Below are positions 1 to 64,000 of a stretch of 64,000 bases of DNA, piece after piece. A model generated the notes under the pieces. The model saw only the letters and a list, made by a program, of their open reading frames with translations. It did not search any database and was not told where the DNA came from. The translations under genes and the position numbers were made by a program. The DNA is from Planctomycetaceae bacterium. GTDB lineage: Bacteria; Planctomycetota; Planctomycetia; Pirellulales; Pirellulaceae. Positions within the stretch are counted from its first letter, which is position 1. Each line of letters starts with the position of its first letter. The stretch is taken from assembly GCA_007694185.1 (NCBI GenBank), contig RECD01000140.1, positions 1-64,000 on the forward strand. Reading direction: 5' to 3'.

Positions 1-753
1 GGCGATGTAGTTGCTCGACGCGTACATCCACACGCCGCGAATGTCATTGCGGACATCACCCGCCAAGATCTCGCCGGCCAAAATCGTATTCGATAAGCCG
101 TCACGGATTTCAGCGAAGGTAGCCGCGAAAGGTTCATTCGGATTACCCGAGCCACCAAAGTGGAACGGGCCACGCTCGCGGCGGATGCGGTAGTCCGTCC
201 GTGAGAAGGCGCTGCCCGCGCCGCAGTTCACGCCGTAGTTGCCACGTGCCAACCCGCCGGCAGTTCCGTCAGGGAACGTCCAAGTGCTCGAGAGCGACAG
301 CAGCTCCTTTCGTCCACCGTCGCTGGGGCAGACGTAGGTCGCGATCGGTCGCGAGCCGAGTAGCAGGTTGTTCGGGTTGTCCCGAAACCCGCGGGTGCCG
401 CCGAGGTTCGAAAAGTCGAATTGGTCGTAAATCGCCTGCTGTTCGAGATAGGGCAAGATCGCGACGGCCCAAGACTGAGAGGAGCTGGAGCTGCTGGCGT
501 TGACGATGATGTCTCGGTTGTGGAATCCCGGCTTGGGCAGGATCTGGAAAGTGTCGTTGTAATTGTGCATCGCCAACCCGACCTGCTTCAGGTTGTTCGA
601 GCAGCTCATGCGGCGAGCCGCTTCGCGAGCCGCTTGGACGGCTGGCAGCAGCAAGCCGACCATGACGCCGATGATGGCGATCACCACCAACAGTTCGACC
701 AAGGTGAAGGCCTGACGCGGCCTAGAAGGGGAGACAGAAACTCGAGACGTCAT
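1..753 (-). CDS. DUF1559-family pseudopilin-like protein (3' end truncated by window edge)
   Basis: Reverse-strand translation from ATG at 753: MTSRVSVSPSRPRQAFTLVELLVVIAIIGVMVGLLLPAVQAAREAARRMSCSNNLKQVGLAMHNY; type IV prepilin-type N-terminus and planctomycete DUF1559 signature. Not in the ORF track because it runs off the window. Confidence 0.95.
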   Translation of the reverse strand, partial: MTSRVSVSPSRPRQAFTLVELLVVIAIIGVMVGLLLPAVQAAREAARRMSCSNNLKQVGLAMHNYNDTFQILPKPGFHNRDIIVNASSSSSSQSWAVAILPYLEQQAIYDQFDFSNLGGTRGFRDNPNNLLLGSRPIATYVCPSDGGRKELLSLSSTWTFPDGTAGGLARGNYGVNCGAGSAFSRTDYRIRRERGPFHFGGSGNPNEPFAATFAEIRDGLSNTILAGEILAGDVRNDIRGVWMYASSNYIA

Positions 754-999
754 GTAGGTAGGCTCGCAAACGGGAAAGATGTTCCGTCCACCTCGCGGCG
801 GACGGACAGAGAAACTCATCGCGGCCGGATCGGGTAGCGAGCCGGCCGCCATGAACGGAAATAACCGCGAGCCAAAGCCTAGAAAACCGATGTGAAGAAA
901 AGATGAAGCCACGGGGTGATTCGCGTTCGGTTTGTCGGGGGACACTCCCTCGCGGGCGGAGCGGGAGCACCGTTCGCGGGAAACGCGGGACTCTGCCGA

Positions 1000-1917
1000 T
1001 TAACGAAGGCCGATCAGGCGAGCCGGGTTGGCACGCAGCCAGCGGTCGATCTGGGCTTCGTCGGCACCGATCGACTTCAGTACCTGGTGCATCTGCGGTA
1101 AGGTCGCTGCCGAGCCGGCGAAGTGGATGCGATCGGCCGCCCAACAGGCACCGGCCTGGTCGACATGGACTGTCTGGTTGCCGAGGCGGTAGTCGCCCGG
1201 GCCGAGTCCCGCGGCGCTGATCGCGTCTGAGACCACGATGATGTTTTCGTCGGGGATCCAGCGGAGGAAATTGCTCAGGGCGAGCCGCGGCAGGTGATGG
1301 CCGTCGGCGATCAGAGAGATCGCCAGCGAGTCGGCGAGGCTCAGCACCCGCTGGATGATGTTGTCGTGCCGCGGCAAGACCGCCGGGCAGCCGTTGCCGA
1401 GATGGGTGTAGAGCTTCAATCCCGCATCGATCGCGCCGCGGAGTTGATCCAACGACGCGTCGCTGTGGCCGGCCGCCACCACGACACCCTGTTCGTGGAG
1501 ATGACGAGTTGTCGCAAATCCCGCATCGAATTCCGGCGCGAGGGTCAGCACCCGGACGTGCCCCTTGCCGGCTTCCAGCAGACGGGAGGTTGCATCGACG
1601 GTCGCCGGGAGGACCGCGTCCGCGGGATGGGCGCCGACGAACCCGATCTGCGGGTTGATGAACGGTCCCTCCACATGGAGTCCGATCAGGCCGGCGGCGA
1701 CCTCGGGGATCTCGTCGATCCATCCAGCGAGCTTCGCCAACCGCGCGATCATCCGATCCAGCGGTGCCGTGATCACCGTCGCCAAGATTCCGGCCACGCC
1801 GTCCGCCTTCAGGCGTCGACAGACGGTGAGTGTTTGCTCGAGCGTCAGGTCGTCCGAATTGAAATCGACGCCGGCGTACCCGTTGACCTGCAAGTCGACC
1901 CAGCCTCGCGAACTCAT
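1000..1917 (-). CDS. nagA: N-acetylglucosamine-6-phosphate deacetylase
   Basis: MSSRGWVDLQVNGYAGVDFNSDDLTLEQ...GLHVEGPFINPQIGFVGAH...AAGHSDASLDQLRGAIDAGLKLYTHLGNG; start inferred from ATGA overlap with nagB stop. Confidence 0.9.
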   Translation of the reverse strand: MSSRGWVDLQVNGYAGVDFNSDDLTLEQTLTVCRRLKADGVAGILATVITAPLDRMIARLAKLAGWIDEIPEVAAGLIGLHVEGPFINPQIGFVGAHPADAVLPATVDATSRLLEAGKGHVRVLTLAPEFDAGFATTRHLHEQGVVVAAGHSDASLDQLRGAIDAGLKLYTHLGNGCPAVLPRHDNIIQRVLSLADSLAISLIADGHHLPRLALSNFLRWIPDENIIVVSDAISAAGLGPGDYRLGNQTVHVDQAGACWAADRIHFAGSAATLPQMHQVLKSIGADEAQIDRWLRANPARLIGLR

Positions 1918-2675
1918 AACGATTCCACCTGTTGACGTGCTTCGGGGCCGAGTTTCGAGGCGGCTTCGCGGTCGATGATCAGGATGGTGTCGGGGTGTTC
2001 CCGCAGGATGCCGGCTGGGACCATCGGCGAGATCGGATCCTCCAGGGTGGCGCGGACCGCGTCGGCTTTGCGGTGGTCCGGAACGCTGCAATAGATCTTC
2101 TTCGTCTTCAGGATCTGCCGGATCGACATGCTGATCGCGTTCGTGGGGACCGCCGCGAGATCCGGAAACCAGCCCTCGCCCACTTGTTGGGTACGGCAGA
2201 GTTCATCGAGTTCGACGATCAGGTAGGGATCTTCGGATTCGAAATCGGCCGGCGGGTCGTTGAAGGCGAGGTGTCCGTTTTCGCCGATCCCGACCAACGC
2301 GACATCGATCGGGGCGACGGTCAGCTCGGCGCCGACCCGACGGATCGTTTCTTTCGGATCGCCCTGGCCGCTGAGGAAATGAAAGGCGCACAGCGGCAGT
2401 TTGCTGACAAACCGTTCCCGCAGGTAGCGACAGAATGAGGCCGGGTGGTCGTCCGGGACGCCGATGTATTCATCGAGGTGAAAACCGGTGACCACCGACC
2501 AATCGACATCGTCGCGCCGGGAAAGCGCATCCAGAACCTCGAACTGGCTCGACCCGGTCGCGATGATCAGCCGGGCGGCGCCGTGATCATCGATCGCCGC
2601 GCGGAGGTCGGCGGCGGCATGGGCGGCGACCCATTCACCCATGGCTTTGCGGTCGGCGGTTTCGATCACTCTCAT
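1914..2675 (-). CDS. nagB: glucosamine-6-phosphate deaminase
   Basis: ATGSSQFEVLDALSRRDDVDWSVVTGFHLDEYIGVPDDHPASFCRYLRERF...VALVGIGENGHLAFNDPPADF; classic NagB motifs. Confidence 0.93.
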   Translation of the reverse strand: MRVIETADRKAMGEWVAAHAAADLRAAIDDHGAARLIIATGSSQFEVLDALSRRDDVDWSVVTGFHLDEYIGVPDDHPASFCRYLRERFVSKLPLCAFHFLSGQGDPKETIRRVGAELTVAPIDVALVGIGENGHLAFNDPPADFESEDPYLIVELDELCRTQQVGEGWFPDLAAVPTNAISMSIRQILKTKKIYCSVPDHRKADAVRATLEDPISPMVPAGILREHPDTILIIDREAASKLGPEARQQVESL

Positions 2676-2890
2676 TTCAATTCACCACGGGTCAGGGAGA
2701 CGGGAGGGGCAACGAACACATCGGTGTAATAAATCGCGGCGGGGTTGATCCCCAGGCGGTCGGTCCGGTCGATCCGCTGTCGGATCACATCGGTGCGGCT
2801 GAGGCGAGGCAGCAGCCAGCCCCAGGTTACGGTGATCGCGAACAGGATCAGCAACAATCCGACGCGATGACGGGACGTCCGGTCGTTCAC
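2672..2890 (-). CDS. small single-TM hypothetical protein
   Basis: GTG start at 2890 overlaps the YeiH stop by 4 bp and its stop overlaps the nagB start by 4 bp; VNDRTSRHRVGLLLILFAITVTWGWLLPRLSRTDVIRQRIDR... predicted TM near N-terminus. Confidence 0.65.
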   Translation of the reverse strand: MNDRTSRHRVGLLLILFAITVTWGWLLPRLSRTDVIRQRIDRTDRLGINPAAIYYTDVFVAPPVSLTRGELK

Positions 2891-4296
2891 GGCAACCACT
2901 CCTGGATCGCGTCGTGGAAGAGCCAGCCGAAGACGAGGTAGGCCATCAGGCCGGTCAGCGTCAGGTTCAAGGATTGGCCGACCACGTACAGCACCAACGA
3001 ACGCCCGCCGCTCAGTGCCGGCAGCAAGGCGCGGACATTCGTTTCCAAGCCGATGCTGACGAAGGCCAAGCAGAACAGCCAATTTCGCAGGTGTTTCGTG
3101 ACGTTCGCGACCGCCCCGTCCGCGATCGATTCACCAACCGAGCCTGACCAAGCTAAGCTGCTGGCGATCAAGGAGGCGGCCAAAAAACCGAGGACGAACT
3201 TGGGGAAACGCTGCCAGACTTCGCTCAGAAAGCCGGCGCGGGGCCGGCCGTCGGCCGCTTGCCCCGATTCCCCGCCGCCTTCTTCATCCGTCGGGTAGCG
3301 GGCGGCCCAGTAGACCGAGACGGCGAAGGCGATCACGCCGATTAGCACGTTTTGAATCATCTTGACGGTGGTGGCGATCTTCATCGCCCGGTCGCCCAGG
3401 GCGGCCCCGGCCGCCGCGACGGCGCCGGTCGAATCGATCGTGCCGCCGATCCAAGCCCCACCGACGATGTCGTCGACACCGGCGTACCGGAAAGCCAGCG
3501 GCATCACGACCATCATCACGGCCGTGAACGACAGCGATAACCCGATCGCCAACGACAGTTCCTCCCGTTTGGCACGGCAAGCCGCCGCCGTCGCGATCGC
3601 GGCCGACACGCCGCAGACCGACATGTCGGCAGCGATCACCATCACCAGCGACGGCGAGCGGATTTTGAGGACGTGGCAGCCGAACAGGAAGGTCGAGACG
3701 AGCACGATCGGCGTGACGACCCAGGAAACGAGGATCCCGGGAAGCCCGAGCGCGACCAGTTTCCCCAGCAGCACCTCGGCGCCCAGCAGAACCAAGCCCC
3801 ACTTGATGAACAGTTCACCCCGCACCGCGGGCCGCAGCCACGTCGGCGTGCCCCCCGTGTTGCTGATCGCCAACCCGAGCAATAACGCCCAAAAGACGTA
3901 CTCGAAACCGTACTCCTTGACGACCGATTGGCCGGCCATCACGAACGCGGCGAAGGCCAACGCGGAGGTCGCTAGAAAAGCCGGTACGACGCGGAACAGG
4001 GCCCCGGATTTGTCGAGCGGGCGGCTGGCGGCGATCGCCGGGATTCCGACCAAAGCCAGCAGCGCCAGCGACGTCAGGCTGGCTTGCCAAGCGGGGACAG
4101 AGCCCTTTCCGACCAGCGATTGCCAGGGTGAATCGGACCAACCGCCGGGTTGGCCGAAGTGACCTTGCAGCGAATCGCCGGCGACGGCCATTGCGATCAA
4201 GGCCCCGACAAATAGGGTCATGCCGAGCAGGACGGCCCACAAATCCTCCTTCATTCCGACCCGTTTTTCCGCCGATCCTGAAGGTACGGTATTCAT
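2887..4296 (-). CDS. YeiH/UPF0324 family putative sulfate exporter
   Basis: Multi-TM; EYVFWALLLGLAISNTGGTPTWLRPAVRGELFIKWGLVLLGAEVLLGKL...CGVSAAIATAAACRAKREELSLAIGLSLSFTAVMMVVMPL; UPF0324-like. Upstream start at 4425 possible. Confidence 0.85.
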   Translation of the reverse strand: MNTVPSGSAEKRVGMKEDLWAVLLGMTLFVGALIAMAVAGDSLQGHFGQPGGWSDSPWQSLVGKGSVPAWQASLTSLALLALVGIPAIAASRPLDKSGALFRVVPAFLATSALAFAAFVMAGQSVVKEYGFEYVFWALLLGLAISNTGGTPTWLRPAVRGELFIKWGLVLLGAEVLLGKLVALGLPGILVSWVVTPIVLVSTFLFGCHVLKIRSPSLVMVIAADMSVCGVSAAIATAAACRAKREELSLAIGLSLSFTAVMMVVMPLAFRYAGVDDIVGGAWIGGTIDSTGAVAAAGAALGDRAMKIATTVKMIQNVLIGVIAFAVSVYWAARYPTDEEGGGESGQAADGRPRAGFLSEVWQRFPKFVLGFLAASLIASSLAWSGSVGESIADGAVANVTKHLRNWLFCLAFVSIGLETNVRALLPALSGGRSLVLYVVGQSLNLTLTGLMAYLVFGWLFHDAIQEWLP

Positions 4297-4517
4297 GACG
4301 CTGGGGATCGGCCGGGCGGGCAGGACGAAGCGCGAGGGGAAGCCGGTTGGGGGCGGGGAAACGTCCCAGCAGGTTAACTCGAGACGATCGGTTTCAACAG
4401 GCCCCGGCAGCGGACCGGATGACATCGCTACCGATCGAGACTAACTTGTAGCGATCGCCCGGGGTTCGGTTTTTCGCGGGGCCGCATCCCGGCGGCAAGA
4501 GACACGATGGGACTTCC

Positions 4518-7055
4518 TTGAGCACGACCAAGACGAACGCGACCACCCCGTTTGCCGACTATCGCCCGATGCCTGGGCAATACGACGAATGCTTTGGGCC
4601 CGATGGGTGGCCACGCCGGGCATTCGTGCGATTGGTCGATCACATCAACGGCCTGGGCCGAGAGTCGTTGGATACCTTGGTCTCGGAGGGGCTGGCGCTC
4701 GTCCGCGAAAGCGGCATCACCTACAACGCGATCGAGGAGGAGGGCGAGCGGACACGCCCGTGGGAGCTCGCTTTTACGCCGTTGGTCGTGCATGCCGAGG
4801 AATGGCGTGTTCTCGAAGCGGGCCTGGCTCAGCGGACGCGATTGCTGGAAGCCGTGCTCGATGATCTGCTCGGGCCGCAGCGGTTGTTGAGGGAGCGGGT
4901 CATCCCCCCCGAGGTCGTGCTGAGCAGCCCCGAATTCCTCCGTCCGTTCCATGGCTTGCCGAAAGTCGGCGGTGTCCGCTTGCACGTCACCGCCACGGAG
5001 CTCGCGCGGGACGCGACTGGACAGTGGCAGGTGATCGGGGATCGCACCCGAGCCCCGTCCGGGTTGGGGTACCTGGTCGAAAACCGGATCATCACCAGCC
5101 GAGCTTATCCCGAGTTGATCCATCACAGCAACGTGCATCGTGTCGCCCCGTTCTTCATGCGGCTGCGGCAATTGTTCGAGAGCTTGTCGCCCCGTTTGAC
5201 CCCGAACCCGCGGGTCGCGATCCTGACTCCAGGGCAAAAGAGTTATCGCTATTTTGAAGACACGTTTCTGGCTCGTTATCTCGGCTACACGCTGGTTCAA
5301 GGGCGGGACCTGGCTGTCCGAGGCGGCCGGCTGAATCTCAAGACGCTCGGCGGATTGGTCCCGATCGATGTGCTGTGGAGGCACATTTCGGATGATCAGT
5401 GTGACCCGTTGGAATTGGCGCCCGATGCGATCGAAGGGGTCACCGGTCTGGTCCAAACGGCACGCTCGGGCAACGTCTCGATCGCCAACGGGTTGGGGAG
5501 TAAATTGGCCCAGACGCCCGCGTTGCTCCCCTTTTTGGCTGCCGCGAATCGATTTTTGTTCGGCGGTGAACTGCAACTGTCGACGGTAGAAACCCACTGG
5601 TGCGGGCAACCCGAATCGCTCGCCCGTGTCCTGTCGGATCTTGACCGATTCGTGCTGCGGCCGGCGTTCGCGGTTCGCGGAGACGGCCTGATCCGGCCGT
5701 TGCAAATGTCTGCGGAGGCACGCCAGGAGCTAATCGGGGCGTTGCGGGACCGGCCACAGCAATACGTCGCTCAGGCGATGACTTCCCGGAGCACGACGCC
5801 GGTCTGGCGTGAAGGCAGGATGGAGTCGTGGTACGTCGCGTTGCGGGCTTTTCAGATCCAGACCGGTCAGGACGTCGCGGTTTTACCAGGGGGCTTGGTG
5901 CGTGTCAGCCCGACGCCTCAAGGGGTCGAGAACCCGCACGGATCGACCCAGCTGGGGCAGGATTGTTGGGTGATCTCGGACGGCCCGGTCGACCAAACCA
6001 GCACGTTGCTGCCCGGTGAGCATGTGCCGCTGCGGTTTGTCCGTGGCGGGGCGGAATTGCCGAGTCGTGTGGCGGAGAACCTGTTTTGGTTGGGACGCTA
6101 CAGCGAGCGGGCCGAATCGATCGCCCGGGTCCTGCGGACCACCATGCTCCGGCTGGTCGGCGAACAATCGGTCGGGGACCTGCCCGAGATGCCGCGGCTG
6201 ATCGCCGCCCTGGCCGCGATCGGCCAGATCGAACCGGACTATGCGGTCAAGGAATTGCAGGGCTCGCTGCCGAGTCTCGATGACGCCCTGCCCGCTTCGC
6301 TTTACACGATCGATCAGCAGCGTGGGCTCAGCCCGAGCGTGACGGCGTTGGCCGACAAGGCCACTGCGGTCCGTGACCGGATTTCGCTCGATGCCTACCG
6401 GATCGTCCAGCAGATCGCGCAGGAATTGGCGACGCCGGTTCGGATCCGAGGCCGCGCCGACACCCGCTCCGCCATCAACCGATTGAGCCGGCTGATCACC
6501 GGCTTGCTGGCATTTTCGGGGATCGGTCAGGAAAGCTTCACAAGAACCCTCGGTTGGCGATTCCTGCAATTGGGCAGGCGGATCGAGCGGGCTTGGCAGA
6601 CCGCAGAAGTGCTCCGCGCGACGCTGGTCGACCCCGACGAACGGTCGGTGCTGGAAGCCGTCCTCGAGGCGACCGACAGCCTCATGACCTATCGGTCCCG
6701 GTACCTGCTACGGCTCGAGCCCGACGCGACGATCGATCTGTTGGTCACTGACGAAACCAACCCGCGTTCGATCCGTTTTCAGCTCGAACGGATCGTGGAG
6801 GTGCTGGACCCGTTGCCGCTGGAGCCGGACGAGGTGGGGACGCCGTACGAGCGACGGTTGGCGTTCGAGCTGTTGCACCGGGTCCGGATGGCCCAACCTG
6901 CCACGCTGGCGATCGCCGAGCCTGAACAGCGACGCGCGACGCTCGATCACTTGCTCGAAGTGCTCACCGAGGGGCTGCCGGAGCTATCCAACGCGATCAC
7001 CGCCCGTTATCTGATCCACACCCTGCCATCCCAATCGCTGACCGGACAGGTCTGA
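4518..7055 (+). CDS. circularly permuted type 2 ATP-grasp domain fused to alpha-E domain (predicted amidoligase)
   Basis: N-terminal YDECFGPDGWPRRAFVRLVDHINGLG...PLVVHAEEWRVLEAGLAQRTRLLEAVLDDLLGPQRLL; C-terminal LPSRVAENLFWLGRYSERAESIARVLRTTMLRL, typical of the alpha-E (DUF403) domain. Confidence 0.9.
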   Translation: MSTTKTNATTPFADYRPMPGQYDECFGPDGWPRRAFVRLVDHINGLGRESLDTLVSEGLALVRESGITYNAIEEEGERTRPWELAFTPLVVHAEEWRVLEAGLAQRTRLLEAVLDDLLGPQRLLRERVIPPEVVLSSPEFLRPFHGLPKVGGVRLHVTATELARDATGQWQVIGDRTRAPSGLGYLVENRIITSRAYPELIHHSNVHRVAPFFMRLRQLFESLSPRLTPNPRVAILTPGQKSYRYFEDTFLARYLGYTLVQGRDLAVRGGRLNLKTLGGLVPIDVLWRHISDDQCDPLELAPDAIEGVTGLVQTARSGNVSIANGLGSKLAQTPALLPFLAAANRFLFGGELQLSTVETHWCGQPESLARVLSDLDRFVLRPAFAVRGDGLIRPLQMSAEARQELIGALRDRPQQYVAQAMTSRSTTPVWREGRMESWYVALRAFQIQTGQDVAVLPGGLVRVSPTPQGVENPHGSTQLGQDCWVISDGPVDQTSTLLPGEHVPLRFVRGGAELPSRVAENLFWLGRYSERAESIARVLRTTMLRLVGEQSVGDLPEMPRLIAALAAIGQIEPDYAVKELQGSLPSLDDALPASLYTIDQQRGLSPSVTALADKATAVRDRISLDAYRIVQQIAQELATPVRIRGRADTRSAINRLSRLITGLLAFSGIGQESFTRTLGWRFLQLGRRIERAWQTAEVLRATLVDPDERSVLEAVLEATDSLMTYRSRYLLRLEPDATIDLLVTDETNPRSIRFQLERIVEVLDPLPLEPDEVGTPYERRLAFELLHRVRMAQPATLAIAEPEQRRATLDHLLEVLTEGLPELSNAITARYLIHTLPSQSLTGQV

Positions 7056-7171
7056 TCCGTCACGTTGTCGTGTTGCTGCACGCCTCAGGTCGGGCGGCTG
7101 GTCGGCAGCGAGATGCCTTCGCCGCAGCGGCCCGATCGCAGGAGTTTACCGAGCCACCGGAGAGCCAGACG

Positions 7172-8071
7172 ATGCCCGAATCGAGCTGTTATCGAATCAC
7201 CCATCGGACCGAGTATCGCTACAGCGACCCGGTCGCGATTTGTCAAAATCAGGTGATGTTGACCCCGCGGGAATTGCCCCGCGTCCGCTGTCACCGAACC
7301 GACGTGCAGATCCTGCCTGCCCCGGGGCAGTGCCGGTCCCACGCCGATTATTTCGGCAACCCCGTTCACACCTTCGCCATCGAAACGGCCCACCGCGACC
7401 TGAGCGTGACGGTAGCGAGTGATGTCGAGGTGCAGGCCCCGCGGTATCCCGAACCGGACCAGACCGCCGTTTGGGAGGGCGTCCGCGACGCCGTGTTGTC
7501 CGGCCAGGATCCCGATTGGTACGCGGCAGAGGAGTATCGATATCCCTCCGCGATGGTCGCCGTCGGAGCGCAGTTCGCGGACTACGCCGCGGCGTCGTTC
7601 ACGCCGGGCCGGCCGATCCTGAGTGCCGGGTTGGACCTGACGCGGCGGATCCATGCCGACTTTCGCTACGACGTCACCGCGACCAAAGTCGATACCCTAG
7701 CCGAGGCTTCGTTCCGCTTACGGGCCGGGGTTTGCCAAGACTTCGCTCACATCCAGATCGCCTGCCTGCGCTCGCTCGGCTTGCCTGCCCGATACGTCAG
7801 CGGTTATCTCCGCACGATCCCCCCGCCGGGCAAGCCGCGGCTCGTCGGCGCCGATCAGTCCCACGCCTGGGCCAGTCTGTATGGCGGATCGCAACTCGGC
7901 TGGGTCGATCTCGATCCCACCAACGCCTGCGTCGTCGCGACGGACCACGTCCCGATCAGCATCGGGAGGGATTATCGGGATGTCGCGCCGATGCGGGGCG
8001 TGGTGTTGGGGGGCGGCAGTCCGGCTTTGACGGTCCGGGTCGACGTGGTGCCGGTGGCAAGTTTCGGCTGA
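7172..8071 (+). CDS. transglutaminase family protein
   Basis: MPESSCYRITHRTEYRYSDPVAICQNQVMLTPR...LRAGVCQDFAHIQIACLRSLGLPARYVSGYLRT...QSHAWASLYGGSQLGWVDLDPTN; Cys-His-Asp arrangement of bacterial transglutaminases. Confidence 0.93.
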   Translation: MPESSCYRITHRTEYRYSDPVAICQNQVMLTPRELPRVRCHRTDVQILPAPGQCRSHADYFGNPVHTFAIETAHRDLSVTVASDVEVQAPRYPEPDQTAVWEGVRDAVLSGQDPDWYAAEEYRYPSAMVAVGAQFADYAAASFTPGRPILSAGLDLTRRIHADFRYDVTATKVDTLAEASFRLRAGVCQDFAHIQIACLRSLGLPARYVSGYLRTIPPPGKPRLVGADQSHAWASLYGGSQLGWVDLDPTNACVVATDHVPISIGRDYRDVAPMRGVVLGGGSPALTVRVDVVPVASFG

Positions 8072-8363
8072 GCCTCTCGGTCCCAGGACACCCTTGCCGA
8101 ATGAGGCTGGGGCCCAGGAGAGACTTGGAACGATTTCCGTAGGAACGAAGCAGGGGGGGCAATGCCCTTGTACCGGCCGCATCCGATCGGCCCTTGCCCA
8201 AGCGGACAGAACAGGGCAGGATAACGGCCCCTGGCACCGGAATCCTCCGATCGGGACCCGAGCGAATGACGCCAACCCTCCGCGAACCCCGAAGGGGACG
8301 TTCATCCGGTCGTTCCGGTTCCCCGCTATCCCTTCTGCCCTTGCAACGCCGTCCTGATTTGCC

Positions 8364-9131
8364 ATGTCATCGACGCCCCTCGCGATAGTCCTGGCCGCAG
8401 GCAAAGGGACGCGAATGCAGAGCGATCTGCCGAAAGTGTTGCTGCCGGTGTGCGGTCGCCCGATGATCCATTTCGTACTGGATGCCCTTCGGTCGGCCGG
8501 TTTTCAAGACCAGTGCGTCGTCGTCGGCCATGCCGCCGACAAGGTGATCGCGGAATTGTCGACGCGTGCCGCGGCGGTGCGGACGGCCGTGCAACGAGAG
8601 CAACTCGGCACCGGCCATGCGGTGATGCAGTGTCTGGATCTGTTGCGGACGCGCACCGGCCCGGTCATCGTGCTGGCTGGCGATTCCCCGCTGGTCCAAC
8701 CGGACAGTTTGGTTCGTCTGCTTGGCGAGTTTGAATCCCGTCGGCCAGCCCTGCTGCTGGGCACGCTCGTCAAGGATGACCCGACCGGCTTGGGGAGGAT
8801 CTTGCGGGATCCCCAAGGCGACTTTGTCGGCATCGTCGAGCACCGCGACGCGACCCCGGAACAACGCCTGATTCGTGAGGTCAACATGAGCACCTATCTG
8901 TTTCATGCTCCCGACTTGGTCGACGCGTTGGCGAGGATCGGAAACGTCAATTCGCAGGGCGAGTATTACCTCACCGATTGTGCCGCCGAACTGCACCGAT
9001 CCGGGCGGCCCGTCGTCGCCATGCCGGTGCTCCAGCCGTGCGAGGCGCTCAGCATCAACGATCCGGATGAACTGGCAACGGTCGACCAGACGATGCGTCG
9101 GATGGGCTACGCGGTGGTGACGGCATCATGA
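8364..9131 (+). CDS. NTP transferase, GlmU N-terminal (uridylyltransferase)-like, no left-handed beta-helix domain
   Basis: MSSTPLAIVLAAGKGTRMQSDLPKVLLPVCGRPMIHFVLDALRSAG: LxxGxGTRM-K signature; ends at 255 aa before a hexapeptide acetyltransferase domain. Confidence 0.85.
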   Translation: MSSTPLAIVLAAGKGTRMQSDLPKVLLPVCGRPMIHFVLDALRSAGFQDQCVVVGHAADKVIAELSTRAAAVRTAVQREQLGTGHAVMQCLDLLRTRTGPVIVLAGDSPLVQPDSLVRLLGEFESRRPALLLGTLVKDDPTGLGRILRDPQGDFVGIVEHRDATPEQRLIREVNMSTYLFHAPDLVDALARIGNVNSQGEYYLTDCAAELHRSGRPVVAMPVLQPCEALSINDPDELATVDQTMRRMGYAVVTAS

Positions 9132-10081
9132 GGGAATTGAAGATCTTCAGCGGGCAAGCCAATCCCGAACTCTGTCTCGAGATTTGCCAGCACCTGCATC
9201 TCAAGCCCTCCGCGATCTCGCTGGGGAAGTTTCCTGACGGGGAGAATTATTGCAAGCTAGAAGACGACGTGCGCGGTCGGGACGTCTTTTTGGTCCAGCC
9301 GACATGCCCCCCCTGCAACGATCATCTGATGGAACTGCTCATCATGATCGACAGTTGCAAGCGGGCGAGCGCGAATCGGATCACCGCCGTGATCCCCTAC
9401 TTCGGCTACGCACGACAGGACCGCAAGGACGAGGGGCGGGTGCCGATCACCGCCAAATTGGTCGCCAACCTGATCACCCGTGCCGGTGCCGATCGGGTGT
9501 TGGCGATGGACCTGCACGCAGCACAGATCCAAGGGTTTTTTGACGTCCCTGTCGATCACCTCTATGCCGCACCCGTGCTGAATGATTCCTTTCTGCGGCG
9601 GGGACTGGCGGCCGATCGGATCGTGGTCGTCAGCCCAGACGAGGGGAGCATCAAGCGGGCGGTCGGCCATGCCAAGCGGCTCAACGGCGCCATCGCGATT
9701 GTCGACAAGCGTCGCACCAGCGCGACCGAAGTTCGCCAAAGCACGATCATCGGCGGGCCGATCGAGGGCAAAGTGGCGGTGATGTTCGACGACATGATCA
9801 GCACCGCCGGGTCGATCTGCGGTGCCGCCCGGTTGGTGAAAAAGGCCGGCGCGGAGGAGATCCATATCGCGTGTACTCACGGGGTGCTGTGCGGCCCCGC
9901 GATCGATCGTCTCCGCGATGCCCCGATCGATTCGATCGCGATCACGAATAGCATTCCGTTGCCCGCGGAAAAGCACTTGCCCAACCTCCACGTCCTCAGC
10001 GTCGCGCCGCTGTTGGCCGAGGCGATCAAGCGGATCCATCACGATCAATCGATCAGTGCGATGTTTCGAGAAGGCAGCTGA
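9128..10081 (+). CDS. prs: ribose-phosphate pyrophosphokinase
   Basis: MRELKIFSGQANPELCLEICQHL...KFPDGENYCKLEDDVRGRDVFLVQPTCPPCNDHLMELLIMIDSCKRASANRITAVIPYFGYARQDRKDEGR; PRPP synthetase signature. Confidence 0.96.
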   Translation: MRELKIFSGQANPELCLEICQHLHLKPSAISLGKFPDGENYCKLEDDVRGRDVFLVQPTCPPCNDHLMELLIMIDSCKRASANRITAVIPYFGYARQDRKDEGRVPITAKLVANLITRAGADRVLAMDLHAAQIQGFFDVPVDHLYAAPVLNDSFLRRGLAADRIVVVSPDEGSIKRAVGHAKRLNGAIAIVDKRRTSATEVRQSTIIGGPIEGKVAVMFDDMISTAGSICGAARLVKKAGAEEIHIACTHGVLCGPAIDRLRDAPIDSIAITNSIPLPAEKHLPNLHVLSVAPLLAEAIKRIHHDQSISAMFREGS

Positions 10082-10177
10082 ATTTCGATTTCATGGGGCC
10101 CAGCCGCACGGCGGTGAAGGGCCGCGCGGACGGCGGTGAAGGGCAGCGCGACAGGCCGAACGACAGGGTGTTTGATG

Positions 10178-11218
10178 CGACGGATATTTGTCACGGGAGG
10201 CACCGGCTTCATCGGCCGTCGCTTGGTTGACCGTTTGGTACGGGACGGGACCCCGCCGGTCTGCTTGGTTCGCTCGTTGAACAAAGTGCGGGGTTGGGAC
10301 GAGCGAGGTATTCGGTCGGTGGTGGGGGCTTTGGAGCGGCCAGAGACCTATGCGGCCGCCCTGGCCGACTGCGACTTGGTCATCCATGTCGCCGGCTTGA
10401 CCCACGCGTTGCAACCGTCGGAGTTGATGCGGGTCAACGGGCTGGATTGTGGCCGCTTGGCTGAAAGTTGTTTGACGGCTGGGGTGAAGCGGTTGGTCCA
10501 TGTCTCTTCCCTGGCCGCCGCCGGTCCGGTCCCGGTGGGTTCGCGCCCCCGGGTCGAGACGGATCCTGATGAACCGATTTCGAACTATGGCCGGAGCAAA
10601 CTGGAGGGCGAGAATGAGTTTCGTCGACGGGCCGGCGAGTTGGAGATTTCGGTCATTCGGCCAGGTTTTGTCTACGGCCCGGGCGACGCCAAGCTGGAGC
10701 CGCTGATTCGGAGCATCGATCGGTTGCGCGTCCACGTCCTGGTCGGGCGTCCCGACCCGCAGTTATCGTTCCTTCATGTCGACGATTTGGTGAATCTGAT
10801 CCTGTTGGCGGCGTGGCAGGGTGAGACCTTGCTGCCTAAGCCTGATGGTCTGGAGGAACGTGCCCGCGGAGTCTACTTCGCCTGTGACGATCACGAGTTC
10901 TTGACTTACGGTCAGTTCGGGAAGCGGATCGCGGAACGTCTGGGCAAGCAGGTTTTGTTGTTGCCGCTGAGCCGGCCGGCCGGATTCGCCGTCGCGGCGA
11001 TCGCACAATTTGCCGGTTCGCTGATCGGCAAGCCGTCGATCCTGAATGTCGATAAGGTTCGGGAGGCCACCGCTCCGGCTTGGCTCTGTTCTTCCGTGAA
11101 GGCTCAAACTCAGTTGGGGTTCTCGCCGGCCCGGACCCTGGATCAGTACCTTCCCGACATGATCAACTCCTACCTCCCCGGATCCATCGCCGGATCAGGA
11201 GCCGAATCCACGGCTTGA
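10178..11218 (+). CDS. NAD-dependent epimerase/dehydratase (extended SDR)
   Basis: MRRIFVTGGTGFIGRRLVDRLVRDG...SNYGRSKLEGENEFRRRAGELEISVIRPGFVYGPGD; GxxGxxG and YxxxK. Confidence 0.9.
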   Translation, partial: RRIFVTGGTGFIGRRLVDRLVRDGTPPVCLVRSLNKVRGWDERGIRSVVGALERPETYAAALADCDLVIHVAGLTHALQPSELMRVNGLDCGRLAESCLTAGVKRLVHVSSLAAAGPVPVGSRPRVETDPDEPISNYGRSKLEGENEFRRRAGELEISVIRPGFVYGPGDAKLEPLIRSIDRLRVHVLVGRPDPQLSFLHVDDLVNLILLAAWQGETLLPKPDGLEERARGVYFACDDHEFLTYGQFGKRIAERLGKQVLLLPLSRPAGFAVAAIAQFAGSLIGKPSILNVDKVREATAPAWLCSSVKAQTQLGFSPARTLDQYLPDMINSYLPGSIAGSGAESTA

Positions 11219-12683
11219 GCCGGCTGCGCTGATAACCATCGCCGAGCTTTCGAGACGCTTCCGATCGGGTCGGGTAAGGCCGGACGACACCCCCGACGCG
11301 CCCCAGCCCGATGCCTTCCCGGATCGCCAGCGTCCACTCCCCGATCGCTTCTCCCGCCTGAGCCCCGACGATCGTCGCTCCCAGGATTCGGTCGGAACCG
11401 CGCCGGCAGTGAACCCGCACGAACCCTTCGGGCTCGCCATCCAGCACCGCCCGATCGACCTCCGCGAAGGGCTGGGTATGCGTCGACGCCTGCCAGCCCC
11501 GTGCTTCGATCTCGGCCAGACCGAGTCCGACGTGAGCCAATTCGGGTTCGGTGTAGGTGCAGCGAGGCAGGATCAATCGGGACGCCCGCGACCAACCGGG
11601 AAAGAAGGCGTTGCGAATCACCAAGCGAGCGGCCGCATCGGCCGCGTGGGTGAAGCGATGGTTGGAACAGACGTCGCCCGCGGCGTAGACACGACCGTGC
11701 GTGGTTCGTAAGCGGTCGTCCACGATCACGCCCCGGTGGGTGTCGTAGGCGATACCGGCCCGTTCTAGCCCGAGCCCTTCGACCCGAGGGGCGCGGCCGA
11801 CCGCAACCAAGATCGCATCGCTTTCGACGCTCGTCGGGGGCTGGTCACCCTGCCGCAAGACGACCCGCCATGGCGAACCGGGTTCGACCCGGACGGCTCG
11901 TGTTTCGCACCGCAAATCGATCCCATCGCGACGAAGCGAGTTCGCAACGACCGCCGCCGCCTCCTTGTCTTCTCGGTTCAGGATCACGTCGGAGGACTCC
12001 ACCAGCGTGACCGCGGACCCCAAACGCCGGAACGCTTGAGCCATCTCGCACCCGATCGGCCCGCCCCCCAGGACCAGCATTCGCCGTGGCAGTTCCGTTA
12101 AGCGAAACAGCGATTCGTTGGTCAGATAGTCGGCCTCCGCAAGGCCCGGGATGGGGGGGCGGATCGGTTCGGATCCCGTGGCGATCACAGCGCGGCGAAA
12201 TCGCAATTCGCGACCGTCGACGCAGACCGTCATCGCACTCGAGAACTCGGCCTGGCCGAAGTAGACGTCGATCCCCAGCGCCCGAAAGCGATCTGCCGAA
12301 TCATGTGGCCCCAGCGACGCGCGGACTTGTCGCATCCGCCGCATCACCGCCTCGAAATCCACTTGCGGTGACGCAACTCGGACGCCGAAGCGGTCGGCAT
12401 CGCGGATGCCGGCGACCTTTCGCGCGGCCGCGATCACCGCCTTGGACGGGACGCAACCGTCGTGCAAGCAATCGCCGCCCAGCGGCCCCCGTTCGATCAA
12501 CGCGACCTCGGCACCCAGCCCCGCTGCCCCCGCCGCTGCGACCAACCCCGCGGGTCCGCCGCCGATGACGACCAAGGAATACGGTCGCTGCGGCCGCGGA
12601 TTCTCCCAGCCCGCAGGGCGGACCAGGCGATGCAGTTCGCGGTCCTCGGGGGTAAGGTCCGCCGAATCGGCCAGGGAAGTCAT
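11163..12683 (-). CDS. mercuric reductase/dihydrolipoamide dehydrogenase-like FAD-dependent disulfide oxidoreductase
   Basis: PYSLVVIGGGPAGLVAAAGAAGLGAEVALIERGPLGGDCLHDGCVPSKAVIAAARK; CX4C redox site; C-terminal dimerisation region. Confidence 0.9.
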   Translation of the reverse strand: MTSLADSADLTPEDRELHRLVRPAGWENPRPQRPYSLVVIGGGPAGLVAAAGAAGLGAEVALIERGPLGGDCLHDGCVPSKAVIAAARKVAGIRDADRFGVRVASPQVDFEAVMRRMRQVRASLGPHDSADRFRALGIDVYFGQAEFSSAMTVCVDGRELRFRRAVIATGSEPIRPPIPGLAEADYLTNESLFRLTELPRRMLVLGGGPIGCEMAQAFRRLGSAVTLVESSDVILNREDKEAAAVVANSLRRDGIDLRCETRAVRVEPGSPWRVVLRQGDQPPTSVESDAILVAVGRAPRVEGLGLERAGIAYDTHRGVIVDDRLRTTHGRVYAAGDVCSNHRFTHAADAAARLVIRNAFFPGWSRASRLILPRCTYTEPELAHVGLGLAEIEARGWQASTHTQPFAEVDRAVLDGEPEGFVRVHCRRGSDRILGATIVGAQAGEAIGEWTLAIREGIGLGRVGGVVRPYPTRSEASRKLGDGYQRSRLKPWIRLLIRRWIRGGRS

Positions 12684-13408
12684 TGGGGGTGGTCTTCGGC
12701 AAGAGGGAACCAGCGGCGAACGGCGAATCGCAGCAGGAGCGGAAGCAGCCCAAGGATCGCCAACGCGAGCACCAGACGAATGCCGATCACATCGCCGACG
12801 GATGTCGTGGCCGCTTCCAGGCTCGGTAGTTGGGAACCGGCGTAAACGTAGGCTGCCGTGGCGGGCAGCATCCCGAGTTGGCTGATCCACCAGAACGAAA
12901 ACAGGCCGATCGGTGTCAATCCCATCCCGAGGTTGATCAGGAAGAACGGGGCACCGACCAGCAGTCGCAGCGAGAACAGGTACCAGGGCCCATCTCTGGC
13001 GATCGCGCGGTTCCAGCCTTCGAGTCGTTCCCCCCAGCGGTCTCGCACCCAGTCACGAAGCAGGTAGCGGCTGAGCAGAAAGGCGATGCTGGCGCCGGCG
13101 GTCGAGCCGAAGCTGGCGATGAGCAAGCCGACCAAAAAACCGAAAATCCAGCCGCAGGCCAGCGTCATCAGGGTGGCCCCGGGCAACGACAGACCGGCGA
13201 CGAGTGAGTAGATGCCGACGGCGACCAGTGGGGCGAGCAGCGGGTGGGCGGCGGCTAAATCTCGCAATTCCCCCTCTTGTTCTGCCCACTTCTGCCAGTT
13301 CGGGCTGATCGGCAGCTGGCGAACCGCGATGACGGTCAGTGCCAGCAGGGCGAGCGGAACGAGCCACCGCAGTGCTCGCGCCGGGAAGGGAGTCGAGCGT
13401 TCGCTCAT
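12680..13408 (-). CDS. TVP38/TMEM64 family membrane protein
   Basis: ACGWIFGFLVGLLIASFGSTAGASIAFLLSRYLLRDWVRDRWGERLEGWNRAIARDGPWYLFSLRLLVGAPFFLINLGMGLT; SNARE-associated/VTT pattern; 4-bp overlap with downstream oxidoreductase. Confidence 0.88.
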   Translation of the reverse strand: MSERSTPFPARALRWLVPLALLALTVIAVRQLPISPNWQKWAEQEGELRDLAAAHPLLAPLVAVGIYSLVAGLSLPGATLMTLACGWIFGFLVGLLIASFGSTAGASIAFLLSRYLLRDWVRDRWGERLEGWNRAIARDGPWYLFSLRLLVGAPFFLINLGMGLTPIGLFSFWWISQLGMLPATAAYVYAGSQLPSLEAATTSVGDVIGIRLVLALAILGLLPLLLRFAVRRWFPLAEDHPQ

Positions 13409-14397
13409 TCGCCCGTCGCGCGATGCTTGGCCCACGCGGCCGCTCCCAACACCCCGGCGTCGTCACCCAACTTCGCCGCCACGACGTCGAAGCGATCCCG
13501 GTAGGCGTGCATCACGTGTTTGCGAGCCGTTCGCTTGACCGTCCCGACGATCAGTTCTTCCATCGCTTCGACCAGCCCGCCGCCGAGGATGATCCGATCG
13601 GGCGCCAGCAGGTGAACGATGTTGACCACGGCGATGCCGATCGTCTTGGCGGCTTCCAAGACCAGCGCATGGATCGCCACGTCGCCCGCCTCAATCGCCT
13701 GGGCGATCGTGCCGCTACGGATATCGGAAAGGTCGGTACCGCCGTGGGCCATCAGATACGGGGCTTCGCCACGATAGGCGGCCTTGACCGCTTCGGCGGC
13801 TACGGTCAATCGGCTGGCTTCGGCTTCGAGGGTTCCGGTGAACGAATACCCGCCGGTACGAATCGAACTGCTGATCCGCGTGTGGCCGATCTCCATGCAG
13901 GAAACCCCAGCCCCCTGAAGGATTTGACCCTGGTAGACGCAACCACCCCCGATGCCGGTCCCCGGAAAAATCCCGACCGCGCAACGCGCGTCGATCGCGG
14001 CGCCGAATCGGTATTCCCCGTACACCCCGGCGTCGACATCGTTGATCGTGTAGACGGGACAGTCAAAATGTTTGGCCAGGCGTGCCGATACGTTCACGTC
14101 GTCCCAGCCGAGATTCGGGGCTTGCAGGATTCGCCCGCGGTCCATATCGACCGGACCGGGACAACCGATCCCAATGCCGGCGATCCGCTTGGGAGAAATT
14201 TCGGACTCGGCCAACATTTTCTCGATCGTCGACTCGATCCGGCTAAGCCCCTGCTCCGCCCCTTCGCTGCCGCGGGTTTTTCGTCGCCTTTTTCCGAGCG
14301 GACGAAACTCGTCGTCGTAAGCGATCGTCAACATTTTGGTGCCACCGAGGTCGAATCCGATCCACACGCGGTCGCTACTGGGGCTATCTTCGGGCAT
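13405..14397 (-). CDS. ROK family protein (putative sugar kinase)
   Basis: MPEDSPSSDRVWIGFDLGGTKMLTIAYDDE...GIGIGCPGPVDMDRG...GIFPGTGIGGGCVYQGQILQGAGVSCMEIGHTRI; ROK ATP-binding motifs. Confidence 0.88.
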   Translation of the reverse strand: MPEDSPSSDRVWIGFDLGGTKMLTIAYDDEFRPLGKRRRKTRGSEGAEQGLSRIESTIEKMLAESEISPKRIAGIGIGCPGPVDMDRGRILQAPNLGWDDVNVSARLAKHFDCPVYTINDVDAGVYGEYRFGAAIDARCAVGIFPGTGIGGGCVYQGQILQGAGVSCMEIGHTRISSSIRTGGYSFTGTLEAEASRLTVAAEAVKAAYRGEAPYLMAHGGTDLSDIRSGTIAQAIEAGDVAIHALVLEAAKTIGIAVVNIVHLLAPDRIILGGGLVEAMEELIVGTVKRTARKHVMHAYRDRFDVVAAKLGDDAGVLGAAAWAKHRATGE

Positions 14398-14585
14398 GGT
14401 TGCTGGCTCAGGCTGCTGGGGCGTTGTCGCGGATGCGAGGCAAGCTGCATTTTCCTCCCCTAGCCACTTAAAATCCATGGCGGGTCCGCACGAATGTTCA
14501 TCCGGCCGACGCTTGAGCAACCGAAAAATCGCAAATCTGTCATTATTTTTCCCAATAAAACTCTGCCCAGCAGCATCCTTATCCC

Positions 14586-15257
14586 GTGATGGCACCCGCC
14601 AACCGGTCCGATCCCCCGTCCGATGGTCGCCCGGCGTCCGGAATGGGTGCCTCAGAGGGCGTACGGCCGGTTGCCCCGCTTGGCGTGGCAGCCGATTGGG
14701 ACGAGGCGACGGTGCTGGAATGCTTCCGTCGCCACGCTCCGGGGCTGGGTGCTGCCCTGCGGGTGCGACTGGTGAACGAGGCGGACGTGGAGGACTGTTT
14801 GAATCGGGTTTTGGAGAAATTGTGGTTCCAGGGCGGTTCGGTCGCCCCGGCAGCCCGTCGGGCTTGGTTGTTCGTCGTGGCGCGAAATGAAGCCGCTGCT
14901 GTCTATCGTCGGGCAGCTCGTCAGTTGCCGGTGCATAAGGCTCGCAGCGCTCGTAACGATGGGGTGGACGAAAAAATTTGGGTTGGGGATGGTGCCCTGC
15001 GGCACGGGGAGGCCTGGGAGGATTTGATCGATGAGCAACCCTCGCCAAGGGACGAGTTGCTTCGTCGCGAGGAGTGGGAGCGGTTGCGGTTGGCGGCCGA
15101 GTCGTTGCCGCCCGACCAGTACGAAGTGGTCCGTTGTCGGTTTTTCGAAGGGTTGACGTTCCGGCAGATCGCGGATCGTTTCGGAATCCCGCTCGGGACG
15201 GCTTTATCGAGAGCCCATGCGGCAATTTTGAGGTTGAAGCGAGATCTTGATCGCTGA
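14586..15257 (+). CDS. ECF-type RNA polymerase sigma factor
   Basis: VEDCLNRVLEKLWFQGGSVAPAARRAWLFVVARNEAAAVYRR...LPPDQYEVVRCRFFEGLTFRQIADRFGIPLGTALSRAHAAILRLKRDL; sigma2 and sigma4 regions. Start GTG 14586 or ATG 14589. Confidence 0.88.
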   Translation: MMAPANRSDPPSDGRPASGMGASEGVRPVAPLGVAADWDEATVLECFRRHAPGLGAALRVRLVNEADVEDCLNRVLEKLWFQGGSVAPAARRAWLFVVARNEAAAVYRRAARQLPVHKARSARNDGVDEKIWVGDGALRHGEAWEDLIDEQPSPRDELLRREEWERLRLAAESLPPDQYEVVRCRFFEGLTFRQIADRFGIPLGTALSRAHAAILRLKRDLDR

Positions 15258-15294
15258 TTGGGATTGAAGCGTTTGTGTTTTCTATGTCCGCCGG

Positions 15295-16089
15295 ATGAAC
15301 CGCATGTCGTTTTTTGAATCGGATCGGCCATCGCCTGCGGAGTTCCCTGACGGGAACCTCCCAGCGGGTGTCGGTGAGCCTTTTTCGGATCTTCCGAAAG
15401 CCCCGCTCAGCGACCTGCGGTTGATCGGATATCTGATGGGAGAGCCGGTTGCCGAGTGGGCGGATGCTGACTCGGAACCCTGGCGGGATGAGCAGATCGA
15501 GCGTTGGCTGGCGCAGGATGTTGCGAACGTGGAACGGTTGGAGTGCTTGGCGGTTGCGATCGTCGGATTGGCGAGTGGAGTGGCCCAGCCGCATCGCTGC
15601 GTGCTAGCTGATCGCGTTGACGAGTCGGGCCCTGTTGGGTCTGGGGCGCTTGCTGGTTCCGGCCGACTTTTGCTGGGCCGGCCTTGGCTGGGCCGACGGC
15701 GCGGCTGGCTGTTGGCCGGAGTTTGTTCGGCTGCCTGCTTGGCGGCCTTGTTGTGGTCGCTGGCGGAACATTCAGACAATGCGGCTACCGGGCGTGTCGC
15801 CATGGCGTGGTCGGAGTTCAGCGCCGGCGAGTTCAACGCGGGTGAAGCGGACTCGTCGGTGAACACGCCGGCGACGGACGGATCGTGGGATACCGCGGCG
15901 GGTGATTGGGAAGCGGGCTGGAACTACGCAGCGGAGGCAGATGACTTCACGGACGTGGTAGAGGAAACTGGGGACGAGAGCGGCTTTGCCACAGGAGGTG
16001 ATTCGCCCCCCGATTGGCTGGTGTTCGCGGTTGCTAGGCTGGATGATTCGATCGGTCCCGACCAGATCGGTGAGGATTCAGCCCGATGA
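15295..16089 (+). CDS. hypothetical single-pass membrane protein, putative anti-sigma-like
   Basis: Directly downstream of ECF sigma; TM segment RRGWLLAGVCSAACLAALLWSLAEH mid-protein; 4-bp overlap with next gene. Confidence 0.6.
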   Translation: MNRMSFFESDRPSPAEFPDGNLPAGVGEPFSDLPKAPLSDLRLIGYLMGEPVAEWADADSEPWRDEQIERWLAQDVANVERLECLAVAIVGLASGVAQPHRCVLADRVDESGPVGSGALAGSGRLLLGRPWLGRRRGWLLAGVCSAACLAALLWSLAEHSDNAATGRVAMAWSEFSAGEFNAGEADSSVNTPATDGSWDTAAGDWEAGWNYAAEADDFTDVVEETGDESGFATGGDSPPDWLVFAVARLDDSIGPDQIGEDSAR

Positions 16090-16823
16090 ACCAACGAGTT
16101 CGGATGAACGGGATGCGATTCCCTTGCCTGGCGATCTTGCCGATGTTGGCCTTCGCGGCGTCAGGTCTTCTTCAGTCCCCGCGGGTGTCGGTTGTGCAAG
16201 CTCGCGAAACCTCGGCGGACGTGACACCGCCAGTGACGGAGCAGCCCGCGCCTGCGGCGGGTTCGGACCGTGACGGTTGGCGGCTCGCGCGGCAGCACCT
16301 GCCTGAATTGTTGCCGGTCCTCGAATACCTCCGAGAGCACGAACCGGAGCGGTATGAGCGGGCGATGCGGGAGTTGGATCGATCGGCGAAGCGGTTGGAG
16401 GTTCAAGCTAAACGGGGGCCTGCGTTTCTCGACAACGCGCTGCGTCAGTGGCAGGTCCGCGGGCAGATCGATCTGATCCGAGCGCGGCTCAAGGTTAGTC
16501 CGTCGGACGCGGGTCGTCGGCGGCTGCAGGCCGCGCTGCGGAAGCAAAAAGAGATCGAATGGGAACGGTTGCAGTTGGACCGAACGGCCTTGGTCGAACG
16601 CGAATCGGCGATCCGTCAGCGGCTGGTTCAGACGACTCAATTAGCCGAACGGGTACGGCGACAACGGGAGGAACTCGATCGGGCGATCGAGCTGCTCGGC
16701 GCCGAACGACCCGATTTGAAAATGCCCGATTCGTCGGCGGGAAATACCACGGAACCTGCAACTGGCAGGATTCCTTCCTCAGAAAATTCGACACGAATCA
16801 CCCCCTCGCGGAGTTCTTCATGA
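16086..16823 (+). CDS. hypothetical exported coiled-coil protein
   Basis: Signal-like N-terminus MNQRVRMNGMRFPCLAILPMLAFAASGLLQ; charged helical region RERSAIRQRLVQTTQLAERVRRQREELDRAIELL; ATGA overlaps on both sides. Confidence 0.65.
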   Translation: MNQRVRMNGMRFPCLAILPMLAFAASGLLQSPRVSVVQARETSADVTPPVTEQPAPAAGSDRDGWRLARQHLPELLPVLEYLREHEPERYERAMRELDRSAKRLEVQAKRGPAFLDNALRQWQVRGQIDLIRARLKVSPSDAGRRRLQAALRKQKEIEWERLQLDRTALVERESAIRQRLVQTTQLAERVRRQREELDRAIELLGAERPDLKMPDSSAGNTTEPATGRIPSSENSTRITPSRSSS

Positions 16824-19708
16824 ATCGGTCACTCAGCCTGTCTTTACCGAGTCGGGCCTGGCGAATCCGGGGCGGCCTTGGGTGCCCGACGCTTGCCGGT
16901 TTGGCAATCTTGTGCGGCTTGTTCGGAAGCGTTGTTGCCGCGCAACCGCCCGATCGGATCGCTGCGGTCTCCGTCACCCCTGATGCGGATGAAGACCAGA
17001 GACCGGTTGTGATGCCACCGTTAGCTGATCGGTTTGGTGGACCGGGTGTGGAGGAGGTGCCTGATTTTCAACGGCACATCGGGCCGTTGCTGGGGCATCT
17101 GGGCTGCAACGGTCGAGCTTGTCACGGCTCGTTCCAGGGGCGAGGCGGCTTCATGTTGTCGTTGTTCGGATACGACTTTGCGACCGACCATGCGGCTTTG
17201 ATCGATGGCGATTCGGGGCGGATCGATCTCGACGAGATCGCGGAGAGTCTGATCCTTTTCAAGCCGATCGATGCCGAACGGCATGAGGGCGGCAAGCGGA
17301 TGGATTTGGACAGTTGGCAATATCGGGTGTTGTCGAGGTGGATCGAAGGGGGAGCCGAGTTCAGCGGCGAGATCCAACACTTGGAAGCGTTGTCTGTGGA
17401 GCCAGCGGAGTTGCTGTTCGAGGGTGCCCAGCAGCAGGCCCAACTCAAGGTGGTCGCGCGGTGGGCGGATGGCACACTTGAGGAGGTCACGGATCTCTGC
17501 CGGTTCACCACGAACGACGATTCGGTAGCCAAGGTTTCTCAGTCCGGAGAGGTGACCTCGGGTGATATCGGTGACACACACGTCATCATCGCTTACGACC
17601 GCGCGGTCGTCCCCGTACCGGTCATGCGGCCCGGCGACCTGGACCCTCTCGACCTTCCCCAGCCGCCGTCGTCTGATCACCCGGTCGACCTGCTGATCGC
17701 GGCGAAGCTGGACAAAATGCGGATCGTTCCGTCGGATTTGTGCGACGATGCGGACTTCATCCGTCGCGTTTCGTTCGATCTGACCGGGACGCTGCCACCC
17801 GCCGAACGGGTGGAACGATTTTTGGCAGACGATTCGCCGGGCAAACGGGAAGTGTTGATCGAGGAATTGCTGACGCAGCCGGGTTACGCCGCGTGGTGGG
17901 CGACTCGACTGTCGGACTGGACGGGGAACAACGAAGCCCAGTTGAACAACTATCTGCCGATCCGTGGGCTGGCGACTCAGCTGTGGTTCCGTTGGTTGGA
18001 AAAGCGGTTGTCGGAAAACGTCGGCTACGACGAGATCATGGAGGGATTGGTCTTGGCTCAATCGCGGATGCCGGACGAATCGTATCGAGAGTATTGCGAA
18101 ACGATGTCGGAGGTTTGTCGGACCGGTGACACGGATTCGTACGCCGAGCGTTCCGGAATGCCGATCTTTTGGGCGCGAAACAATTTCCGCACGAACGAGG
18201 AACGTGCGATCGGGTTCGCTTACACCTTCTTGGGGGTGCGGATCGAGTGTGCCCAATGTCACAAACATCCGTTCGATCGTTGGAGCAAAGACGACTTCGA
18301 CCAATTCGCGGTCCTGTTCTCGCCGATCCGTGCCACGCCGAACTCGACCGCCCCCGAATCGGCGCGAGAGATGCGCAGGATGACGGAAGAGATCACCGGC
18401 GGGGAAAACCTGCGGGGAGGGGATCTGCGGCAGAAGATCACCGAGGCGCTCAAGGAGGGCAAGGTCGTTCCCTTCCCGGAATTGACGATTAACGCCGCCC
18501 CGGCGAATCGCAATCGACAAAATCGTGGGCGGCCGCAACCGAATCGGCAAGGCAAGATCTTGGGTGAGTCGGATCAGGTCGTGGTGCAGGGCGACCCGCG
18601 TGAAGCGTTGATGGAGTGGTTGCGATCACCGGAGAACCCTTACTTTGCGAAGGCGATCGTCAATCGGGTGTGGGCGAACCATTTCGGCATCGGCATCGTC
18701 AACCCGGTCGATGACTTGAACTTGGGGAACCCCCCCAGCAACGCCCCGCTGCTGGACCATTTGGCCCAAGGTTTCATCGAATCGGGTTTCGATCTGCATT
18801 GGTTGCATCGCCACATCCTGACCAGCCATGCGTACCAGCGCAGCAGCGTTCCCAACGCGAGCAACGTAAACGACAAACAGAACTTCAGTCGTCACGTCCC
18901 TCGACGGTTGCCCGCGGAAGCGTTGCGTGACGCGATCCGCCTGGCGACCTTTGGGGCTGAGGAAGAGTCCCGAGCTCGCGCGGAGTTGTCCGGCTTGGCG
19001 ATCAGCGGCGTTTTAAACGCGGAACGTCGTGGTCGAGGCGATTTTGCCCTGCAAGTATTCGGCCAATCGACGCGAGAGAGCAATTGCGATTGCGACCGTT
19101 CCGACCAATCGAACCTGTTGCAATCACTCTACCTGCGGAACGATCTCGACATCCATCAGTCGCTTTCGCAACGGGGCGGCTGGGTGGAGCAGGCCACGGC
19201 CGCGTGGGAGCCCGCTGGGGCATCCGGTCGGATGGAGGGTCGCGGCTCGCGGGAACGTCAGCAACTCATTCGTCGGTTTCAAACGTTCCTCGATCTGCCG
19301 CCCCAGCGTCAGCAGCAGATGCGGCCCCGCCTGGTTCGAGAACTGCAGCAGGTCAACCGGAGGCGAACTCAAAACGAGTTGGAACCGCTTCGGTTCGCCG
19401 ACCTGATGCGTTCCGCTCGGGAGTCGCTTCGTGAAGCCGGAGCACCGACCGGAGATTCAGAACCGAGCCAGGTCGCTGCCGCTGCGGGCGCACGATCCGC
19501 AACCGGCACTTCGGTCGCGGCCGTTCCCCAGTCGGAGATCGACGCGGTCGTGCGGGCTGCCTACCTGAGGACCCTCAGTCGCTACCCGAGCGCAGACGAG
19601 CTGACGATGGCTCGTGAGTACATGCAGGATTCCGAGTCGCCGGCCGCGGGCCTGCGATCGGTCTTGTGGGCGTTGTTGAACACGAAGGAATTCGTGCTGA
19701 CGCACTGA
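16820..19708 (+). CDS. DUF1549/DUF1553 planctomycete cytochrome c-like protein
   Basis: MNRSLSLSLPSRAWRIRGGL...HLGCNGRACHGSFQGRGGFMLSLFGYD...IRRVSFDLTGTLPPAERVERFLADDSPGKR...ECAQCHKHPFDRWSKDDF...IVNRVWANHFGIGIVNPVDDLNLGNPPSNAPLLDHLA. Confidence 0.94.
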   Translation: MNRSLSLSLPSRAWRIRGGLGCPTLAGLAILCGLFGSVVAAQPPDRIAAVSVTPDADEDQRPVVMPPLADRFGGPGVEEVPDFQRHIGPLLGHLGCNGRACHGSFQGRGGFMLSLFGYDFATDHAALIDGDSGRIDLDEIAESLILFKPIDAERHEGGKRMDLDSWQYRVLSRWIEGGAEFSGEIQHLEALSVEPAELLFEGAQQQAQLKVVARWADGTLEEVTDLCRFTTNDDSVAKVSQSGEVTSGDIGDTHVIIAYDRAVVPVPVMRPGDLDPLDLPQPPSSDHPVDLLIAAKLDKMRIVPSDLCDDADFIRRVSFDLTGTLPPAERVERFLADDSPGKREVLIEELLTQPGYAAWWATRLSDWTGNNEAQLNNYLPIRGLATQLWFRWLEKRLSENVGYDEIMEGLVLAQSRMPDESYREYCETMSEVCRTGDTDSYAERSGMPIFWARNNFRTNEERAIGFAYTFLGVRIECAQCHKHPFDRWSKDDFDQFAVLFSPIRATPNSTAPESAREMRRMTEEITGGENLRGGDLRQKITEALKEGKVVPFPELTINAAPANRNRQNRGRPQPNRQGKILGESDQVVVQGDPREALMEWLRSPENPYFAKAIVNRVWANHFGIGIVNPVDDLNLGNPPSNAPLLDHLAQGFIESGFDLHWLHRHILTSHAYQRSSVPNASNVNDKQNFSRHVPRRLPAEALRDAIRLATFGAEEESRARAELSGLAISGVLNAERRGRGDFALQVFGQSTRESNCDCDRSDQSNLLQSLYLRNDLDIHQSLSQRGGWVEQATAAWEPAGASGRMEGRGSRERQQLIRRFQTFLDLPPQRQQQMRPRLVRELQQVNRRRTQNELEPLRFADLMRSARESLREAGAPTGDSEPSQVAAAAGARSATGTSVAAVPQSEIDAVVRAAYLRTLSRYPSADELTMAREYMQDSESPAAGLRSVLWALLNTKEFVLTH

Positions 19709-19816
19709 ACCTGTTGACGCCGCATGGCGGTTGGCAGCCTCCGATGTCATACCGATCGTATTTCGACCCGACCATCCCTCTGCATTTTTTACCCTTTCGA
19801 GTTCAAGGAAATCGAC

Positions 19817-21121
19817 ATGACCACGCATCGCACCTGTGACGGGATGGCTCGCCGCGATCTGTTGAAGGCGGGAGTGCTGGGAATCGGCGGCTTGACGCTT
19901 GCGGATTACTACCGGCTGGCGGAAGCGGGCGAGGTTCAGCGTCCGCTCGCCGATCGGGCCATCTTCATCGAATTGGGAGGTGGGCCGTCGCACCTCGACA
20001 CGTTCGATTTGAAACCGGATGCCCCGGACAACATTCGCGGTACCTTTCGGCCGATCAAGACGAACGTCCCCGGGATCGAAATTTCCGAGCACCTGCCACG
20101 ATTGGCGGGGTGTGCCGACAAGTTCGCGATCCTCCGCGGGGTCAGCCACACGCTGGCGGCTCACGAGTTGGGACGCCAGTACATCAACACGGGCAACCGG
20201 CCGATCCCGTCGTTGGTCTACCCCGGCTACGGCTCGGTCGTCGCCAATCAGCTCGAAACGCCACTCGATATCCCTGCCAACGTTGCCATCCCGAGGGTGG
20301 CTCAAGGGCCGGGTTTCTTGGGTCTGAAGTACGCCGCGCTGGAAACCAATTCGGCCCCCCAGCCGGGGCGGCCTTACTCGGTTCGCGGTTTGACTTTGGG
20401 CGGGGGCATTTCGTTGGACGAAATCGAGCGTCGCCAAGGTTTGTTGGGCAAGCTCGATCGCCGCTTTGCCGAAATCGATTCCGACCGTCACCTGCTCGAG
20501 GGCTTGGACCAATTCGGCAGCCAGGCCTACGCGATGATCACCAGCAAGCGGGCTCGGGATGCGTTTGACTTGTCCAAGGAAAGCCCCGCTTTTGTCAAGC
20601 AGTTCGGGGATGATTCCTTTGCCTTGAGCTGTCTGTTGGCACTGCGGTTGGTCGAAGCCGGTGTGCGTTACGTGACCGTTCAGTTGGGTGGTTGGGACAC
20701 GCACCAAGACAACTTCACGCGGCTCAGCTCCAACCTGTTGCCGAAGCTGGATCAAGGACTGTCCGGGTTGTTCAACGGCTTGGACCAGCGGGGGTTGTTC
20801 GATTCGACCGCGGTCTTGGTCAGCGGCGAGTTCGGGCGGACGCCCAAGATCAACGAACGGAGTGCCGAGGGGGGGCGAGATCACTACCCACGCTGCATGT
20901 TCATGCTGATGGCCGGCGGGGGAGTTCGTGGCGGTCAGGTGATCGGCGAAAGCGATGCGACGGCTTCCGCCCCGCTTCACGAAGCGTTCTCTCCTGACGA
21001 TGTCGCCGCCAGTTTCTATCGCAACCTGGGGATCGATCCGGAGATCGAGTTCCATACCGAAACGGGACGGCCGATCACACTGGTTCGCAACGGCCGTGTT
21101 ATCGAACGGCTGTTTTCCTGA
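19817..21121 (+). CDS. DUF1501 domain-containing protein (Tat-type N-terminus)
   Basis: MTTHRTCDGMARRDLLKAGVLGIGGLTLADYYRLAEAG...AIFIELGGGPSHLDTFDLKPDAPDNIRGTFRPIKTNVPGIEISEHLPRLA; DUF1501. Confidence 0.95.
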   Translation: MTTHRTCDGMARRDLLKAGVLGIGGLTLADYYRLAEAGEVQRPLADRAIFIELGGGPSHLDTFDLKPDAPDNIRGTFRPIKTNVPGIEISEHLPRLAGCADKFAILRGVSHTLAAHELGRQYINTGNRPIPSLVYPGYGSVVANQLETPLDIPANVAIPRVAQGPGFLGLKYAALETNSAPQPGRPYSVRGLTLGGGISLDEIERRQGLLGKLDRRFAEIDSDRHLLEGLDQFGSQAYAMITSKRARDAFDLSKESPAFVKQFGDDSFALSCLLALRLVEAGVRYVTVQLGGWDTHQDNFTRLSSNLLPKLDQGLSGLFNGLDQRGLFDSTAVLVSGEFGRTPKINERSAEGGRDHYPRCMFMLMAGGGVRGGQVIGESDATASAPLHEAFSPDDVAASFYRNLGIDPEIEFHTETGRPITLVRNGRVIERLFS

Positions 21122-21166
21122 GCGGATCGAATCGGCTGAGTAAGCGGTTGCGGTCGGCCGCGGTCG

Positions 21167-21751
21167 CTAACGACCGTCGGTTCCTTCATCCGCAGCGTTT
21201 TCTTGCAGTGCTTCCAGGATCAGTTTCAATTGTGTGCGACCGCGGCTGATCCGGCTGCGAACCGTCCCGATCGAGATTTCGAGAATCTCCGCGATCTGTT
21301 CATACGAGCAATCCTCCAATTCGCGGAGGACCAGCACCACGCGGTGGTCCTCCGTAAGTTGAGCCAGCGCGGTCCGTACCAACTCGACCCGTTCCTGCCG
21401 GAGTATAGGCTCGTCCGGCAGTTCGGCCTGGTCGACCGGTTCCGCCATGCCGCCATCTCGGCCGGTGTCCAACGAGATCCGGCTGCGTCGCTTGCGATGC
21501 CGGCTGAGCGCGACGTTGAAGGCGATCCGATACAGCCAAGTGAAGAACTGGCTGTGGCTGCGAAACGTGTCCAATTTCAGAAAGGCGCGAACCAACGCCT
21601 CTTGGACGACGTCCTCGGCCTCTTCGGCGGCCCCGGTCACACCCAACATCGAGTTGAACAAACGATCCTGGTAACGGATGACCAATTCGCCGAACGCTTC
21701 CCGGTCGCCCACTAGGGCTCTGTCGATCAGGAGCTGGTCATCATCCACCAA
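21167..21751 (-). CDS. ECF-type RNA polymerase sigma factor
   Basis: MVDDDQLLIDRALVGDREAFGELVIRYQDRLFNSMLGVTGAAEEAEDVVQEALVRAFLKLDTFRSHSQFFTWLYRIAFN...VLVLRELEDCSYEQIAEILEISIGTVRSRISRGRTQLK. Confidence 0.96.
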   Translation of the reverse strand: MVDDDQLLIDRALVGDREAFGELVIRYQDRLFNSMLGVTGAAEEAEDVVQEALVRAFLKLDTFRSHSQFFTWLYRIAFNVALSRHRKRRSRISLDTGRDGGMAEPVDQAELPDEPILRQERVELVRTALAQLTEDHRVVLVLRELEDCSYEQIAEILEISIGTVRSRISRGRTQLKLILEALQENAADEGTDGR

Positions 21752-21975
21752 GGGGCCGCCAAGCGTACGGAACTGAGAAAAGGCCGAGCCTCCGATCGCC
21801 TCAACGAGGAAACCGGGCGGGCTTCTATTCCGTTCGATAGTTTAACTCGCCAACCCGAAAGTCTCCAAGGGTTGTCGGGCGATCGGCCCACCAGGACGCC
21901 GGTGGGTGCTGGGAAAATCAACAGATGGTACCCGCAGATACCACCTGGAAACCCAAGGCTCGGTTCGGACAAGGC

Positions 21976-23313
21976 CTAGTAGCGGTAGTGATCCGGCTTG
22001 TAGGGCCCGTCGACCGGCACATTCATGTACGCCGCTTGAACCGGAGTCAAACGGGTCAATTTGACCCCCAGCTTGTCGAGGTGCAATCGCGCGACCTCTT
22101 CGTCCAACCGCTTGGGCAACATGTGGACCTTGCATTCGAACTGATCGCCCCTTTGCCACAGTTCCATCTGAGCCAGCACCTGGTTCGTGAACGAAGTGCT
22201 CATCACGAAGCTCGGGTGCCCGGTGGCGCAGCCGAGATTCACCAAGCGGCCTTGGGCCAAGACGATGACCGAACGTCCGTTGGCGAAGGTGTAGCGATCG
22301 ACCGCACCGACTTCGGGCGGCTTGATCGATTCCTTGGTCATCCGGCCCTGTTTGACTTGATCCTCCATCCACGCGATGTCGATCTCGGTGTCGAAGTGCC
22401 CGATGTTGCAAACGATCGCGTCGTTGGGCATGTTTTCCAGGTGTTCACCGAGGATGATGTCCCGGTTACCGGTCGTGGTCACGAAGATGTTGCCCTGGGT
22501 GCAGGCGTCCTCCATCGTGGTCACTTCGAACCCTTCCATCGCCGCCTGCAGGGCGTTGATCGGGTCGATTTCGGTCACGATCACGCGGCAACCGTAACGT
22601 TGTAGGCTGTGGGCGCACCCCTTGCCGACGTCGCCGTAGCCGCAGACCACCGCCACCTTGCCGGCTAGCATGACGTCCGTGGCCCGCTTGATTCCATCCG
22701 CCAACGATTCGCGGCAGCCGTAAAGGTTGTCGAACTTGCTTTTGGTGGCCGAATCATTGACGTTGATCGCCGGGACTTTCAACTTCCCTTCCTGGGCCAA
22801 CAGGATCAGGCGGTGAATGCCGGCGGTGGTTTCTTCGCTGATCCCGCGGATGTTGGTCAGCAGTTCCGGAAACCGGTCGTGCACCATCGCCGTCAAGTCG
22901 CCGCCGTCATCGAGAATCATGTTCAGCGGCTGACCGGAGGGGAAATGCAGGGTTTGCTCGATGCACCAATCGAACTCCTCGTTGCTCATCCCTTTCCAGG
23001 CGTACACGGGGACGCCGGTCGCCGCGATCGCCGCGGCCGCGTGATCTTGGGTGCTGAAGATATTGCAACTGCTCCAGGTCACCTCCGCACCGAGTTCCGT
23101 CAGCGTTTCGATCAACACCGCTGTTTGGATGGTCATATGCAGGCAGCCGGCGATTCTCGCCCCGGCCAGCGGCTTCTCGGTCCCGTATTTGGCTCGCAGC
23201 GACATCAAACCAGGCATTTCGTTTTCGGCCAACCGAATTTCCTGGCGGCCGAAAGCCGCCAACGAAATGTCCTTCACTTTGTAAGGCAGGCGGTCAGTGG
23301 CAAGTTGCGACAC
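21976..23313 (-). CDS. ahcY: adenosylhomocysteinase
   Basis: [47 protein letters not shown]...[45 protein letters not shown]...C-terminal KPDHYRY. Confidence 0.98.
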
Positions 23314-23625
23314 AGGTGATCACTCCGAAGGGAAAGAAAAATCGAGCGGTTGAGGACAATGGGCACCTTTGGCTCCGTTCTCCCTACCCCGTCGACCGCA
23401 CTCAGGCGGTCGTGGACCACCAGTCTAAACCAAAAAAAACCGGGATTGCAGGCCTGATCCTGGGAAAAGCGAATGCCGGCATGCCGTCTCGGCGTCCGAA
23501 CTGAGAAGTCACCGCAGACGGCCATCGGTTCTCGCTAAACGGCCTGCGGTGTTAGACGCCCGCGACGTCCCCCCTGGGGCATGCGACCCGGCCTTGATCG
23601 ACTTGGACGGAGGCGTCACGGATGG

Positions 23626-24405
23626 TCACTGGCGGGTCGCCCACGCCAGCTTGGCAGCGTGGACAAAGTCGAATGTCCGTGACCGTGATTTGACGCCGCG
23701 AGGTTCCTCGACGCCACTGGCGACGTCGACCGCCGGTGCGCCCGAGCTTCGGATCGCCTCCCCGACCAGCTGAGGGTCGAGGCCACCGGCGAGTCCCCAA
23801 GCCGGCAAAACGGACCGGTTGATGTCACGAATCGGCGGAACCTGCGGCACTTGCGGGGTGACGTCGGGCGGAGACCTCGGGTCGGCACCGGGGTCGGCCA
23901 GCGGGTTGACAACAGGCGCCGCGAAGCGTCGCGACCACCGACCGATCGAATCCCAATCGAGTCGCGTCCCTTGTCCCCCCGCGTCCGAACCGACCTCAGC
24001 ATCCAGCAGCAAGCCACAACCGGCCGACAGCCAAGGCGAAACGTGTTGATCGAGTTGTTCGACTGTCAGCGGCCCTACTGGAAGGCGGATCGCGCGGATT
24101 ACCCTCAGGCCCTGTTGACGCAATCGGTCCACATCCGCGACGGTTTGGTCGCCATGCAGTTGAATCGCCCATAAATCGAGGCGTACGGCTAGGGCGGCGA
24201 TGTCTTGCACCGGCAAGCCGACGAACACGCCGACCGTGCGCAGGCCGACGCGACCGGCGACCGCGGCCAGATCCAGCGCCCGGGCTGCCGACAAAAAGCG
24301 GATGCTGGGGGGATGGAAATTCAACCCCACGGTATCGGCACCGGCCGCCGCCGCGTCCTCGATATCCGATTCCTGCCGAACGCCGCAAATCTTTATCCGA
24401 AACAT
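23626..24405 (-). CDS. trpF: phosphoribosylanthranilate isomerase
   Basis: MFRIKICGVRQESDIEDAAAAGADTVGLNFHPPSIRFLSAARA...VGVFVGLPVQDIAALAVRLDLWAIQLHGDQ; KICG and QLHG motifs. Start could be 24417. Confidence 0.93.
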   Translation of the reverse strand: MFRIKICGVRQESDIEDAAAAGADTVGLNFHPPSIRFLSAARALDLAAVAGRVGLRTVGVFVGLPVQDIAALAVRLDLWAIQLHGDQTVADVDRLRQQGLRVIRAIRLPVGPLTVEQLDQHVSPWLSAGCGLLLDAEVGSDAGGQGTRLDWDSIGRWSRRFAAPVVNPLADPGADPRSPPDVTPQVPQVPPIRDINRSVLPAWGLAGGLDPQLVGEAIRSSGAPAVDVASGVEEPRGVKSRSRTFDFVHAAKLAWATRQ

Positions 24406-24671
24406 CGCATCACCCACCTGAGCGTCCCGAAATTTTCCATGTCGATTCGAGACGACCCGAAAACAGGAATCCTCAACATCGCTCTACCTACAAAACGGCT
24501 GAAAAAAGTATGCTCCCTCGCGTTCGGCGTTTCACGTCCAGGCAGGCTTGAGTCGGTTCGGGCGGCAACCCGTGGGAAGAAGGTTCACCACCAGGGCCGT
24601 CGACTGCCGATATCAAACTCACGGCGGGCAGTCTGTCACACCGTCTAGAGGTTAAGGGAGAACGCGACTCG

Positions 24672-25667
24672 ATGGCACCGGTCGGAACCATGCTCGAACG
24701 ATGGCACGAGCCGATCCTCGTCGGGGCCGCCGTGACCCTGTTCGGACTGGGGTTTTGGGGGCCTGCGCCTGAAACGCGGCCGATTCTGTCCAGCCGATCG
24801 ATCGGGACGTCGATGATCGAATCGGGGGTAGGTAATCGTTCGGCGGCTTCGGCAAGGTCGGACGCGACCGGCGATGCCGCTGCATCCCCACGTCACCCCG
24901 CCGGTTCGCAACCCGTTCGGGACCCCGAGTACTTTCGCCGACAGTGGGCGAGCGAAACGGCGACTTTTTACGCCGCAAATCCGCCACGTCAAGCCGCGTC
25001 GGGTAGCGGTGTGGCTGGCACGTCGGGGCTGAGCGGCCCAGTCGCCAAGGCCGGTAGTGGCTCGAGCGAATCGTCGCTTCGGTCTGCCGAAGGGTCCGGC
25101 TCGATCGCGCGGGCGACCCATGTCGCCACCGAATCGGGACGAACGAAGGGGCCGGGGGTGGCTGGGCAAGTTGCGACGGAGTCTCTGCGGTCTGAAGCGG
25201 GGGATGCCTTCGGCATGAGCGGTCCCGATGGGGATAACGAGGAGTCGGCAACGACGGCGGCGGTTTACCGCGGAGGCACCGCTGTGGTCGATACGACACG
25301 GCGGAGATGGCACGTGATCACGTGGCTGGCCGCCGGCATGCTGGCCGGTTTGGCCTATGTCAGCTTTTGGCCGGTGATCCCGGTTCGGGACGTCGAACTT
25401 GCTGGTTCAGACGGGTTGTCTGACTCAGACGGGGCGTCCCGCTCACGCGGGGCTTCGGCGCAGCCTCGGTCGGGTGGTGGCTGCGGTCCCGTCGCCAGCG
25501 ACCCGTTGGCGCCGGCTCGGCGTGGTGAATCGATCCCGATTCGACTACCAGCCAAGTGGGTTCGTGTGCGGCCCACGATGGGCCAAACCGTCCGGCGTGG
25601 GGTGCTCGGGGGCAGCTATTTGCTGGCCTTGGTCGGCACCTGGGGATTACTGAGGGCCGGGGCCTGA
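24672..25667 (+). CDS. hypothetical membrane protein with Ser/Gly-rich low-complexity region
   Basis: MAPVGTMLERWHEPILVGAAVTLFGLGFWGPAPETRP... then WHVITWLAAGMLAGLAYVSFWPVIPV and GSYLLALVGTWGLL hydrophobic segments. Confidence 0.6.
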   Translation: MAPVGTMLERWHEPILVGAAVTLFGLGFWGPAPETRPILSSRSIGTSMIESGVGNRSAASARSDATGDAAASPRHPAGSQPVRDPEYFRRQWASETATFYAANPPRQAASGSGVAGTSGLSGPVAKAGSGSSESSLRSAEGSGSIARATHVATESGRTKGPGVAGQVATESLRSEAGDAFGMSGPDGDNEESATTAAVYRGGTAVVDTTRRRWHVITWLAAGMLAGLAYVSFWPVIPVRDVELAGSDGLSDSDGASRSRGASAQPRSGGGCGPVASDPLAPARRGESIPIRLPAKWVRVRPTMGQTVRRGVLGGSYLLALVGTWGLLRAGA

Positions 25668-25760
25668 CGTCCCCTTGGGGGGTGAGACGCCGTCGGCTAG
25701 CTGGCCAGTTCGATCCTTCGCCCGATCTCGCAGGGCCCACACATGGGTACAAGTAGCGGC

Positions 25761-27244
<1,484 letters not shown>

Positions 27245-27248
<4 letters not shown>

Positions 27249-28732
27249 CGCTGGGGCCTCTGCAAATGAAAGTCGGTCCGTGCTTGTAACGCCGCGGCGG
27301 CCCGCAACAACGTCGATTCGCCCAGCGGCGGACCTTGCAGTTGAACGCCAACGGGCAGCCCGGAGGGGTTGATGCCGGCCGGCACGGAGATCGCCGGGAT
27401 GCCGGCCAAGTTGGCACCCACCGTGAACAGGTCGCACAGGTACATCTGCAGCGGGTCGTCGACCTTTTCGCCCAAGCGAAAGGCGGGCGAGGGTGTCGCC
27501 GGACCGACCAACAGGTCGACGGATTGGAAAGCCGCGTCGTAATCGGCTCGGATCAACCTGCGAACTTTGAGCGCTTTCAGGTAGTAAGCGTCGAAATAGC
27601 CGGTGCTCAGGGCGTAGGTTCCGAGCAGGATTCGACGTTTCACCTCAGCTCCGAAGCCCTCCCCTCGAGTTCGGCAATAAGTCGCCAACAGCGGGCCGGA
27701 CGCCGCCGCCAATTCGGCATTCGGTTCGGCGCGAAACCCGTAGTGGGCGCCGTCGTAGCGGGACAGATTGCTGCTCGCTTCGCAGGGGGCGACGACGTAA
27801 TAGGCGGGGACCCCGTATTCGCTGTGTGGCAAATGCACGTCGACGATCCGGGCACCCGCATCCCGAAAGGTGGCCAACGCCGCGAGCACCGCGGAGCGGA
27901 TGTCTGGGTCCAGGCCTTCGTGGTCGACCGCTTCGCGGATGACGCCGATCCGCAAGCCTCGGATATCACCGTCGGTGGCAGCGGCCGCATAATCGTCCGA
28001 AGAAATTTCGAGTGAGGTGGAATCTCGCGGGTCAAATCCCCCGATCACCTGCATCAGGAGGGCGGCGTCGGCGACTGACCAAGCCATCGGCCCGACCTGA
28101 TCCAGGCTGCTGGCGAAGGCGATCAAGCCGTAACGGCTGCAGCGACCGTAGGTCGGCTTCAATCCGGTGATCCCACAGAAAGCGGCCGGTTGGCGGATCG
28201 AGCCGCCGGTATCTGAGCCGATGCTCAGTGGGACGTTGCCCGCCGCGACCACGGCTGCCGCGCCACCGCTGCTCCCGCCTGGCGTACGCTCATGGTCCCA
28301 CGGGTTGCGAGTGATGCCGAAATGGCTCGTTTCGGTGCTGGCTCCCATCGCGAACTCGTCCATGTTCGTTTTGCCAACCAAAATCGCGTCGGCCGCACGA
28401 AGCTTGTGAACCACCGTCGAGTCGTACGGCGGGCGGAAATCTCGCAGCATCCGCGACCCGCAGGTCGTCGGCATGTCGCGGGTGCAGAGCACGTCTTTGA
28501 CGGCGACCGGGATACCGGCCAGCGGGCCGAGCGGATCACCCCGCTCACGTTTCCGGTCGATCTGACGGGCGGCTTCCATTGCCGTTTCTTCTGCCAGATG
28601 GGTAAACGCCCGGATTTGCGGTTCGCTTTGGCGGATCGACGCGAACGACGCCGCTACGATCTGCTCAGCCGCGACCTCTCTGGTAGCCTGCATTCGCAAC
28701 AATTCGACGGCGGAATCGAGAGGGATGGACAC
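27245..28732 (-). CDS. gatA: Asp-tRNA(Asn)/Glu-tRNA(Gln) amidotransferase subunit A
   Basis: GTG start; VSIPLDSAVELLRMQ...GIPVAVKDVLCTRDMPTTCGSRMLRDF...TPGGSSGGAAAVVAAGNVPLSIGSDTGGSIRQPAAFCGITGLKPTYGR; amidase signature. Confidence 0.97.
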
Positions 28733-29096
28733 GAAGGCTTGACCGTATGAACCGGGAACGGGCCGGGGGATCAGCCCCGGGGTGAGTGACCAGCGGACTA
28801 GGAGGCAATTCCGGAACGCGGACGCCGTCGAAGGCGTTGGAGCCCGAGGCGTTTCGTGTGGGTTACTGCCACGGTCGCTGGCCACGCCAAGGATAACGCC
28901 TGATCCGGGTCGACCAAACGGGGCAAGGATGCTCGGGTTTGGACCCCACGGTCCCTGGTCGTCAGCCCCGTGATCGGTAAGTTGATGTCGACGTCCGGGT
29001 TCGCGTTCGCGGCCACCCTCCTGACGCAGCTCTCGGCTTCCATCACAGCCACAACCTTACAGCGTAAACCCCCTGTCCTCTGTGGGCGCTACCGAC

Positions 29097-30005
29097 ATGC
29101 AAGCAACGATACTCGACGGCAAGGCCACGGCGGCGGCCATTCGTGAGCGGATCGGCCAGGACGTCACCCGCTGGATGCAGTCGGGTGGGGCGGTCCCCTG
29201 CCTGACGGCGATCTTGGTCGGTGACGATCCGGCCAGCCAGGTTTACGTTCGGAACAAGCACCGGGCGTGTCAGCAGGTCGGCATCGACGGTCGTGTCGAG
29301 CGGTTGCCTGCGGAAACCGGTCAGGCCGAACTTTTGGAGTTGGTCCGACGGCTCAATGCCGATCCCGAGGTGCATGGAATCCTCGTGCAGTTGCCGTTGC
29401 CTCAAGCGGATGACCCGGCCGCGCGGATCGATCCCCGTGAGGTGTTGGACGCGATCGACCCCGCCAAGGATGTCGACGCCTTCAGTCCCGTGAACGTCGG
29501 GTTGATTTCCCAGGATCGTCCGCGTTTTTTGCCTTGCACGCCGCAGGGGATCGTCCGCCTGTTGGCCCACTACGGGTTGCGGACCGCGGGGCGACGCGTC
29601 GTCGTTATCGGCCGCAGTGACATCGTGGGCAAACCGATCGCCATGATGTTGGCTTCCAAGGATGGGGTCTGTGGGCCCGACTACGCCAACGCGACCGTGA
29701 CTCTCGCTCACAGCCGATCGAGTGACCTGCCGAGCATCACACGGGAGGCCGACATTCTGATCGCCGCGGTCGGTCGTCCGGAGTTGATCCGAGGGGATTG
29801 GATCCGGCCGGGGGCTGTCGTCATCGATGTCGGCATCAATCGGGTCGGTGATCGATTGGTCGGGGACGTCGCGTTCGACGAGGCGGTCGCCGTGGCTTCG
29901 GCCGTGACGCCGGTGCCCGGTGGGATCGGCCCGCTGACCATCGCCATGTTGCTGCAAAACACGCTCGACGCAGCCAAACGGTCCGCCGGGGGACAGACGG
30001 TCTGA
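29097..30005 (+). CDS. folD: bifunctional methylenetetrahydrofolate dehydrogenase/cyclohydrolase
   Basis: MQATILDGKATAAAIRERIGQDV...AILVGDDPASQVYVRNKHRACQQVGI...VVIGRSDIVGKPIAMML...VTPVPGGIGPLTIAMLLQNTLDAA. Start could be 29082. Confidence 0.97.
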   Translation: MQATILDGKATAAAIRERIGQDVTRWMQSGGAVPCLTAILVGDDPASQVYVRNKHRACQQVGIDGRVERLPAETGQAELLELVRRLNADPEVHGILVQLPLPQADDPAARIDPREVLDAIDPAKDVDAFSPVNVGLISQDRPRFLPCTPQGIVRLLAHYGLRTAGRRVVVIGRSDIVGKPIAMMLASKDGVCGPDYANATVTLAHSRSSDLPSITREADILIAAVGRPELIRGDWIRPGAVVIDVGINRVGDRLVGDVAFDEAVAVASAVTPVPGGIGPLTIAMLLQNTLDAAKRSAGGQTV

Positions 30006-30046
30006 GGCTGGAAACTTGGGCCGGGCGATTGTTCGCGATCGCGACT

Positions 30047-31354
30047 TCAACTCGCCGCGGTTGCCGTCGCCGGACTGAGCGTCGGCGCCGTTACCGCGTC
30101 GGACTTGGGCTCGGTTTCCGGATGATGCGGCCAGAGCAGCACGAAAGCGATCAGACCGATCAGCGGTGCCCAGCCGAGGATAGCCATATTCGGGTCGTAC
30201 GAGCCGGTCCGATCGACGACGTATCCGAACAGCGTCTGTGTCGGCGAGGAGGCGAGCCAACCGATGAAGGACAGTAGCCCTGTCAGGCGTCCCATGTGGG
30301 AAATCGTCACCTCCTGGGTGAAGGAGTAGTAGCAGGGGAAGACGCCCAGCGTTCCCATCGCCACACACAGCAGGATGCCCAGCAACAGCCAGCCCTGCGG
30401 TAGCACGGCCGCCAAGGTGCAAAGGGCGGCCAGCAACGAGCAGCCCAAGAAGACCAATACTCGGCTGCGGTGAACCTGGAAACCGCGTCGCACCAACCAA
30501 ACGGTCGCGACGCCGGCGGCGATGCAGCCCACGTCGGTGAAGATGTAATACGCCGAATTGAACAGCAGGGCTTGGCTTTCCGTGTAACCACGGCCCTCCT
30601 GCAGGAACTTCGGCAGCCAGGCCCGGATCAGTTGCCAGGACGTGTTGATCGCGATCACCATCATCGCAAGCGCCCAGAATCGCCGGTCCAGCAGGATTTT
30701 TCCTAGCCACGCGGTGGGGAGACTGGGGGATTCCCCGGCGGTGAGCGGAGGGGTTTCCCGTTTCAAGTCGCCCGGCTTGATCACCAGCAACCAGGCCACC
30801 GCCCAGAGTACCCCGATCAACCCGATCACGAAGAACGGTAAACGCCAAGCATCGGGGTCGGGGTTGGTGCGGACCAGTCCCAGCACGACGACGGGCGTCA
30901 GGATCGCTCCCAACGAAGCCCCGCTCTGCAAAATGCTGTTGCCCATCACCCGATTGCCTCGCGACATCACCGCTTGGGTGACGATCAGAGCGCAAGGCCA
31001 GTGCCCGGCTTCGAAGAAACCGAGTAGCGTTCGGCAGACGAGCAGCGATAGGTAGCCGCGGGACAGCCCGGTGGCAAACCCCACAGCCGACCAGGCGATC
31101 AAGATGGCAGGGTACAGCAACCGGACCGAATAACGGTCAGCCAAAACTCCGAAAAACAGTGACCCGAAGGCGAAGGCGTAACCGAAGGTTGCCTCGACCA
31201 TCCCGTACTGGGTGTTGGAAAGGTCGAGCTGTTGCGTGATCCGAGGTGCCAGGTTCGCCAAGGTCTGGCGATCCATGTAATTGATCATCGTCGCCAGCAG
31301 CAACAGCCCGCTGACCCACCATTGCCATGCGGAAGAGCGACCGGCGGACTGCAT
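30047..31354 (-). CDS. MFS transporter (anion:cation symporter-like)
   Basis: MQSAGRSSAWQWWVSGLLLLATMINYMDRQTLANLAPRITQQLDLSNTQYGMVEATFGYAFAFGSLFFGVLADRYSVR; 12-TM MFS pattern. Confidence 0.92.
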   Translation of the reverse strand: MQSAGRSSAWQWWVSGLLLLATMINYMDRQTLANLAPRITQQLDLSNTQYGMVEATFGYAFAFGSLFFGVLADRYSVRLLYPAILIAWSAVGFATGLSRGYLSLLVCRTLLGFFEAGHWPCALIVTQAVMSRGNRVMGNSILQSGASLGAILTPVVVLGLVRTNPDPDAWRLPFFVIGLIGVLWAVAWLLVIKPGDLKRETPPLTAGESPSLPTAWLGKILLDRRFWALAMMVIAINTSWQLIRAWLPKFLQEGRGYTESQALLFNSAYYIFTDVGCIAAGVATVWLVRRGFQVHRSRVLVFLGCSLLAALCTLAAVLPQGWLLLGILLCVAMGTLGVFPCYYSFTQEVTISHMGRLTGLLSFIGWLASSPTQTLFGYVVDRTGSYDPNMAILGWAPLIGLIAFVLLWPHHPETEPKSDAVTAPTLSPATATAAS

Positions 31355-31577
31355 CGTAGGGTTTCCGAGGTGGGAGAGCGGTCGGCGGGTTGGATCCGGA
31401 ACCAACCATAGCCGGAACTCCGGCGCCAAGAAACCGTCCCTGGCTGACCCGGCCGGATTTTCTTCGTCCGGCCCCCTCGGCCAGATCCTGATGAACCGAT
31501 TCCGGTCGGATTCCGTACAATAACGTGTGAACGATCCGCTGAAAATTGAATGGCTCCTCTGTCGGTTCTGCCTGTCC

Positions 31578-32705
31578 ATGAACGTCACGCGAGAAGATTT
31601 GGTCGGTTATCTGCTGGCCGCGTTGGAACCTCACGAGATGCGTTGTGTCGAGGAGAGGTTGTCCGTGGACCCGTTGTTGCGGGATCAATTAGCCGAATTG
31701 CAGCGAACGCTTCAGGTGGTGGACGAGCGGATGTTGGGCCCCGACCGGGTCGCCGAGTTGCCCAGCGGCTTGGGCGATCGGACGCTGGCGTTGATCGATT
31801 CGGCGATGGTGTCGCCTTCCGGTTGCGGTTGGCCCGCGGGTGTCATGGCGAAAGCGACACCGATTCGGTCGGTTGAAGAAATCGCCTGGCGGGGGCGGCG
31901 GCGCAAATTGGCCGACTGGTTGGTCGGCGGCCTCGCCGGGGTGGCGCTGCTGGGGATCGGCTTTCCCACGGTCGCTCATCTTCGCGAGGAATCTCGGAGC
32001 GTGATTTGCCAAGACAACTTGCGTTGCCTTGGCGACGGGCTGATGCAATTCGTGCTCCGCGATCCGCAAGAACGACTTCCCGCGCTAGATAAAAGTGGGC
32101 CGCGGGCGTTCTCCGGCATGTGGGCTGTCCATTTGTTTGACGTGGGTGCCTTGACCGACAGTGACAGTCCGAGGCGGTGGTGTCCCTCTGGCAGGTCGCC
32201 CCGACCCGACGATCCGCCGAAGGTTCCCGCACCCAACGGTCGATTTCAGACCGAATCCCCGGTCCCGGGGCTGACCCGCTTGGTCCGCAAGGATGAGATT
32301 CGGCGGGCGAGCGAGACGAAGAATTTGGCGGTTTTGAGCGGGATGCAGCGGAACTCCGGCGGTAACTACTCCTACAATCTGGGGGTCAGGAATGGGGGCG
32401 AATATCTATCTCCCCATTACGAGGCCCGACCGAACTTCGCCGTGCTCGGCGATTCGCCCACCGCAGGCGACTACCAGGGGACGAGTGTGGATGTCACCCG
32501 GATGAGTTTTCCGCACCCGCGAAACGGGGCGAACGTGTGGTACGAAGATGGCAGCGTCCGCACGGTGTACCCCGCGCGGATGTCCGGGCAAGTGGATCAC
32601 CCCTACATGAACCATCGGGGCGCGATCGAAGCCGGTGTCAACCTGGACGACGCATCTTTGGCGCCCAGTGGCTGGCCCCCGTTCCTGGACGCCAGCCAAC
32701 GCTAG
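31578..32705 (+). CDS. planctomycete membrane protein: anti-sigma-like N-terminus with DUF1559/pseudopilin-like C-terminus
   Basis: MNVTREDLVGYLLAALEPHEMRCVEERLSVDPLLRDQLAELQ; TM at LADWLVGGLAGVALLGIGFPTVAHL; C-terminal FPHPRNGANVWYEDGSVRTVYPARM. Confidence 0.7.
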   Translation: MNVTREDLVGYLLAALEPHEMRCVEERLSVDPLLRDQLAELQRTLQVVDERMLGPDRVAELPSGLGDRTLALIDSAMVSPSGCGWPAGVMAKATPIRSVEEIAWRGRRRKLADWLVGGLAGVALLGIGFPTVAHLREESRSVICQDNLRCLGDGLMQFVLRDPQERLPALDKSGPRAFSGMWAVHLFDVGALTDSDSPRRWCPSGRSPRPDDPPKVPAPNGRFQTESPVPGLTRLVRKDEIRRASETKNLAVLSGMQRNSGGNYSYNLGVRNGGEYLSPHYEARPNFAVLGDSPTAGDYQGTSVDVTRMSFPHPRNGANVWYEDGSVRTVYPARMSGQVDHPYMNHRGAIEAGVNLDDASLAPSGWPPFLDASQR

Positions 32706-32801
32706 CTGTTGGCCGGAACCGGCTGCTGGGTCGAGGGCATTGGTTCGACACTCGCCAGGTTCACGCGGCGTGGCTCAGTCGTCGCGGATCGGTCAACGCG
32801 G

Positions 32802-32930
32802 TTAGGCGAGCGGCAGAAATTAATTTACCCCAGTAGCAGGCATACTTCGTGTGCCGTCCGCACTCAGCTGCGGCACACGGAGTATGCCTGCTACTTTCGC
32901 CGGTACTGTTTCATCCGCTGCTCGCCTTAG
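32802..32930. repeat. palindromic REP/MITE-like element
   Basis: Inner arms 32832-32856 agtagcaggcatacttcgtgtgccg and 32871-32895 cggcacacggagtatgcctgctact pair over 25 positions with one T/G wobble and a 14-nt loop; outer arms aggcgagc (32804) and its complement gctcgcct (32920-32927) extend the palindrome. Confidence 0.8.
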
Positions 32931-33007
32931 CCCGTTTCAAGTCGCGTCGGTCTCCGCCTGCCGCCAGGGCGGGTCGTTCGCAAATTTTCGGCTGAGCCTC
33001 TGCGACC

Positions 33008-33046
33008 ACGAAAAAACCCGACCGATCTTGCGACCGGTCGGGTTCT
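33008..33046 (-). terminator. intrinsic terminator of the YTV-repeat gene
   Basis: Minus-strand AACCCGACCGGTCGCAAGATCGGTCGGGTTTTTTCG: GC-rich stem followed by T tract, about 30 nt past the stop codon. Confidence 0.85.
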
Positions 33047-33076
33047 CATTTGTCAAAGCGAGCAGGCTAGCCTGGC

Positions 33077-34774
33077 TCAGTTGCAAGTGACGCAACCGGC
33101 ACCGACGGCCACGCCGGTCGAGACGGAGCCGTAAGCCGGCACCATCACTTCGCAGACGACCGGGCGGCAGACGCGAACTTGAACTTCTTTCTGGCCGGGA
33201 ACCGCGACGCAAACCGTGTAGGTCTCTTCGACCTGCTCGGTGACGTTGCTGTAAACCGTCACGTTGTAGGTTCGGGTCCGGGTTTCGGTCGTCATTTTGG
33301 TGACCGGAACCTTGCGGGTGCGGGTTTCCTGGACCATCTTGGTGACGGGAACCGTCCGAGTACGAGTTTCGTTCTGATAGGACGTCACTTGGTACTCTTG
33401 GGTTCGCTCTTCGGGACGGCACTTGTTGACGTTCACGACGCGAGTTCTCGTTTCGGTCCGGCACTTGGTAACCGGGGTTTCCCTTGTGCGGGTTTCCATC
33501 CGAGTCCGAGTGACCGGCACTTCACGGGTCTTGGTTTCGAGAACACAGGTCCTGACCTGATATTCGCGGGTCCGCTCTTCGGGACGACACTTGGTGACGT
33601 TCACGATGCGGGTGCGGGTTTCCGGGCGGTACTTGGTGACCTTCACGACGCGGGTCTTCGTCTCGGTGACGCAGGTGGTCGACGTGTAGGTGTAGGGCTC
33701 TTCCGTCGTCTGCATCTGGTAAGTCGTGACCGGGACTTCCCGGGTGACCGGCTTCGAAACGTAAACCTGACGTTGGACGTAAGTCGGGGCGCAGCCGTTC
33801 GTGGTGGCCGCTCCACAGCCCGAATCGCAGCCGGTGTCACAGCCAGCCGGGGCACAACCGGTGCCGCATCCGCCCCGCAGTCGGCCGAACAGGCCGCCAC
33901 GCGAGTGTCCGCCGTAACCGGCGGTTAGCGTGGTCGGGCTGACTTCGACCAACTGGCACTCGTAACCGCCATGGTCTTCCGTGATCGTTTTCATCGTCGT
34001 CACCGGAACGCAACGGCTGACCTTGCGGACTCCGGTCTTGGTTTCCGTGACCGGGACCTGAACCGTGTAAGTCTGCTCAACTTCCTCGGTGTAGGGAACG
34101 TTGACCGTGTAGGTCTGTTCGACTTGCTCGGTGTACGGCACGTTGACCATGTACTTCTGGGTCTTCGTTTCGATCACCGGGGTTCGAGCCGTGTAGGTCT
34201 GGGTGACCATTTCCGTGTACGGGACGCAGACGTTGTAGGTCGACGTCACCATCTCGGTGTAGGGCACCTTGACCGTGTAGGTCTGTTCGACCTGTTCGGT
34301 GTAAGGGACCTGGACCGTGTAGGTGCGAGACTTGGTTTCGGTCACCGGGACGCAAACCGTGTAGGTCTGTTCGACCTCCTCGGTCACCGGGACGCAAACC
34401 GTGTAGGTCTGTTCGACCTCTTCGGTCACCGGGACACAAACCTCGTAGGTCTGTTCACGGGTTTCGACCGAAGCGACGCAGCGGGTAACGTCCTTCATCC
34501 GAGTCTTCGTCTCACGGACGTACTCGACGGTCGGAACCAATCGGGTTTCCGTGACGTATTGAGAGCGGGTAACCGTCCTCGCAACGTAGTTCGTTGTGGG
34601 GGCGCAGCCGGAACCGGCGACGCAACCGTTGGTCGTCCCGGCCACCGGGCCGCATGACGAACAAGCCGATACCGTCGGCGAGGTGCCACAGGCGGTGCAG
34701 CCCGCCGCAGCGTCGGAGACGGCGACATTCGTCGCCATCAATCCGAGTGCCAAAGTCATCAAGAAATTTTTCAT
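33077..34774 (-). CDS. YTV-repeat protein (planctomycetal exported, Cys-containing repeat protein)
   Basis: Signal peptide MKNFLMTLALGLMATNVAVSDAAAG; ten tandem 14-aa units such as TYTVCVPVTEEVEQ; central Cys-rich segment; C-terminal TRxxPVTKxxxETR repeats. Confidence 0.92.
   Translation of the reverse strand: MKNFLMTLALGLMATNVAVSDAAAGCTACGTSPTVSACSSCGPVAGTTNGCVAGSGCAPTTNYVARTVTRSQYVTETRLVPTVEYVRETKTRMKDVTRCVASVETREQTYEVCVPVTEEVEQTYTVCVPVTEEVEQTYTVCVPVTETKSRTYTVQVPYTEQVEQTYTVKVPYTEMVTSTYNVCVPYTEMVTQTYTARTPVIETKTQKYMVNVPYTEQVEQTYTVNVPYTEEVEQTYTVQVPVTETKTGVRKVSRCVPVTTMKTITEDHGGYECQLVEVSPTTLTAGYGGHSRGGLFGRLRGGCGTGCAPAGCDTGCDSGCGAATTNGCAPTYVQRQVYVSKPVTREVPVTTYQMQTTEEPYTYTSTTCVTETKTRVVKVTKYRPETRTRIVNVTKCRPEERTREYQVRTCVLETKTREVPVTRTRMETRTRETPVTKCRTETRTRVVNVNKCRPEERTQEYQVTSYQNETRTRTVPVTKMVQETRTRKVPVTKMTTETRTRTYNVTVYSNVTEQVEETYTVCVAVPGQKEVQVRVCRPVVCEVMVPAYGSVSTGVAVGAGCVTCN
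33200..33690 (-). repeat. C-terminal tandem array of 14-aa units with 168-bp higher-order period
   Basis: tccgctcttcgggacgac at 33571 recurs as ttcgctcttcgggacggc at 33403 (168 bp = 4 x 42); protein NVTKCRPEERTREYQV / NVNKCRPEERTQEYQV. Confidence 0.85.
34040..34465 (-). repeat. N-terminal tandem array of 42-bp (14-aa) YTV units
   Basis: gtcaccgggacgcaaaccgtgtaggtctgttcgacctcctcg at 34341-34382 repeats almost exactly at 34383-34424; ten consecutive 14-aa units in translation. Confidence 0.92.
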
Positions 34775-34879
34775 GTCAGGTTACCCTCGTGGGAGTGCCA
34801 CAGCCATTTCGGCCAAATACGAGAAACAGTGGAGAGATGTGGCGGCTGCGTAGTTTGGGATGGCAGTCGTCTGGCGGTC

Positions 34880-34907
34880 AGCTTAGGGTGGCTTTGACGA
34901 CTGTCAA
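34880..34907 (-). promoter_or_regulatory. putative sigma70-type promoter of the YTV-repeat gene
   Basis: Minus strand TTGACA-16 nt-TAAGCT (perfect -35, weak -10), about 105 nt upstream of the ATG at 34774. Confidence 0.45.
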
Positions 34908-35190
34908 GACTTGTGAAGCTTTTTTCATGTTTGTAAATTAGGCGAGTTTGGGCGAACAGAGGGGCTGCACAGGGTTCCGATCGAGGCTGTATCTCGGTCG
35001 CTGGGTCGGCGCCGAGCGGAAGGCGGGTGCGGACGAGCTGACGCACGTCGAATTCGGGATCGATCGATCTGATTAGCCGTTGTCGGGTGGGTAGCCGGTG
35101 GCCTATCATGGCGCGGGGGAACATGGTCCGCGGATTGTATGCCGACGACATTGGTGGGGTCTCGTCGTCGGACGACCGTGGCTACCCTTG

Positions 35191-37032
35191 ATGGGAGAGG
35201 CGATGGCGGTGGGGGCATCCAAGCAAATACTTTGTGTCGGAACGGGGCTGACTACCCCGTTCGGTGACGCCGATCATCCGTTTCCGGCAGGGTTAGCCGA
35301 AGAGCATTCGTTGCTATTTGTGCCCTCGGTTTCGGAAGCGATCCACCTGCTCACGCAGCGGCCATTCAGCGGGTTGTGGATCTCTGAGCAGAGTCTTCCC
35401 GAAGTTGGACAATTGGGCGGTTTGCTGTTGAGCAGCACGATGCTGAGCGAGATGCCGCAGGGGGTTGCCCTGCTGGATGAGCACCATCGGGTGTTGTGGG
35501 CGAATCGCCGGTTGCAGTTGTGGGCGGAAGGGAATGAGGTGCCGGCTGGGGCGACGCTTTACGAGATGCTCGGGAATCCCGAGATCATGGGGCCGGACTT
35601 CTGCCCGTTCCACACCGCCATGGCGACCGGTAATGAGAGTACCAGCACCCTTCAAGATTGCCACAACCGCTATTTCCAGATTCACGTGGCCTCCGTTGCT
35701 ACGGGAGGAATCCCCAACGTCGTCCGGGCGAGTAGCACAGGGACGATCGACGACGCGGTCGCTTCGACAGCGGTGGCCGCCGACGAGGCGAACTTCGTCC
35801 CGCGACATCTGATCGTGACGATCGGCGACATCACCGAGGAAATCCTGCAGCAGCAGAAGTTGGAGGCCATCCACAAGGCAGGACGCGAGTTGGCCGACCT
35901 CCGCCCGACGGAGATCTTCATGATGGAGGTCGACGAGCGGATCGAGTTGCTGAAGGAAAATATCCGTCATTACCTCCGCGACCTGTTGAACTTCGAGCTG
36001 ATCGAAATTCGTTTGCTCGAGCAGGCTACCGGCAATTTGGTCCCGTTGCTCAGCGTCGGTATCGATCAGCACGCGGCCGACCGGAAGTTGTATGCCCAGC
36101 CACGCGGAAATGGGATTACCGGTTACGTCGCCGCCAGCGGCATGAGCTACATCTGTCAGGACGTGGTCAACGACCCGCTCTTCATTCCCGGTGTCGCCGA
36201 CTCGAAGAGTTCGCTCACCGTGCCGTTGATCCTGCACGATCAGATCCTCGGTACGATCAACGTCGAGAGCTTCGAGGCGGAGGCGTTCAGCGACAGCGAC
36301 TTGCAGTTTTTGGAAATCTTTGCCCGTGACGTCGCGTTCGCCTTGAACACCCTCGAATTGCTGGTTGCCCAGAAGGCGAACACCGCCCAGCAGAGTTGCG
36401 ACGCGATCCACAGCGCCGTAGCCCTACCCGTCGACGAGATTCTGAACGACGCGGTCAACGTGATGGAGGGCTACATCGGGCACCAAGGGGAGATCGTCGA
36501 TCGGTTGCGGCGGATCCTGCAGAACGCCCGAGACATCAAGCAGACGATCCAACAGATCGGTCAGCGGATGACGCCGCTGGAAGCCGTCCCCGTCGGGATG
36601 AAGTCCGAGCAGCACGCTCTGCTGGCCGGCAAACGGATTTTGGTCGTGGATGAAGACAGTTCGGTGCGGGACGACGCCCACCGGCTGCTCGAACGCTACG
36701 GCTGCATCGTCGAAACGGCGCATGAAGGCAAGGAGGCCGTGATGATGGTCCGCGGCAGTGGCGGGGAAGGAAGTTACGATGTGATCATCAGCGACATCCG
36801 GTTGCCCGATTTCAGCGGCTACCAGTTGATGTGCCGACTCGGGGAAATCATGTCCCGCGTCCCGATGGTCCTGATGACTGGCTTCGGATACGACCCCGGC
36901 CACTCGATCGTCAAGGCACGCCAGGCCGGGTTGCACCCCAAGGCGGTCCTCTTCAAACCCTTCCGGCTCGATCAGTTGGTCGAAGTGGTCGAAACGATCT
37001 TGGAAGTCAATCGCAAGGAAGCCGCCGTCTGA
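35191..37032 (+). CDS. PAS-GAF-receiver regulator without histidine kinase ATPase domain
   Basis: PAS-like MPQGVALLDEHHRVLWANRRLQLW; GAF NELTSVPLIL-type region KSSLTVPLILHDQILGTINVES; C-terminal REC KRILVVDEDSSVRDDAHRLLERYGCIVETAHEGKEAVMMV...DVIISDIRLPDFSGYQL. Start 35098 possible. Confidence 0.85.
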   Translation: MGEAMAVGASKQILCVGTGLTTPFGDADHPFPAGLAEEHSLLFVPSVSEAIHLLTQRPFSGLWISEQSLPEVGQLGGLLLSSTMLSEMPQGVALLDEHHRVLWANRRLQLWAEGNEVPAGATLYEMLGNPEIMGPDFCPFHTAMATGNESTSTLQDCHNRYFQIHVASVATGGIPNVVRASSTGTIDDAVASTAVAADEANFVPRHLIVTIGDITEEILQQQKLEAIHKAGRELADLRPTEIFMMEVDERIELLKENIRHYLRDLLNFELIEIRLLEQATGNLVPLLSVGIDQHAADRKLYAQPRGNGITGYVAASGMSYICQDVVNDPLFIPGVADSKSSLTVPLILHDQILGTINVESFEAEAFSDSDLQFLEIFARDVAFALNTLELLVAQKANTAQQSCDAIHSAVALPVDEILNDAVNVMEGYIGHQGEIVDRLRRILQNARDIKQTIQQIGQRMTPLEAVPVGMKSEQHALLAGKRILVVDEDSSVRDDAHRLLERYGCIVETAHEGKEAVMMVRGSGGEGSYDVIISDIRLPDFSGYQLMCRLGEIMSRVPMVLMTGFGYDPGHSIVKARQAGLHPKAVLFKPFRLDQLVEVVETILEVNRKEAAV

Positions 37033-37155
37033 TCCGCGGTTCTTGGGGCGACCGCACGCGACGCAAGTTTGCTTCGCCTGGCTTGCCTGTTTGCCGCTCC
37101 GCCGGCCAGCGTTTCCTGCGGTGACCCGGCCCGCGTCGCACTGCGGGTGCGAATT

Positions 37156-38562
37156 TCAGTAGCCGAGCATCAGCCCGCCCCAGACGGAAGCCAAGATCGG
37201 CACCAGGATGCCGATCCACAAGCCACCCTCGATCAGGTCCCACGACCGCAACTGGCCGGTCCCATAAGCGATCGCGTTGGGGGGAGTCGAGATCGGCAAG
37301 CACATCGCGGCCGAAGCGCTCAACGCCATCGGGATCACGGTCGCCGCCTCGTTGCCGGCCCCCATCGCGATCCCGATCGGGACCAGAATGTTCGCCGCCG
37401 CCGTGTTGCTCATCACGTTCGACACCGCCATCGTCACGAAGGCGAGCGACGAGACGACTACCCATTGCGGGACTTGGTCGAGCGGCAGGAGGCCGACCAT
37501 CCAAATGGCGACACCGGTTTGGGTCACCGCCAAACCCAACGACAATCCGCCGGCGATCAGCAGCAACACGTCCCAACGGATCGCACAAATGTCATCGTCG
37601 CTGAGAATCCCGGCTGAGCAGAACGCGCAGATCGGCAAGAACGCCACAACGGGGGCCGGGACCCCATGCAGCGATTGCGTTAACCACAAGCCGATCGTGA
37701 TCAGAAAAACGGCGATCACGCCCTTCCGAGAATTGGCCATGCCGTCCGAGCCATCGACCGGGGAAACGAACCCCGACAGGTCGATGTGACTGACCGACGC
37801 GGGATACCGGTACAACAGGTAGAGGTAGATCAGCACGATGGAGGCCACCGCCGGTGGGACCGCCGCAAGCATCCAGCCGAAGAAGTCAACCGGCCGGATC
37901 GCTTGCAACGCCCCGGCCGCGATCGCGTTGGGGGGACTGCCGATGACTGTGCCCATCCCGCCGACGTTGGCCGCGAAGGCGATGCCGAGCAGCAGGCCGC
38001 GACGGAAGCGATCAGCCTGTGGCAAGACCCCGAGGATCGGCATCATCACGGCGATCATCATCGTTGCCGCCGCGGTGTTCGAGATGAACATCGACGAGAA
38101 GAAGGTGACCGTCATCCCCCCCGCCAACAAGCCTTTGGGATGGTTGCCAAATCTGCGGAGTACCTCGCGGGCCATCACTCGACTGAGGCCCGTCTTGTCT
38201 GCCGCAGCCGCCAAGACGAACCCGCCAAAAAAGAGCCAGATCAACGGGCTGCCGAGCGTGGCCGCGTAGATTTCCCATTCGCCTGGTCCCTCTCCCAAGA
38301 TGCTGCTCGGTTGGCCGAGGATCAGAATCAGCAACCCGATCACGAGCAGCGCGACCGCGAAGGCCGGGATCGCTTCGGTGGCCCACATCGCCGCCGCCAA
38401 AGCGACCACGAATAAGGTCCAGCGAGCTGGGCTCTCCAGTTCCGAACGGCCCGAGAACCACAGGACCCCGCAGGCGAATGCGAGGCAACCGATGACCTTG
38501 GCGGTTCGACCGCCGGCCAGAGTTTTCGCCCGATCTACGATTCCCGGGACTGTTTCGTCCAC
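37156..38562 (-). CDS. SLC13/DASS family transporter
   Basis: AMWATEAIPAFAVALLVIGLLILI...SNTAAATMMIAVMMPI...GMGTVIGSPPNAIAAG...VTMAVSNVMSNTAAANILVPI; SLC13 SNT motifs. Confidence 0.93.
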   Translation of the reverse strand: MDETVPGIVDRAKTLAGGRTAKVIGCLAFACGVLWFSGRSELESPARWTLFVVALAAAMWATEAIPAFAVALLVIGLLILILGQPSSILGEGPGEWEIYAATLGSPLIWLFFGGFVLAAAADKTGLSRVMAREVLRRFGNHPKGLLAGGMTVTFFSSMFISNTAAATMMIAVMMPILGVLPQADRFRRGLLLGIAFAANVGGMGTVIGSPPNAIAAGALQAIRPVDFFGWMLAAVPPAVASIVLIYLYLLYRYPASVSHIDLSGFVSPVDGSDGMANSRKGVIAVFLITIGLWLTQSLHGVPAPVVAFLPICAFCSAGILSDDDICAIRWDVLLLIAGGLSLGLAVTQTGVAIWMVGLLPLDQVPQWVVVSSLAFVTMAVSNVMSNTAAANILVPIGIAMGAGNEAATVIPMALSASAAMCLPISTPPNAIAYGTGQLRSWDLIEGGLWIGILVPILASVWGGLMLGY

Positions 38563-39056
38563 TCCCTACCCCACTCGGTGCATCGACAGAACCCGTCGTA
38601 CGAACGGGGGCAGCCCCCCCGGCCCGACGTCAGCCGGCCGAGTTGGGCCCCCAAAACGAATTGGTTGTTATCGGACTTGGCAGCCCCGCGACAACCGGTT
38701 CACTCCGTCGGAGGCTTGTAAAGGGAGTGAGTCTTCCGTTGTTGGCTGATTGGGGGCTGCATGGCAGCGCCGTGTCTCGAGAGGGTGGCTGCGTTGAACC
38801 CCACTCGGACCGATTCTTGATGCGAATTGCCGGTCAGCCTCTGTCCGTCGTTCGGACGCACTTGCCACCCCGCCAGCCCGGGTAGTCGCCGGCCATGCCG
38901 ATGACTAATCTTTAACTCTGGCCAGGACGGGGTCGCGTCGAGGGAGTCTCCGCGAGCCGTAGCCGCCCGTGATTCGGCTGACGGGATCGCGACTGTCGTC
39001 TCCTAGCCCTTTTTCCTGCAGGTCGACTGCGCCCCCTTTTCTCTGAGTGGACTTCG

Positions 39057-41339
39057 ATGCCAACAACCGTTGCAGAGGAAAGTCTCCTTTCTCCCCGAGT
39101 CTGGTTCAAGGACTTGGTGGCGGGCGTGGTCGTCTTTTTGGTCGCCCTGCCGCTCTGTTTGGGGATCGCGTTGGCCTCTGGGGCACCCTTGTTTTCGGGT
39201 GTCCTGGCCGGGATCGTCGGTGGGCTGGTGGTGGGGGCGCTAAGCGGCTCGCACACGAGCGTTTCCGGTCCGGCGGCCGGGTTGACGGCGATCGTGGCGA
39301 TGCAGATCGCGGAGCTCGGTTCTTTTCAAGCCTTTTTGTTGGCGGTCGTCATCGGCGGCGTGATCCAAATCGGTTTGGGCCTCGCCAAAGCCGGCTTCAT
39401 CGCGGCGTTCTTTCCCTCCAGCGTGATCAAGGGACTGCTGACGGCCATCGGGTTGATCCTGATCATCAAGCAGACGCCGTACGTTTTGGGATTGGTCAAG
39501 GTTCAGGACCCCGACATCGCCCTTCAGCAGATGACCCCTTCGCACCCGAGCATCATCACCGAGATCGGCTCGATGTTCGCAGGCGAATTGAGCGGCGGGG
39601 CGCTGGCGATCGGGATGGGCTCGATGGCGTTGTTGATCTTGTGGGACAAAGTGTCCTGGCTCAAGAAATCGCTCATTCCCGCGCCGCTGGTCGTCGTCGC
39701 CCTCGGGATCCTCGCCAAGCTTGGCCTGCGGCAGATGGGTGACGAATGGCGGCTCGGCGACGCCCGCTTGGTGCGGGTGCCGGTCGCCGAGGATGCCGCT
39801 GACGTGGTCGGGTTCTTGATGTTTCCCGATTTTTCTCAACTCGACAATCCCGCGGTGTACATCGCGGGGCTGACGATCGCGATCGTCGCGTCGCTGGAGA
39901 CTTTGCTGAACCTCGAAGCGATCGACAACCTCGACCCCAAACGCCGCGTTTCACCGGCCAGTCGCGAGCTGTTGGCTCAGGGCGTTGGGAACGTGACTTC
40001 CGGACTGATCGGCGGCCTGCCGATTACCAGCGTGATCGTCCGCGGTACCGTCAACATCGGCGCGGGCGCCAAGACCAAATTGTCAGCGATCTTTCACGGC
40101 GGGTATCTGTTGGCCGCGGTCGTTTTTCTGCCCGAATTGCTCAATCTGATTCCCCTTTCCAGTTTGGCCGCGATCCTCTTGATGACCGGTTTCAAACTGG
40201 CCAGCCCCAAGTTGGTCAAGCAGTTGTGGGGGGAAGGGCGCTACCAATTCTTGCCGTATCTGTTCACCGTGCTCGCGATCGTTGCGACCGACCTGTTGAT
40301 CGGCATCATGATCGGGTTGGTGGTGGCTTTGGCGTTCATCCTGTACAGCAACTACCAGCGTCCGCTGCAGATGGTGATCGAGAAGCACCTGGGGGGCGAA
40401 CTCCATCACTTGCAACTCGCCAACCAAGTCAGCTTCCTGAATCGGGCGGCGCTTGACAAAACGCTCAACAGCATCCCTTCAGGCGCTCATGCTCTGATCG
40501 ACGCCCGGAGCACCGCCTACATCGATCCGGATATCCTGTCGCTGATCAAGGATTACAAGAACAAGACGGCACCGGCACGCGGCGTCGAGGTCAGTTTGCG
40601 TGGGTTTCGGCCGGTCTACGAGATGAAGGACGAGATCCAGTTCGTCGATCTGTCGACCCGTGAATTGCAGCAATCGCTGACCCCGGCCAAGGTGCTCCGC
40701 GTCCTGCGTGAGGGGAATGACCGCTTCCGTAACCAGCACCCGCTTCCCCGAGATCTGGCGCGTCAGGTGAACGCGACCGCCCAGGGGCAGTATCCGATCG
40801 CGTTGGTATTGAGCTGCATGGACTCGCGGACTCCGACCGAACTCATCTTCGACCTCGGCCTGGGGGATGTCTTGAATGTCTGCTTGGCAGGCAATGTGAT
40901 GGTCGGACCACGGGTGCTGGCGAGTGTCGAGTATGGCTGTGTCACGGCGGGTGCCAAGTTGGTCGTCGTGATGGCCCACACCGGTTCCACGGTGATGCGG
41001 GCGGTCGTCGAGCAGGCTTGTGCTCCCGAGCCCGGCGGGCCTTATCCGCATGGCGAGCACTTCGGGTATCTGGTCGATACCGTCGGCGAGTCGATCGACG
41101 AACAGGACCGACGCCGATTCGCAACACTCAGCGAGTCGGAACGGGAGGCGTTCTACGACGAGGTCGCCCGCCGCCATATCTTGCATTCGATCGACGTCAT
41201 CCGCAGTCGCAGTCGGACGGTGACGGATTTGCTCGAGCAACACAAGATCGGCATGATCGCGGCGGTCTACGACATTCGTAGTGGCCGCATCGAGTTCATC
41301 AACGACTCGGCGATCGGTTTCGATCCCAACGCGGACTGA
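39057..41339 (+). CDS. SulP family anion transporter fused to C-terminal beta-carbonic anhydrase-like domain
   Basis: WFKDLVAGVVVFLVALPLCLGIALASGAPLFSGVLAGIVGGLVVGALSGSHTSVSGPAAGLTAIV (SulP); C-terminal YPIALVLSCMDSRTPTELIFDLGLGDVLNVCLAGNVM (beta-CA). Confidence 0.93.
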   Translation: MPTTVAEESLLSPRVWFKDLVAGVVVFLVALPLCLGIALASGAPLFSGVLAGIVGGLVVGALSGSHTSVSGPAAGLTAIVAMQIAELGSFQAFLLAVVIGGVIQIGLGLAKAGFIAAFFPSSVIKGLLTAIGLILIIKQTPYVLGLVKVQDPDIALQQMTPSHPSIITEIGSMFAGELSGGALAIGMGSMALLILWDKVSWLKKSLIPAPLVVVALGILAKLGLRQMGDEWRLGDARLVRVPVAEDAADVVGFLMFPDFSQLDNPAVYIAGLTIAIVASLETLLNLEAIDNLDPKRRVSPASRELLAQGVGNVTSGLIGGLPITSVIVRGTVNIGAGAKTKLSAIFHGGYLLAAVVFLPELLNLIPLSSLAAILLMTGFKLASPKLVKQLWGEGRYQFLPYLFTVLAIVATDLLIGIMIGLVVALAFILYSNYQRPLQMVIEKHLGGELHHLQLANQVSFLNRAALDKTLNSIPSGAHALIDARSTAYIDPDILSLIKDYKNKTAPARGVEVSLRGFRPVYEMKDEIQFVDLSTRELQQSLTPAKVLRVLREGNDRFRNQHPLPRDLARQVNATAQGQYPIALVLSCMDSRTPTELIFDLGLGDVLNVCLAGNVMVGPRVLASVEYGCVTAGAKLVVVMAHTGSTVMRAVVEQACAPEPGGPYPHGEHFGYLVDTVGESIDEQDRRRFATLSESEREAFYDEVARRHILHSIDVIRSRSRTVTDLLEQHKIGMIAAVYDIRSGRIEFINDSAIGFDPNAD

Positions 41340-41359
41340 GGTCTCGGAAGGGTGCGGGA

Positions 41360-43399
41360 TCAGCTCAGCAGTTTGGCCCCGACCGCCTGCTCGCAACTCG
41401 CCAAGATCGCCGCGACTGTCGCGTCGGCTTCGGCCCCGGTCAATGTCGCGTCGCGCTTTTGGAGTGACAGCGCCAGCAGAATTCGTTTGCGGTCCGGCCC
41501 GTCCTTGGCCGGGTCCCGATAGGTCTCACGATAAGTCACCGCGGCCAATTCCGGTCCGGCCGCCGCGCGGACCGCAGCTTCCAGATCCGCCCAGCGGATC
41601 GATTCGGCTAGGATCAGATTCAGGTCCCGCTGGATGGACGGGAACGGGCTGATTGCCTGTTGAGCCGGGACCAGCACGGCGTGTTTTAGGAGTCCGACGA
41701 GCGAAAGTTCCGCGGCGGTCGTCTCCCCAGGTAACTTGAGCGTCTTCGCCAGCCGGGGAGAAATCACCCCAAGGTAGCCGAGCGGCTCGTCGCCACCGTG
41801 GATCTCGACCAGCCGACCCGGATCAAAACCGCTCCACCTTTCGGCCTTCGGTTCGGAGGGGACGAGGTAGCGGAGCGGCCAGGGAAGTCCCAGCCGAATA
41901 CCGATTTCGTCGACCACCCCTTTCAGGACAAAGAAGTCGAGTCCTCCGATCATGCCGAGGGTGTACTGCTCGGCCGGCAGGTCGTCCGCCTGCTCGCCGG
42001 GCAAATAGATGTGGGCGATTTCGAACAGGTCCGCGGGCGTACCTGATGAGGTCCAGTTGAACGCCCGGCTTTGCAATAGGCTGGCCAACAGCGAACGCCG
42101 CAACCGTTTGGCGCCCTCGAGCATCGCGACCTGCGTCGAGAGCGCCGGGAGTTCCGTCCAGGGACTGAGCATCGCGTCGACCTTCTCGGTGACGACGCTA
42201 GGCGTCATCGCCTCGCTGATCCCTGCCCCGACCAACACGCCACGGACTTTCTCGATCGCCACGTCAAACGGTCGCTTGGAACTGGGGGTGACCACGATCG
42301 GGTGATCTTCGGGAATGCGGTCGTACCCGTGGACCCTCGCGACCTCTTCGATCAGGTCGACCTCACGGCTCAAGTCATGCCGCCAACTCGGCGGTTGCCA
42401 CTCGACCTGGCCGGAGGACTCGCCGACCGCTTCGCACCCCAAGGCAGTCAAGATTCTCAACACGACGTCCCGGTCGATCTCGATGCCCAGCAGGCGATTC
42501 AGCTTGGCGAACCGGAGTGAGATCGTTGGCGGCAAGGGGATCTCGGGCGCGGTGTCGACCGAGCCACCGATCAACTCGCCGCCGGCAATCCCGAGGATCA
42601 GTTCGCAGACCCGACGACTCGCCCAGTCCAATTGGTGCGGATCGGTTCGCCGCTCGAAACGGAACGAAGAGGGGCTGAATAACTTCAGCTTGCGAGCGGT
42701 ACGGCGGATCGACAGCGGCGTGAACAACGCCGCTTCGATCAGCAGGTTTTCCGTCGCTTCGTCGACCTCGCTCTGTTCGCCTCCCATCACGCCAGCGACC
42801 GCGACCGCGCGGGATGCGTCGGCGATCACACACATCGAAGGGTCAAGCGAGTAGCTGCGATGGTCGATCGCGGTGATCGTTTCGCCAGCCACGGCCGGTC
42901 GGACGACAATTCGGTTTTCTGCCAATCGGTCGAAATCGAAAGCGTGCAGCGGTTGGCCGCATTCGAACATCACGTAGTTGGTCGCGTCGACCACGTTGTT
43001 GACCGATCCGATTCCGATCCGCTGGAGCGATTCGGCCAACCAGGCGGGACTGGGGCCGATCCGCACGCCACGAATCAATCTGGCGGTGTATCGCGGGCAG
43101 GCTTCCGGGAACTCGTTGAGCACCGAGGTCATCAGTCCCGCGTCGCTACTGGGCGTTGTCGGCTCGACGATCGGCTTTCGCAGCGGCAGGTCGAACAATA
43201 CCGAAATCTCGCGGGCAACCCCGAGGTGGCCCAAGCAATCGCCACGATTGCTCGTGATTTCGAGGTCGATCAGGTAATCGTCATCAACCCGCGTGGTCGA
43301 CTCGTGGTTCAAACCCGCCATCGCGAGTCGGGATTCCAATTCGGCTACCGACATCGGCAGGTCGACATATCGCGACAACCATTTCCAAGAAACGAGCAT
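41360..43399 (-). CDS. pheT: phenylalanine--tRNA ligase beta subunit
   Basis: MLVSWKWLSRYVDLPMSVAELESRLAMAGLNHESTTRVDDDYLIDLEITSNRGDCLGHLGVAREI...C-terminal FDX-ACB-like PSIQRDLNLILAESIRWADLEAAVRAA. Confidence 0.95.
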   Translation of the reverse strand: MLVSWKWLSRYVDLPMSVAELESRLAMAGLNHESTTRVDDDYLIDLEITSNRGDCLGHLGVAREISVLFDLPLRKPIVEPTTPSSDAGLMTSVLNEFPEACPRYTARLIRGVRIGPSPAWLAESLQRIGIGSVNNVVDATNYVMFECGQPLHAFDFDRLAENRIVVRPAVAGETITAIDHRSYSLDPSMCVIADASRAVAVAGVMGGEQSEVDEATENLLIEAALFTPLSIRRTARKLKLFSPSSFRFERRTDPHQLDWASRRVCELILGIAGGELIGGSVDTAPEIPLPPTISLRFAKLNRLLGIEIDRDVVLRILTALGCEAVGESSGQVEWQPPSWRHDLSREVDLIEEVARVHGYDRIPEDHPIVVTPSSKRPFDVAIEKVRGVLVGAGISEAMTPSVVTEKVDAMLSPWTELPALSTQVAMLEGAKRLRRSLLASLLQSRAFNWTSSGTPADLFEIAHIYLPGEQADDLPAEQYTLGMIGGLDFFVLKGVVDEIGIRLGLPWPLRYLVPSEPKAERWSGFDPGRLVEIHGGDEPLGYLGVISPRLAKTLKLPGETTAAELSLVGLLKHAVLVPAQQAISPFPSIQRDLNLILAESIRWADLEAAVRAAAGPELAAVTYRETYRDPAKDGPDRKRILLALSLQKRDATLTGAEADATVAAILASCEQAVGAKLLS

Positions 43400-43442
43400 G
43401 ATCGGAGGGTCGGAAGAAGGTGAGGGTCAACGACCGGGCGGG

Positions 43443-44465
43443 TCAAAACTGTTTGAGAAACCGCAGGTCGCCACTGAACAGGTCGCGGATATCGGTGATG
43501 CCGTGACGCCGCATGCACAACCGCTCGATCCCCAGCCCGAACGCGAACCCGCTGTAGATCTCCGGATCGTAGCCAACCCCCGTCAGCACCGCGGGATCGA
43601 CCATCCCGGCCCCGCCGAATTCGATCCACTGGCCATTCCAGAAAAAATCGACCTCAACGCTCGGTTCGGTAAACGGAAAAAAGGACGGTCGGAATCGGAT
43701 CTCGACATCGCCCCCAAGGTAGTTGTTGGCGAAAATCCTTAGCACCGTTTTTAGGTTGGCCATCGTGACTTCCGTGTCGATCAGCAAACCTTCCATTTGA
43801 TGAAACATCGGGAAGTGGGTCGCGTCCGGCGCGTCCGGCCGGTAGACCCGACCGAGCGAGATCACCCGAATCGGCGGTTTGGACGACTCCATCACCCGGA
43901 TCTGGACCGTGCTCGTTTGGCTCCGAAGCAGCCGCGAACCCTCGCTAGCCGCGACCGCGCCGGCCGTGGCCAAGTAGAAATTATCGAGCGGATCGCGGGC
44001 CGGGTGATCCTCGGGAATGTTCAACGCGACGAAGTTATGCCAGGGGTCTTCCACCTCAGGCCCTTCCGCTGTGGAAAAGCCCATCCGGCCCATGATCTCC
44101 TTCAGGTGTTCGATCGTCTGGGTGACCGGATGCAGGTGCCCCAGTCTCATCGGTATCCCCGGCAGCGTCGGGTCGGGCGCGGGCCCGGAACCTGCGGTTG
44201 AGCCGCCCGCGACCAGATCCTTCGCGAGCTCCAAAGCTTGCTGGATCGATCGCTTGACCTCGTTCAACCGCTTGCCCGCGGCGGGCTTGTCGTCGCCGCC
44301 GATCCCGCCCAACAACTTCTGCACGTCCTTGAACAGCCCGCTCTTCGCCCCCAAGTAGCGGACACGAAGCGATTCCAATTGTTCCGAATCGGAGACGGTC
44401 TGAAGTGCCGCCGACGCTTCCGATTCCAGCTCGTCAAGCTTGTTGAGAAAGTCTGCCAACGACAT
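43443..44465 (-). CDS. pheS: phenylalanine--tRNA ligase alpha subunit
   Basis: MSLADFLNKLDELESEASAALQTV...HPVTQTIEHLKEIMGRMGFSTAEGPEVEDPWHNFVALNIPEDHPARDPLDNFY...GLGIERLCMRRHGITDIRDLFSGDLRFLKQF. Confidence 0.97.
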   Translation of the reverse strand: MSLADFLNKLDELESEASAALQTVSDSEQLESLRVRYLGAKSGLFKDVQKLLGGIGGDDKPAAGKRLNEVKRSIQQALELAKDLVAGGSTAGSGPAPDPTLPGIPMRLGHLHPVTQTIEHLKEIMGRMGFSTAEGPEVEDPWHNFVALNIPEDHPARDPLDNFYLATAGAVAASEGSRLLRSQTSTVQIRVMESSKPPIRVISLGRVYRPDAPDATHFPMFHQMEGLLIDTEVTMANLKTVLRIFANNYLGGDVEIRFRPSFFPFTEPSVEVDFFWNGQWIEFGGAGMVDPAVLTGVGYDPEIYSGFAFGLGIERLCMRRHGITDIRDLFSGDLRFLKQF

Positions 44466-44572
44466 CGGCACGAACCAATTCCGAACCAAGGGGCGGTGCG
44501 CAGGGTCGCCCCGCCAGCGGGGCGGATCCGACTCGCCGACGATCAGCCGGCGGAAAGGTGGCCGGTGACGAA

Positions 44573-44953
44573 CTAGGCGGTCGCTTCGGCTACGGGACGT
44601 TCGGCAATCGCCAAACGTACCTTGTCGACAACGGTCTTGAAGCCGTCCGGGTCATGGATGGCCATTTCGGACAACGTCTTCCGATCCAGTTCCATGCCGC
44701 TCAACTTCAGCCCGTGCATGAATTCCGAATAACGAAGGCCGTGCTGGTGGGCCGCCGCATTGATCCGGATGATCCACAATTTGCGGAATTCGCGCTTTTT
44801 GGTCCGGCGATCGCGAAACGCAAAAGCGCCAGCCCGGAGTAGCGTTTCCTTGACCGTGCGCAATTTCTTGCTGCGACCGCCGCGAAAACCCTTAGCGGCT
44901 TTGAATAGACGTTTTTTGGACTGCCGACGGGCGTGTCCGATTGTGGTACGCAT
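44573..44953 (-). CDS. rplT: 50S ribosomal protein L20
   Basis: MRTTIGHARRQSKKRLFKAAKGFRGGRSKKLRTVKETLLRAGAFAFRDRRTKKREFRKLWIIRINAAAHQHGLRYSEFMHGL. Confidence 0.97.
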   Translation of the reverse strand: MRTTIGHARRQSKKRLFKAAKGFRGGRSKKLRTVKETLLRAGAFAFRDRRTKKREFRKLWIIRINAAAHQHGLRYSEFMHGLKLSGMELDRKTLSEMAIHDPDGFKTVVDKVRLAIAERPVAEATA

Positions 44954-45123
44954 CGGTAAGGATACTCCAACCGAAATCGCGTAGCGGGTCGAGATCAGGC
45001 CTCCGTCAAAGCCCCTGCCTGAAGCCGGCTGGGCGAAGGGCGATCCGGCGACTGCCGCACCGACCCCGACGGATGTTCATGCCCACACGACTTGCACGCA
45101 GGGGAAAGGGAAGAAAGACAGAA

Positions 45124-45345
45124 TCAGTTGCTGTAGCCGTTCAGTGCTGCCTGGATGGACGGTTCCATGCAGACGTGTACCGGCTTGGTGCCCCGCAGAT
45201 TGCGACGACGCTTCTTGGTCAACCCGGTCGCCAAGTGGCTGGTTCCCGATTGACGGTGCATCGCCTTACCCGTAGCGGACAGGCGAAAACGCTTTTTCGT
45301 CGCCTTGTGCGTTTTGACTTTGGTTTTGGACTTGTTTTTGTTCAT
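45124..45345 (-). CDS. rpmI: 50S ribosomal protein L35
   Basis: MNKNKSKTKVKTHKATKKRFRLSATGKAMHRQSGTSHLATGLTKKRRRNLRGTKPV. Confidence 0.95.
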   Translation of the reverse strand: MNKNKSKTKVKTHKATKKRFRLSATGKAMHRQSGTSHLATGLTKKRRRNLRGTKPVHVCMEPSIQAALNGYSN

Positions 45346-45548
45346 CGGTCGATTGGTACATCGGCAAATTACGAAGCGTCCCCGCACACCGACAGGGGTC
45401 ACGGATCATATCGCCCAGCCATCGACGGCGGAAGGGCGGACCCGCCAGTTTTTTATCGAGGATCGACCCGAAAAACTCCGTGACCGCTAGAATCGGCAAG
45501 CGTTCCCCCATCGAACCGCCGTTCCCCGTTTCGCGAGTGACCCGATCG

Positions 45549-47780
45549 ATGCCCCATCGTTGCAACTTGCTAAGTCCCTTGGCGAGACTCGCTCATCGGC
45601 GAACCGCCCTGTTTGTCCTGACCGCCCCCGTCCTGCTGGGAACCCTCGCGACCGCAGCAGGTCCCCAGCCATCCCGAGCCGAAACGCCCATGATTGCCGA
45701 TTCTCCCCTGTTGAAACCTTGGCCCGGTCCTCACGGCGGGGTCCCGCCGTGGGATCAGGTCAACGCGGATGACTTTCTCGCCGCGTTCGAGGTGGCACTC
45801 GAACTCGCCAAGAACCAGATCGACGCGATCGCCAAGCAGTCCGATCCGCCGACGATCGAGAATACGGTCTTGGCGCTCGATGCCTCCGGCGCGGAATTGG
45901 AACGCGTGGAAACCCTCTTCGATGTGCATGCCGGCAACTTGAACTTGGGGCCGATTCCCGAAATCGAACGGGTCATTTCCCCGAAGTTGTCCGAGCACGC
46001 CGATCGCGTCATTCAAAATGCCGAGCTATTCGCCCGTATCGAGTCGATTTGGCAGGCAGAGGAGGCCAATCCGTCGTCGCCCGTCCGTCGTCGCTTGGTC
46101 GACGATCGCTACCAAAGCTTCGTCCGTCGTGGCGCCAAGCTGAGTTCCGAGGACAAGCAGCGATTGTCCGCCATCAATTCCCGTCTGGCCAGCCTGTTTA
46201 CCGATTTCAATCAGAACGTTTTGGAAGACGAGAAGCGGTACGTGACCTGGATCGAGGATGCCGCCGACCTGGCGGGGTTGCCGGAGAGCACCGTCGCTGC
46301 CATGGCGGCGGCCGCAGCAGAGCGGCGGGCGACCGGTGAGACACCTTCCGCGCCGGCCTCCCGCTGGGCCGTGACCAACACCCGCTCCTCGATGGACCCG
46401 TTTCTTACCTATGCCGATAGCCGCGAGCTTCGCGAGCGGGTTTGGAGGATTTTTTACAGCCGCTGCGACCACGGGGACGAGTTCGACAACAAGCCGGTGA
46501 TCACCGAGATCCTGGCGCTCCGTTTGGAGCGAGCACGCCTGCTTGGCTACGCGACTCACGCCGATTGGCGGATGCAGCGGACGATGGCGGAGACACCCGC
46601 CACGGCGATGGGGCTGATGTTGCGGGTCTGGCCGAAGGCCGTCGCCCGCGTGCGCGAAGAGGTAGCCGACATGCAGCGGATCGCCGATCTCGAAGCGGAC
46701 CGGCAGGGGACGCCGAAAATCCGCATCGAGCCTTGGGATTATCGCTACTACGCCGAACGGGTTCGCAAAGAAAAGTACGACCTCGATTTCAACGAGGTCG
46801 AACCCTATTTGCAGCTCGATCGGCTGGTCGAGGGAATGACCTGGGCGGCAGGGGAGTTGTTCGGGATGCGGTTCGAGCCGGCACCCGAATACCCCACTTT
46901 TCACCCGGACGTCCGGGTCTGGCGAGTGACGGATGCCCAGGGTGTCGTTACCGGCCTGTTTTATCTCGACCCCTATGCCCGGGAAGGAAAGCGGAGCGGG
47001 GCCTGGATGAGCGAATATCGGGCTCAGTACCGCTCCCCTTCCGTTTCGATCCCGATCGTTTCGAACAACTCGAACTTCGTCAAGTCGTCCGAAGGTCAGC
47101 CCGTCTTGATCTCCTGGGACGACGCGGTGACGCTTTTCCACGAATTCGGCCACGCCTTGCACGGTTTGCTGTCCCAGGTCGATTACAAGGCCCAGGCGGG
47201 TACCCGGGTTGCCCGGGATTACGTCGAATTCCCGTCACAGGTCTTCGAGCACTGGCTGATGACGGATGAAGTGCTCGGTCGTTTCGCCCTGCATCACGAA
47301 ACGGGCCAGCCGATGCCGAGCGAATTGCTCCAGCGGATCCGCAAAGCCGCCCAGTTCAACCAGGGTTTCGGCACGGTCGAATACCTGGCCAGCGCGATCA
47401 TGGATATGAAACTGCACACCGACACGACGGGGGCGATCGACCCGGCGGCCTTCGAACGGGAGGTGTTGGCCGAGATCGGCATGCCGCCGGAAATGGTGAT
47501 GCGACATCGCCTGCCCCACTTTCTGCACCTCTTCAGCAGCGACAGCTACAGTGCGGGCTATTACAGCTACCTGTGGTCGGATGCTTTGACCGCCGACGCG
47601 GCCGAGGCCTTCGAACAGTCGCCAGGCGGCTATTTCGATCGTGAATTGGCGAGGGCATTGAAGGAGCATGTGCTGTCGGTCGGCGATACGATCGACCCGG
47701 CCGAGAGTTTTCGGCTGTTTCGCGGCCGTGACGTCGACACCACCGCACTGCTCCGAAAACGCGGTTTCCCGATCGACTGA
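45549..47780 (+). CDS. M3 family oligopeptidase/peptidyl-dipeptidase
   Basis: WDDAVTLFHEFGHALHGLLSQVDYKAQAGTRVARDYVEFPSQVFEHWL; HEFGH zinc motif; M3-type architecture. Confidence 0.95.
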   Translation: MPHRCNLLSPLARLAHRRTALFVLTAPVLLGTLATAAGPQPSRAETPMIADSPLLKPWPGPHGGVPPWDQVNADDFLAAFEVALELAKNQIDAIAKQSDPPTIENTVLALDASGAELERVETLFDVHAGNLNLGPIPEIERVISPKLSEHADRVIQNAELFARIESIWQAEEANPSSPVRRRLVDDRYQSFVRRGAKLSSEDKQRLSAINSRLASLFTDFNQNVLEDEKRYVTWIEDAADLAGLPESTVAAMAAAAAERRATGETPSAPASRWAVTNTRSSMDPFLTYADSRELRERVWRIFYSRCDHGDEFDNKPVITEILALRLERARLLGYATHADWRMQRTMAETPATAMGLMLRVWPKAVARVREEVADMQRIADLEADRQGTPKIRIEPWDYRYYAERVRKEKYDLDFNEVEPYLQLDRLVEGMTWAAGELFGMRFEPAPEYPTFHPDVRVWRVTDAQGVVTGLFYLDPYAREGKRSGAWMSEYRAQYRSPSVSIPIVSNNSNFVKSSEGQPVLISWDDAVTLFHEFGHALHGLLSQVDYKAQAGTRVARDYVEFPSQVFEHWLMTDEVLGRFALHHETGQPMPSELLQRIRKAAQFNQGFGTVEYLASAIMDMKLHTDTTGAIDPAAFEREVLAEIGMPPEMVMRHRLPHFLHLFSSDSYSAGYYSYLWSDALTADAAEAFEQSPGGYFDRELARALKEHVLSVGDTIDPAESFRLFRGRDVDTTALLRKRGFPID

Positions 47781-47874
47781 TCCGTAGCGAAGCCGGCGAG
47801 GAGACGCCCGGCCTGCTCGATTTCTCCGGGTGTGCCTGGATTGCCAGCCGTTTATCCGTTCGGCCCGAAACGAA

Positions 47875-47900
47875 CCGAGCCGACCGCCAGGTCGGCTCGG
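47875..47900. terminator. hairpin between convergent genes, putative terminator
   Basis: ccgagccgacc-gcca-ggtcggctcgg, perfect 11-bp stem with 4-nt loop, located between the M3 peptidase stop (47780) and the giant gene stop (47934); weak T-rich flank TTCGTTTC on the minus strand. Confidence 0.6.
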
Positions 47901-47933
47901 ATGCGACGGCCCACTGGGTCGATAGCCGGACGA

Positions 47934-50900
47934 TCAGTTGTCGAGCAACTGGCCGAGCACGCTGTCGATCGCCAGCCAGGCGTTGTCGTCGCTGTCGTCG
48001 TCGGTTTCACGATCACCGGCCAGCAGCCCGATCAGGTCGTCGATCTCGTCGTTCCCGAAATCATCGAAATCTGCGACCGCGTCGGCCGAATCTTGTGTCG
48101 GCATCTCGGGTCCGAATTCGAACCGCAGTTCCTTGCCCGGCTCGAGCTCCGTCCGATCTCGGACGAACGGCGCGATCACGTCGATCGGGCCGAGTCCGAG
48201 GTCGGCTTCGCCCTCGCCCTCCCCCTGCAAGCCGGACGTGTTCTGCCGGGCGATCGCGTTGATGACGATCAACGCATCGAGCGGTTCGACGAATCGGTTT
48301 CCGTCCACGTCGTAGAACCGTCGCGGTAGCTCGTCCAGCAGAAATTCGATCGGGATGCTGCCGGTGAAGCCTTCCTGGATCCCTCGCGCCAACCGGTTCA
48401 GGATCAGCAACGCGTCGATCGGTGACGTCTCGCCGCTCGCGTCGACATCGGTCCGGTTGCTCGGGTTCTGCAATTCGCTGGCCGAGACCTGCACCTGCAC
48501 CTGGGCCACGTTGCTGGGACGCCCCCGGTTGTCGCGGATCGTGTACTGGAAGTTGTCGATCCCGATGAAGTCGCTGTCCGGAACGTACCTCACGAACCCT
48601 TCACCCAGCACGATGACGGTACCCCGTGCGGGTTGCGTAACGATCTCGATCGAATCGAGATCGAGCGTTCCGTCTGGGTCGAAGTCGTTCGCGGCGACGT
48701 TGATGTCGATCGCCTGCTCTCGGAACGTGGCGACCAAGTCATTGACCGCGACCGGTGCCAAATTCGTGTCGATCGTGATCGTCGCCTGTTGGCTGCGGGC
48801 GCCCAGGTCGTCGGCCACGGAGTAGCGGATCGTGTCGGTCCCGCGGAAGCCCGGAAACGGCGTGTAGATCAGGGTGCCGTCGTTCTGGACCGTGACCGAG
48901 CCGAAGGCCGGTTGCAGGTCGATCCGCAGGGTCAGCGGGTTGATCGTGCCGTCGACATCGAAATCGTTGTCGAGCGGACGGATCACGGTCGGACCCGAGA
49001 GGTTGAGCGTCACGAAATCATCGACCACGGTCGGGGCGTCGTTGACGCCGGCGACGTTGATGGTGACGGTCCCCAGGTTGCTCAACGCTTGCGCGGCATC
49101 GATCACCCGATAGGTGAACGTGTCGACCAGCGTTTGTCCCGGTCGCAAGGCTTGCAGGGTCATCGACGGACGCGGATCGTATTCCACGTCGCCGTTGGGG
49201 AGCACGCGGATCACGGCGCCGGCTTGCGACCGCTCGGCAACCTGCGTGATGCTCAGGAACTCATCCGGGTTCGTCGCCAGATCCGGGTCGAACGCGACAT
49301 CCAACAAGGATTGGGCGGTGACCACGAGGGGCGTGTCTTCATCGCCGTTGAAGGTCAAATCGCCAGCGACCGGCGGGTCGTTGACCTCGACGATGGTGAT
49401 CGTCACCGTGGCTGGGGAACTTTGGGCCCCCTCATTGTCGATCCCGATGATCGAGATGACGGTGATGCCGACGGCGTCATCCGCCGGCGTGAACCGCAGG
49501 AAACCGTTGTCGGTGACGATCGGCAACTCGCGGAACAGGTCTTGGTCTTGGGCCGCGACAGTGACCTCAAACCGCACGGTCTGTCCGGCCAAGACTTCGT
49601 CCGGCGGCCCGGGGCTGATGTTGATCACGAACGGCGTGGCCGAAGTGAACGTGCCGGAATCTTCGAGTACCGTGACCTGGTCCGAAATCAGATCGAATGT
49701 CGGCGGGTCGTTGACCGGGATCACCGTGATCGTGAACGTCCGCTCGGGGCTGCGATTGACTTGCAGAGGCGGGTCGTGCGGCCCGCTGTCCTGGGCGTAA
49801 ATCGTGAACACCGCGACCCCGTTGGCATCGGGCACCGTGATGAAGCGGAGCGTGCCTTCCGGGGAGACCGTGGGCGGTTCGGCGAACAGGTTTGCCGGAT
49901 TGCCCGCGACAGGCTGCACGAAGAACTCGACCGTCTGGCCCGGGATGCCGGGGACCAGCCCCAACTCGTCGAACGCTCCGGGAGGGCCCGCGGCGATGTC
50001 GGTGACGAACCCGTTGATGATCGTCTGGCCGACGATCGGTGTGGTCGTCGCATCCTCCAACACGCTGATCGAAGGGGCGCCCGAGAATTGCGGCGGGTTG
50101 TTGAGCGCGTTCACGATCAACGAAACCGTGTTGAAAGCCTCCCGCGGGTCGGGGAAAACCGTGCCGTCCAGGTTCGCGGAAACTCCGTCGTCGATGACCC
50201 CGTAGATGAAGGTGTCGACGCCGTTGAAGTTCGTCCTGGGGGTGTAATTCAGCCCGATCAGGGTCGTCCCGTCGGTATCGAACACACGTTGCAACGTGCC
50301 GCCACCGGAGGTCGCGGTCGGGATCGGGTTGGTGATCCGGAGAGTCTGGTTTCCGCCCGGCGTCAGGTCTGCCGCTTCGTTGGCCGGCCCGACGTCAAAG
50401 ACGTCCAGCAAGCCGACGACGGTGCCGTCACCCACGAACGGGATGAAGATGGGCTGCGCGATCACGGTTCCGTTGTCTTCGACCAGGCCGTTCTCATTGA
50501 GCGTGAAGACGATCGGGTCGCTCGTATTCAATCGGGGGCGGTCGTTGACCGGTCGGATGTTGATCGTCAACGTCTGCGGCGTGCTGAACGCGATGTCGCC
50601 ACGTTGCGGATTGTCCGCGCCATCGTCCTGGGCGACGATTTCGAAGATCGCTTCGCCGAACGCATCCGGGGCTGGGCGGAAGGTCAATCGCCCGTCGGGA
50701 CTGACCACGGGGCCGATGGCGAACAGTCCTGCCGCACCCGGACTGATCGGGGACACCAAGAACTCCACCTGATCTCCGGTGGACGGGTCGATCTCGTCGA
50801 ACGCCGAGCCGGGAGGCCCGCCGAAGATGTCGAACGCGAACCCGTCGACGACCACCGTTTGGCTGTCTTCCAGCACCGCGATCTCGTTGAAGGTCAGGCT

Positions 50901-53900
50901 GAATTGCGGCGCGTCGTTGACCGGTCGCAATACGAACTCGACCCGACCCAAGATGGTCAACCGGTCTTGGATCAACTGGCCGGTCTCCAGGTGCCAGGTT
51001 TCTCCCGCATCACTGAAATCTTCAACGATGTAAGTGAACGAGTCCGGACCCCCCAAGTTGCTGTTGTAGTCCGTCGGCGGGGTGTAGAGCAGCTTCGCGA
51101 TGTCACCGAACTCATCCAGTTCCGCCACTTCGATGCGACCGCCGAGGGCCGTGTCGGCTTCGAACTGCAGAATCCGGAGCGATTGCGACCCGCCCAACGT
51201 CCCGTCCGCTTCATTCGCAGGACCGACGATGAAGACATCCAACAGGCCGACTCGGGACTCATCGCCCGTCAATTGGCCACGAACGTCGATCACGTAGGGT
51301 TGGGTGACCCCGAACTCCTGCGTGTTGTCCTCCTTGAGGACGTAGGTGATATGACCCGAAGCGTTGACGCTCCAGAAGTCATCCGAGTCCTCGTCCCCGT
51401 CCGGTTTGCTGGTGTTAGCAAGGTCCGGGTTGACCTGCGGGGCATCGTTGACCGGCCGCACGTTGACGGTGAACGTGCCGAACGTCCGCCGTTCGATGAA
51501 CCCTTCCGTCCCCGGTTCGGCATCGACCGCGGCGAAGACGTAGATCGCCGTCCCCACCGCGTCCGGAGCGGGGTACAGGATCAGCGTCCCATCGGGGGTG
51601 ATTTCGGGGAGTTGCTGCATCAAGCCGGCGGGGACCGAAGATTCGTTGACCACGATCTCGAAAGAGACGGTTTGGCGAATCAGTTCGTCCAAGGCCGTGT
51701 CAGCCCCGGGTTGAATGTCGAACACGAATCCGGGAAGGGTCGACGGATTCACATCCTCGAGGATGTCGACGACGGCTCGGGATTGCTCGAAGATCGGTGG
51801 GTCGTTGGCGGGCAGGACCGAGATGGTCACTGTGGCCGGCGCGGATCGCTCTTCGGGCAGGGTGATCGTGACGTCCTCGCCCGACCCCGAGTCGTCGAAG
51901 TCGACGTAGCCGCTGCCGGGCAGGGTCGTCCGGCCGTTGTCCGAGACGACGAAGATGAACTTCTCGAACTCATTGAACGGGGTTCGCTGGTTGTAGTCGA
52001 CCGCTGGGGCGTAGGTGCCGTGGGTGAACGCGCCGTCCGCGAAGTGGAAAGTGAACGTGCCGCCGTTGACGGTGGGCCAATCGACCGAGCCGGTTCCATC
52101 GACCAAGCCGAGCGAATCATCGGTGACGTCGATGTAATCGAAATCATCCGGTTCGGTCGCGCCGTCGAACTTGGGTACGCCGAAGGCGACGACCCGCAGG
52201 GTCTGTTCGGTCTCGTCGTAAAGGTCGCTGAGGTCCTCGGCGAAATCACCGGCGACGCTGGGCGTTTCGGGCGACAGGCCTTGGATCAAACGCTCCGCAT
52301 CGAAGTGCAGGATGGCGACTTCACCATCGGCCTCGACCGCCTCGGTCAGGGTGAGGCTGCGGTCGTAGGTGACCGGTTCGTCGTTGACCGGGTTGATCGT
52401 GATCGTCAGCAGTTGCGACGTCGAGCGAGGATCGGTGGGATGATCGTCGGTCGCGATGACCTCGTAGACGGCAAAGCCGAATGCGTCGATCGCCGGGAAG
52501 ACGGTCAGCGTCGCAAGTCCGAGCGGTTCGCCGTCCATATCGACCCAAGCGTCCGGGCCGCCCGCGGTGACGATGATCGTCGGGATCAACATTTCGCCGA
52601 ACTCGTCGACCATCATCAGCCCTTCCGGGACGTTGACCGGGACGAGCGTGAAGCTGACGTTCTGCCGAACCAGTTCGTCCAGGGCCGTGTAGGCACCCGG
52701 GGCGATCATGTTGACGAAGTCCTCTCCGATGACCGGCGCACCGCCATTCTCTGAGAACTCGAACCCGCTGGGCATCGAGAAGATCGGCGGGTCGTTCGCA
52801 GGCAAGACCGAGATGGTCACCGTGGCCGGGGCCGAACGTTCCTCGGGCAGGGTGATCGTGACGTCGTTGCCCGATCCCGAGCCGTCGAGGTCGATGTAGC
52901 CGCTGCCGGGCAGGGTCGTCCGGCCGTCATCCGAGACGATGAAGATGAACTTCTCGAACTCGTTGAACGGGGTCTCCTCGTTGTAGTCGACCGCGGGGGC
53001 GTAGGTGCCGTGGGTGAATCCGCCGTCCGCGAAGTGAAAGGTCAACGTCCCGCCGTTGGCGGTGGGCCAAACGACCGAGCCGGTCCCATCGACCAAGCCG
53101 AGCGAATCGTCGGTGACGTCGATGTAATCGAAGTCTGCCGGGTCGACCGCACCGTCGAACCGAGGGATGCCGAAGGCGACGACCCGCAGGGTCTGTTCGG
53201 TTTCGTCGTAGAGGTCGCTGAGGTCGTCGGCGAAGTCACCCTCGACGCTGGGGGTCTCGGGCGGCAGACCTTGCAGCAACCGCGTGGCGTCGAAGTGCAA
53301 GACCGCAACTTCTCCATCGACTTCGACCGCCTCGGTAATACTGAGGCTGCGGTCGTAGGTGACCGGAGCGTCGTTGACCGGGTTGATCGTGATCGTCAGC
53401 GTTTGGGTTGTGGTCCGCGGCGTGAACGTATCGCTCCCCTCCTCACCGGCGAGGAAATCGGTCGCGGTGACTTCGTAGACGGCAAAGCCGAAGGCGTCGA
53501 TCGCCGGGAAAACGGTCAGCGTCGCGGTGCCGATGCCGTTCCCATCCGGGTCCAACCAGTTCCCGGCGCTTCCCGTGTTGATTTCCAGGGTGGGGATCAA
53601 CATCTCGCCGAACTCGTCCAGCATCATCATGCCGTCGGGGACGTTGAGCGGTGTCAGCGTGAAGAACAGGCTTTGCAACCGCAGTTCATCCAAGGCGGAG
53701 AGCGGGCCGGGGGCAACGATCGTCGCAAAGTCGACACTCACCACCGGTGTGCCGCCATTCTCGTCGATCACGAAGCCCTCTTCGGGCATCGTGAAGATCG
53801 GCGCGTCGTTCGTTTCACCGACCGTGATCGTCAACGTCCCACGGATGCTCGACCGGGCTGCCGGTAGGGTAATTTCCGCGGGGCTCTGCGGATCGGAAGT

Positions 53901-56900
53901 GACGCCGTCGTCCTCGATCGTGAATTCCAACAACTCGACCGGGTTGAACGGGGCGATCCGGTTGTAGTCGGGCGAAGTGAAGAACGTCGCCACCTTCAAC
54001 GCACCGTTCTCGATCTCGAATACGAATCGGCCGCCCGCCGCGCTGTCCAGCTCCAAAAAGCCGTTGCCGGTGCCGGGAAGGGTGTAGTCGTCCAGGTCGG
54101 CGACGTCGACCGTGTTGTCGCCGACGTGGAAGGCGACCACTCGCAGCGACTGTTCCGACTCGGTGAACGGATCGACCAGCTCAGGGGTCAGCTTGCCGGG
54201 GGCTGCCGGCTCGCTTGCGCCGATCCCGAGCAGCAGTTCGGGGAAGAACGTGTAGACGTCTTCACCCGGTTCGGCCCCTTCGACCAGCGACAGGGTGCGA
54301 TCGAACGGAATCGGCACGTCGTTGACCGGTTGCACGACGACCGTCACCGTGCCGATCGCTCGCAACGGGTTGACCACCTGCGTGCGGTCGGCCTGTTCGT
54401 CGATGCCCTGGTCTTCCGCCACGTAGGTGAAGATGATTTTGCCGTAGTAATCGGTCGGCGCGACAAACACGACGTCGCCTGCCGCGTTGATCGAAACGCC
54501 CCCGCCACCGGATGCCGGCATGGTGACCATTTCGACTGCGACGATTCCCAAGGTCTGGTCGTTCACGCCGGACAACTCGTCCGTCGAGATCGGTTGGGCG
54601 ACCACGTCGTTGCGGAGCAGGAAGGCGGCCGGAATGACCAAGATTTCGTCTTCCAACGGCACCGGTACCGGTTGCCCCAATTGGTTGATGAAGAAATCGC
54701 TCCAATCGGTCGTTTCGTCGATCGGAGTGATCGAACCATCGGGGTTTGGCAATCCGGCACCGATCTCGCCGACGGTGATCAGATCGTCCATGACGATCGG
54801 GTGATCGTTCCGTGGGCCGATGTCGAGCATCAAGATCTGGGTCGCCCGCAGTCGATCCCCAAAGAAAGTGTCATCCGGCTTGACGGTCGGGAAGGGAACT
54901 GCGTCATCGTCGATCGTCTCGGGATCGATCAGCAACGCGTCGTCTTCGATCGTGAAGTGCAGGAAGTCGAAGGTGTCGGTATCAAAGTCGCTGTCGACCG
55001 TCGGGACGCGGATCGGCTCGACGTTGTCGCGGTTGAGGTAATCGTCGGAGACGTAGGTCACGTCGATCAACGAACCGTACGAACGGATGAACGGCGCGGG
55101 GTCGCTGTCGACCACGAACCTCGCCACCAACGTGCCGCGGATCGTGCGGACCGTGACATTGCCCTCGTCATCGGCGTCCGCGACCGTGATCACGGTCGGC
55201 CCCTGCTGCCCCTTCAGGACGTCGTCGGTGTCGACGAAGGTTTCCGGCAAAATGAGCTCGACGACGCGCAGTTGCTGGGCCGATTCGTCCCAGGGGGCTT
55301 CCGGGTTATCCGCATTGGGATAGCGAGGGTCGTTGTGCGCCACCGCAGTTTCCAACAACTCTTCGGCGGTGATGGTCAGCGGATTTTCGCCACGGGGCCG
55401 ATCGGCATCGGTTGCCGGTTCCGGTTGGCTCTCGAGTCCGTGGAAGGTCAGCGGCGGCACCCCGGGGGCGTCGTTGACCGGACGGATATCGATCGTCACC
55501 GTCGCGATCACTGGTCGGGTGACCGAAATGTCGGCATCGATCGCGCTCTGCTGGTTGGCCAGGTAGTAGGTGAACGTGTCTAGCCCGGCGTAGTCAGCTC
55601 GCGGAGTGTAGGTGAAGTGGCCGGTGCGGGAGTCGAGCGAGAAGTTGGACGCGAACGACGGCCCTTCTACCAAGATCGCGTCGACCGGCGTGAAGGTCCG
55701 CGGGTCGATATCATCGTTCGCCATGATCGACGGGAAGAAACCCTCCGTGACGAGCGTCTCGTCTTCGTTCACCCGATAGACCAGATCGCCGACGGCAAAC
55801 GGGTCGTCGATCGCGACCGGGGGCGTGACGTTGACGATCTGGATCCGATGGTCTTCGACTTCGCCGCCGACGGCCAAGCCGGTTGGCGACAACCCGCCTT
55901 CGGGCGAAATCCGGAACCGAGCCCAAGTGACCTTGTCGGTCGTGCCTTCCGGCGTGTGGATCGTCAGGTAATTCACCCCGTCGCTGACCGGAACGCTGGA
56001 GATCACCTGTTCGGACGCCTCGAACACGCCGTTGCCGTTGAAGTCGACCCAGGCATCGAGGAAGCCGAGGCCCATCACCGTGACGGCGATCTTAGTACCG
56101 GCCGGTTCGAGCGGGTTGAGGAAGCCGAGCACGTCGTCGGGTTCGGTAGTCGATTCCGGATATTGCGGGTATTCCGACGAGTCGGGGCGAAGGAACACGA
56201 TGTAATCGCCGCCCGTGGTCACCAACGTGCCGATCCCGACACCGTCTTCGTCATCGAGGTTCGTGAGCGTGATCGTCGGGACGGGAGAATCCTCGCCCAC
56301 CGCGACCGAGAAGGCGTTGCCGGCCTGGGTCAACCGAGTGGAGATCGCATCGGCCAATTTTTCGGCGACCATCTCGGGCGAATCCGTGGCCTCGAACCGG
56401 ACCGCGATGTTGCCCGCGGTCGGGGCGAAGCCCGGCAGCACGAGTTCGAAAGTCAGCGGTCCCGCACCGGTGTCAATCCGGATCTTGTCGCCGGACTCGG
56501 GTGCCGAGGCGATCGATAGGACGACCTGCGGTAGGCCTGACCCCGCAACCAGGAAACCGGTGCCTTCCAGCACTTCGACCGTGATCGGGGACGGTTCGTC
56601 ATCACTCGGTTGGTCCGTCCCCGGAACCGCCGGTTTCCCGTCGGACTCGGCATCGACGTAGCGGCCCAGTCGCGGCATGGCGTTGTCGATCAAGGCGTGG
56701 CGGGCCCCGTTGTTGGCCAAGAGGGTGCCGTAACTGACCGGTGCGTCACCGAAATCGATGCCAACATCGGGCAGGATGATGATGAACCGCGTCGACCCGT
56801 CGGGCTGATTGTTCCGCAACAGGTTCCCCGCGCGGTCGGCGATGACTTGGTTGTCAAGCGTGATCTCGTACACGCCAGCCGGGGCCCAGAGGCTCGACAA

Positions 56901-59900
56901 CGGGGTCAACCGCATCTCACCGGTGGAGGGGTTGAAGCCGAGCACGTAATCGCGGCCTTCCACGAGCGTGCGGTTGTTGCGGCGGACCGTCACCACGTCG
57001 GGCGTGACCGTCAACGGGTTGATCCCGGTACCTTCGAATGGCGAGTTTTCGCCGGGTCCGTCCGTCAGCAAGATCGAAAAGAACTCGACGATCGGGTCGG
57101 CCAAGGAGACGACGGTCAGGTTCGGGTCACGGTCGACGCCGCTGATGTCGTTGTCGATGGGATCAAGCAACACCGCGAACGGTGGTTCACGGTCGGCTCG
57201 GTCGATCGCCCCACGGTCGATGAAGATCAATGTGCCGGAACCGCCCGAGGAGCCTCCGGAGTCAACCCGCAACTGACCGTACAAGTCGCGCAGCGGAGCG
57301 ACCACCGGCGACGGCGGAATACCGATTTCGTTCTTGAATCCGATGTAGTCGGCGCGGTCTTGCACCGTGTTCAGCGAGCTGTCGACAGCCGCAGAACCGG
57401 AGACCAGGTAGAAATTGCGGTTGGCGGCGTCGACGAATAGCGGAGTGCCGGCCGCACGGAGGATCGAGTCGCTGCCGATCGTGCCGTTATTCGTGTTGGC
57501 CTGGAAGTAGTTGTGGGTGATCTCGGCCAGACCGGTCGTCCCACCGATACCAGTCGCGAACTGGGTGACGATGTTGTTCATCACCGTCGGGCTGGAGTTG
57601 ACACCGACCTCGACCCCGATGCCGGCGTTGGCGCCGACCAAAGTGTTGTTGACGATCCGACCGAACGGCACGGGACGTTGCGGGGCGGTGACCGTTTCGC
57701 CCAAGTAGCGGATGCCGGACGAGCCCGAGATCACGTTGTTTTGAATCACCACGCCGGGAACAAGCCGATCGCTGTTCCGTTGCGGGAAATTGATTGTCGA
57801 CCCCGGATGCGGGACGCTGCCACCCGCTTGGGCGTTCCCGGGCTGCACGTTGATCCCGCGGATCGAAGAGTTCGTGATCGTGTTCGCTTCGATCATGAAC
57901 AGGCCTTGGAGCCGCTCACGGTTGCGATCCGCCTCGAACCCGGTCGCGCGATCCCCTTGCAACACGAGGATGTCATCGATCCAGGCTCGGTTCGAGCCGG
58001 CCGCGAGGTCTTGATCCTCGGCAAACAGGTAGATCCAAGTCAGCGTCGAGTTTTCGCTGACAAAGGGGAACTCGACCGAGATCGCCCTGCGTTCGCCGGT
58101 AGCGAAAGGACTCGCCGGTTCGCCGATCGAACCCTCGATCGGAGGTGGCTGCGGAACCAGGATCTGCGGTTGGCCGTCGACCAGGAGCAACAAGCCGTGA
58201 GTGTCCTCCAGGCTGCTGACGCTGTAGCGGAACCGCAACAACCCGCCGCCCGTGGCGGTGGCGCCAAGCTGGGCCGGCGTGGTTTGGAAAACCGCCGCTA
58301 CTCGCTGCGAAGGGGAATCGGGCAAGGCACTCTGGATCAGACCCGGCATCGCTCCGAACGTGGCAGGCGACGCCAACGACTGGAATCCGCTGATCGGCTG
58401 AATGCCGGGCGCACTCGCCAGTTGCCAAGTCTCGAAAGCACCTGGGAGCAACGCGTTGACGAATGGGTCATCCGGGATCGACGTGCCAGGTAGCAAAGTC
58501 GAGATGATTTGCCGCAATTCCGAAACCGGCGGCAGTGGCGCGGAATAGGTCGCGCCCTCAAACCCTTCACTGGCGGTGACGCTCAAGTCGTTGATGTGCC
58601 GCGCGTTGGTGTCGAAAGGAGAGATCCAGATCCCGTCGATCATTTCGGACCACGTGGCGACATCATCGACGCGCCGAATTTCGAGCTGATAGGGACCGGT
58701 TAGTGAATTGGCGAACTGCGTGGGGTTTGGGTCTTGGGTTCGCCCGGTGGTTTGCAGATCGAGCACGCCCGGTGCCGGTTGGAAGTCGCCGGTGACCATC
58801 TCGCCCCGTTCGGCGTAGCCGACGATGATATCGTCGATGTAGAAGCCTTCGAACGCGTTGTTGAGGCTGCGGATCGAGCGTGGCGTCGCCTGGCTGTTGA
58901 ATTCTCCGAACGGCTGGGAATTGGTGCCATCGATCCCCAGCAGCGACGGGTCGCGCATCGCCCCCGCGGTGCTGAAGTCGAACCGCAACATCACCTCTTC
59001 GGCGCCGGCGAAGGTCGACAGGTCGACGCGAGCCTGACGCCACTGACCGGTGCTGTCCATCAACTCCTGGACAATCTGCTGATTCTGGCCCCGCGGGATG
59101 CCCGCGTTGAGCCCGGCGTCCGACAGGTGCGACACGAACCCGGGCAACTCAGCGCGGTTGGCCCCGACACTCGGGTCGGCGCCACTCAATGCCGAGTTGT
59201 TGGTCGCAACCAACCGCCACGTGTCCCCGCCGTTCGTCGACACGAAGACCCGTGCGCTGTCTCGGAACGGGTCGTTCACATCGCCGGTGACGTTGGCACC
59301 AGGGTGGTTTTCGGTGTCGAGGAAGTAGTTGAAGTACAGCGTCGGACGGTCTTGGGCGACCGAACCGGCCAACGAGAAGGTGCCCGATTGCAGCGTTCCC
59401 AACGCCCCGCCCGGGAAGTTGTAGGTGTTGCGGATGTTCGTGTTGCTGCTCAAGTCGGCATGCAGCGGCGTCGACAGGATACCGAGTTGGGCGTTGACCC
59501 CCGATTCATAAGTCAGGTAGGTCAACGAATCCGGGTTGTGGATTTGATTCCACTGCTCGAAGCCGAAGTGCAGGCTGGTACCGCCTTGGGCTTGGGTTTG
59601 AAGTCGGTTCGCGCCGGGGCCGGGCGATGCGATGTTCACGTTGACCTCACCCGGTCGACGGCTATCGTCCGGAGCGACGTTGATGCCGTGGCCGACGTCG
59701 TTGCCCCGTTTCATCGTCGGGTGCCAGAGGTTGAAGTCCAACGGCGAGAAGGCCGTCCCGATCGGTCGGGCGCCGCCACCGGTCATGCCGGTCACCGTCA
59801 TCGAGGTCGAGTCAGCGACACCGTCACCGGTCGAATCGAAGATCTGACGCAACACGGTCAACGCATCCGCATTCGTCGGCTCACTCGTGACCAACGTCGG

Positions 59901-62900
59901 CAGCGCCGTCATCGCCGTCGTGTCGAAGGCGTACATCGCCCCGGCGGTCGTGACCGCGAACAACGTGTTGCGGTAGGCGCCCCCTTCGACGTTCTGCGGC
60001 CCGTGGGCCAGACCTTCGAATTGGAGTGTCGTCGGTGGTACGCCGAGGGCGGCGGCGACATCGATCCGGCGGATCACCAGACCGGTGTTCGGGTTGATCT
60101 CCAAGAACTCGCCGCGGTTGGTGACACCGAACAGGTTCCCCGTGTGGTTGCCGGTTGCCGTGCTGTAGTTCCCAAACGAAATCCCGGTCACCCGGCCGGA
60201 AAGCGGCTCGATCCAGGTCTGGGTACCGTTGTTGTCGGCACCGCCTGTCAGCGGACCGCTCAATCCGCCAACTCGATTGAGGTTGAGGGCGACGGTGCCG
60301 TTGGCGCCGAAGCCGTTGCCGGCATTGCCACTGTAGATCACCGCTGTAACCAAGTTGCGGGCCTGGTCGTTGTTGTTGATCGCGTCAACGATATCCTGGG
60401 CAGTCGGGGCGCCCGTCAAAGGTGGGCCGCCGGTGCCGCCGATTTGCAGATTGATCGTGTTGCCGCCCGCCGTGACTACGGCATTGTTGTTGTTTGGGCG
60501 GGTGATGTTCACCTGGATGTCGTTGCCCGCTTCACCGGGGATCTTGGACTCGATCCGGATCGTGGTGACGGCCGGGGTATCGGCGTTGTTGGAGACGGTC
60601 AGGAAGGTCGATGCGAATTGGACTCCGTTCGGCTGGATATCGCCCATCAGCCCTTGCGAGGGGTTGGCTCCAGCGATCGCGGGGGCAGCGTTGCCACTGG
60701 CGTCACCGCGGTAGAGCTTCGAGTTGCGTCCTTGGCCGATATCGGTTTCGCGAACGACCAAGTAGGTCGAGTAAACCGGCACCGGGGCAGCTGCCGAACC
60801 GGTCGTCCCTCGCCGCCAGAAGGTCAACGCGTCGACTTCGTCCGACGTGGTGAACTGCTCCGCCCGATTGGCAACGCCCAGCGGGTAATTTCCTGGGAAG
60901 CCCGCACCGGTATTCGGCGTCGGGCCGCGTCCCGGGATGTTGTCGTTGCCGATGACGGTGATCGCGGCGTTCTCGGGATTGATTTCGACCAAGGCGCCGA
61001 CGGAGTTGGTGACGCCGTTGAGCCTTTGGTAACCGTACATCCGACCGTCGGAGCGGATCACGATGTCCTGCACGTCGTTGACGCCGGTAATCAGTCCTGC
61101 GTCACTGGTAACCCGGGTCAGGTAACGCTCGCCGGTGAACGGATTGACGGTGTAGAGGTGATCGTTGTTCCCAAACGAAGTCGTGGTTTCGGCTTGATCG
61201 GTCGCCACGTACAGGACGACGTCCTTGAGGCTGAACGGGACGACGTGGCTTTCCAACGCGGTCGAGCTCGAGATATCAAAGATCCCATTGGTTTCCGGCA
61301 ACACGGCGGCGCCGTTGCTGGAATATCCCTGGAAGCCGATATGGTCCTCGACGACACGAGTGACCGTGTTGGCGGGTTCCAAGCGAACCCGTTGCAGGTT
61401 CGTTCCAGGCGTCCCGGATAAGTAGAATCCGGCCAATTCTTGCGGGATCATCCGGTTGCTCATCACGGCGACGTAATACGTACCGTTGGGCGTGACGTGG
61501 ATCGGGCCGATGTAGGGGTCCTTCGAGCCGACCGAACCGCGGCTCAGGTCGTCGATGTTGCCCGACACATCGAGCGGTCGGTCGTCCTCAACGTTCGACT
61601 CCCGGCCCAGCCAAATCAGCTTGCCGGCGGCGTTGTAGACCGCGACCGTGGCATCCGGACGATTGAGCGCGTCGGCGTAGTCGAGATCGAAGACGACGGC
61701 GACCGTGCCGGGGGAATCATTCACGCCCGGGATCACTTGGATATCGGTGTGCAGAACCGAGAATTGGAACCAATCGACATCGGTGGCGGTTGACAGTTCG
61801 CCAGAGATGCTGATGGCCGCCATGTCGGTTTGCAGCAGGTTGACCAGCGGTTGCGCGGTGGCGAAGGTGTTGCCGATCGCACCAGGCAGTTCGCCCGCCT
61901 CGCCGATCATTGGAGAGCGGCGTGGCAGGCCGCGGACATCGATCGCCGTTTGGGCAAACCGAATATCGGCGTAACGCACCGTCGAGCCTGGGAACTCATC
62001 GATTTGCCGCAGCCGAACTTGCAGTTGGTACTTGCCGGTGCTCTTACCCATCAGCGACGTGATCGGATCGGTCTGCGGGTTGCTGCGAACCCGGATGAAG
62101 TAGGTCCCGACGCTGTTCGGAACACCCGGCAGGACGTAATAAAAGCCGGCGTCACGGAAGTTCTGGGAGTAGAAGTCGCCGCCCAACAGGGGGTTTTGGA
62201 TCAGGGTCGCCGCATTCGCGGTGTTGCCAGGGAACGACGGGTCGCTCGAACGCACAGACCGTGCCAAAACCGTGCCGCTGATGTTCACAACTTCGACAAC
62301 GATGTCGAGCGACGGATCGGTGCGGTCGATATCAATCCAGATCGGCGTGCCCGCAGTACCCCGGAAGCTATACACGTCGACATCGCCCGGGTCATCGGGG
62401 CTGATGAAACCGTGGACTTCAAAGCCCAGCCGTCGGTTTTCGTCACCACTCTTCAAGTCGGGGGCCAACTCACCCAACGCTTGCGCCGTGGCGGGCGTGC
62501 GATTGATGTCACGACCGGCCGTCAGCGGAGTCTCCGCTTCCCGAATGATCGCGACGTTCGAATCGTTGCTCCATTCGTCGAACAGCAGCCCACGCCAGCC
62601 GCCCACCGATCCTGTCGACGGGGCCGACGAGTTGTTCGTATTGGTCATCACGCGACCGTTGGGGGCAAAGCCCGCGCCGACGGTATCGTCTGCCAAATGG
62701 GTCATCACCACGGGGAAACCGGGACGCCCGAGCACGTGGATCGTGCCGCCGATACGGTCGTGAATGTCGAGCGGCTTGCCGGTCGCGGTGAAGCCCGCAT
62801 TGGCTCCGGATAGCTTGATCACCAAGCTCTCCGAGTTGCTGCTCTGCAGCCGCAGGCCGCTGAAGGTGTGGTGATTGCCGACCGTAACCGTGCTCTGCAA

Positions 62901-64000
62901 CACGTGTACGATGTCGGTGTCGTCCCATACGCTCTCGGTGGTCAATTCCTCGCCGCGGATGACGATCCCGTTGATCGCGTTATCGGTCAGTTGGTTCAAC
63001 CGGATCAGCGGGCCGTGGTTGTCGGCGAATCGTGTGAAGACCTCCGCCGGGCCGGTCGATCGCCCGTAGTCGGGCAGGATTTGGTAGTTCAGCGAATTGG
63101 CGTTCAGGTTCGCGACCGAACCGGCGTTGTCGCGGATCGTGTTGCCGACGATTACCGGTTGGGCGCCACGGACGAAGATCGACGTCGCGGCGTTCGTGCC
63201 CCGGCCGTTGCGAACACCCGCGGCGGTTCCCGCCGCGTTGTCCCGGATCAGGCTGTTCGTGATTCGCAGTTCCCCGCCATGCACTTCCAGAATGTTGAAA
63301 TTGGTTGAGGTGCCCTCGATCGGGACGTTCCCCCCACCGAAGCTAAGGATCGCGTTGTCAATGCTGCCGGATGAGAGTTGCCCGAGGTAGATCCCACCCC
63401 AGTCGCCACGCGAGCCGACGGAGAAGTCGTCGGCGTTCGTGTCGAAGGTGCCGCTACCGCCGTAACGGTCATCGGCCAACGACGTGAAGATGACCGGACG
63501 GTTCGGCGTCCCCTCGGCGATGACCGAGGACGCCCCTCGTTCCGCTTCGATCCGCGCGCCGCTGGTCTTGAGCACCACGCCGGGATCGACCACAAGACGG
63601 CCCGCCGGACGAGCGACGGTCACCCCCGGCGCAACCTGCAACGGTCCCCCCGGGTTGCCATTGATCAGGAGGTTTTCCGTCAGCACGTGAGTGATGTCGG
63701 TGTCGTTGAACCGCCCCGGCAACGACAGCTTGTCGAGCGTCGATCCGAACTCGGTGCGGATGCGGATGAACAAGCCGTTGATCGAATTGTTCTGCAAAAA
63801 GTTGCCGAGAATGTCCGGACCGATTCGGCCGAGCGAATCGTCGAAGCTGTCCGGGTTCGCGGAAACCGAAGCGTCGGCGCTGTCGAAGATATGGTTGAAA
63901 CGGATCGCCGGGCGGGCATTCTCGATATGGATCGGGGTGAACACTTCCCGGTTCGAATCGACCAGCACCCCACCACCACCGTGGCGGATGTCGATGTGGG
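47934..64000 (-). CDS. giant surface-type protein: right-handed beta-helix, PPC-like, GEVED, tandem cadherin-like repeats, C-terminal type I dockerin (5' end beyond window)
   Basis: Continuous reverse-strand ORF; reading continues upstream of the listed GTG at 63968 (HIDIRHGGGGVLVDSNREVF), so it runs off the window. Many VNDAPxxxDRSLxxxE-type repeats, AWVDFNGNGVFEASEQV...GGEVEDHRIQIV, and DVDASGETSPIDALLILNRL / DVDGNRFVEPLDALIVINAI. Confidence 0.95.
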   Translation of the reverse strand, partial: HIDIRHGGGGVLVDSNREVFTPIHIENARPAIRFNHIFDSADASVSANPDSFDDSLGRIGPDILGNFLQNNSINGLFIRIRTEFGSTLDKLSLPGRFNDTDITHVLTENLLINGNPGGPLQVAPGVTVARPAGRLVVDPGVVLKTSGARIEAERGASSVIAEGTPNRPVIFTSLADDRYGGSGTFDTNADDFSVGSRGDWGGIYLGQLSSGSIDNAILSFGGGNVPIEGTSTNFNILEVHGGELRITNSLIRDNAAGTAAGVRNGRGTNAATSIFVRGAQPVIVGNTIRDNAGSVANLNANSLNYQILPDYGRSTGPAEVFTRFADNHGPLIRLNQLTDNAINGIVIRGEELTTESVWDDTDIVHVLQSTVTVGNHHTFSGLRLQSSNSESLVIKLSGANAGFTATGKPLDIHDRIGGTIHVLGRPGFPVVMTHLADDTVGAGFAPNGRVMTNTNNSSAPSTGSVGGWRGLLFDEWSNDSNVAIIREAETPLTAGRDINRTPATAQALGELAPDLKSGDENRRLGFEVHGFISPDDPGDVDVYSFRGTAGTPIWIDIDRTDPSLDIVVEVVNISGTVLARSVRSSDPSFPGNTANAATLIQNPLLGGDFYSQNFRDAGFYYVLPGVPNSVGTYFIRVRSNPQTDPITSLMGKSTGKYQLQVRLRQIDEFPGSTVRYADIRFAQTAIDVRGLPRRSPMIGEAGELPGAIGNTFATAQPLVNLLQTDMAAISISGELSTATDVDWFQFSVLHTDIQVIPGVNDSPGTVAVVFDLDYADALNRPDATVAVYNAAGKLIWLGRESNVEDDRPLDVSGNIDDLSRGSVGSKDPYIGPIHVTPNGTYYVAVMSNRMIPQELAGFYLSGTPGTNLQRVRLEPANTVTRVVEDHIGFQGYSSNGAAVLPETNGIFDISSSTALESHVVPFSLKDVVLYVATDQAETTTSFGNNDHLYTVNPFTGERYLTRVTSDAGLITGVNDVQDIVIRSDGRMYGYQRLNGVTNSVGALVEINPENAAITVIGNDNIPGRGPTPNTGAGFPGNYPLGVANRAEQFTTSDEVDALTFWRRGTTGSAAAPVPVYSTYLVVRETDIGQGRNSKLYRGDASGNAAPAIAGANPSQGLMGDIQPNGVQFASTFLTVSNNADTPAVTTIRIESKIPGEAGNDIQVNITRPNNNNAVVTAGGNTINLQIGGTGGPPLTGAPTAQDIVDAINNNDQARNLVTAVIYSGNAGNGFGANGTVALNLNRVGGLSGPLTGGADNNGTQTWIEPLSGRVTGISFGNYSTATGNHTGNLFGVTNRGEFLEINPNTGLVIRRIDVAAALGVPPTTLQFEGLAHGPQNVEGGAYRNTLFAVTTAGAMYAFDTTAMTALPTLVTSEPTNADALTVLRQIFDSTGDGVADSTSMTVTGMTGGGARPIGTAFSPLDFNLWHPTMKRGNDVGHGINVAPDDSRRPGEVNVNIASPGPGANRLQTQAQGGTSLHFGFEQWNQIHNPDSLTYLTYESGVNAQLGILSTPLHADLSSNTNIRNTYNFPGGALGTLQSGTFSLAGSVAQDRPTLYFNYFLDTENHPGANVTGDVNDPFRDSARVFVSTNGGDTWRLVATNNSALSGADPSVGANRAELPGFVSHLSDAGLNAGIPRGQNQQIVQELMDSTGQWRQARVDLSTFAGAEEVMLRFDFSTAGAMRDPSLLGIDGTNSQPFGEFNSQATPRSIRSLNNAFEGFYIDDIIVGYAERGEMVTGDFQPAPGVLDLQTTGRTQDPNPTQFANSLTGPYQLEIRRVDDVATWSEMIDGIWISPFDTNARHINDLSVTASEGFEGATYSAPLPPVSELRQIISTLLPGTSIPDDPFVNALLPGAFETWQLASAPGIQPISGFQSLASPATFGAMPGLIQSALPDSPSQRVAAVFQTTPAQLGATATGGGLLRFRYSVSSLEDTHGLLLLVDGQPQILVPQPPPIEGSIGEPASPFATGERRAISVEFPFVSENSTLTWIYLFAEDQDLAAGSNRAWIDDILVLQGDRATGFEADRNRERLQGLFMIEANTITNSSIRGINVQPGNAQAGGSVPHPGSTINFPQRNSDRLVPGVVIQNNVISGSSGIRYLGETVTAPQRPVPFGRIVNNTLVGANAGIGVEVGVNSSPTVMNNIVTQFATGIGGTTGLAEITHNYFQANTNNGTIGSDSILRAAGTPLFVDAANRNFYLVSGSAAVDSSLNTVQDRADYIGFKNEIGIPPSPVVAPLRDLYGQLRVDSGGSSGGSGTLIFIDRGAIDRADREPPFAVLLDPIDNDISGVDRDPNLTVVSLADPIVEFFSILLTDGPGENSPFEGTGINPLTVTPDVVTVRRNNRTLVEGRDYVLGFNPSTGEMRLTPLSSLWAPAGVYEITLDNQVIADRAGNLLRNNQPDGSTRFIIILPDVGIDFGDAPVSYGTLLANNGARHALIDNAMPRLGRYVDAESDGKPAVPGTDQPSDDEPSPITVEVLEGTGFLVAGSGLPQVVLSIASAPESGDKIRIDTGAGPLTFELVLPGFAPTAGNIAVRFEATDSPEMVAEKLADAISTRLTQAGNAFSVAVGEDSPVPTITLTNLDDEDGVGIGTLVTTGGDYIVFLRPDSSEYPQYPESTTEPDDVLGFLNPLEPAGTKIAVTVMGLGFLDAWVDFNGNGVFEASEQVISSVPVSDGVNYLTIHTPEGTTDKVTWARFRISPEGGLSPTGLAVGGEVEDHRIQIVNVTPPVAIDDPFAVGDLVYRVNEDETLVTEGFFPSIMANDDIDPRTFTPVDAILVEGPSFASNFSLDSRTGHFTYTPRADYAGLDTFTYYLANQQSAIDADISVTRPVIATVTIDIRPVNDAPGVPPLTFHGLESQPEPATDADRPRGENPLTITAEELLETAVAHNDPRYPNADNPEAPWDESAQQLRVVELILPETFVDTDDVLKGQQGPTVITVADADDEGNVTVRTIRGTLVARFVVDSDPAPFIRSYGSLIDVTYVSDDYLNRDNVEPIRVPTVDSDFDTDTFDFLHFTIEDDALLIDPETIDDDAVPFPTVKPDDTFFGDRLRATQILMLDIGPRNDHPIVMDDLITVGEIGAGLPNPDGSITPIDETTDWSDFFINQLGQPVPVPLEDEILVIPAAFLLRNDVVAQPISTDELSGVNDQTLGIVAVEMVTMPASGGGGVSINAAGDVVFVAPTDYYGKIIFTYVAEDQGIDEQADRTQVVNPLRAIGTVTVVVQPVNDVPIPFDRTLSLVEGAEPGEDVYTFFPELLLGIGASEPAAPGKLTPELVDPFTESEQSLRVVAFHVGDNTVDVADLDDYTLPGTGNGFLELDSAAGGRFVFEIENGALKVATFFTSPDYNRIAPFNPVELLEFTIEDDGVTSDPQSPAEITLPAARSSIRGTLTITVGETNDAPIFTMPEEGFVIDENGGTPVVSVDFATIVAPGPLSALDELRLQSLFFTLTPLNVPDGMMMLDEFGEMLIPTLEINTGSAGNWLDPDGNGIGTATLTVFPAIDAFGFAVYEVTATDFLAGEEGSDTFTPRTTTQTLTITINPVNDAPVTYDRSLSITEAVEVDGEVAVLHFDATRLLQGLPPETPSVEGDFADDLSDLYDETEQTLRVVAFGIPRFDGAVDPADFDYIDVTDDSLGLVDGTGSVVWPTANGGTLTFHFADGGFTHGTYAPAVDYNEETPFNEFEKFIFIVSDDGRTTLPGSGYIDLDGSGSGNDVTITLPEERSAPATVTISVLPANDPPIFSMPSGFEFSENGGAPVIGEDFVNMIAPGAYTALDELVRQNVSFTLVPVNVPEGLMMVDEFGEMLIPTIIVTAGGPDAWVDMDGEPLGLATLTVFPAIDAFGFAVYEVIATDDHPTDPRSTSQLLTITINPVNDEPVTYDRSLTLTEAVEADGEVAILHFDAERLIQGLSPETPSVAGDFAEDLSDLYDETEQTLRVVAFGVPKFDGATEPDDFDYIDVTDDSLGLVDGTGSVDWPTVNGGTFTFHFADGAFTHGTYAPAVDYNQRTPFNEFEKFIFVVSDNGRTTLPGSGYVDFDDSGSGEDVTITLPEERSAPATVTISVLPANDPPIFEQSRAVVDILEDVNPSTLPGFVFDIQPGADTALDELIRQTVSFEIVVNESSVPAGLMQQLPEITPDGTLILYPAPDAVGTAIYVFAAVDAEPGTEGFIERRTFGTFTVNVRPVNDAPQVNPDLANTSKPDGDEDSDDFWSVNASGHITYVLKEDNTQEFGVTQPYVIDVRGQLTGDESRVGLLDVFIVGPANEADGTLGGSQSLRILQFEADTALGGRIEVAELDEFGDIAKLLYTPPTDYNSNLGGPDSFTYIVEDFSDAGETWHLETGQLIQDRLTILGRVEFVLRPVNDAPQFSLTFNEIAVLEDSQTVVVDGFAFDIFGGPPGSAFDEIDPSTGDQVEFLVSPISPGAAGLFAIGPVVSPDGRLTFRPAPDAFGEAIFEIVAQDDGADNPQRGDIAFSTPQTLTINIRPVNDRPRLNTSDPIVFTLNENGLVEDNGTVIAQPIFIPFVGDGTVVGLLDVFDVGPANEAADLTPGGNQTLRITNPIPTATSGGGTLQRVFDTDGTTLIGLNYTPRTNFNGVDTFIYGVIDDGVSANLDGTVFPDPREAFNTVSLIVNALNNPPQFSGAPSISVLEDATTTPIVGQTIINGFVTDIAAGPPGAFDELGLVPGIPGQTVEFFVQPVAGNPANLFAEPPTVSPEGTLRFITVPDANGVAVFTIYAQDSGPHDPPLQVNRSPERTFTITVIPVNDPPTFDLISDQVTVLEDSGTFTSATPFVINISPGPPDEVLAGQTVRFEVTVAAQDQDLFRELPIVTDNGFLRFTPADDAVGITVISIIGIDNEGAQSSPATVTITIVEVNDPPVAGDLTFNGDEDTPLVVTAQSLLDVAFDPDLATNPDEFLSITQVAERSQAGAVIRVLPNGDVEYDPRPSMTLQALRPGQTLVDTFTYRVIDAAQALSNLGTVTINVAGVNDAPTVVDDFVTLNLSGPTVIRPLDNDFDVDGTINPLTLRIDLQPAFGSVTVQNDGTLIYTPFPGFRGTDTIRYSVADDLGARSQQATITIDTNLAPVAVNDLVATFREQAIDINVAANDFDPDGTLDLDSIEIVTQPARGTVIVLGEGFVRYVPDSDFIGIDNFQYTIRDNRGRPSNVAQVQVQVSASELQNPSNRTDVDASGETSPIDALLILNRLARGIQEGFTGSIPIEFLLDELPRRFYDVDGNRFVEPLDALIVINAIARQNTSGLQGEGEGEADLGLGPIDVIAPFVRDRTELEPGKELRFEFGPEMPTQDSADAVADFDDFGNDEIDDLIGLLAGDRETDDDSDDNAWLAIDSVLGQLLDN
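51811..53790 (-). repeat. 990-bp in-frame tandem duplication within the giant gene
   Basis: ggcaggaccgagatggtcactgtggccgg at 51811 recurs as ggcaagaccgagatggtcaccgtggccgg at 52801; proteins share FHFADGxFTHGTYAPAVDYNxxTPFNEFEKFIFxVSDxGRTTLPGSGY and LPEERSAPATVTISVLPANDPPIF. Confidence 0.92.

Follow-up and report, generated by a model that had tools for sequence, protein, structure and literature searches.

A very probable GTAG-type REPIN, apparently orphaned in its planctomycete genome, and the RAYT lineage found beside the same REP in relatives

Architecture of the locus

The window (the whole 64-kb stretch of DNA analysed here) comes from the draft genome of a Planctomycetaceae bacterium (G000; 5.78 Mb in 288 contigs, 99% complete). 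A nested palindrome of about 125 bp is located in the window between two convergent open reading frames (ORFs). The upstream ORF, on the + strand (31527-32705), is anti-sigma-like by weak NCBIfam matches only, and the downstream ORF, on the - strand (33077-34774), contains YTV repeats (Pfam, E 4.8e-34). The inner arms of the palindrome (32832-32856 and 32871-32895) are 25 nt each with a spacing of 14 nt, and are complementary at 24 of 25 positions (96%), the sole mismatch being T:G. They are enclosed by two outer arms of 8 bp, AGGCGAGC (32804-32811) and GCTCGCCT (32920-32927). The original prediction had described inner arms that pair with one wobble and outer arms that give a symmetric element between convergent genes, and both descriptions agree with this layout. 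The RNA fold of the region 32800-32932 has a free energy of -81.4 kcal/mol (z -10.9, against dinucleotide shuffles).

Each of the two 25-bp inner arms forms a hairpin of its own with a GTAG foot (GTAGCA-GGCATAC-TYC-GTGTGCC), which had been overlooked in the prediction. The consensus of the REP unit, GTAGYA-GGCACAC-TCC-GTGTGCC, consists of the GTAG foot and a hairpin with a 7-bp stem and a 3-nt loop. A lone unit also folds on its own as single-stranded DNA, and the pair (32832-32895) folds into one long hairpin (-31.2 kcal/mol, z -10.8). Within the 64-kb window the core pattern matches the two inner arms only, with a chance expectation of 0.14. The features of the locus are as follows.

32832-32861, + strand: left REP unit; A, GTAG foot (32833-32836), CA, hairpin GGCATAC-TTC-GTGTGCC (32839-32855) and the conserved GTCCGC tail (32856-32861)
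32871-32895, - strand: right REP unit, inverted; AGTAG foot, CA and hairpin GGCATAC-TCC-GTGTGCC (32872-32888); exact pattern match
32832-32895, no strand: very probable REPIN; head-to-head REP pair with GTAG outward, from the inverted repeat and the single-stranded DNA fold
32803-32926, no strand: composite of the REPIN and the outer arms; near-identical copy at contig C91, half copy at C106, diverged copy at C23
33018-33037, - strand: separate intrinsic terminator, likely of the 33077-34774 gene; hairpin followed by GTTTTTT, outside the REPIN

The repeat family in the genome

The REP unit is repeated in G000: 30 units differ from the REP sequence of the window at no more than 3 positions, a degenerate pattern detects 45, and its reversed control has no match. 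The GTAG foot is kept in 30 of 34 units and the TCC loop in 29 of 34, together with the 7-bp stem. Among 34 distinct units, both sides of a stem pair are changed in 17 cells compared to 5.1 in shuffles, and 92.4% of the cells are paired, although these cell counts are inflated by related copies; the signal is lost when the pairing is slid. The exchanges are A-U/U-A and C-G/G-C/U-A, at two pairs of the stem.

The units are mostly located outside ORFs. By a crude test, 11 of 38 fall within ORFs of 200 aa or more, compared to 82% of random points at the same loci. Neighboring REPs are mostly arranged head-to-head with GTAG outward, in 13 of 16 pairs in G000 and in 101 of 137 in other genomes. The prediction of a candidate repeat family, to be sought in this genome and in relatives and abandoned if the genome had a single copy and relatives had none, is therefore borne out by the 30-45 units in G000 and by the copies in relatives.

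The RAYT partner in relatives

A search of relatives with the NCBIfam model NF047646 reached RAYTs proper. One of them is located at the end of contig C388 in a genus-mate (G002), and a head-to-head pair of the window REP begins at its stop codon. With the C388 protein as the query against 39 genomes, six further close RAYTs were found (L356, L357, L358, L359, L361 and L362; L360 duplicates the L359 record). They have 52-69% identity to the query and all adjoin the window REP. A RAYT gene beside this REP, which the original prediction had advised looking for, is thus present in seven other genomes, with the REP on both flanks in five and on one visible flank in two. In L357 the REP is on the downstream side, and the contig starts soon upstream of the RAYT. 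In L356 (2034-2037) and L357 (831-834), the RAYT ends in a TAG stop codon that the adjoining REP provides through its GTAG foot.

The partner RAYTs contain the NHxH and Y-x(n)-NP motifs and match NF047646 (E 1.6e-17, 3.1e-20 and 2.7e-14). Their scores, 53-73 bits, are below the curated cut-off of 80 bits, so we place them in a diverged planctomycete subgroup. On the tree, the seven REP-flanked RAYTs cluster as a single group, which requires one change (0 of 500 shuffles were as low), and the support is 85/56 for the group of seven and 96/91 for a group of six. Therefore, the repeat and the transposase lineage go together, as has been described for other REP/RAYT pairs (PMC3116915, PMC2817692).

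Different RAYTs carry different GTAG hairpins, and the association is thus specific. L363, which is outside the tree, has 58% identity over a shorter stretch and its own related yet distinct hairpin, GTAGACTGCACACTCCGTGTGCAG. More distant RAYTs have unrelated GTAG hairpins, for example GTAGACCAATTCCCCGAATTGGT at L375 and GTAGAACAATTGTCCTCAATTGTT at L199/L332, and a recognizable hairpin is missing from some RAYTs. Planctomycete RAYTs with their own differing GTAG hairpins were seen at L363, L373, L374, L375, L380, L332, L324 and L337. These amount to several more REP/RAYT pairs among Planctomycetota.

Other candidates for the partner were discarded. The Y1 transposases of relatives found with Pfam had no window REP alongside wherever their flanks were read, and the best PF01797 matches include IS200-type proteins, none of which, among those read, carried this REP. 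An 802-aa ORF beside a REP pair (L287), considered as a fused RAYT, is a beta-helix/fn3 protein.

Outer arms and alternative readings of the palindrome

The original prediction treated the whole nested element as a family. This holds for the inner REP, and not for the outer arms, which are confined to a few places and form no repeat family. Elsewhere in the genome, the 124-bp composite recurs once almost unchanged (C91:24314-24437, 96%), and its further copies are the half copy and the diverged relative listed above; arm-like stretches without the REP are found at C73 and in a second genus-mate (G003). The two near-identical copies have unrelated surroundings and shared outer ends, as would be expected for a MITE of a DDE-type insertion sequence with AGGCGAGC...GCTCGCCT as its terminal inverted repeats and the REP pair as cargo. 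However, the outer arm alone has no more repeats in G000 than its reversed control, and dozens of inner REPs exist without outer arms. Target-site duplications, for which the prediction had proposed to compare the flanks, were not found, as no direct repeats lie beside either of the two full copies. We consider such a MITE highly unlikely. The best reading of the composite is a REPIN that was duplicated with its surroundings or was inserted into a low-copy palindrome.

It is improbable that the palindrome is mainly a bidirectional terminator, as the prediction had allowed, or an mRNA 3'-end stabilizer of the convergent genes. Its position between convergent stop codons and its very stable hairpin would suit such a function, and REPs elsewhere are known to act in this way at some sites (PMC3733652). 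On the other hand, a scan for intrinsic terminators found none on the palindrome, which is followed on the + strand only by TTT; the only sites found are at 33018-33041. The lack of a T-run, together with the separate canonical terminator at 33018-33037, whose GTTTTTT serves the - strand gene, makes this role unlikely. Moreover, a local function leaves the 30-45 copies and the tie to one RAYT group unexplained. A secondary role as terminator or stabilizer may still exist at this site. The segment 33010-33046 forms a compact hairpin; its - strand carries a T-run, and its + strand is T-rich in one stretch. It is likely the terminator of the YTV-repeat gene, and is possibly two-way.

The prediction also mentioned a structured RNA. 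The strong fold, the covariation in the stem and weak, sub-threshold Rfam scores for microRNA precursors are compatible with a conserved structured RNA gene. These scores fall far short of the gathering cut-offs and were obtained for both strands, as is expected of any long palindrome, and we dismissed the matches as noise. The copy number, the occurrence in both orientations, the variable spacers and the flanking of RAYTs suit a DNA element instead, and an RNA gene is extremely improbable here.

The palindrome is very probably a REPIN, that is, two inverted GTAG-type REPs that make up a non-autonomous miniature transposon. This identity is based on the copy number, the covarying stem, the non-coding bias, the inverted pairs and the association with a RAYT in relatives. 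The suggestion of a planctomycete REP of the RAYT/REP type is thus correct for the inner palindrome, which is multicopy, GTAG-footed and mostly in inverted pairs, occurs across Planctomycetota and is linked to one RAYT lineage.

Orphan state and decay in the genome of the window

A protein search of the G000 draft with the C388 RAYT found no match to a cognate RAYT at E 1e-5. A distant RAYT-like ORF is present at C27:2781-3944 (L320); it has 388 aa with NHLH and YVDLNP motifs, and matches NF047646 with an E value of 4e-10 but a score under the cut-off. At least four copies of this type of gene are found in G000 (L320, L321, L322 and L323), several of them broken at contig ends, among them partial copies at C165, C197 and C178. 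None of the RAYT-like genes in G000 adjoins the window REP. The possibility that G000 is without any HUH transposase (PF01797, Y1_Tnp) was rejected when a laxer search, together with NF047646, revealed these divergent genes. Imperfect inverted repeats are located around the C27 copy, and ORFs of about 400 aa that resemble L320 recur in relatives.

The foot, loop and stem, scored with one identical pattern, are all intact in 53 of 60 units in G002, compared to 12 of 34 in G000 and 11 of 34 in G003, a comparison that covers three draft genomes only and in which the arrays of G002 homogenize copies. The cognate RAYT is present in G002, and none was found in G000 or G003. Many intact units were observed in G028 and G110, where no close RAYT was found; G028 is just 78% complete, all the assemblies are drafts, and RAYTs between repeats are easily lost in assembly.

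Genomes that keep REPs after losing their RAYT have been described (PMC3733652). The missing cognate RAYT therefore lowers the case for an active element and not that for a REPIN, for which membership rests on the relatives, because no cognate RAYT was found in G000. The REPIN is apparently orphaned in this genome, and its REPs would be relics that have gained mutations after the loss of the transposase.

Distribution

With one genome per species, the exact 29-base form of the REP was found in at least 119 stretches from at least 34 other isolates. Among the matches listed, 115 are from Planctomycetota, 4 from Candidatus Poribacteria and none from any other phylum; the planctomycete orders (NCBI labels) are Pirellulales, Planctomycetales, Gemmatales and Isosphaerales. 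The REP is present in 22 of 119 sampled genomes of the GTDB family of the window, with a maximum of 89 units per genome, and in 3 of 5 genomes of its genus. The copies in the Candidatus Poribacteria MAGs (L222, L231, L289 and L307), for which mis-binning is possible, have the same edges, AAAGTAG... and GTCCGC. Only distant RAYT-like proteins were found in these MAGs, without an adjacent copy of this REP.

A search of plasmid sequences gave no match to the REP. Several REP units are located in viral-labelled contigs (IMGVR 3300031576_000108 and 3300025935_000252; L406, L408, L409, L410, L416 and L418), which may be host DNA or proviral edges.

Discussion

A super-family of GTAG-tagged REPs is known in Planctomycetes (Di Nocera et al. 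2013, PMC3733652), with several families in Rhodopirellula baltica, a genome with many tyrosine transposases. The original prediction had likened the core to intergenic repeats of Rhodopirellula-type genomes. The window REP shares with the super-family the GTAG foot, the short loop, a stem of 6-13 bp with complementary variants, the mostly non-coding location, the frequent head-to-head dimers, the presence in Planctomycetes and the flanking of RAYTs by the same repeat. Two unpaired bases (CA/TA) separate the foot from the stem in the window REP, a feature that Di Nocera et al. note for GTAG-1 and GTAG-2 only. The comparison with the R. baltica families was by description rather than letter by letter, and the window REP may be one of them; its sequence was not found in print in the literature searched, with the family figure of PMC3733652 outside the comparison. 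GTAG REPs of Planctomycetes have thus already been reported, and the window REP is a well-resolved further case. Of interest are that its RAYT partner has been resolved, that a single REP sequence is so widely spread and that the element is apparently orphaned in G000.

The REPINs of Pseudomonas fluorescens SBW25 (Bertels and Rainey 2011, PMC3116915) also have inverted pairs, a variable spacer, one hairpin, tandem clusters and a RAYT of their own adjacent to the matching REP type. In contrast, the REP sequence and the RAYT lineage are different here, and the RAYT was not found in the host. The partner proteins share the model match (NF047646, REP_Tyr_transpos) and the NHxH and Y-x(n)-NP motifs with the RAYTs of Nunvar et al. 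(2010, PMC2817692), who found RAYTs with abundant REPs in gammaproteobacteria only.

The sequences suggest that the REPIN was probably copied by the RAYT found beside the same REP in related bacteria. By analogy with IS200/IS605 enzymes and published RAYT work, from which the mechanism is drawn, this RAYT would be an HUH/Y1 single-strand nuclease with IS200/IS605-like chemistry. In single-stranded DNA it would recognize each REP by its GTAG foot and hairpin, and would most likely copy the REP pair to new sites in trans. The lineage of the window would then have lost its cognate RAYT, leaving the remaining copies to mutate as relics.

A more tentative possibility, which we regard as somewhat unlikely, is that one REP-RAYT pair has spread sideways through four or more orders of planctomycetes, while the REP, which also occurs in Candidatus Poribacteria, kept an almost frozen sequence. 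If true, this would depart from the published view, in which RAYTs are inherited vertically and REPs differ by lineage.

The analysis uses sequence evidence to link a planctomycete REP to its likely transposase, outside the gammaproteobacteria from which such pairs were originally defined, and it explains a recurrent intergenic palindrome that awaits annotators in planctomycete genomes. With a detectable RAYT in one genus-mate (G002) and none in two others (G000 and G003), transposase loss and repeat decay can be compared within a genus. If the proposal holds, orphaned REPs that decay after the loss of their RAYT would provide a natural clock.
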